DNA of 27,378 bases from Sphingomonadaceae bacterium (GTDB lineage: Bacteria; Pseudomonadota; Alphaproteobacteria; Sphingomonadales; Sphingomonadaceae). The notes beneath the pieces are model-generated. The model did not search any database. It had not been told where the DNA came from and worked only from the letters and a program-made list of their open reading frames with translations. The stretch covers positions 1 to 27,378 of the forward strand of contig JACDGO010000001.1 of assembly GCA_013821585.1 (NCBI GenBank). Direction: 5' to 3'. Both the position numbers and the translations under genes were made by a program. Position 1 is the first letter of the stretch, and each line of letters opens with the position of its first letter. Below, piece after piece: positions 1-27,378 of the stretch.

Positions 1-54
1 CACTATCCGATCCGCCACCGCGTTCCTGTACGCCGCATCCGCCATGATGCTCAT
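1..54 (-). CDS. Possible 5' end of a gene running off the left edge
   Basis: On the minus strand an open frame starts at ATG 54 (or the in-frame ATG at 45) and stays open to the window edge for 18 codons, reading MSIMADAAYRNAVADRIV. The upstream bases have no clear Shine-Dalgarno sequence and the fragment is too short to recognise. It could be a real N-terminus or a chance frame. The 5' gap between it and the next gene (55-146) shows nothing else that I can name. Confidence 0.25.
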   Translation of the reverse strand, partial: MSIMADAAYRNAVADRIV

Positions 55-146
55 TCGCCGTCTAGCTCGTTACGCATGAGATTCGAAACGGACTCTTATA
101 GGAGGTCGCCGCGCGTGTTACGCCGCCAATACAGTGCGCACAAGCG

Positions 147-422
147 TCACTTGGTGCGCAGTTTCTCTTCGGCTTTTTCATCGAAGCCAGACGACGGCGC
201 AGGATCTGTCGAATGCACCGGCTGCGTCGATGACGGCGGGTCCGACGCGTCCATCGACTGATCGAGCCCGGCGTCGAGGCGCGCGTCGCTGTCCTCCGGA
301 TGGTCCTCGAGCCGCTTGTTGATGCTTTCGTCCTGCATCGCATGTTGGTTGGGATGCGTCGCGGGATTGCGCTCGGTCGAAACGGCCGCGGCGTCGGCTT
401 CCTGATCTTTCGTGTCGGTCAT
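147..422 (-). CDS. Small acidic hypothetical protein
   Basis: A 91-residue hydrophilic protein rich in Asp, Glu, Ser, Thr and Pro, with no membrane segment, cysteine or recognisable domain; it is probably disordered. Its ATG overlaps the TGA of the upstream transglutaminase-like gene in an ATGA junction (419-422), the usual sign of translational coupling. That overlap is the best argument that it is real, because overlapping frames here are otherwise shadows. I do not recognise a family. The coupling suggests co-expression with the transglutaminase-like protein, but no function can be assigned. Confidence 0.6.
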   Translation of the reverse strand: MTDTKDQEADAAAVSTERNPATHPNQHAMQDESINKRLEDHPEDSDARLDAGLDQSMDASDPPSSTQPVHSTDPAPSSGFDEKAEEKLRTK

Positions 423-1246
423 GACCGGCTCCTGTTCGATTCGTTCCTAGAACGACCGGCGGGCGCACGCTGTTCCCGCGTCACTGTCACGCGCTGCTCG
501 ACAAGTGTCGCCGCTCCGAACACCGTCATGAAGGCGATGTCGGTCGCGTCGCGCCCAACGCCTACGCGCACGACTTCCGCCGTCTTCGCCATCCCCGTCG
601 CGTCGATCAGGTGCCAGCTCCCCTCGAGCCACACCTCCACCAGCGCGTGAAAATCGGGGGGATCGACGCCGGGCGCATAGGCCGAGACGAGTCGCGCCGG
701 GATCGTCGCCGCGCGCGCGAGCGTCGCAAGCAGATGCGCATAGTCGCGGCACACGCCCGCGCGGCGCACGAAAGTGTCGGACGCGGTCGTCTCGCTCGTC
801 GAGGTGCCCGCCTCATAATCGAGATGGCGCGCGATCCAGTCGCGCATCGCCATCAACTTCGCGCCGCCGCGGATATCGGTGAACTCGCGCTCGACGAACG
901 CCTCGAAGCGGTCGCTTTCGCAGTAGCGGCTGGGTAGGAGATAGGCGATGACGAGCGCGGGCAGGTCGGCGGGCCGATCGGCGGTCAGCCGGCCGATCTT
1001 GACATCGGACCGTTCGACCTCGACGCTCGCGCGATATTCGACGCGAAACTGTCCGCTCCCCGCCGCCCAGGTGCGCTGGCCGATCGCCTCTTCGCCCGGC
1101 ACGGCGCGCAACGGCTCCGGCGAGGTCACGGTCAGCACCGAATCGAGAATGCGCTGATCGACCATTGCCGCCGCCTCGACCTGCAACAGCACGTCGCGCG
1201 CGCTGGGCAAGATATAGTCGAGCAGGACGTCGATATCGATCTTCAT
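419..1246 (-). CDS. Transglutaminase-like cysteine protease-fold protein
   Basis: A 275-residue protein of the bacterial transglutaminase-like superfamily. Visible catalytic triad: Cys166 in GVCRDYAH, His200 in DFHALVEVW and Asp215 in LIDATG, with the usual spacing. The N-terminal ~100 residues form the beta-rich region seen before the catalytic core in this family. There is no signal peptide or membrane segment, so it is probably cytoplasmic. Family members act as proteases or amide-bond enzymes, and the substrate cannot be read from sequence. The start has a modest purine-rich site (TAGGGAAAG) a few bases upstream. The gene is divergent from the MBL hydrolase and overlaps the following small acidic gene by four bases. 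Confidence 0.88.
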   Translation of the reverse strand: MKIDIDVLLDYILPSARDVLLQVEAAAMVDQRILDSVLTVTSPEPLRAVPGEEAIGQRTWAAGSGQFRVEYRASVEVERSDVKIGRLTADRPADLPALVIAYLLPSRYCESDRFEAFVEREFTDIRGGAKLMAMRDWIARHLDYEAGTSTSETTASDTFVRRAGVCRDYAHLLATLARAATIPARLVSAYAPGVDPPDFHALVEVWLEGSWHLIDATGMAKTAEVVRVGVGRDATDIAFMTVFGAATLVEQRVTVTREQRAPAGRSRNESNRSRS

Positions 1247-1327
1247 GGCTTTCCCTACCCGGCGAACCGCCGCGTGTCGCCGATGTTCCGCTGGGATTTT
1301 CGGGGCGAGGCTTTATGGGCGCGCCGG

Positions 1328-2473
1328 ATGAAACGGACGGCACGATGGATCGGGACGACGGCGCTGTTCGCGATCGTCGCGCTGTGCCTCGCGATCGTCG
1401 TCGTCCCGCATTTCCTCGATCGCGTCTATTATCGCGGCTCCGTGAGCGCGCACTTCGACGGCACGCGCTTCTTCAACCCCGATGGCGAGGACACGTTCGC
1501 GCCGGCGCCGGGCGGGAGCCGGGGCAGCTTTATCGTCCGCTATCTGCTGGGGACCGACGACCGCCCGCCTTGGCCCAAACATGTCGCCGTCACGCCGACA
1601 AAGCCCGCCGCGCGCATCGAGGGCGAACGCATGGTCGCGACATGGATCGGCCATGCGACGGTCCTCGTCCAGACGAACGGCCTCAATATTCTTACCGATC
1701 CGATCTACGCCGACAGCGCGGGGCCATTCGGCTTCGGGCCGAAGCGCGTCGCGGCGCCCGGCGTCGCGTTCAACGACCTGCCGAAGATCGATCTGATCCT
1801 CATTAGCCACGACCATTACGACCACATGGACCTGACGACGCTGCGAAGGCTCTGGAAGCGCGACCGGCCGCTGATCGTGACAAGCCTCGGCAACGACGCG
1901 GTGATGAAGGACATTCCTTCGGTTGCGCGCGACTGGGGCGGGCGCGTCACCCTGCGCCCCGGCATTGACGTTATCGTGACGCGCAATCACCATTGGGGCA
2001 GCCGCTGGTTCGCCGACCGCGACCGCGCATTGTGGTCTAGCTTCGTCGTGACGCTTCCCGGCGGAAACCTGTTCTTCGCCGGCGACACCGGCTTCGGCGA
2101 CGGGAAGTGGCCGGGCGAAGCGAGAGCCTACGGCCCGATCCGCCTCGCGCTGCTTCCGATCGGCGCGTTCCGCTTCGCGCCGGGACAGATGCAGGCGGGG
2201 AGCCACGTCGGCCCGGTCCAGTCGGCGGAGATTTCCGCGCGGCTCGGCGCGGCGCGCGCGATACCGATCCACTGGGGCACCTTCCGGCTGAGCTACGAGG
2301 CGTACGACACGCCGCCGAGGCTGCTCCGCGCCGTCACCGCCTGCCGCGCGATAACCGGCTTCGCGCCCGTCGCGATCGGCCGCCCTGTCGAAATTCCCGC
2401 CTACGCGCCGCCCGCGCCCGCCAGACCGCTCGATCCGCGCTGCATCGAACCGGCGGTCGGAACCTTGCGTTAG
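1328..2473 (+). CDS. Membrane-anchored MBL-fold hydrolase, NAPE-PLD-like
   Basis: A metallo-beta-lactamase-fold hydrolase of about 381 residues. The N-terminus is basic (MKRTARW) and followed by a hydrophobic stretch at about residues 7-25, which is a signal anchor or uncleaved signal. The zinc-binding motif HDHYDH lies near residue 161. Further ligand regions are NHHWGSRW, FAGDTGFGDG and IHWGTFRLS. The HHW...R and late HWGTF motifs resemble the N-acyl-phosphatidylethanolamine phospholipase D branch, whose members cut phosphodiesters in lipids; the actual substrate is unknown. I prefer ATG 1328 because it gives a clean signal-anchor start; the frame is open upstream to a GTG at 1274. Its stop overlaps that of the convergent VOC gene. 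Confidence 0.85.
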   Translation: MKRTARWIGTTALFAIVALCLAIVVVPHFLDRVYYRGSVSAHFDGTRFFNPDGEDTFAPAPGGSRGSFIVRYLLGTDDRPPWPKHVAVTPTKPAARIEGERMVATWIGHATVLVQTNGLNILTDPIYADSAGPFGFGPKRVAAPGVAFNDLPKIDLILISHDHYDHMDLTTLRRLWKRDRPLIVTSLGNDAVMKDIPSVARDWGGRVTLRPGIDVIVTRNHHWGSRWFADRDRALWSSFVVTLPGGNLFFAGDTGFGDGKWPGEARAYGPIRLALLPIGAFRFAPGQMQAGSHVGPVQSAEISARLGAARAIPIHWGTFRLSYEAYDTPPRLLRAVTACRAITGFAPVAIGRPVEIPAYAPPAPARPLDPRCIEPAVGTLR

Positions 2474-2868
2474 GCCGGCCCGATCCGGAACGCGCAGAGC
2501 TTGTTTCCATCGAGGTCGCGGAAATAGGCGCCGTAGAACGCCTGCGGCCCTTCGTCGCCGCGCACGCCCGGCGCGCCTTCGTCGCTGCCGCCCAATTCGA
2601 GCGCCTTTGCGTGGAGCGCATCGACCTTGGCGCGCTCGTCCATCGCGATCGCGAGCATGTTGCCGTTGCCCGCCGTCGCGCGCTCCTTGTTGTAGGGCGT
2701 CGTCACCGCGATGCCGGGCTTGTCGAAGCTCGTGCCCCACAAGGTGAAACCGCCCAAGTCGTCGCCGAACTCCATGATGCGCTTCGCGCCGACCGAGCCC
2801 AGGAGCGCGTCGTAGAACGCGCGCGCCTTCGCCATGTCGTTGCTGCCGAGTGTCGCGTAACCGATCAT
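2470..2868 (-). CDS. VOC (glyoxalase/bleomycin resistance) family protein
   Basis: A 132-residue single-unit vicinal-oxygen-chelate protein. It opens with the typical first beta-strand and helix (IGYATLGSNDMAKARAFYDALLG) and ends with the second-half signature AFYGAYFRDLDGNKLCAFR, where an Asp-Gly precedes the last strand. VOC proteins are cytosolic metal-dependent lyases, dioxygenases or drug-binding proteins, and the substrate cannot be deduced. A strong GGGAGGA site precedes ATG 2868. It starts 13 bases after the stop of the DUF3617 lipoprotein gene, so the two probably form a small operon. Confidence 0.88.
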   Translation of the reverse strand: MIGYATLGSNDMAKARAFYDALLGSVGAKRIMEFGDDLGGFTLWGTSFDKPGIAVTTPYNKERATAGNGNMLAIAMDERAKVDALHAKALELGGSDEGAPGVRGDEGPQAFYGAYFRDLDGNKLCAFRIGPA

Positions 2869-2881
2869 CTTGCCGTCCTCC

Positions 2882-3421
2882 CTAGCTCGCGCCCGCCGGG
2901 CATTCGCCGGTGCGCGCGCCCTTTGTATGCGCCTTCATCGTCATGCCGCCGCCGGGCATGTTCGGATTGTCCATCTTCATCTCGACGGTCATGTCATAGG
3001 CGGTCGGCGAATAGGTTCCCGCCATCGCCATGCGCATCGCGCCGCCCTGTTTCGGCTTGCAGACCATCGTCGCGTCGATTTTGCCGCCGCCCATGGTGAA
3101 GTTTTTGTAGCGGCAGTCGGCGCCCGGCGTCTCGCCGAAGCGCGGCTTCGCCGCCTCCTCGGGCGTGATGCAATAGCTGATCGTCTTCGACTGCGCCTTC
3201 TTCATCGCGTCGCCCATGATCCGCGCCATGTTCGGATCCTTGACGCCGGGCATGTCGAAGTTGAGCACGTCGGTCTGGTGCGACCATTGGCCGGGCTCGA
3301 TCTTCACCGCGCTACGCGCCTGCGCCGCGACCTCGGCAACCGAGGCGTTCTCGGCCTTGATCGTCGGCTGCGAATTGCATGCGACGAGCAGTAGCGGCGC
3401 TGCGAGATAAAGTCGGTTCAT
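2882..3421 (-). CDS. DUF3617 family lipoprotein
   Basis: A 179-residue protein starting at ATG 3421 behind a GGGGGAGG ribosome site. The N-terminus [15 protein letters not shown] is a lipoprotein signal peptide with Cys15 as the lipidated residue. The body matches the DUF3617 pattern: an early '[11 protein letters not shown]' strand (these proteins carry a conserved Pro-Gly-x-Trp), a central Tyr-Cys-Ile-Thr-Pro segment and two further cysteines (the DCRY and VCKP segments) plus a terminal GECP. The function of the family is not known; it is periplasmic or outer-membrane-attached. It is probably transcribed with the downstream VOC gene and is divergent from uvrB. The reading frame remains open for hundreds of codons upstream, but that part is a shadow of uvrB. 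Confidence 0.85.
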
Positions 3422-3487
3422 GGCTGGCCTCCCCCGGCGACGCGATTGCGTTGCGTCCGATTGTCGGAACCACCATATCGAAGCCTC

Positions 3488-5683
3488 ATGGCAATTCAAA
3501 TCCGCACCTCGCTCGACGAACCCGAAACGAGCCAGAGCTTCGTTCCCCACCGCCCCGCACGCCCCGCCAAATCCGAAGGCGGCAAGACGTTCAAGCTTGT
3601 CGCCGATTATCAGGCGGCGGGCGACCAGCCTGCGGCGATCGAGGAGCTCGTCGCGACCGCGCGCGAGGGCGAGCGCAACCAGGTGCTGCTCGGCGTCACG
3701 GGATCGGGCAAGACCTTCACCATGGCGCGCGTCATCGAGGAATTGCAGCGCCCCGCACTGATCCTCGCGCCCAACAAGATTCTCGCCGCCCAGCTCTACG
3801 GTGAGTTCAAGAGCTTCTTTCCGGAGAATGCGGTCGAATATTTCGTCAGCTATTACGACTATTACCAGCCCGAGGCCTATGTCGCGCGGTCGGACACCTA
3901 CATCGAGAAGGAAAGCTCGGTAAACGAGGCGATCGACCGGATGCGCCATTCGGCCACGCGGTCGCTGCTCGAACGCGACGACGTGCTGATCGTCGCCTCG
4001 GTCTCGTGCCTCTACGGCATCGGCTCGGTCGAGACCTACTCGGCGATGATCTTCGACTTGAAGAAGGGCCAGAGTGCCGACCAGTCGGAGATCATCAGGA
4101 AGCTCGTCGCGCTGCAATACAAGCGCAACGACGCTGCGTTTCAGCGCGGCAATTTCCGCGTGCGCGGCGACAATCTCGAAATTTTCCCCTCGCATTACGA
4201 GGACAGCGCATGGCGCGTGAGCTTCTTCGGCGACGAGATCGAGGAGATCGTCGAGTTCGATCCGCTGACGGGGAAGAAGGCAGCGAGCCTCGACTATGTC
4301 CGCGTGTTCGCGAACAGCCACTACGTCACGCCCGGCCCGACGATGAAGCAGGCGATGGAGGCGATCAAGCACGAGCTCGCCGAACGCCTGAAGGAGCTGG
4401 TCGTGGAAGGGAAATTGCTCGAAGCGCAGCGGCTCGAGCAGCGCACCAATTTCGACCTCGAGATGATCGCCGCGACCGGGAGCTGCGCGGGGATCGAGAA
4501 TTACAGCCGCTTCCTTACTGGCCGTCTTCCGGGCGAGCCGCCGCCGACGCTGTTCGAATATCTTCCCGAAAACGCGCTGCTGTTCGTCGACGAAAGCCAT
4601 GTGACGATCGGCCAGGTCAACGGCATGTCGCGCGGCGATCATCGCCGAAAGCTCACGCTCGCCGAATACGGCTTCCGGCTTCCGTCCGCGATCGACAACC
4701 GCCCGCTGCGCTTCAACGAATGGGACGCGATGCGCCCGCAAACGGTGTGCGTCTCGGCGACGCCCGGACCTTGGGAGATGGAGCAGACCGGCGGCGTGTT
4801 TTCGGAGCAGGTGATCCGCCCGACCGGCCTGATCGACCCGCCGGTCGAGATCCGCCCGGTCGAGGATCAGGTCGACGACGTCATCGCCGAAATCCGCAAG
4901 GTGACGGCGCAAGGCTATCGCACGCTCGTCACCACGCTGACCAAGCGCATGGCCGAGGATTTGACCGAATATCTCCACGAGGCGGGGATCAACGTCCGTT
5001 ATATGCATTCGGACGTAGAGACGCTCGAACGCATCGAGCTGATCCGCGACCTCAGGCTCGGCGTCTACGACGTGCTGATCGGCATCAACCTGCTGCGCGA
5101 GGGATTGGACATTCCCGAATGCGGGCTCGTCGCGATTCTCGACGCCGACAAAGAGGGGTTCCTGCGCAGCGAGACCTCGCTGATCCAGACGATCGGCCGC
5201 GCCGCGCGCAACATCGACGGGCGCGTTATCCTCTACGCCGACCGCATCACGGGGAGCATGGAGCGCGCGATGCGCGAGACCGACCGGCGACGCGAAAAGC
5301 AGCTCGCCTACAACGCCGAGCACGGCATCACTGCGGCGTCGATCAAGCGCGACATCAGCGACGTGATCCAGCACCTATCGTCGCGCGACCAGGTCACGAT
5401 CGAGATCGACGAGGACCGCCCGCACATGGTCGGCCACAATCTGCGCGCCTACATCGAGGAGCTCGAAAGGAAGATGCGCAAGGCGGCGGGCGATCTCGAG
5501 TTCGAGGAGGCCGGGCGGCTGCGCGACGAAATCCGCTCGCTGGAAGCGGAGGAGCTGGGCCTGCCCGCGCCGCACGAGCAATCGAAGGCCCCGATCATGG
5601 GGCGCAGCAGTGAAGGCAAGCCGGGCACGCGCAAGACGCGATACGGGAAGGTGCAGCGGAAGTGGGGGAGCAAGAGTCGTTAA
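3488..5683 (+). CDS. uvrB: Excinuclease ABC subunit UvrB
   Basis: Damage-recognition helicase of nucleotide excision repair. It is loaded by UvrA, verifies the lesion and recruits UvrC for incision. With ATG 3488 the protein has 731 residues, within the range of alphaproteobacterial UvrB. Visible features: Walker A GVTGSGKT at residues 69-76; the beta-hairpin region [12 protein letters not shown] near 122-133 that clamps DNA; the DESH motif near 368; helicase motifs in the second half, ending with QTIGRAARN; and a C-terminal UVR domain near 657-687 that contacts UvrC. The frame is open to a TTG at 3446, but the ATG fits the family N-terminus better. The ribosome site is weak. No LexA-type box is seen upstream. 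Confidence 0.97.
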
Positions 5684-5788
5684 CGCGCATGTCGCGCAAA
5701 TGACGATGCGAGCTAGCGTCGGTAAACCTTGATTCAAATGCGCGTCAGGATCGCGCAATAAGTCGAGAAGGACGCTGAGGGGCTCGCG

Positions 5789-6070
5789 ATGATCCGCACG
5801 TATAAAGACCCGCAAAACCGAGCGCATTTGGAACGGCCTCGTGAGCCGCAAGCTTCTACCTGATGTCCAGTCGCGCTCGCTCGCTAAGGCTCAGGCTGCT
5901 CAATCGGGCGAAGACGTCGAAGATCTTCGCAATCCGCCCGGCAGCCGCCTTCACGCCCTGAAGGACGACGTGCCGGGCAACATTCAATTTCCATCAACAA
6001 GCAATGGCCTATATGTTTCGTCTGGAAAGACGGTAACGCATATAACGTCGAGATCACCGACTACCACTAA
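5789..6070 (+). pseudogene. Frameshifted HigB-type toxin remnant
   Basis: Three pieces in two frames together read as a RelE/HigB mRNA interferase. MIRTYKD is in the frame of ATG 5789. RKTERIWNGLVSRKLLPDVQ through RLHALKDD is in the frame of 5841. GQHSISINKQW, then ICFVWKDGNAYNVEITDYH and TAA at 6068-6070, return to the first frame. The first break sits at the CCC run 5809-5811 (one extra C fits). The second is near 5972-5978 (one missing base fits). A GAGGGG ribosome site precedes ATG 5789. As written, the toxin cannot be made at full length. Toxin-before-antitoxin order is typical of higBA. Confidence 0.82.
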
Positions 6071-6362
6071 CGCCGAAAGGCTGCATAACAGCCATGCGGG
6101 TGAGCTGTTGTGGTCGGAGTTCATGGAACCGCTGAGGCTGCCGGTCGAGAGCCTGGCGTCACCTCTGGGCGTCGATTCCACGCGGCTTTCGGCGGTGATT
6201 GGAGGCGCACGTCAGATCGACGCCGATCTCGATCTGCGGCTCGGGCGCTATTTCGGCATGTCCGAAGGTTTTTTCCTAGGATTGCAGGCTGATTACGAAT
6301 TGCTCGAAGCGAAACGCGCAATGAATGGCGCGCTTGATCGCATACTGCCGCGCGCGGCTTGA
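6071..6362 (+). pseudogene. HigA-type antitoxin, start codon lost
   Basis: Directly after the toxin stop, the frame reads ERLHNSHAGELLWSEFMEPL and continues through an XRE-type helix-turn-helix region to GRYFGMSEGFFLGLQADYELLEAKR, the HigA/VapI family layout, ending in TGA 6362. No ATG or GTG stands where the family N-terminus begins. TAACGC followed by CGAAAGG looks like a junction from which ATGAC was deleted. The first in-frame usable starts are TTG 6108 and ATG 6123, which would drop the conserved N-terminus. A shortened DNA-binding protein could still be made. The open frame that extends upstream to GTG 5841 is a chance fusion with the middle of the broken toxin. Confidence 0.72.
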
Positions 6363-6436
6363 ACGCGATTTCAGAAAGGATGCATGCATGGTGACGCGGG
6401 TCGAGTAAACGCCGCTTGCGCTAGCTGTGGTATCGG

Positions 6437-6442
6437 CATAAT
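6437..6442 (+). promoter_or_regulatory. Possible -10 element for the RND permease gene
   Basis: CATAAT differs from the sigma70 -10 consensus by one base and lies 31 bases before ATG 6473. No convincing -35 is present at the proper distance, only a weak TTGCGC with a short spacer. Low confidence. Confidence 0.3.
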
Positions 6443-6472
6443 ACACCGTCGTCAGCGCAAAGGACGCCGGGG

Positions 6473-9400
6473 ATGAGCTTTCGCAACATATCGTCATGGG
6501 CGATCCGCAATCCGGTTGCGCCGATCGTGTTGTTCATCGCGCTGACGCTCGCCGGAATAGTCAGCTTCGCGCGGATGCAGGTCAATAACAACCCTGACGT
6601 CAGCTTCCCCGCCGCGCAGATCGTCGTCGTCCAGCCGGGCGCCGCGCCGACCGAGATGGAGACGCAAGTCACCCAACGGATCGAGGCGGCGATACGCGGG
6701 ATCAACGGCGTGGAATCGATGTCGTCGCGCATCGACGAGGGCAATTCGCAGACCTTCGTTCAGTTCGACATCGGCACGCCCGTCGATCGCGCGGTCAACG
6801 ACGTGCGCGACGCGGTGGCAAACATCAGAGGCGATCTTCCCGACGGCATCCTGGAGCCGCAGATCACGCGCATCGACGTCGATGGCGGGCCGATCGCCTA
6901 TTTCTCCGCCGAAGCGGTCGACATGACGCTCGAGCAACTGAGCTGGTTCGTCGACAACACCGTCGCCAAGCGGCTGCTTTCGGTGCCCGGCATGGCGAGC
7001 ATCCAGCGGTCAGGTGGCGTAAGCCGCGAGATCCGTGTGATCCTCGATCCTGCGCGCATGCAGGCGCAGGGCGTCACGGCGGCGCAGGTCAACCTGCAGC
7101 TGCGCTCGGTGAATATGAACGCCGCGGGCGGCCGCGCGGAGATCGCCGGTTCTGAACAGTCGGTGCGCGTGCTTGGCAACGCCGCGAGCGCGTTCGCGCT
7201 GAGCGAGACAATGATCGCGACCGGCGCCGGGCGCTCAGTCAAGCTTGGCGACATCGCCACCGTCCGCGACCTCTATGCCGAACAGCGCAACGTCGCGACG
7301 ATGAACGGGCGGCAGGTGCTGAGCTTCGCGATGGCGAAGTCGAAGGGGTCGTCCGACGTGACGGTTTACGACCAAGGCGTGGCGATGCTGCGCCAGCTCG
7401 AAAAGGAGAACCCGAAGGTCCATTTCACCCAGCTCTACACGTCGGTCGATTATACGCGCGATCAATATCGCTCGGCGATGGACGCGATGTGGGAAGGCGC
7501 GCTGCTCGCGGTGCTCGTGGTGTTTCTGTTCCTGCGCGACTGGCGCGCGACGGCGATCTCTGCGATCGCCATCCCGCTTTCGGCGATCCCTGCCTTCTGG
7601 TTCATGGATCTGATGGGCTTCACGCTCAACGGCATCAGCCTGCTCGCGCTGAGTCTCGTCGCGGGCGTGCTGGTCGATGATGCGATCGTCGAGATCGAGA
7701 ATATCGTCCGGCACATGCGCATGGGCAAGACCGCCTATCAGGCGGCGATCGACGCGGCCGACGAAATTGGGCTTGCCGTGCTGGCGACGACGATGGCGAT
7801 CGTCGCCGTCTTCTTGCCGGTGGGCCTGATGCCCGGATTCACCGGCCAGTTCTTCAAGCAATTCGGACTTACGATCGTCGCCGCCGTCCTCGTCAGCCTT
7901 GGCGTCGCGCGCCTCATCACGCCGATGATCGCCGCCTATTTCCTGAAGTCGCACGGCCACGCCCGACACGGCGATAACTGGGCGATGCATCGCTATCTGG
8001 CGACGCTCCGCTGGTCGCTTGCGCCCGGCCGCGCCCTCGCGCTCAAGGCACGCGGCGGCTGGCGGCGGTGGGTTGCGATCTTCACCGATCACCGCATGTG
8101 GGTGGTCGGAATCGGAGCGCTGATATTCGCGCTTACGATCGTCGCGTTCGGCACGCTCCAATTCGTTTTTCAGCCGACGATCAACACGGACTACAGCCAG
8201 GTTAAGGTGGAGATGGCCCCCGGAACGACGCTGGGCCAAACGCGCGCCGTCGTCGACAATGTCTCGGCGATGCTGCGGCGCGCGCCAGACGTCGCCAACG
8301 CGTTCGGCGACGTGCAGGTCGGCAGCGCGAGCATCTATATCACGCTCAAGAAGGTGCGCGCAGAGACGAGCGTCCAGTTCGAGCGTAACATGGCGCCGCG
8401 GCTGCGCGCCATTCCCGACGCGCGCGTGACCTTCCAGAGCCAGAGCGGCGGCCTTGGCCGCGATGTCACGCTGATGCTGGCCGGCAGCGATCCCGACCTC
8501 GTCTATCGCACCGCGACGAAGGTGGTCGAGGAAATGGGCAGGCTTCCGCAGCTGCGCGCACCGCGCATCGACGGCGACCTGCGCCGTCCCGAGATCCTCA
8601 TCAAGCCCCGACTTAATCTGGCTGCCGAGCTTGGCGTCACCACTGCGGCGCTCAGCCAGACGATCCGCATCGCCACGCAAGGAGATATCGATCAGAACGC
8701 GGCCAAATTCTCGCTGTCCGACCGGCAGATTCCGATCCGCGTAATGCTCGACGAGGGCGCGCGCGCCAGCCTTTCGACGATCCAGAATTTGCCGGTGCCG
8801 ACCGCGAACGGCGGATCGGTGCCGCTCAGGGTCGTCGCCGACGTGAGCTTCGGCGCGGGACCCGCCGTGGTTCGCCGCTATAACCAGAATCGCCGCCTGG
8901 CGATCGGCGCGGATTATGCGCCGGGCGTCGTCACCGCCTCGAAGGAGATCGACGCGCTGCCGACGATGAAGAACCTGCCGCAGGGTGTCGAGCGCGTCAG
9001 CTTCGGCGACGACAAGCTGCAGGCGGAGCTGGTCACCAACTTCATCGTCGCGGTCGTCTCAGGCATCCTGCTGGTGTTCGCGGTGCTGGTGCTGCTCTAC
9101 CGCCGGGTGCTGCCGCCATTCGTCAACATGGGGTCGCTGCTGCTCGCGCCCTTGGGCGGCGCGATCGCGCTGCACCTGACCGGCAACCCGGTTTCGCTGC
9201 CCGTCCTCATCGGCATGCTGATGCTTCTCGGAATCGTCGCCAAGAACTCGATCCTGCTCGTCGACTTCGCGCTCGAGGAAATGGGCAAGGGAATCGACAA
9301 GGTGACCGCGATCGTCGATGCCGGGCACAAGCGCGCGCAGCCGATCGTGATGACGACGATGGCGATGGTCGCCGGCATGCTGCCGATCGCGTTCAGCTTT

Positions 9401-9601
9401 TCCGGCGACGGAAGCTGGCGCGCGCCGATGGGCATCTTCGTGATCGGCGGCCTCGTCTTGTCGACGATGTTGACGCTCCTCATCGTCCCCGCGACCTTCA
9501 GCCTCGCGGTCGGCGTCGAGGCATGGATCGGCCCCAAGATCGGCCGGCGCCTGACGACCGGGGGGGCGAACGCCGCGCCGCCGCCGCTTCCGGCTGAATA
9601 G
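6473..9601 (+). CDS. RND-superfamily efflux permease (HAE-1-like)
   Basis: A 1042-residue inner-membrane proton-driven transporter with the internal duplication of AcrB/MexB-type pumps. There is one membrane helix near residues 14-34, a first large periplasmic loop, a cluster of helices, a helix near 545-565, a second periplasmic loop and a final helix cluster. Proton-relay residues are visible: adjacent Asp residues near 402-403 in VDDAIVEIEN (TM4) and Lys near 924 in GIVAKNSILLVDFA (TM10). These pumps normally work with a periplasmic adaptor and an outer-membrane channel. Neither is adjacent: upstream is a broken toxin-antitoxin module and downstream the convergent phosphate transporter. 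It may share an adaptor encoded elsewhere. The substrate is unknown. Confidence 0.93.
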   Translation: MSFRNISSWAIRNPVAPIVLFIALTLAGIVSFARMQVNNNPDVSFPAAQIVVVQPGAAPTEMETQVTQRIEAAIRGINGVESMSSRIDEGNSQTFVQFDIGTPVDRAVNDVRDAVANIRGDLPDGILEPQITRIDVDGGPIAYFSAEAVDMTLEQLSWFVDNTVAKRLLSVPGMASIQRSGGVSREIRVILDPARMQAQGVTAAQVNLQLRSVNMNAAGGRAEIAGSEQSVRVLGNAASAFALSETMIATGAGRSVKLGDIATVRDLYAEQRNVATMNGRQVLSFAMAKSKGSSDVTVYDQGVAMLRQLEKENPKVHFTQLYTSVDYTRDQYRSAMDAMWEGALLAVLVVFLFLRDWRATAISAIAIPLSAIPAFWFMDLMGFTLNGISLLALSLVAGVLVDDAIVEIENIVRHMRMGKTAYQAAIDAADEIGLAVLATTMAIVAVFLPVGLMPGFTGQFFKQFGLTIVAAVLVSLGVARLITPMIAAYFLKSHGHARHGDNWAMHRYLATLRWSLAPGRALALKARGGWRRWVAIFTDHRMWVVGIGALIFALTIVAFGTLQFVFQPTINTDYSQVKVEMAPGTTLGQTRAVVDNVSAMLRRAPDVANAFGDVQVGSASIYITLKKVRAETSVQFERNMAPRLRAIPDARVTFQSQSGGLGRDVTLMLAGSDPDLVYRTATKVVEEMGRLPQLRAPRIDGDLRRPEILIKPRLNLAAELGVTTAALSQTIRIATQGDIDQNAAKFSLSDRQIPIRVMLDEGARASLSTIQNLPVPTANGGSVPLRVVADVSFGAGPAVVRRYNQNRRLAIGADYAPGVVTASKEIDALPTMKNLPQGVERVSFGDDKLQAELVTNFIVAVVSGILLVFAVLVLLYRRVLPPFVNMGSLLLAPLGGAIALHLTGNPVSLPVLIGMLMLLGIVAKNSILLVDFALEEMGKGIDKVTAIVDAGHKRAQPIVMTTMAMVAGMLPIAFSFSGDGSWRAPMGIFVIGGLVLSTMLTLLIVPATFSLAVGVEAWIGPKIGRRLTTGGANAAPPPLPAE

Positions 9602-10615
9602 TTAAACCAGCAGGCCGACCGCGCTTGCCGCCCAGTAGCAAGCCGCGCTCATCAACGCCGCGGCGGGAAGCGTCACCACCCAGGCGACGATGATCCGGCC
9701 GGCGACGTTCCAGCGCACCGCCGAGGTTCTCCGCGCCGAGCCGACGCCGACGATCGCGCCGGTGATCGTATGCGTGGTCGAGACGGGAATGCCCAGCCAG
9801 GTCGCGAGGAACAGCGTAATCGCGCCCCCCGTCTCCGCGCAGAATCCCTGATGCGGCGTCAGCCGCGTGATCTTCGATCCGAGCGTATGGACGATCCGCC
9901 AGCCGCCGAGCAGCGTCCCCAGTCCCATCGCCGCCTGGCACGAGATCACCACCCAGAACGGCACATGGAAGCCGCCGCTCAGCAGCCCCTGCGAATAAAG
10001 CAGCACGGCGATGATCCCCATCGTCTTTTGCGCGTCGTTGCCGCCGTGGCCGAGCGAATAGAGCGACGCGGAAACGAGCTGGAGCCGCCGGAACGTCCGG
10101 TCGGCGCCGCCCGGCGTGCGCCGCGTGAACAGCCACGACGTGATCAGCACGAGCAATAGCGCGAGCACGAGCCCGAGCGCGGGAGACAGCGCGATCGCGG
10201 CCGAAGTCTTGATGACGCCGCTCCACACGATCGCGGAAAATCCCGCCTTCGCCGTTCCCGCGCCGATCAGCCCGCCGATCAGCGCATGGCTCGACGACGA
10301 TGGGATGCCGAGCCCCCAGGTGATCAGATTCCAAGCGATCGCGCCCATCAGCGCGCCGAAGATCACATGCGCATCGACGACGCTCACGTCGACGATGCCT
10401 TTCCCCACCGTCTCGGCGACGTGAAGGCCGAAGAACAGGAAGGCGATGAAGTTGAAGAACGCCGCCATCGCCACCGCCTGATGCGGGCGCAGCACGCGCG
10501 TGGAGACGACGGTCGCGATCGCGTTCGCCGCGTCGTGCAGACCGTTCAGGAAATCGAACGCCAGCGCGACGCCGATCAACGCGATCAAAAGCGGCAGTGA
10601 AAGCGCTGGCTCCAT
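9602..10615 (-). CDS. PiT-family inorganic phosphate transporter
   Basis: A 337-residue integral membrane transporter that couples phosphate uptake to ion entry (low-affinity PiT family). The two inverted repeats carry the family signatures: FDFLNGLHDAANAIATVVSTRVL near the N-terminus and LGIPVSTTHTITGAIVG in the second half, each with the Pro-hinged, Ser/Thr-rich turn also seen as GIPSSSSHALIGG. About ten hydrophobic segments are visible. It begins 8 bases after the stop of the DUF47 gene, the classic DUF47-pit operon. Its stop abuts the stop of the convergent RND gene. Confidence 0.94.
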   Translation of the reverse strand: MEPALSLPLLIALIGVALAFDFLNGLHDAANAIATVVSTRVLRPHQAVAMAAFFNFIAFLFFGLHVAETVGKGIVDVSVVDAHVIFGALMGAIAWNLITWGLGIPSSSSHALIGGLIGAGTAKAGFSAIVWSGVIKTSAAIALSPALGLVLALLLVLITSWLFTRRTPGGADRTFRRLQLVSASLYSLGHGGNDAQKTMGIIAVLLYSQGLLSGGFHVPFWVVISCQAAMGLGTLLGGWRIVHTLGSKITRLTPHQGFCAETGGAITLFLATWLGIPVSTTHTITGAIVGVGSARRTSAVRWNVAGRIIVAWVVTLPAAALMSAACYWAASAVGLLV

Positions 10616-10623
10616 TGCCTGCG

Positions 10624-11262
10624 CTAGCTGTGATCGATCACGAGACCCTGGATCTCGTTGGCGACATCCTCGAAACGATCGGTCACGCGCTCGAGATGGC
10701 TGTAGATCTCGTTGCCGATGATGAACGCCATCGGCCGGTCCGCGCCGTGCGCCTTGAACAATGCCTTCAGCCCAGCCTCATGCATTTCGTCGGCGCGCCC
10801 CTCGATCGCGACGATGCTCGCGGTCAGCGCGACAAGGCGGTTGGCATTGTCGCCGAGCGACCGCAGCAGCGGGACCGCCTGCGCGGTCGTCCGCGCCGCC
10901 TCGACGATCATTTCCGCCATCGCGCGCATGTTGGGCTCGAACGCGGTCACCTCGAACAGCATGATCGCCTTGGCGGTCTGGTTCATCTGGTCGATCGCGT
11001 CGTCCATCGATCCGATGAGGCCAGTGATCGCCGAGCGGTCGAACGGCGTGACGAAGGTCTTGCGCACGCTGGTGAGCACGTCGCGGGTGATGTCATCGGC
11101 GTCGTGCTCGTGATCCTGAACGCTCTTCGCGCCTTCACCGACGGAGCCGCCATCGACCATGTGCAGCAGCGCCTCGGCCCCCGCGACGAGCGTCGCGGCA
11201 TGCGCCTCGAACAGCTCGAAAAAACCGCCGCTCTTGGGCAGCAACGCCTGAAACCAGCGCAC
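10624..11262 (-). CDS. DUF47 (PhoU-like) regulator of phosphate transporter
   Basis: A 212-residue helical protein of the DUF47/PhoU-like family, encoded in many bacteria immediately before a PiT transporter and thought to modulate it. Family-typical pieces are [20 protein letters not shown] at the start, [14 protein letters not shown] in the first helical bundle and [22 protein letters not shown] in the middle; the conserved E/DxxxD pairs are likely metal contacts. I choose GTG 11262 because an AAGGGGGA site stands just upstream and the family N-terminus starts there. The frame stays open upstream through the tRNA, which is not coding. It forms an operon with the PiT gene. Confidence 0.92.
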
Positions 11263-11353
11263 GTCGTCCCCCTTGGCGGCCACGATTCGCGAGCGGCGAT
11301 TATCAGAGCGTTCCGGCCAAGCCCAGCGCGCGATTGCGCGTCGGGTGGCGGAT

Positions 11354-11430
11354 TGGTCGGGGAAAGAGGATTCGAACCTCCGGCCCCTGCCTCCCGAAGA
11401 CAGTGCTCTACCAGGCTGAGCTATTCCCCG
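11354..11430 (-). tRNA. tRNA-Pro (anticodon CGG)
   Basis: A complete 77-base cloverleaf on the minus strand. The acceptor stem is CGGGGAA paired with TTCCCCG, the D arm GCTC...GAGC and the anticodon stem CTGTC/GGCAG. The loop TTCGGGA puts CGG at positions 34-36, reading codon CCG. A 5-base variable loop is followed by a T arm GGAGG-TTCGAAT-CCTCT. Discriminator A is followed by an encoded CCA. CCG is a frequent proline codon in this GC-rich window. Confidence 0.97.
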
Positions 11431-11505
11431 ACCGGATCCGCGAGAGAGGCGGAGAGACAGGCGGCGGCCCTTAGCGAAGCCCGGGCGGGGGGACAAGCCC
11501 GAGCA

Positions 11506-11621
11506 AAGCCCCTCACCTTCAGGGGAGGGATTGGGGTGGGGAGTGTCCGGCACGAAGGAGTCTTTATGGCGCGCGGACGCGCGCCCCGCCCCCTTACCCC
11601 TCCCCTGAAGGGGAGGGGCTT
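11506..11621. repeat. Inverted pair of REP-like palindromes
   Basis: Two copies of a GC-rich element face each other, at about 11506-11543 and 11582-11621. The right copy has a perfect 9-bp stem, CCCCTCCCC-TTCA-GGGGAGGGG when read on the minus strand. The left copy is the same with a few mismatches. The arms are about 85 percent alike as reverse complements and are separated by about 38 bases. This is the architecture of dispersed REP/BIME-type intergenic palindromes. The right copy enters the 3' end of the ferredoxin reductase gene. Confidence 0.8.
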
Positions 11622-12922
11622 ACAACCCCCCTGGCCGCAAGCATCGCCGCCAAATCCGTGAACTTCTCCCTCGGCGCGCCGTCCCTTGCGCGCGCGACTT
11701 CGGCCGCCTCGATCCGCCGCCAGTCGCGGAAGGTGACGAGGTCTACGCCGCGCCCCTCCAGCAATATGTCGAGCCCCGCGCGCCCGGCCTTGCCCGCGCC
11801 TTCGCCCACATCCGCCACGATCAGCTCGACCACCGCGTATCCGTCGGGCCGGTTGGTGCCGATCGTCCCCGTCGGCCCGCGCCGCGCCCAGCCGACGCAA
11901 TAGAGGGCGGGCAAAATCCGCCCCTCGTCATTGGCGAAGCGCCCGCGCCCGTGCTCGTAGGGCACGCCCTCGATGTGCGGGGTGCGATAGCCGATGCACG
12001 AGACGACGAGATGCGCGGGGATCGCATAGGTTTCCCCCGTCCCCGTCGATCGCAGCTCGTCGTCGAGGCGCGTCCGTTCGACGATCACGCGCTCGGCGCG
12101 TCTTTCTCCTTCGATGCGCAGCGGCATCGCGAAGAAATCGAAGTCGATCGCCACCGGCTTTCCCGCCGCCCCGGCCTCCGAAAACGCACGCAAATGCGAC
12201 ACCGACTTGCGCATCCCGGGCTCGAGCAGCGCGTCGTCCACCGCGTCGGGCAGGTCGTCCGCGTCGACGAACGGCTGCGCGCGTTCAAGGTGGCCGAGCT
12301 CGCCCAATTCCTTCGGCGTCATCGCGATCTGGTGCGGGCCGCGCCGCCCGAGCAGGGTCACGCGCACGATTCCCGACGCGTCGAGCGCGTCGAGCGCATG
12401 ATTGGAAATGTCCGACCCCGCGAATTCCCCGCGGCTCTTGGAAAGGATGCGCGCGACGTCGAGCGCGACATTGCCGTTGCCGACGACGACCGCCCCCGGC
12501 CCGTCGAGCGGCGGATCGAGGTCGGCGAAATCGGGATGCCCGTTATACCAGCCGACGAACGCCGCCGACCCGACCACGCCGGGCAGGTCGCCGCCCGGAA
12601 TGTCGAGCGGCCGGTCGGCGGGCGCGCCCGTCGCCAGCACCACCGCGTCATAGAGGCCGCGCAGTTCCTCGATCGAAACGTCGCGTCCGACCGAAACGTT
12701 GCCCGCGAAGCGCACATTGTCCGACAGCGCCACCGCCTCGAACCGCCGCGATACGGCTTTCAGAGATTGGTGGTCGGGCGCGACGCCGGAGCGCACCAGC
12801 CCGAACGGCGTCGGCAGCCGGTCGAGGATGTCGACGTGCACGCCGTCCCCGAACGCCTTCTGGCAAGCCTCCGCGGTATAATAGCCCGCCGGCCCGGAGC
12901 CGATCACGGCGATGTGGCGCAT
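11594..12922 (-). CDS. Ferredoxin/adrenodoxin-type NADP+ reductase
   Basis: A 442-residue FAD- and NADPH-binding reductase of the adrenodoxin reductase/FprA family, which passes electrons from NADPH to ferredoxins. FAD site: GSGPAG at residues 8-13, followed by the family segment PFGLVRSGVAPDH. NADP site: GNGNVALD at 148-155. A second conserved part is GRRGPHQIAMTPKEL, and near the end GTNRPDGYAVVEL closes the FAD site. ATG 12922 is preferred over 12937 because GGGAGGGA stands five bases before it. The last eight residues (SPSPSGEG) and the stop codon come from the adjoining REP-like palindrome. The electron acceptor is not encoded nearby. Confidence 0.92.
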   Translation of the reverse strand: MRHIAVIGSGPAGYYTAEACQKAFGDGVHVDILDRLPTPFGLVRSGVAPDHQSLKAVSRRFEAVALSDNVRFAGNVSVGRDVSIEELRGLYDAVVLATGAPADRPLDIPGGDLPGVVGSAAFVGWYNGHPDFADLDPPLDGPGAVVVGNGNVALDVARILSKSRGEFAGSDISNHALDALDASGIVRVTLLGRRGPHQIAMTPKELGELGHLERAQPFVDADDLPDAVDDALLEPGMRKSVSHLRAFSEAGAAGKPVAIDFDFFAMPLRIEGERRAERVIVERTRLDDELRSTGTGETYAIPAHLVVSCIGYRTPHIEGVPYEHGRGRFANDEGRILPALYCVGWARRGPTGTIGTNRPDGYAVVELIVADVGEGAGKAGRAGLDILLEGRGVDLVTFRDWRRIEAAEVARARDGAPREKFTDLAAMLAARGVVSPSPSGEG

Positions 12923-12974
12923 TAGCGTCCCTCCCAAGTCAAGCGTAGCGCGCGCCGTCGATGGCGCAAGCCGC

Positions 12975-15398
12975 CTAATCCTCGCGCATAGCCTCAGCCG
13001 CCAGCCCCTCCGCCTCGATCAGCAGTTCGTCGTCGACCGTCCCCGTCGCCACACGTTCGCGGCCGATGAGGACGAGGACGGGGACGGCGAGCGGGCTGAC
13101 GCGGGGGAGATCGGCGTGGACCATGGTTTCGCCCGCGCGGTCGAGCAAATTGGCGAGGCGGCCGACGTCGGTCATCCTGGCGCGCGCGTCGGCCCAGGCG
13201 GCTTTCATCAGCAGATGGTCGGGCTCGTAGCGGCGCAGCACGTCGTAAATCAGATCCGTCGAGAAGGTCACCTGCTTGCCCGTCTTGCGCTTCCCCGGAT
13301 GCTGGCGCTCAACGAGGCCGCCGATCACCGCGACCTCGCGGAACGCGCGCTTGAGCAGCGACGAGCTCTGCACCCAGTCGACGAACTCGTGCGTGAGGAT
13401 GTCGGGCGGGAACAGCGAGCGCGGATCGGTGACGGGTTTGAGCGAGTAAGTGGCGATCGCATAGTCGCTCGCGACGAAGCCGATCGGCTGCAACCCTTGC
13501 GTCTCCATCCGCTTGGTGACGAGCATGCCGAGCGACTGGTGCGCGTTCCACCCTTCGAAGCTGTAGACGACCATATAGTGGCGCTTGTCGCGCGGGAACG
13601 TCTCGACGAGGAGCTGCCCCGGCGCGGGCAGGACCGAGCGGCGGCGCTGCATTTCGAGCCATTCGCGCACGTCGTCGGGAAAGCGCGTCCATTCGCCTTC
13701 GTCGTGCATCAGGGTGCGGACGCGGTCGGCGAGGTTGGTCGAGATCGGCATGCGCGCGCCGCCATAGGTGGGGATGCGCGCCGGGCGGCTCGACGCGCGG
13801 ACGATCAGGTCTTCGGTCTCGATCTTTTCGACCTCGACGCTGAGGCCGGAGAAGAAAAACGTGTCGCCCTTCGTCAGGCTCGCGGCGAAGCCTTCCTCGA
13901 CCTTGCCGAGCCTGCGCCCGTTCCTGAAGCGGACGGTGAGCATCGCCGCCTCGACGATGATCCCGGCGTTGAGGCGATGCTGCTGAACGAAGCGCGGATG
14001 GCTGACGCGCCACACAGCCCCATCCTTGGTCAGCCGCTTGAAGCGGTCGTAGGCCTTGAGCGCATAGCCGCCGGTCGCGATGAAATCGAGCACGCGCGCG
14101 AACGTCCCGGCGTCGAGCGCGCTATAGGGAAGCGCGCCCTGCACTTCCGCGAGCATCGCCGCTTCGTCGAACGGCGCCGCGCACGCGCAGGCCATGACGT
14201 GCTGGGCGAGGACATCGAGCGCGCCGGGGCGGAACACTTCGTGATCGAGCTCGCTGACCTCGACTGCGTCCAATGCCGCCTGGGCTTCCAAATATTCGAA
14301 GCGGTTGCCGGGGACGATCACCGCCTCGCTCGGCTCGTCGAGGCGGTGGTTGGCGCGACCGATGCGCTGGAGCAGGCGCGACGAGCCCTTCGGCGCGCCC
14401 ATTTGAACCACGCAATCGACGTCGCCCCAGTCGACGCCGAGGTCGAGGCTCGCTGTCGCGACGAGACCGCGCAGCCGCCCGTCGGCCATCGCCGCCTCGG
14501 CCTTGCGCCGCGCCTCGGTATCCAGGCTACCGTGGTGGATGCCGATCGGAAGCTTAGCCTCGTTGGCCTTCCACAAATCCTGAAAGATCAGCTCGGCCAG
14601 ACTCCGCGTGTTGCAGAAGATCAGCGTTGTCCTGTGCGTCTCGATCTCCGCCATCACCTGCGCGGCGGCGTAGCGGCCCGAATGACCAGCCCACGGCACG
14701 CGCCCCTCGGGCAGCAGAATCGCGATGTCGGGCTCCGCGCCGGGATCGCCCTGAACCTTCGTCACCGCGTCGATATCGCCGTCGGGCGCGAGCCATGCGC
14801 GATAGGCGTCCGGGTCGGCGACGGTGGCGCTCAGCGCGACGCGGCGTAGCGCGGGCGCGATGCGCTGGAGCCGCGCGAGGCACAGCGACAACAGGTCGCC
14901 GCGCTTGCCCGTCGCGAACGCGTGGACCTCGTCGATCACGACCGTCGAGAGACCCGCGAACATCGTGAAGCTGTCGGGATAGCTGAGCAGCAGGCTTAAG
15001 CTTTCGGGCGTCGTCAGCAGGATATGCGGCGGGCGCTCGCGTTGGCGCTTGCGCCGGTCCGAAGGCGTGTCGCCGGTGCGCGTCTCGACCGATATGTCGA
15101 GGCCCATCTCGTCGATCGGCGTCAGCAAATTGCGGCGGACGTCGACCGCGAGCGCCTTGAGGGGAGAGATGTAGAGGGTGTGCAGCCCTTCGCGCGGCGT
15201 CTCGATCAGCTCAACGAGCGTCGGCATGAATCCGGCGAGCGTCTTGCCCGATCCCGTCGGCGCGACGAGCAGCGTGTGTGCGCCCGCGCGCGCGGCATCG
15301 AGCATTTCGAGCTGATGACGCCTGGGCGACCAGCCCTTCGCCGTGAACCATCGGGTCAGGACATCGGGGAGTTGGGAATCGGCAGCCATCGCCGCCAT
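12975..15398 (-). CDS. Ligase-associated DEXH-box DNA helicase (Lhr-like)
   Basis: A superfamily 2 helicase of about 807 residues from the bacterial Lhr-core branch linked to DNA-damage response. Motifs: Walker A APTGSGKT near residues 46-53, DEVH in VIDEVHAFA, SAT in LSATVAD, and motif VI in QRIGRANHR. After the two RecA domains come the winged-helix and Lhr-specific DEAD-associated regions. ATG 15398 or the in-frame ATG 15389 could start it; both lack a strong ribosome site. It is divergent from the exonuclease with about 10 bases between the starts. In many proteobacteria this helicase travels with an exonuclease, an ATP-dependent DNA ligase and a phosphoesterase; the last two are not here. 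Confidence 0.92.
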   Translation of the reverse strand: MAAMAADSQLPDVLTRWFTAKGWSPRRHQLEMLDAARAGAHTLLVAPTGSGKTLAGFMPTLVELIETPREGLHTLYISPLKALAVDVRRNLLTPIDEMGLDISVETRTGDTPSDRRKRQRERPPHILLTTPESLSLLLSYPDSFTMFAGLSTVVIDEVHAFATGKRGDLLSLCLARLQRIAPALRRVALSATVADPDAYRAWLAPDGDIDAVTKVQGDPGAEPDIAILLPEGRVPWAGHSGRYAAAQVMAEIETHRTTLIFCNTRSLAELIFQDLWKANEAKLPIGIHHGSLDTEARRKAEAAMADGRLRGLVATASLDLGVDWGDVDCVVQMGAPKGSSRLLQRIGRANHRLDEPSEAVIVPGNRFEYLEAQAALDAVEVSELDHEVFRPGALDVLAQHVMACACAAPFDEAAMLAEVQGALPYSALDAGTFARVLDFIATGGYALKAYDRFKRLTKDGAVWRVSHPRFVQQHRLNAGIIVEAAMLTVRFRNGRRLGKVEEGFAASLTKGDTFFFSGLSVEVEKIETEDLIVRASSRPARIPTYGGARMPISTNLADRVRTLMHDEGEWTRFPDDVREWLEMQRRRSVLPAPGQLLVETFPRDKRHYMVVYSFEGWNAHQSLGMLVTKRMETQGLQPIGFVASDYAIATYSLKPVTDPRSLFPPDILTHEFVDWVQSSSLLKRAFREVAVIGGLVERQHPGKRKTGKQVTFSTDLIYDVLRRYEPDHLLMKAAWADARARMTDVGRLANLLDRAGETMVHADLPRVSPLAVPVLVLIGRERVATGTVDDELLIEAEGLAAEAMRED

Positions 15399-15408
15399 AT
15401 AGGCGCGA

Positions 15409-16410
15409 ATGGCGCGACTTGGTTCCTGGATCGACCCCCGGCCGCACGGCATCTATCTGCCCGCCGCCGAGGCGTGGATCGATCCGTCGCGTCCCGTCCC
15501 GCGCGCGCTCGTCACCCACGGCCATGCCGACCACGCGCGCGGCGGGCACGAGGCGGTGTGGGCGACGCCCGCGACGCTCGCGATCATGAGCACGCGTTAT
15601 GGCGAACAGGCGGGCGGCGTGCCGGTTCACTACGGCGAGAGCGTGAGGATCGGCGAGATCGACGCGACGTTCCTGCCCGCGGGCCACGTCCTCGGCTCGG
15701 CGCAGATATTGCTCGAGCACGCGGGCGAGCGCGTCATCGTTTCGGGCGACTACAAGCGTCGACCCGACCCGACCTGCGCGGCGTTCGAGCCGACGCAGTG
15801 CGACATCTTCATCACCGAGGCGACCTTCGGGCTCCCTGTATTCCGCCACCCCGACACGCACGACGAGATCGACAAGGTATTGGCCGCGCTCCGCGCCGAG
15901 CCCGAGCGCTGCGTGCTCGTCGGCGCGTATGCGCTGGGCAAGGCGCAGCGGCTGATCGCCGAGCTCCGCGCGATGGGCCATGCCGATCCGATCTACATCC
16001 ACGGCGCGATGCAGCGGCTGTGCGACCTCTACCGCGAGTGGGAGGTCGATCTCGGTGAGCTGATCCCCGCCACCGGCGTTGCGAAGGCCGAGCTTCAGGG
16101 CAAGATCGTCGTCGCGCCGCCCTCCGCGCTCAACGACCGCTGGTCGCGCAGGCTTCCCGACCCGATAACGGCGATGGCTTCAGGCTGGATGCGCGTCCGC
16201 CAGCGCGCGGCGCAGCGGGGCGTCGAACTGCCGCTGATCGTTTCCGACCATGCCGACTGGGACGAGCTGACCGGGACGATCGAGGAACTTAACCCCAAGG
16301 AAGTGTGGGTCACGCACGGTCGCGAGGACGCGCTGGTCCACTGGTGCCGCACCCGCCAGATCAAGGCGAAGGCGCTCGACCTCGTCGGCTATGAGGACGA
16401 GGACGACTAG
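15409..16410 (+). CDS. Ligase-associated MBL-fold DNA exonuclease
   Basis: A 333-residue metallo-beta-lactamase-fold nuclease of the SNM1/CPSF-like branch, annotated in many bacteria as ligase-associated DNA-damage-response exonuclease. The metal-binding motif HGHADH is at residues 37-42. Later ligands lie in [21 protein letters not shown] (conserved Asp), FITEATFG and the late IVSDHADW, matching beta-CASP-like motifs. It is cytosolic. It would resect or trim ends before ligation together with the divergent helicase. Its TAG overlaps the stop of convergent cobT in a shared CTAG. Confidence 0.92.
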
Positions 16411-18227
16411 GCGTCGTTGTCGAACAGCCCCGCGAGCTGCTCTACCATCGTTCCGCCGAGCTGGTCGGCATCCATGATCGTCACCGCCTTCGCATAATAG
16501 CGCGTGACGTCGTGGCCGATGCCGATCGCGACGAGCTGGACCGGCGAGCGCGCCTCGATCCAGCCGATCACCTGGCGCAGGTGCTTTTCGAGGTAGGAGC
16601 CGCTGTTCACGCTGAGCGTCGAATCGTCGACCGGCGCGCCGTCGGAAATGACCATCAGGATCTTGCGCTCCTCGGTCCGCGCCATGAGGCGGCTGTGCGC
16701 CCACAGCAGCGCCTCGCCGTCGATGTTCTCCTTCAAGAGCCCCTCGCGCATCATCAGACCCAATGACGTGCGCGCGCGCCGCCACGGCGCGTCGGCGGAC
16801 TTGTAAACGATGTGGCGCAGGTCGTTGAGGCGTCCGGGGAGCGCAGGGCGGCCCGCCGCGAGCCAGCTCTCGCGCGCCTGCCCACCCTTCCACGCGCGCG
16901 TGGTGAAGCCCAAAATCTCGGTCTTGACCCCGCAGCGTTCGAGCGTGCGCGCGAGGATATCCGCGCTGATCGCCGCGATCGAGATCGGCCGCCCGCGCAT
17001 CGACCCCGAATTGTCGATGAGCAGGGTGACGATCGTGTCGCGAAAATCGGTCTCGCGCTCGACCTTGTAGCTAAGCGAATGTCCCGGTGAGACGATGACG
17101 CGCGCGAGGCGGGCGGCGTCGAGCATCCCTTCTTCCTGGTCGAAATCCCAGCTGCGGTTCTGCTGCGCCATCAGGCGGCGCTGGAGGCGGTTGGCGAGCT
17201 TGGTCACCGCGCCCTGCAAATGGACCAGCTGCTGGTCGAGATAGGCGCGCAGACGGACGAGCTCGTCGGGGTCGCACAATTCCTGCGCCGAAATCTCCTC
17301 GTCATAAGCGATGGTCCACGCCTTGTAATCGAACCCCGGCGTCAGCTCCGCGAACGGGCAGTTGGGGCGGACGGGGAGCATCCCCTCCTCCTCGCCCTCG
17401 CCGCCTTCCGCGCCTTCGTCGTCGGCCATTTCCTCGCCATCGGTCTCGCCGTCGCCTTCGGCGTCTTCGCCGACGTCGCGCTCGGCGCGCTGCTCGACCT
17501 GACCGTCGCCGTCCTCGCCGTCGTCGCCCTTGTCGGCATCGCCGTCCGTGCCGTCATCGGCGTCGTCGGAGACGTCGTCGCTGTCGTCGGGCATCATGTC
17601 GCCCTCGATCAGCGCGAGGTCTTCGAGCAGGCGCGTGGCGAGCGTCGCGAACGCCGCCTGATCGTCGATCACCATGCCGAGCGCGTCGAGATCGCGCCCG
17701 CCCGCCTCCTCGATCCAGTCGCGCACGAGGTTCAGCCCGGCCTCGGCGGTCACGGGCGGCGCTTCTCCGGTCAGCCGCTCGCGCAGCATCAGCGCGACCG
17801 CGGTCGACAACGGCACCTCGTCCTTCGCCTTCGCGCGCGCGATCGGGTCCGAGCGCATCCGCATGTCAAGCGCGCGCCCGAGGTTGCCGCGCACGCCGGC
17901 CATCGCCCGGCTCCCGAGCGCCTCGACCCGCGTGCTCTCGATCGCGTCGAACACCGCGCGCGCGACCGGCGGCGCGGGCGTGTTGCGCGCATGGAGCGCC
18001 GGGTCGTGATGGCGAAGGCGAAGCGCGAACCCGTCCGCGAACCCCCGTGCCTCCGCGACCTGTTCGGGCGGCAGCGCGCGGCCGGGCATCGGCACCTTCA
18101 GGTTCTTGCCGGCGGCGGTCGGCGCGTCGGCGGTATAGGCGAGCTCCACTTCCGGCTCGTGCGCGATCGCGCGCGCGGTCCCGGTGAGGACGGCGCGAAA
18201 GGCTTCGAGGGGGGTCTGTTCGGGCAT
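16407..18227 (-). CDS. cobT: Cobaltochelatase subunit CobT
   Basis: A 606-residue VWA-domain partner of the AAA+ protein CobS in aerobic cobalt insertion into the corrin ring (cobalamin synthesis). The N-terminal region is alpha-helical ([19 protein letters not shown]). A very acidic Asp/Glu linker lies near residues 215-285. The C-terminal von Willebrand A domain has the MIDAS motif DNSGSMRG near 403-410, a Thr in the middle (GFTTRAW) and an Asp in [11 protein letters not shown]. No cobN is in the window, so whether the full chelatase exists is open. ATG 18227 has no good Shine-Dalgarno sequence. It lies downstream of cobS and the thioesterase on the same strand. Confidence 0.95.
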
Positions 18228-18263
18228 CGCCGCAGCGTTAGCCGCCGGCTTGGCCGGCGAAAA

Positions 18264-18301
18264 GTGTAAACCCAGGCTTACGACTTGGACGACTTTTACA
18301 C
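18264..18301. promoter_or_regulatory. GTGTAAA...TTTACAC inverted repeat upstream of cobT
   Basis: Seven-base arms GTGTAAA (18264-18270) and TTTACAC (18295-18301) flank 24 bases containing two GACTT words. It stands 37 bases before the cobT start in a 230-base gap (18228-18457) that otherwise shows no gene. It is AT-richer than its surroundings. It may be a protein-binding site or an RNA hairpin ahead of cobT; no regulator can be named. Confidence 0.4.
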
Positions 18302-18457
18302 GGGATGGGAAAGTATTCGCAGGTAGTTGGGGGCGAGAGGCCGAAGCGGGCGGAGCGATCGCGGGTGAGTCTCGGGGACATGCAGAAACCTATGCCGGGC
18401 CGTGGCGTGTAGGAGAGCGGCGATTTTCGTCTGGCGTAAAGGGCATCGGATCCGCCG

Positions 18458-18823
18458 TTACAGGACGAGCTGTGTCTGCGTCACAAGCGCGATCAGCTTG
18501 CCGTCCGGGCGACTGATGCGCGTCTGCCAGACGGAGAGGCGGCGTCCCACTTGCACTGGCGTGCATTCGCCGATCACCCGGTCGCCCTCGCGCGCGGGGC
18601 CGAGGAAGTTCGTCTTGCTCTCGATCGTCGTCGTCCCGCCCGGCCCTTCGGGCAGATTCATGAACGCGCCGATCGCGCCCAGCGTGTCCGCGAACGCCAT
18701 GATCGCGCCGCCGTGCAGGAGCCCGCCCGAGGTGCAAAGCTCCGCGCGCACCTGAAGCTCGCCGGTGATCCGATCGTTCGACGTTTCGGTCACGACCACG
18801 CCGAGCAGCTCCGCGAAGGGCAT
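18458..18823 (-). CDS. PaaI-family hotdog thioesterase
   Basis: A 121-residue hotdog-fold acyl-CoA thioesterase. The family motif LLHGGAIMAFADTLGA (His37-Gly-Gly, Asp46) is complete, and the later strand TTTIESKTNFLGPAREGD is typical of the PaaI/YbdB branch. The enzyme would hydrolyse aromatic or other acyl-CoA thioesters in the cytoplasm. I use ATG 18823, because the upstream extension (34 codons) runs into cobS and does not look like family sequence. It starts 8 bases after the cobS stop, so it is likely co-transcribed with cobS. Its placement between cobS and cobT has no obvious metabolic reason. Confidence 0.88.
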   Translation of the reverse strand: MPFAELLGVVVTETSNDRITGELQVRAELCTSGGLLHGGAIMAFADTLGAIGAFMNLPEGPGGTTTIESKTNFLGPAREGDRVIGECTPVQVGRRLSVWQTRISRPDGKLIALVTQTQLVL

Positions 18824-18831
18824 AGCGTCCG

Positions 18832-19839
18832 TTAAGACGCTTTTCCCACCACGCTCTCCGGCAAATCCTTCCCGAACACGCGCTGGTAATATTCGGCGAC
18901 CAGACTCCGCTCCGCCTCGTCGCATTTGTTGAGGAACGTCAGCCGGAACGCGAAGCCGGTGTCGCCGAAGATCAGCGCGTTTTGCGCCCAGGTGATGACG
19001 GTGCGCGGACTCATCACCGTCGAGATGTCGCCGTTGATGAAGCCCTGGCGCGTCAGGTCGGCCACCTTGACCATGTCGTCGACTTCCTTCTTGCCGCCTT
19101 CGTGGTCGTATTCGCCGCTCTTCGCGAGAACGATCTGCGCCTCAACCGCGGCGGGTAGGTAGTTCAGGGTCACGATGATGTTCCATCGGTCCATCTGGCC
19201 CTGATTGATCTGCTGCGTGCCGTGATAGAGGCCGCTGGTGTCGCCGAGGCCGACGGTGTTCGCGGTCGAGAACAGGCGGAACCACGGGTTCGGCCGGATC
19301 ACGCGGTTCTGATCGAGAAGCGTCAGCTTCCCCTCGGCCTCGAGCACGCGCTGAATGACGAACATCACGTCGGGGCGACCCGCGTCATATTCGTCGAACA
19401 CCAAGGCGGTCGGCGTCTGGATCGCCCAGGGGAGCAGGCCTTCGCGGAATTCGGTAACCTGCTGCCCCTCGCGCAGCACGATCGCGTCGCGGCCGATCAG
19501 GTCGATTCGGCTGATGTGCGCGTCGAGATTGATGCGGATGCACGGCCAGTTGAGGCGGGCCGCGACCTGCTCGATATGCGTCGACTTGCCGGTGCCGTGA
19601 TAGCCCTGGACCATCACGCGCCGGTTGTGCGCGAAGCCCGCGCAGATCGCGAGCGTGGTGTCCGCGTCGAACACATAGGCGGGATCGAGATCGGGAACGC
19701 GCTCGTCGGCCTCGCTGAACGCCGGGCATTCCATGTGGGTATCGATGCCGAAGATCTCGCGCACCGACACGCGCTTGTCGGGCGCGTCGAGCACGGTTTC
19801 GGCGCGGCTGTCGGGCTGGGCGTTGGGGAGGTCGGTCAT
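18832..19839 (-). CDS. cobS: Cobaltochelatase subunit CobS
   Basis: A 335-residue AAA+ ATPase that forms a complex with CobT and drives CobN-catalysed cobalt insertion. An N-terminal family segment, [21 protein letters not shown], precedes the ATPase core. Walker A GYHGTGKS is at residues 79-86, Walker [13 protein letters not shown] has Asp149-Glu150, and sensor 1 lies in [14 protein letters not shown]. Length and motifs fit the family. The upstream region has only a weak purine-rich site and a large inverted repeat (19880-19986). The thioesterase and cobT follow on the same strand. Confidence 0.96.
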
Positions 19840-19879
19840 CGCGGGCTCTCAGGAAATGCGCATCCTCCCTAACCGCTCA

Positions 19880-19986
19880 TCCCGAGCGCAGTCGAGGGAC
19901 TAGTTCGAGCGAAGCGAGACTTGCGCGGGTTCAAAAGAAGGAAAGCCTCGGCTGAGCTCGGTGTAGTCCCTCGACTTCGCTCGGGA
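19880..19986. repeat. Long-arm inverted repeat upstream of cobS
   Basis: Two 23-base arms, 19880-19902 and 19964-19986, are reverse complements with one mismatch and contain CGAGCG(C/A)AGTCGAGGGAC. The 61-base loop contains a further GAGCGAAGCGAGA word. It lies between the convergent ends/starts of the HxlR gene (3' end at 20000) and cobS (start 19839). It looks like a dispersed palindromic repeat of the kind common between sphingomonad genes, and could also end HxlR transcripts. Confidence 0.75.
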
Positions 19987-19999
19987 GGAACGGATCCCT

Positions 20000-20692
20000 T
20001 TACGCGATTTTTTCGGGGAGCGGGAACAGGGTGACGAAACGCTCCGCCAGCGCACGGTCGCCTTCGATGCGCACCGATCCGTCGGCTTGCGCGTCGGCGA
20101 GCGGGCGCCCGCCATAGACGACCGCCGCCATCGCGTGCGGGGTCGAATCGAACGTCACATCCGCGCCATCGGGCTCGCCGCGTCGGATGGCGATGCTTTC
20201 CGCGTCGAGCTTCGCGACGAAACTTTCCGCGCCGAGGCGGAATCCGATCTTCGCGTCGATGCCCTTCGCGCGCTCGGCCGAAAGCATCGTGCGGAACGAC
20301 AGCATCAGCGACGCCGCGCTCAAGGGGAGCGTCGGATCGTGGCCGGGCGATCGCGTCGCCCAGCGGCCCATCACCTTGATCACCTCCTCGGCCTCATAGC
20401 CCCAGGGGGTGAGCTCATAGACCTGAACCGACGCAGGCGACGGCAGCTTGCGGCGCGCGGCGACGCCTTCGGCCACCAGCCCCTCGAGCCGCTGGGTGAG
20501 GATGTTCGCGCTGATTCCTGGCAGGCTCGCGCGCAATTCACCGAACCGTCGCGGACCGAACATAAGCTCGCGCACGATCAGCAGCGACCAGCGCTCGCCG
20601 ACCAGTTCTAGCGCGAACGCGGTGCCGCATGCATCGTCATACCAGCGGTTTTTAGCCGTTTTTGAAGCTTGAGTCACTTTTTCTAACTTCAT
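20000..20692 (-). CDS. HxlR-family regulator with C-terminal SCP2-like domain
   Basis: A 230-residue transcription factor. Residues about 18-115 form the HxlR/MarR-like winged helix: CGTAFALELVGERWSLLIVRELMFGPRRFGELR, GISANILTQRLEGL and the wing ending in YELTPWG. Cys22 sits where redox- or aldehyde-sensing family members place a cysteine. Residues about 125-225 resemble an SCP2 sterol-carrier-like pocket (late segment DGSVRIEGDRALAERFVTLFPLP), a plausible ligand-binding part. It is divergent from the VOC/GST cassette and is its likely regulator. ATG 20692 lies only 2-3 bases from the predicted transcription start, so the message may be leaderless; GTG 20677 is an alternative start. Confidence 0.9.
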   Translation of the reverse strand: MKLEKVTQASKTAKNRWYDDACGTAFALELVGERWSLLIVRELMFGPRRFGELRASLPGISANILTQRLEGLVAEGVAARRKLPSPASVQVYELTPWGYEAEEVIKVMGRWATRSPGHDPTLPLSAASLMLSFRTMLSAERAKGIDAKIGFRLGAESFVAKLDAESIAIRRGEPDGADVTFDSTPHAMAAVVYGGRPLADAQADGSVRIEGDRALAERFVTLFPLPEKIA

Positions 20693-20700
20693 GGTTGTTT

Positions 20701-20729
20701 TTTATAACCGAGTCGTGCATCAATGTCAA
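20701..20729 (-). promoter_or_regulatory. Near-consensus sigma70 promoter for the HxlR gene
   Basis: On the minus strand, -35 TTGACA (20724-20729, full consensus) and -10 TATAAA (20701-20706) are separated by exactly 17 bases. Transcription would start at about 20694-20695, nearly at the ATG (20692). Such a strong promoter fits an autorepressed regulator. Confidence 0.75.
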
Positions 20730-20748
20730 ATCCCGAGTCGTTTCGGGA
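20708..20748. promoter_or_regulatory. Candidate HxlR operator repeats
   Basis: The word CCGAGTCGT occurs twice in direct orientation, at 20708-20716 and 20733-20741, 25 bases apart. One copy sits inside the -10/-35 spacer of the HxlR promoter and the other just beyond its -35. The second copy is part of a perfect palindrome TCCCGA-N6-TCGGGA (20731-20748), ending 16 bases before the VOC start codon. Placement fits repression of both divergent transcripts, but binding is inferred. Confidence 0.5.
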
Positions 20749-20763
20749 AAAGGGAGGCAAGAG

Positions 20764-21195
20764 ATGAGCCAGATCATTTTCGTGAACCTGCCCGTCGCCG
20801 ATCTCGCGCGATCGAAAGCGTTCTACGAAGCGATCGGCGCGGCCAATAATCCCAAGTTCACCGACGAGACGGCCGCCTGCATGGTCGTCAGCGACACGAT
20901 CTACGTCATGCTGATGACACATGACAAATGGCGGCAGTTCACATCGAAACCGATCGTCGACGCGCACAAGAGCGCGCAGGTGCTGCTGTGCCTGTCGGCC
21001 GGCAGCAAGGACGAGGTGAACGCCTATGTCGAGAAGGCGGTTGCGGCGGGCGGCGTCGGCGATCCAAGCCCGATCGACGATCACCACTTCATGTATGGCC
21101 GCAGCTTCGAAGATCCCGACGGCCATGGCTGGGGCATAAACTGGATGGACGCCGCCGCCGCCGAGCTGGGCGCCTCGGCGTTCGAAGCGGCCTGA
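20764..21195 (+). CDS. VOC family protein, first gene of the cassette
   Basis: A 143-residue glyoxalase/extradiol-dioxygenase-fold protein. MSQIIFVNLPVADLARSKAFYEAIG is the standard first VOC strand-helix. The second half ends with MYGRSFEDPDGHGWGINWMD, the late signature with an Asp-Pro-Asp-Gly turn. ATG 20764 follows GGGAGG. It is the promoter-proximal gene opposite the HxlR regulator and probably the most strongly induced. Reaction and substrate cannot be read; candidates include a glutathione-conjugate lyase-like or antibiotic-binding role. Confidence 0.9.
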   Translation: MSQIIFVNLPVADLARSKAFYEAIGAANNPKFTDETAACMVVSDTIYVMLMTHDKWRQFTSKPIVDAHKSAQVLLCLSAGSKDEVNAYVEKAVAAGGVGDPSPIDDHHFMYGRSFEDPDGHGWGINWMDAAAAELGASAFEAA

Positions 21196-21218
21196 ACGCT
21201 TCAGAACGGAGACGCGCC

Positions 21219-21323
21219 ATGACCCTGAAGCACAACATTTTGACCGGCCTTCTCAGCTTTTCGGCGATGCTGCTCGCCATCCTCGGCCACAGCGCGATCG
21301 CCGGAACGGCGCCCTTCGCCTGA
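21219..21323 (+). CDS. 34-residue hydrophobic peptide
   Basis: A short frame reads MTLKHNILTGLLSFSAMLL, then AILGHSAIAGTAPFA and TGA. It has one hydrophobic segment (about residues 8-25) and an AxA-like end that could be a signal-peptidase site. A GGAG site lies 8 bases before the ATG, and the gene fits between two cassette members without overlap. It could be a small membrane protein or the start of an eroded secreted protein. No family is recognised. Confidence 0.5.
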   Translation: MTLKHNILTGLLSFSAMLLAILGHSAIAGTAPFA

Positions 21324-21349
21324 TCGGCCAACCGACAAGGAGAGACATC

Positions 21350-21787
21350 ATGACCACAGCAACCTTGACCCGGCCCTTGCCGACCGCCGCCACGGCGGGC
21401 GCGACAGGCCCGCGCGCATCATCGCCGGCCGCGTGCTCAGCGGGCTCGTTATCGCGTTCATGGGAATGGACGCCGCGATGAAGCTGCTGATGCTCAAGCC
21501 CATGATCACGGCGAGCGTCCAGCTCGGCTGGCCGGCCGACGCGACGACCGTCCGCGGCCTCGCGCTGGTGCTTCTCGCATCGACGTTGCTCAACCTCGTG
21601 CCGCGCACCGCCGTTCTCGGCGCGATCCTGCTCACCGCCTATCTCGGCGGAGCGGTCGACGCACGTCCGGGTGGGCAACCCGCTCTTCAGCCACACGTTG
21701 TTCGGCGTGTATCTGGACGTGATGCTGTGGGGCGGCCTGTGGCTGCGCGACCCACGGTTGCGCGCGCTCATGCCCATCGTGAAATAA
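21350..21787 (+). pseudogene. DoxX-like membrane protein gene with two frameshifts
   Basis: The start ATG 21350 follows AAGGAGAGA and reads MTTATLTRPLPTAATAGATG. The conserved body RIIAGRVLSGLVIAFMGMDAAMKLL through AILLTAYLGGAV is in another frame, and the C-terminus THVRVGNPLFSHTLFGVYL through LWGGLWLRDPRLRALMPIVK with TAA 21785 returns to the first. Breaks lie near 21408-21413 (one base missing fits) and 21656-21661. The pieces together make the four-helix DoxX/DoxD-like family, small membrane proteins often found with redox-stress genes. As written only fragments can be produced. A GTG at 21433 opens the middle frame but runs on into the next gene. Confidence 0.8.
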
Positions 21788-21798
21788 GGAGAGAGACG

Positions 21799-22278
21799 AT
21801 GACCGAAGCAACCAGCCCCGCGACGGCGAACACCATCCGCATGGTCGCCCCGCACCTCGTCTGCGACGGCGCTGCCGACGCGATCGAATTCTACAAAAAG
21901 GCGTTCGGCGCGGAGGAAATGACGCGGCTGCCCGGACCCGACGGCAGGCTGATGCACGCCGCCCTGAAGCTCAACGGCGCGATTGTGATGCTGGTCGACG
22001 AGAACAAGACCTACGGCATGCTCGGCCCCAAGGCGTTGGGCGGGACGCCGGTGACGATCCACTTGAACGTCCCCGACGTCGACGCCGCGACGGAGCGCGC
22101 GGTCGCCGCCGGCGCGGAGGTTACCATGCCGGTCGCCGACATGTTCTGGGGCGATCGCTACGGCCAGATCAAGGATCCGTTCGGCCATAGCTGGTCGATC
22201 GCGACGCCGCTGCGCGCCGCGCCGTTGACCGAGGCCGAACTCCAGGAGGCCGCGAAACGGGCATTTGCCCCCGCCTGA
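21799..22278 (+). CDS. PhnB-like VOC family protein
   Basis: A 159-residue VOC protein of the PhnB/glyoxalase-like type. The early segment MVAPHLVCDGAADAIEFYKKAFGAEE is typical, followed by HAALKLNGAIVMLVDE, TIHLNVPDVDAATERAVAAGAEV and FWGDRYGQIKDPFGHSWSIATP. The last is the family's closing motif with Gly-Asp-Arg-x-Gly and Asp-Pro-Phe-Gly-His. It lacks an obvious membrane segment. ATG 21799 follows AAGGAGAGAGACG. The open frame extends far upstream through the DoxX-like fragment, but the ribosome site and the family N-terminus fix this start. Confidence 0.92.
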   Translation: MTEATSPATANTIRMVAPHLVCDGAADAIEFYKKAFGAEEMTRLPGPDGRLMHAALKLNGAIVMLVDENKTYGMLGPKALGGTPVTIHLNVPDVDAATERAVAAGAEVTMPVADMFWGDRYGQIKDPFGHSWSIATPLRAAPLTEAELQEAAKRAFAPA

Positions 22279-22290
22279 ACCGTTTCCGCA

Positions 22291-22322
22291 GCGCCGGACC
22301 GCTTCCCCTCGCGGTCCGGCGC
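22291..22322 (+). terminator. Perfect 12-bp hairpin inside the cassette
   Basis: GCGCCGGACCGC (22291-22302), an 8-base loop TTCCCCTC and GCGGTCCGGCGC (22311-22322) form a perfect stem 13 bases after the VOC stop. No long U-tract follows, only CCCGTTT. It may end part of the transcripts, stabilise the upstream message or mark a processing site. Confidence 0.6.
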
Positions 22323-22347
22323 ATCCCGTTTCAAGGAGGATCATGAG

Positions 22348-23016
22348 ATGCCGATCGACCCCAACGCCGCCATCGAAGTGACCGCCTTCAAGTGGGTGCC
22401 CGATTTCGCGCGAGGATTCGTGCGCGACCTGCGCGTCCGCTGGGCGCTCGAGGAAATCGGCCTGCCCTATCGCGTCCGCCTGATCGGCGGCGAGGGAGAC
22501 CGGCCGGCAGACTATTGGCTGGACCAGCCCTTCGGCCAGGTTCCCGTCTACAAGGAAGGCGATCTGACGCTGTTCGAATCGGGCGCCATCCTGATCCACA
22601 TCGGCGAAAAGGACGAGCGGCTGCTGCCCCGCGACGCGAACGGCCGCGCCCGCGCGATCATGTGGCTGATCGCCGCGCTCAATAGCATCGAGCCGCAATC
22701 CGGACAGCTCACCGCGATCGACGTCTTCGATCGCGGTGCCGAATGGGGCAAGCTGCGCCGCCCGCGGGTCGTCGAGATCGTCGAACAGCGCCTGTCGCGA
22801 CTGTCGGACTGGCTGGGCGGCAAGGAATGGCTGGAGGGGCGCTTCACCGTCGGCGACATAATGATGGTCGATGCGCTTCGCGGAATAAGCGACGACAGCC
22901 TGCTCGCCCGCCACGCCAATCTTGCCGCCTATGTCGCGCGCGGGACCGCGCGCCCCGCCTTCCGGCGCGCGATGGACGCCCAAATTGCGAACTTCGCCGA
23001 ACTCGAAGCCGCCTGA
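22348..23016 (+). CDS. Glutathione S-transferase family protein
   Basis: A 222-residue GST with an N-terminal thioredoxin-like domain (about 1-90) and a helical C-terminal domain. The opening KWVPDFARGFVRDLRVRWALEEIGLPY, then FGQVPVYKEGDLTLFESGAILIHIGE, gives the cis-Pro (QVPV) and the ESGA glutathione-binding turn. The C-terminal ERFTVGDIMMVDALR-like segment here reads GRFTVGDIMMVDALRG. The usual catalytic Tyr/Ser/Cys near residue 15-20 is not obvious, so the catalytic residue is uncertain. AAGGAGGA stands 7 bases before ATG 22348. It is the first gene after the intra-cassette hairpin. Confidence 0.9.
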   Translation: MPIDPNAAIEVTAFKWVPDFARGFVRDLRVRWALEEIGLPYRVRLIGGEGDRPADYWLDQPFGQVPVYKEGDLTLFESGAILIHIGEKDERLLPRDANGRARAIMWLIAALNSIEPQSGQLTAIDVFDRGAEWGKLRRPRVVEIVEQRLSRLSDWLGGKEWLEGRFTVGDIMMVDALRGISDDSLLARHANLAAYVARGTARPAFRRAMDAQIANFAELEAA

Positions 23017-23038
23017 TTACATCAAGAGGAGAGAAGCA

Positions 23039-23389
23039 ATGAGCTATATCGACGGATTCATCATCGCCGCCCCGACCGCGGACAAGGCCAAATTCATCGA
23101 CCATGCCAACCGCATGGACAAGATATTCCTCGAATTCGGCGCGCTCAGCATCGTCGAAGGATGGGGCGACGACGTGAAGGACGGCAAGGTCACCGACTTC
23201 AAGCGCGCCGTGCAGGCAAAGGACGACGAAACGGTCGTGTTCAGCTGGATCATCTGGCCCGACAAGGCGACGCGCGACGCGGCAAGCGAGAAGATGATGA
23301 ACGACCCGCGCATGAAAGAGCCGATGCCGTTCGACGGCAAGCGCATGATCTATGGCGGCTTCACGCCGATCGTGGAACTCGAAGGTTAA
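23039..23389 (+). CDS. DUF1428 family protein
   Basis: A 116-residue protein matching DUF1428 (YbaA-like, dimeric alpha-beta barrel fold). Family pieces are SYIDGFIIAAPTADKAKFIDHA at the start, WGDDVKDGKVTDFKRAVQAKDDETVVFSWI in the middle, and DPRMKEPMPFDGKRMIYGGFTPIVE at the end. The biochemical role is unknown. In other genomes the family recurs next to VOC, YciI and DUF899 genes. GAGGAGAGA precedes ATG 23039. Gaps to its neighbours are only 22 and 12 bases, so it is part of the same transcription unit. Confidence 0.92.
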   Translation: MSYIDGFIIAAPTADKAKFIDHANRMDKIFLEFGALSIVEGWGDDVKDGKVTDFKRAVQAKDDETVVFSWIIWPDKATRDAASEKMMNDPRMKEPMPFDGKRMIYGGFTPIVELEG

Positions 23390-23401
23390 AGGAGAGCAAC
23401 G

Positions 23402-24184
23402 ATGCCCAATCCCGAAGGCACCCCGATCTGGTACGAGCTGCTGACCGCCGATCCCGACGCGTCGAAGAAATTCTACGACCACGTCATCGGCTGGACGGTC
23501 GATGCCGAGCCGATGAGTTCCGAGATGGATTATCGCGGAATCTCGACATCGGACGGCGGTATGGTTGGGGGCGTGATGCGCCTTTCCGACGACATGGCGG
23601 CGAACGGCGGGAAGCCGACCTGGCTATTCTACATCGGAGTCGATGACGTCGATGCGTCGGTCGAGAAGATCAAGGCGAACGGCGGCAGCGTCCATCTGCC
23701 GCCCTGGGACATTCCCGGCGTCGGGCGCATCGCGATGGTGTCCGATCCGCAGGGCATTCCCTTTTATGTCATGCGCGGCGCGAGCGAGGAGAACAGCACC
23801 GCGTTCGACCGGATGGGCATGGGCAAGTGCAACTGGAACGAGCTCAATACGCCTGACCAGGCGGGCGCGAACCAGTTCTACGCTGACACGTTCGGCTGGA
23901 CCTATCCCGACAAGATGCCGATGGGCGAAATGGGCGATTACGTATTCATCGACGCGGCCGGACAGACGATCGGCGCGACGATGCAGCACCAGCCCAACAG
24001 CCCGCCGCCCGCTTGGCGCTTCTATTTCCGCACCCCCGACATCGAAGCGACCGCCGCCAAGGTCGGCGAGGCGGGCGGCAGCGTGATGATGGGCCCGATG
24101 GAAGTCCCCGGCGGCGACCGCATCATCGTCGGCACCGACCTGCACGGCGTCGTGTTCGGCGCGGTCGGCCCCGGCAACCAATAA
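23402..24184 (+). CDS. Two-domain VOC family protein
   Basis: A 260-residue protein with two complete VOC units, about residues 5-125 and 137-257. Unit one opens with TPIWYELLTADPDASKKFYDHVIGW and closes with VSDPQGIPFYVM. Unit two opens with CNWNELNTPDQAGANQFYADTFGW and closes with VGTDLHGVVFGAVGP. This fused form resembles the hydroxylase/glyoxalase-like proteins annotated near antibiotic-biosynthesis genes (CFP-30B-like). Metal ligands cannot be assigned with certainty. AAGGAGAGC precedes ATG 23402. Confidence 0.92.
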   Translation: MPNPEGTPIWYELLTADPDASKKFYDHVIGWTVDAEPMSSEMDYRGISTSDGGMVGGVMRLSDDMAANGGKPTWLFYIGVDDVDASVEKIKANGGSVHLPPWDIPGVGRIAMVSDPQGIPFYVMRGASEENSTAFDRMGMGKCNWNELNTPDQAGANQFYADTFGWTYPDKMPMGEMGDYVFIDAAGQTIGATMQHQPNSPPPAWRFYFRTPDIEATAAKVGEAGGSVMMGPMEVPGGDRIIVGTDLHGVVFGAVGPGNQ

Positions 24185-24207
24185 CCTCAGGACCAAGGAG
24201 AGAGAAA

Positions 24208-24705
24208 ATGGCGAATAAGATGACCACCTGCCTGTGGTTCGACCACGGCAAGGCCCGCGAGGCGGCCGAATTCTATGCCAGCGTGTTCCCCGACACCCAT
24301 GTCGATGCGCGCCACGCCGCGGCCGCCGACTATCCCAGCGGCAAGGCGGGCGACGAGCTGACGGTCGAGTTCACGTTGCTCGGCCAGTCGTTCGTCGGCT
24401 TGAACGGCGGCTCGAACTTCACCCCCAACGAAGCGGTCAGCTTTCAGGTCTTCACCGACGATCAGGAAGAGACCGACCGCTATTGGAACGCGATCGTCGG
24501 CAATGGCGGGGCGGAAAGCATGTGCAGCTGGTGCAACGACCGCTGGGGCTTCTCCTGGCAGATCGTCCCGCGCGCCCTGATGGCGGGGATGGCCGATCCC
24601 GACAAGGCCGCCGCCAAGCGCGTGATGGAGGCGATGATGACGATGAAAAAAATCGACATCGCCAGGATCGAGGCCGCGCGCGCCGGAGAGACGGCGGATG
24701 CGTAG
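24208..24705 (+). CDS. PhnB/3-demethylubiquinone methyltransferase-like VOC protein
   Basis: A 165-residue protein of the PhnB-like VOC branch (Pfam '3-dmu-9_3-mt' type, a historical misname). Characteristic strings are TTCLWFDHGKAREAAEFYASVFPDT, VEFTLLGQSFVGLNGG, NEAVSFQVFTDDQEETDRYWNAIV and the end WGFSWQIVPRAL. The latter is usually followed by a helix ending with KRVMEAMMTMKKIDI, as here. ATG 24208 follows AAGGAGAGAG. Its 3' end overlaps the next start by eight bases, indicating coupling. Confidence 0.93.
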   Translation: MANKMTTCLWFDHGKAREAAEFYASVFPDTHVDARHAAAADYPSGKAGDELTVEFTLLGQSFVGLNGGSNFTPNEAVSFQVFTDDQEETDRYWNAIVGNGGAESMCSWCNDRWGFSWQIVPRALMAGMADPDKAAAKRVMEAMMTMKKIDIARIEAARAGETADA

Positions 24706-25360
24706 AATCATTGGCGGCGTCTTCCAGTCGCTCGACGGCGTGATGCAGGCGCCGGGCGGCCCGTCGGAAGACCCGACCGGCGGCTTCGCGCACGGCGGCT
24801 GGATGTTTCCCGTCGCCGACGAGACGGTCGGCGAGGCGATCGGCGCGTTTTTTTCCGGGCCGTACGACCTGCTGCTCGGGCGGCGGACCTACGACATCTT
24901 CGCCGCCTACTGGCCCTATGCCGAGGGCGAGGGCGCGGCGATGGGCGCGGCGTTCACCGCGGCGAACAAATACGTCCTGACGCGCGGCGAGCAGGAATTG
25001 CCGTGGGAGAACAGCCACCGGCTGCGCGGCATGGACGACGTCGCGGCATTGAAGCAGGGCGACGGCCCCGCTCTGCTGATCCAGGGGTCGAGCACGATCT
25101 ATCCCGCACTGCTTGCCGCCGGGCTGCTCGACCGACTGCGCGTCTACACCTTCCCGCTCGTGCTCGGCCCGGGCAAGCGCCTGTTCGGCGAGGGCACGCC
25201 GCCCGGCACGCTCAAGATGGTCGATCACAAGGTGTCGCCCGGCGGCGTCGTCATCGCGACCTACAAGCCCGCCGGCCCGGTCGCGACAGGATCGTTCGGG
25301 CAGATCGACAGCCCGCGCGAGGAGGAACGTCAGCGGCGGATGAAGGAGCGGACGTGGTGA
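24698..25360 (+). CDS. Dihydrofolate reductase-like (RibD C-terminal) protein
   Basis: A 220-residue protein of the DHFR/RibD-C fold (YyaP/YwjB type), which binds NADPH. Signature segments are MRRIIGGVFQSLDGVMQAPGG at the start, DLLLGRRTYDIFAAYWP for the cofactor helix, and GPALLIQGSSTIYPALLAAGLLDRLRVYTFPLVLGPGKRLF at the end. The last 30 residues are a polar extension rich in Glu and Arg (PREEERQRRMKERTW). It may be an NADPH-dependent reductase of a small carbonyl or quinone-like substrate. It overlaps the upstream VOC gene by 8 bases and the downstream GST by 4. Confidence 0.9.
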   Translation: MRRIIGGVFQSLDGVMQAPGGPSEDPTGGFAHGGWMFPVADETVGEAIGAFFSGPYDLLLGRRTYDIFAAYWPYAEGEGAAMGAAFTAANKYVLTRGEQELPWENSHRLRGMDDVAALKQGDGPALLIQGSSTIYPALLAAGLLDRLRVYTFPLVLGPGKRLFGEGTPPGTLKMVDHKVSPGGVVIATYKPAGPVATGSFGQIDSPREEERQRRMKERTW

Positions 25361-26016
25361 TCCAGCTCTTCGGCCATCCCTTCTCGTCCTACACGTGGAA
25401 GGCGTTGATCCCGCTTTATGAGAACGAAACCCCGTTCGAGTTCCGCGAGCTCGGCCCCGATTATGCCGACAACGGCGCGGAGCTGGCGCGGCGCTGGCCG
25501 GTCGCCAAGTTCCCGCTGCTGACGGACGGCGACGAAACGGTGATGGAGACGACCAGCATCGTCGAATATCTCGACGCGGTCCATCCGGGCGCGACCCGCT
25601 TCATTCCCGACGATGCGGCGGTCGCGCGCGAGGTCCGGATGCTCGACCGCATCTTCGACAATTACATGATGGGGCCGATGCAGGCGGTGGTGGGCGAGCA
25701 TCTGCCATTTATCACGGAGCGGCCCGATCTCGCGCGTGTGGCCCGGGCACGGGGCGCGCTCGACACGATCTATACCTGGCTGGACGCGCGCATGGCCGGG
25801 CGCGAATGGGCGGTCGGCGACGGCTTCACGCTCGCCGACTGCGCCGCCGCGCCCAGCCTGTTCTACGCCGACTGGGTCCATCCTAACGACGGGCGCTTCC
25901 CGCACCTCTCCGCCTATCGCGCGCGGTTGCTCGCCCGCCCCTCGGTCGCGCGCTGCGTCAACGAGGCGCGGCCCTATCGCTCCATTTTCCCGCTTGGCGC
26001 GCCCGATCGCGATTGA
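25357..26016 (+). CDS. Second glutathione S-transferase
   Basis: A 219-residue GST. The N-terminal thioredoxin fold begins IQLFGHPFSSYTWKALIPLYENETPFEFREL, where the Ser pair at residues about 9-10 is in the catalytic Ser/Tyr position. Then AKFPLLTDGDETVMETTSIVEYLD gives the cis-Pro and the Glu-Thr glutathione turn. The C-terminal helical domain contains AVGDGFTLADCAAAPSLFYAD. I choose GTG 25357, overlapping the TGA of the DHFR-like gene in GTGA, with AAGGAG upstream; GTG 25354 would add one residue. It is unlike the first GST and probably handles a different substrate. Confidence 0.92.
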   Translation: MIQLFGHPFSSYTWKALIPLYENETPFEFRELGPDYADNGAELARRWPVAKFPLLTDGDETVMETTSIVEYLDAVHPGATRFIPDDAAVAREVRMLDRIFDNYMMGPMQAVVGEHLPFITERPDLARVARARGALDTIYTWLDARMAGREWAVGDGFTLADCAAAPSLFYADWVHPNDGRFPHLSAYRARLLARPSVARCVNEARPYRSIFPLGAPDRD

Positions 26017-26028
26017 AGGAGCCTCCAC

Positions 26029-26748
26029 ATGGAACATCTGGCCTATCCCAACGAATCTGCCGGATATCGCACCGCGCGCAACGCCCTGCTAGACGCCGAG
26101 ATCGCGCTCAGGCGTCAGACCGAGGCGGTCGCCGCCATGCGCCGCGCGCTGCCGCCCGGCGGCGTGGTCAGGGAGGATTACGTCTTCGAGCGCACCGGCG
26201 CGTTCGACCGGCCCGAGCAGGTGCGAATGTCTGACCTGTTGGACGGCAAACCGAGCCTGATGCTCTACAGCTATATGTACGGGCCCGAGCGCGACGAGCC
26301 GTGCACCGGCTGCACGCACCTGATCGACGGGTTCGACGGCGCCGCGCGGCATGTGCCGCAAGTCGTGCCCTTCTACGTCGTCGCGCGCTCGCCACTCGCC
26401 CGGCTCGAAGCGTGGGGACGTCATCGCGGCTGGACGCACATCCGCTTCCTGTCGACCGCGAACAACAGCTACACCAGCGACTATCACGGCAACACCGCCG
26501 GCATGTCGGAGGCGATGCGCAAGGAGCGCGGCTATGAGGACGGCAAGAACTGGGACGAGCCCGTCATGAACGTCTTCCGCAGGGATGGGGATGTGGTGCG
26601 CCATTTCTGGGGCAGCGAAATGGTCTACGCTCCCGACGACCCCGGCCAGAATCATCGCGGGCTCGACACGATCGATCCGGTATGGGGCATGCTCGATTTG
26701 ATCCCCGAGGGGCGCGGGGAGTTCTTCCCGAAGCTAGCGTATGATTAG
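26029..26748 (+). CDS. DUF899 family thioredoxin-like protein
   Basis: A 239-residue protein of DUF899, a thioredoxin-like fold family. After an N-terminal helix (RNALLDAEIALRRQTEAVAAMRRALP) comes EDYVFE and then the core SLMLYSYMYGPERDEPCTGC with Cys92 and Cys95 forming a CxxC pair. The ending DPVWGMLDLIPEGRGEFFPKL is typical of the family. A redox role is likely from the CxxC, but no substrate is known. AAGGAG precedes ATG 26029. It is the last gene of the row, and no terminator is evident after it (26749-26817). Confidence 0.93.
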   Translation: MEHLAYPNESAGYRTARNALLDAEIALRRQTEAVAAMRRALPPGGVVREDYVFERTGAFDRPEQVRMSDLLDGKPSLMLYSYMYGPERDEPCTGCTHLIDGFDGAARHVPQVVPFYVVARSPLARLEAWGRHRGWTHIRFLSTANNSYTSDYHGNTAGMSEAMRKERGYEDGKNWDEPVMNVFRRDGDVVRHFWGSEMVYAPDDPGQNHRGLDTIDPVWGMLDLIPEGRGEFFPKLAYD

Positions 26749-26817
26749 GGCGAGGACGCTGTCCGCTAGTAGCGAGTTGTTGATAAGCAAGTTAGCCCGA
26801 ACCATGGGCGCCGAACG

Positions 26818-27125
26818 ATGACGGTAGTCGAATTGAATGCGGCACAATGGATAAACGCTGTCGATTTTTATGAAGGTCTGTTGAGCGCTTTAGGAGCACC
26901 GGAATGGCACGGGCGGAATATCAACGCGCTTATCGACTCCATGATCTACGGCGAAATCAACACGGTTGAGCAGCCGTTTCGAGTTGAAGTGCGAGGGTTG
27001 AAATGCGCTGGGCCACAAGCCATTGCTGAGCTTCATCAGGCAATCGGGTGCTGGTCGAGGAAGGCGCTCACTACTGGATCGATCCGGACGGTCGGGCCTC
27101 AATAGAGGTAGTCTGGCCGCTCTAA
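26818..27125 (+). pseudogene. Barstar-like protein gene with a 3' frameshift
   Basis: The first ~75 residues (MTVVELNAAQWINAVDFY, LLSALGAPEWHGRNINALIDSM, QPFRVEVRGL) match the barstar-like immunity fold, in which an N-terminal strand and a WHG-rich segment are typical. As written, the frame then reads a Ser/Thr-rich tail and stops at 27105. One missing G in the GGG run at 27046-27048 would instead give VLVEEGAHYWIDPDGRASIEVVWPL and TAA at 27123-27125, a plausible last strand. The 95-residue version could still be made. No ribonuclease partner is adjacent. Base composition is less GC-rich than the neighbours, suggesting acquisition. Confidence 0.65.
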
Positions 27126-27179
27126 AAAAGGCGTTTTCCAAACTATCTGATTGCGCCCACCAATGTCGGCTATGACCTG

Positions 27180-27378
27180 CTATGCGAAGGCCACCGACCC
27201 CTTGAGCTGCTGATACGCCGCGATCGTGCGCTGGAGCGCCGCCTCGTGGCTCCTGTCGCCGCCGTTCCTGTCGGGATGATAGCGCCGCACCAGTTCCGAA
27301 TAGCGCGTGCGCAGCGCGCGGCGATCGGCGTTCGCGTCGAGGCCGAGCGCTTCGAGCGCGCGGCGGTCGCCGCCCGAG
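27180..27378 (-). CDS. J-domain (DnaJ-like) protein, 3' part
   Basis: The last 66 codons of a minus-strand gene that continues past the window edge. The C-terminal J domain contains ADRRALRTRYSELVRRYHPDRNGGD with the HPD motif that stimulates Hsp70 ATPase, followed by the closing helix HEAALQRTIAAYQQLKGS and a short tail to TAG 27180. Small alphaproteobacterial proteins with a C-terminal J domain often lie just before cobS. Here about 7 kb of cassette genes intervene. The N-terminal part cannot be judged. Confidence 0.9.
   Translation of the reverse strand, partial: SGGDRRALEALGLDANADRRALRTRYSELVRRYHPDRNGGDRSHEAALQRTIAAYQQLKGSVAFA

Follow-up and report, generated by a model that had tools for sequence, protein, structure and literature searches.

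A run of some ten small genes of stress-enzyme type that faces an HxlR-type regulator with a fused SCP2-like domain is a real, recurrent unit. As a largely similar run is met in other alphaproteobacteria, the genes probably make up a single, modular defence against reactive chemicals. The recurrence and order of its genes, a promoter footprint, protein folds and residue conservation were computed here, and when these are placed together we consider it reasonably likely that the unit is a locally regulated, modular cassette for electrophile and peroxide stress, in which enzymes act in parallel and the HxlR-SCP2 protein serves as repressor.

The window, that is, the whole stretch of 27,378 nt from a Sphingomonadaceae bacterium that was analysed, carries the cassette as follows.

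18832..19839, minus strand: cobS, bounding the variable site on the left (relative of the annotated cobS in locus L079, and profile match)
20000..20692, minus strand: HxlR-SCP2 regulator, 230 aa, single Cys22 (Pfam, AF2 model, fold matches)
20672..20688, minus strand: candidate operator box 2, within regulator codons 2-7 (minus-strand sequence AGTTAGAAAAAGTGACT)
20693..20709, minus strand: candidate operator box 1, directly 5' of the regulator start codon and overlapping its -10 (minus-strand sequence GGTTATAAAAAACAACC)
20724..20729, minus strand: TTGACA, proposed regulator -35, with TATAAA at 20701-20706 and a spacing of 17 (by eye)
20764..21195, plus strand: VOC1, leading the divergent operon (Pfam Ble-like_N, Glyoxalase)
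21221..21325, plus strand: 34-codon open reading frame without Pfam match
21350..21787, plus strand: DoxX_2 gene with interrupted frame (Pfam DoxX_2 7.3e-9, partial profile)
21799..22278, plus strand: VOC2, weakly YjdN-like glyoxalase domain
22348..23016, plus strand: GST1, relative of Agrobacterium GST 2ycd (E 1.2e-62)
23039..23389, plus strand: DUF1428, YbaA-like (Pfam 2.7e-43; 2okq 2.2e-39)
23402..24184, plus strand: two-domain VOC (VOCdd), relative of Rv0577 (3oxh 1.8e-41)
24208..24705, plus strand: PhnB-type VOC (3-dmu-9_3-mt, Pfam 9.9e-46)
24698..25360, plus strand: DHFR-like / RibD_C protein (Pfam 2.6e-17; 8jsv 6.3e-46)
25357..26016, plus strand: GST2 (Pfam match)
26029..26748, plus strand: DUF899, CxxC at 92-95, peroxiredoxin-like model
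27174..27378 (start approximate), minus strand: J-domain gene, right border (own profile 106 bits), cut by the contig end

The cassette families had been named in an original prediction made from the letters alone, and Pfam (with DUF899 treated separately) places them where they were said to be, the HxlR gene on the minus strand and the remainder on the plus strand up to 26748; the five VOC units in four proteins are likewise found. Of the eleven genes then counted, ten are recognisable, the eleventh being the 34-codon frame. Recurring ribosome sites are also present by eye, with AAGGAGAGA exact before three genes (at about 21337, 21786 and 24195) and variants before three more. The Pfam match of the DoxX_2 gene covers profile positions 2-78 of 103 in one frame, and by eye both the start codon that follows the ribosome site (ATG, 21350) and the C-terminal end fall in a different one. 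An inverted repeat seen by eye at 22291-22322 may split the operon. No sigma factor was detected among the ten window proteins scanned with Pfam, and a tRNA at 11357-11430 was the only structured RNA in the window at curated thresholds. An anti-phage role was considered and set aside, as PADLOC models matched 0 families for ten proteins, VOC2 and DoxX lying outside the ten.

The cobS gene was found in 95 of 99 genomes of the window's family, and at least one cassette family adjoins it in 48 of these 95 loci, whereas 40 regions of 20 kb drawn at random from these genomes gave no strong cassette match; chance clustering is thereby set aside. The HxlR-SCP2 regulator is present in 31 of the 95 loci, and in 34 cobS directly adjoins the J-domain gene. 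J-domain/bolA genes form the far side of the recurrent site opposite cobS, and the unit and its regulator also occur at other sites: in six genomes (G001, G010, G012, G043, G071 and G085) the cobS site is empty and HxlR-SCP2 lies at another position, next to cassette genes. All 459 cassette matches in 107 loci are co-directional and the window's gene order is kept in 87 of the 107, with 712 ordered pairs in the same order and 60 reversed, tandem DUF1428 domains being counted as separate matches and L047, where the cassette is wholly inverted relative to cobS, being turned round beforehand. The profiles used to annotate the loci came from window proteins, in some cases from L078-L081, together with their matches, and the score limits were our own. 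The named sample takes the best 80 of at least 548 relatives and so favours close ones; among the 78 non-duplicate HxlR-SCP2 loci in it, VOC1 lies on the divergent side in 74, and PhnB is present in 57, DUF1428 in 47 and VOCdd in 37. Two loci common to the named and unnamed samples were removed for the 78- and 107-locus counts and kept in the 80- and 175-locus counts. The original prediction had put forward the combination, rather than any single member, as the candidate system, to be abandoned if these families were not repeatedly linked in other genomes; such linkage recurs, so that objection falls.

The regulator is not an obligatory part, since in the cassettes of L141 and L151 a gene of the TetR family, not HxlR-SCP2, lies upstream of VOC1, and a Paracoccus plasmid cassette carries MarR. 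Distances between HxlR proteins correlate with those between CobS proteins at a Mantel r of 0.48 in 31 genomes (a value that none of 2000 permutations reached), and this moderate correlation, read with a tree judged by eye and lacking support values, demonstrates neither pure vertical descent nor free transfer.

In the window protein the HxlR domain is clear (Pfam 1.3e-20, 73.4 bits against a cut-off of 20.8) and is followed by a C-terminal SCP2-like domain (Pfam SCP2 1.3e-4). The AF2 model has a pLDDT of 86, with residues 1-17 below 50, and a fold search with it matches the N-terminal domain to YodB and HypR and the C-terminal domain to SCP2 and the alkylsulfatase C-terminal domain, as would be expected of an SCP2 superfamily member. 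YodB is also closest in sequence for the N-terminal domain, matching the regulator profile at E 4.3e-21. The protein thus has the winged helix of the HxlR/DUF24 family and, judging from alignment, a putative N-terminal sensor cysteine: Cys22, the sole cysteine of the window regulator, is invariant in 20 of 20 regulators and aligns with C14 of YybR (HypR), which we take to be the sensor cysteine there. Its conservation points to thiol chemistry, and it is possible that this SCP2-fused, redox-type regulator senses hydrophobic reactive compounds.

Two 17-bp boxes of approximately AGTTA-N7-TAACT lie 21 bp apart at the regulator start, one over its -10 and the other inside its first seven codons. 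They appear, on sequence conservation, to form a candidate operator that is written in part in the regulator's own first codons. In 37 of 45 upstream regions the best box reaches a score of 12 or more out of 17, as do 1.1% of mononucleotide shuffles, and in 38 of the 45 the best second match is spaced at exactly 21 bp. Codon 3 of the regulator is TTA in 35 of 44 genes, and every Leu at this position is encoded by TTA. This codon is otherwise rare, with a share of 0.46% among the Leu codons of cobS/cobT and a single case among the 89 Leu codons at positions 2-8 of 302 other genes. An operator doubling as coding sequence would show neatly how a constraint on the DNA can govern codon choice. The original prediction had not included these boxes.

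The tandem pattern with start codon, widened at the one base where the window fails its exact form, gives one match each in 26 of 147 genomes and none when reversed; the matches fall in 26 of 86 genomes of the window's family and in 0 of 61 from the order's remaining families. Every one of the 26 sites lies at an HxlR-SCP2 gene, as profile matches show for 18 of 18 new sites and coordinates for the other 8, and 17 of the 18 new sites have cassette genes inside the 1.5 kb viewed. Across the class, the exact and slightly stricter form matched in 1 of 192 genomes, beside HxlR-SCP2, VOC1, DUF1428, PhnB and VOCdd, and across orders the operator accompanies the regulator in 71 of the 80 named loci (the best 80 of at least 548 relatives). 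A single box with one mismatch is barely above its reversed control (29 matches against 22) in 16 genomes chosen for holding the cassette; the ten perfect matches are at HxlR-SCP2 starts by coordinates or, in G099, at a shortened copy. A strict sigma-70 scan reported no promoter, since it accepts nothing but T at the final -10 position; the proposed regulator promoter, TTGACA-N17-TATAAA, was read by eye, and its TTG is conserved in an aligned set of 122 sequences, partly through selection, as the set was chosen by box score. The predicted HxlR control is supported by this footprint (37 of 45 regions and 26 tandem sites), and the same footprint would be expected were the regulator an activator.

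Among the enzymes, GST1 aligns with 2ycd over 213 residues (E 1e-62), and its functional residues were compared with those of AtuGSTH1-1, of the eta class. The essential Arg34 is retained as R26 (41 of 42 relatives) and Phe22 in 30 of 42, whereas Val fills the Ser25 column in 40 of 42 (V17 in the window) and Arg is found at Arg187 in 2 of 43 (G179 in the window); both residues contribute to catalysis in AtuGSTH1-1. High hydroperoxide activity is described for AtuGSTH1-1 (PMC3319563). DUF899 keeps its CxxC in 14 of 14 sequences and models as peroxiredoxin-like (pLDDT 82), with peroxiredoxins heading the fold search at a modest TMq of about 0.42. The glutathione and redox theme that had been suggested is supported in GST1 by its conserved arginine and, modestly, in DUF899 by its predicted fold.

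The VOC proteins allow another reading. VOC1 and VOCdd match Ble-like_N and have an invariant aromatic residue (F6 of VOC1, 105 of 105 sequences; W10 of VOCdd, 81 of 81) at what we take to be the position of the usual first metal ligand on strand 1, His or Gln. As placed, they therefore lack the first ligand of glyoxalase I and extradiol dioxygenases, which speaks against extradiol ring cleavage by either protein; VOC2 has conserved histidines (H19 and H53 in 11 of 12, H88 in 12 of 12). It could be speculated that the VOC, PhnB and AHSA1-type proteins bind and sequester hydrophobic natural products, drugs or toxins, which the SCP2 domain would also sense. Beyond the Ble-like match, this is in line with the modelled fold that the regulator's C-terminal domain shares with sterol carrier proteins and alkylsulfatases and with an AHSA1-type cluster that joins 41 of 175 loci (two shared loci counted twice, one member confirmed by Pfam). 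As it leaves GST1, the DHFR-like protein and the peroxiredoxin-like member unaccounted for and sits poorly with the thiol chemistry to which Cys22 points, we regard a resistance unit of this kind as rather unlikely.

A dedicated pathway, in which each enzyme takes one step on a single electrophile (capture by glutathione, processing of a ring or lactone, reduction), was the ordered scheme first proposed, and the conserved order, shared regulator and large gene sets of L146, L150, L085 and the window would suit it. However, members come and go: in the 95 cobS loci DUF899 is present in 2, VOC2 in 3, DoxX in 5, DHFR in 10, GST2 in 14 and GST1 in 16, so most steps would be dispensable, and many named loci (of the best 80 of at least 548) have, of the cassette families, only VOC1 and PhnB or VOC1, DUF1428 and PhnB. 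With the first metal ligand, as placed here, also missing from VOC1 and VOCdd, the ordered scheme is not upheld and appears quite improbable. Least probable is an insertion hot spot between cobS and the J-domain gene that gathered unrelated accessory genes by chance, for although the contents vary, 34 of the 95 sites are empty and MPAB_Lcp-type genes and other GSTs are also seen there, the blank random regions, uniform strand, largely kept order, six units away from cobS and accompanying operator all argue against it.

The stress cassette with parallel enzymes could operate as follows. As a repressor, HxlR-SCP2 would sit as two dimers side by side on the near-palindromic boxes, 21 bp or two helical turns apart, covering the -10 and first codons of the regulator gene as well as the upstream portion of the promoter that drives the divergent operon. 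A reactive or hydrophobic chemical, of which we prefer organic hydroperoxides, quinones or their aldehyde products, would modify Cys22, fill the SCP2-like domain or do both, and so release the repressor. The operon, presumably co-transcribed, would then supply small enzymes and binding proteins that work without ordered steps, with peroxides handled by GST1 and the peroxiredoxin-like DUF899, alongside the DHFR-like reductase, GST2 and the VOC, PhnB and DUF1428 proteins. DUF899, DUF1428, PhnB-type VOC and DHFR-like proteins, until now loosely listed and little known, gain a common place in a single unit of conserved order under a defined switch, so that their roles are testable together through what releases the regulator from its candidate operator.

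A more elaborate version is doubtful but conceivable. In it the repressor, of a type not described in the open-licence papers searched, takes two inputs, its SCP2 domain scooping hydrophobic electrophiles such as lipid hydroperoxides and quinones, membrane-derived or other, and handing them to Cys22. The regulator would control itself through the coding-sequence operator, with a near-leaderless message starting between the boxes, and would travel with its ordered enzymes between alphaproteobacterial chromosomal sites, doing for lipid peroxides what the quinone regulons of Bacillus do for quinones.

In the open-licence literature no title or abstract describing this cassette was found, nor anything on ECF42/DGPF, and in a chlorite dismutase neighbourhood study an HxlR and a GST family each occur once in a table, which is too thin to use. 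Known systems resemble the cassette in part. The ECF41 sigma factor (PMC3426412) is a widespread local regulator with its own conserved promoter motif and its neighbours as the only detected targets; the window similarly places a local regulator beside small stress-type enzymes, but these are of other families and no sigma factor occurs among the ten proteins scanned. The SigG regulon of Mycobacterium tuberculosis also sets a stress regulator over glyoxalase-like VOC genes, which it switches on, and PMC3776920 describes unchanged methylglyoxal susceptibility in a sigG mutant; VOCdd is related to Rv0577, with HxlR here in place of a sigma factor. AtuGSTH1-1, a bacterial GST of its own class (PMC3319563), shares its essential arginine with GST1 but not Ser25 or Arg187. 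HypR (YybR, PDB entries 4a5m/4a5n, titled redox regulator HypR) has the same fold and the cysteine aligned with Cys22, whereas the window protein has a single cysteine and the SCP2 fusion. In the CatR/YodB-catDE system of Bacillus subtilis (PMC6212828), DUF24-type repressors act at a promoter with two CatR boxes and the catDE detoxification operon encodes a catechol 2,3-dioxygenase. YodB and CatR are elsewhere named among quinone-responsive switches. The window differs in its added SCP2 domain, its candidate operator box inside the regulator gene, its cassette of up to ten families and its VOC1 and VOCdd without the usual first ligand, and it agrees in an N-terminal regulator domain closest to YodB in sequence and close to it in predicted fold.

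The combination of genes between cobS and the J-domain gene is a real unit, as the original prediction held, and comprises a regulator, a predicted operator made of two boxes, and stress-type proteins that form an ordered but incomplete set. Every family listed in that prediction is indeed present. The window is contig C429 in its entirety, from a draft genome that is fragmented and 2.8 Mb in size. The relevant features of the window are the following:

18832-19839, minus strand, cobS, one border of the cassette site
Between cobS and the J-domain gene, minus strand, the HxlR-type regulator (HxlR-SCP2)
Divergent run, in order: VOC1, a 34-codon ORF, an interrupted DoxX_2 gene, VOC2, GST1, DUF1428, a two-domain VOC, a PhnB-type VOC, a DHFR-like protein, GST2 and DUF899
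26818-27105, barstar-like ORF between DUF899 and the J-domain gene (Pfam PF01337, 4.5e-7)
Contig end, truncated J-domain gene, the other border

By eye, the middle of the DoxX_2 gene (21350-21787) lies in a different frame from its start and end, which may reflect real decay or an assembly error. A strong, GC-rich inverted repeat with no T-run, also noted by eye, lies between VOC2 and GST1 (22291-22322) and could split or tune the operon. Outside the cassette, an AcrB-type RND transporter gene occupies 6473-9601 (Pfam 3.8e-204).

Recurrence was assessed with cobS, and not the cassette, as the anchor. Of the family's 99 genomes, 95 have cobS, and each of these 95 loci was read. The J-domain gene lies within 200 bp of cobS in 34 of them, and a wider gap holds no cassette family in 9 and cassette genes in 41 (one family in 9, two or three in 11, four or more in 21); the remaining 11 have no J-domain gene in reach, 7 of these carrying cassette families. 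At least one family is thus found in 48/95 loci and the HxlR-SCP2 regulator in 31/95. Forty 20-kb regions drawn at random from these genomes gave no strong cassette match, and weak matches (E < 1e-6) were confined to HxlR (2), GST1 (1) and GST2 (1). Across the 95 loci, DUF1428 occurs in 44, PhnB in 31, two-domain VOC in 29, VOC1 in 21, GST1 in 16, GST2 in 14, DHFR in 10, DoxX in 5, VOC2 in 3 and DUF899 in 2.

Named genomes were scanned with the regulator alignment, and the best 80 of 548 relatives were taken. The top relatives among these are Sphingomonas, and the taxa represented include Sphingomonadales, Microvirga, Brucella tritici, B. pituitosa, Ochrobactrum, Pseudaminobacter, Aurantimonas, Paracoccus, Roseomonas-type, Skermanella and others. 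Two of the 80 duplicate unnamed loci, and in the 78 left for counting the divergent side of the regulator carries VOC1 in 74, PhnB in 57, DUF1428 in 47, two-domain VOC in 37, DoxX in 16, GST1 in 14, DHFR in 11, DUF899 in 9, GST2 in 8 and VOC2 in 1. Gene order was compared in 107 loci with at least two cassette matches, namely 37 cobS loci, the window excluded, and 70 of the best 80 of 548 named relatives. All 459 cassette matches are co-directional, gene pairs follow the window's order 712 times and the reverse 60 times, and 87/107 loci agree in full; DUF899 and VOC2 account for over half of the reversed pairs (34/60). Recurrent members absent from the window are an AHSA1-type gene (41/175 loci, two duplicates still counted), an MPAB_Lcp-type gene (24/175, all 24 at cobS) and a YCII-type gene (9/175), each identity being confirmed by Pfam for one to three members. 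Related sets also occur on plasmid records, one with a MarR gene and another with an HxlR-SCP2 relative. In family genomes (e.g., G041, G056 and G080), DUF1428 is often seen as a pair of adjacent copies that share one open frame and are separated by about 60 bp. The window's own genome (G000) has two more DUF899 copies, on the short contigs C182 (6858-7484) and C433 (4318-4965), where our own profiles detected no other cassette family and only a weak GFA match on C433.

A 17-bp box is common to the regions upstream of 45 regulator genes, its best score reaching at least 12/17 in 37/45 versus 1.1% of shuffled sequences; in 38/45 the best second match lies exactly 21 bp downstream. In the window, the regulator's TATAAA stands 17 bp after TTGACA, and the boxes are placed as follows:

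20693-20709, minus strand, first box, covering the regulator's TATAAA
20672-20688, minus strand, second box, within regulator codons 2-7

The consensus, from 122 distinct sequences selected by score, is AGTTA-N7-CAACT and AGTTA-N7-TAACT. Since the boxes overlie the promoter, they are predicted to form a repressor site. Codon 3 is TTA in 35/44 regulators, a codon that makes up 0.46% of Leu codons in cobS/cobT and 1 of 89 in codons 2-8 across 302 other genes. As the N-terminal tail encoded by the box region is modeled with low confidence (pLDDT below 50), a DNA-level constraint is the simpler cause of the TTA being kept.

When the tandem boxes plus start codon were searched for as DNA alone, a single site turned up in each of 26 genomes out of the 147 from the order (26/86 inside the family, 0/61 outside), and the reversed pattern matched nothing in the 147. 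Eight of the 26 sites coincide with regulators already found; the other 18, newly fetched, all have HxlR-SCP2 (298 to 359 bits), and 17 have cassette genes within 1.5 kb. The exception, L293, is a second tandem operator with HxlR-SCP2 in genome G071, besides that at locus L040, and no cassette family was seen within 1.5 kb of it. Among the 80 named loci (best 80 of 548), 71 have a score of 11 or more for both boxes.

HxlR-SCP2 and adjoining cassette genes stand elsewhere in six genomes whose cobS site is empty (G001, G010, G012, G043, G071 and G085), regulators of other sites interleave with cobS-site regulators in the tree, and regulator and CobS distances correlate with r 0.48. One same-genus genome has a 646-bp gap in which all that is left of the regulator is a weak remnant (35 bits). 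In another, a second cassette (L287, 9408-9611) has a regulator that, by eye, lacks its middle and retains both boxes. At two loci, a TetR-family gene (Pfam TetR_N; L141 1913-2623 and L151 10485-11132) replaces HxlR-SCP2 directly upstream of VOC1; an MPAB_Lcp-type gene separates it from cobS, and the same cassette lies behind.

The regulatory anatomy of the cassette is well supported, and its chemistry we infer. That most members are dispensable makes the originally proposed succession of pathway-like steps a weak reading. On the best reading, the products would act in parallel and protect broadly against compounds that are reactive and probably hydrophobic, controlled by what would be a thiol-sensing, possibly lipid-sensing, repressor. 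VOC1 and the two-domain VOC have an invariant Phe or Trp at what we take to be the first metal-ligand position, and on this basis neither is likely to be an ordinary glyoxalase or extradiol dioxygenase; VOC2 retains three histidines. Neither the resemblance of DUF1428 to YbaA nor the solved structure of a relative of the DHFR-like protein reveals a substrate. DUF899 has CxxC in 14/14 sequences, and peroxiredoxins are the top fold matches of its model, with a moderate TM-score. GST1 groups with an Agrobacterium GST, for which the published account reports high hydroperoxide activity and inactivation upon loss of one arginine (PMC3319563). Ser25 and Arg187 of that enzyme are not conserved among GST1 sequences; the counterpart of the inactivation-critical arginine is retained in 41/42, and Phe22 in 30/42.
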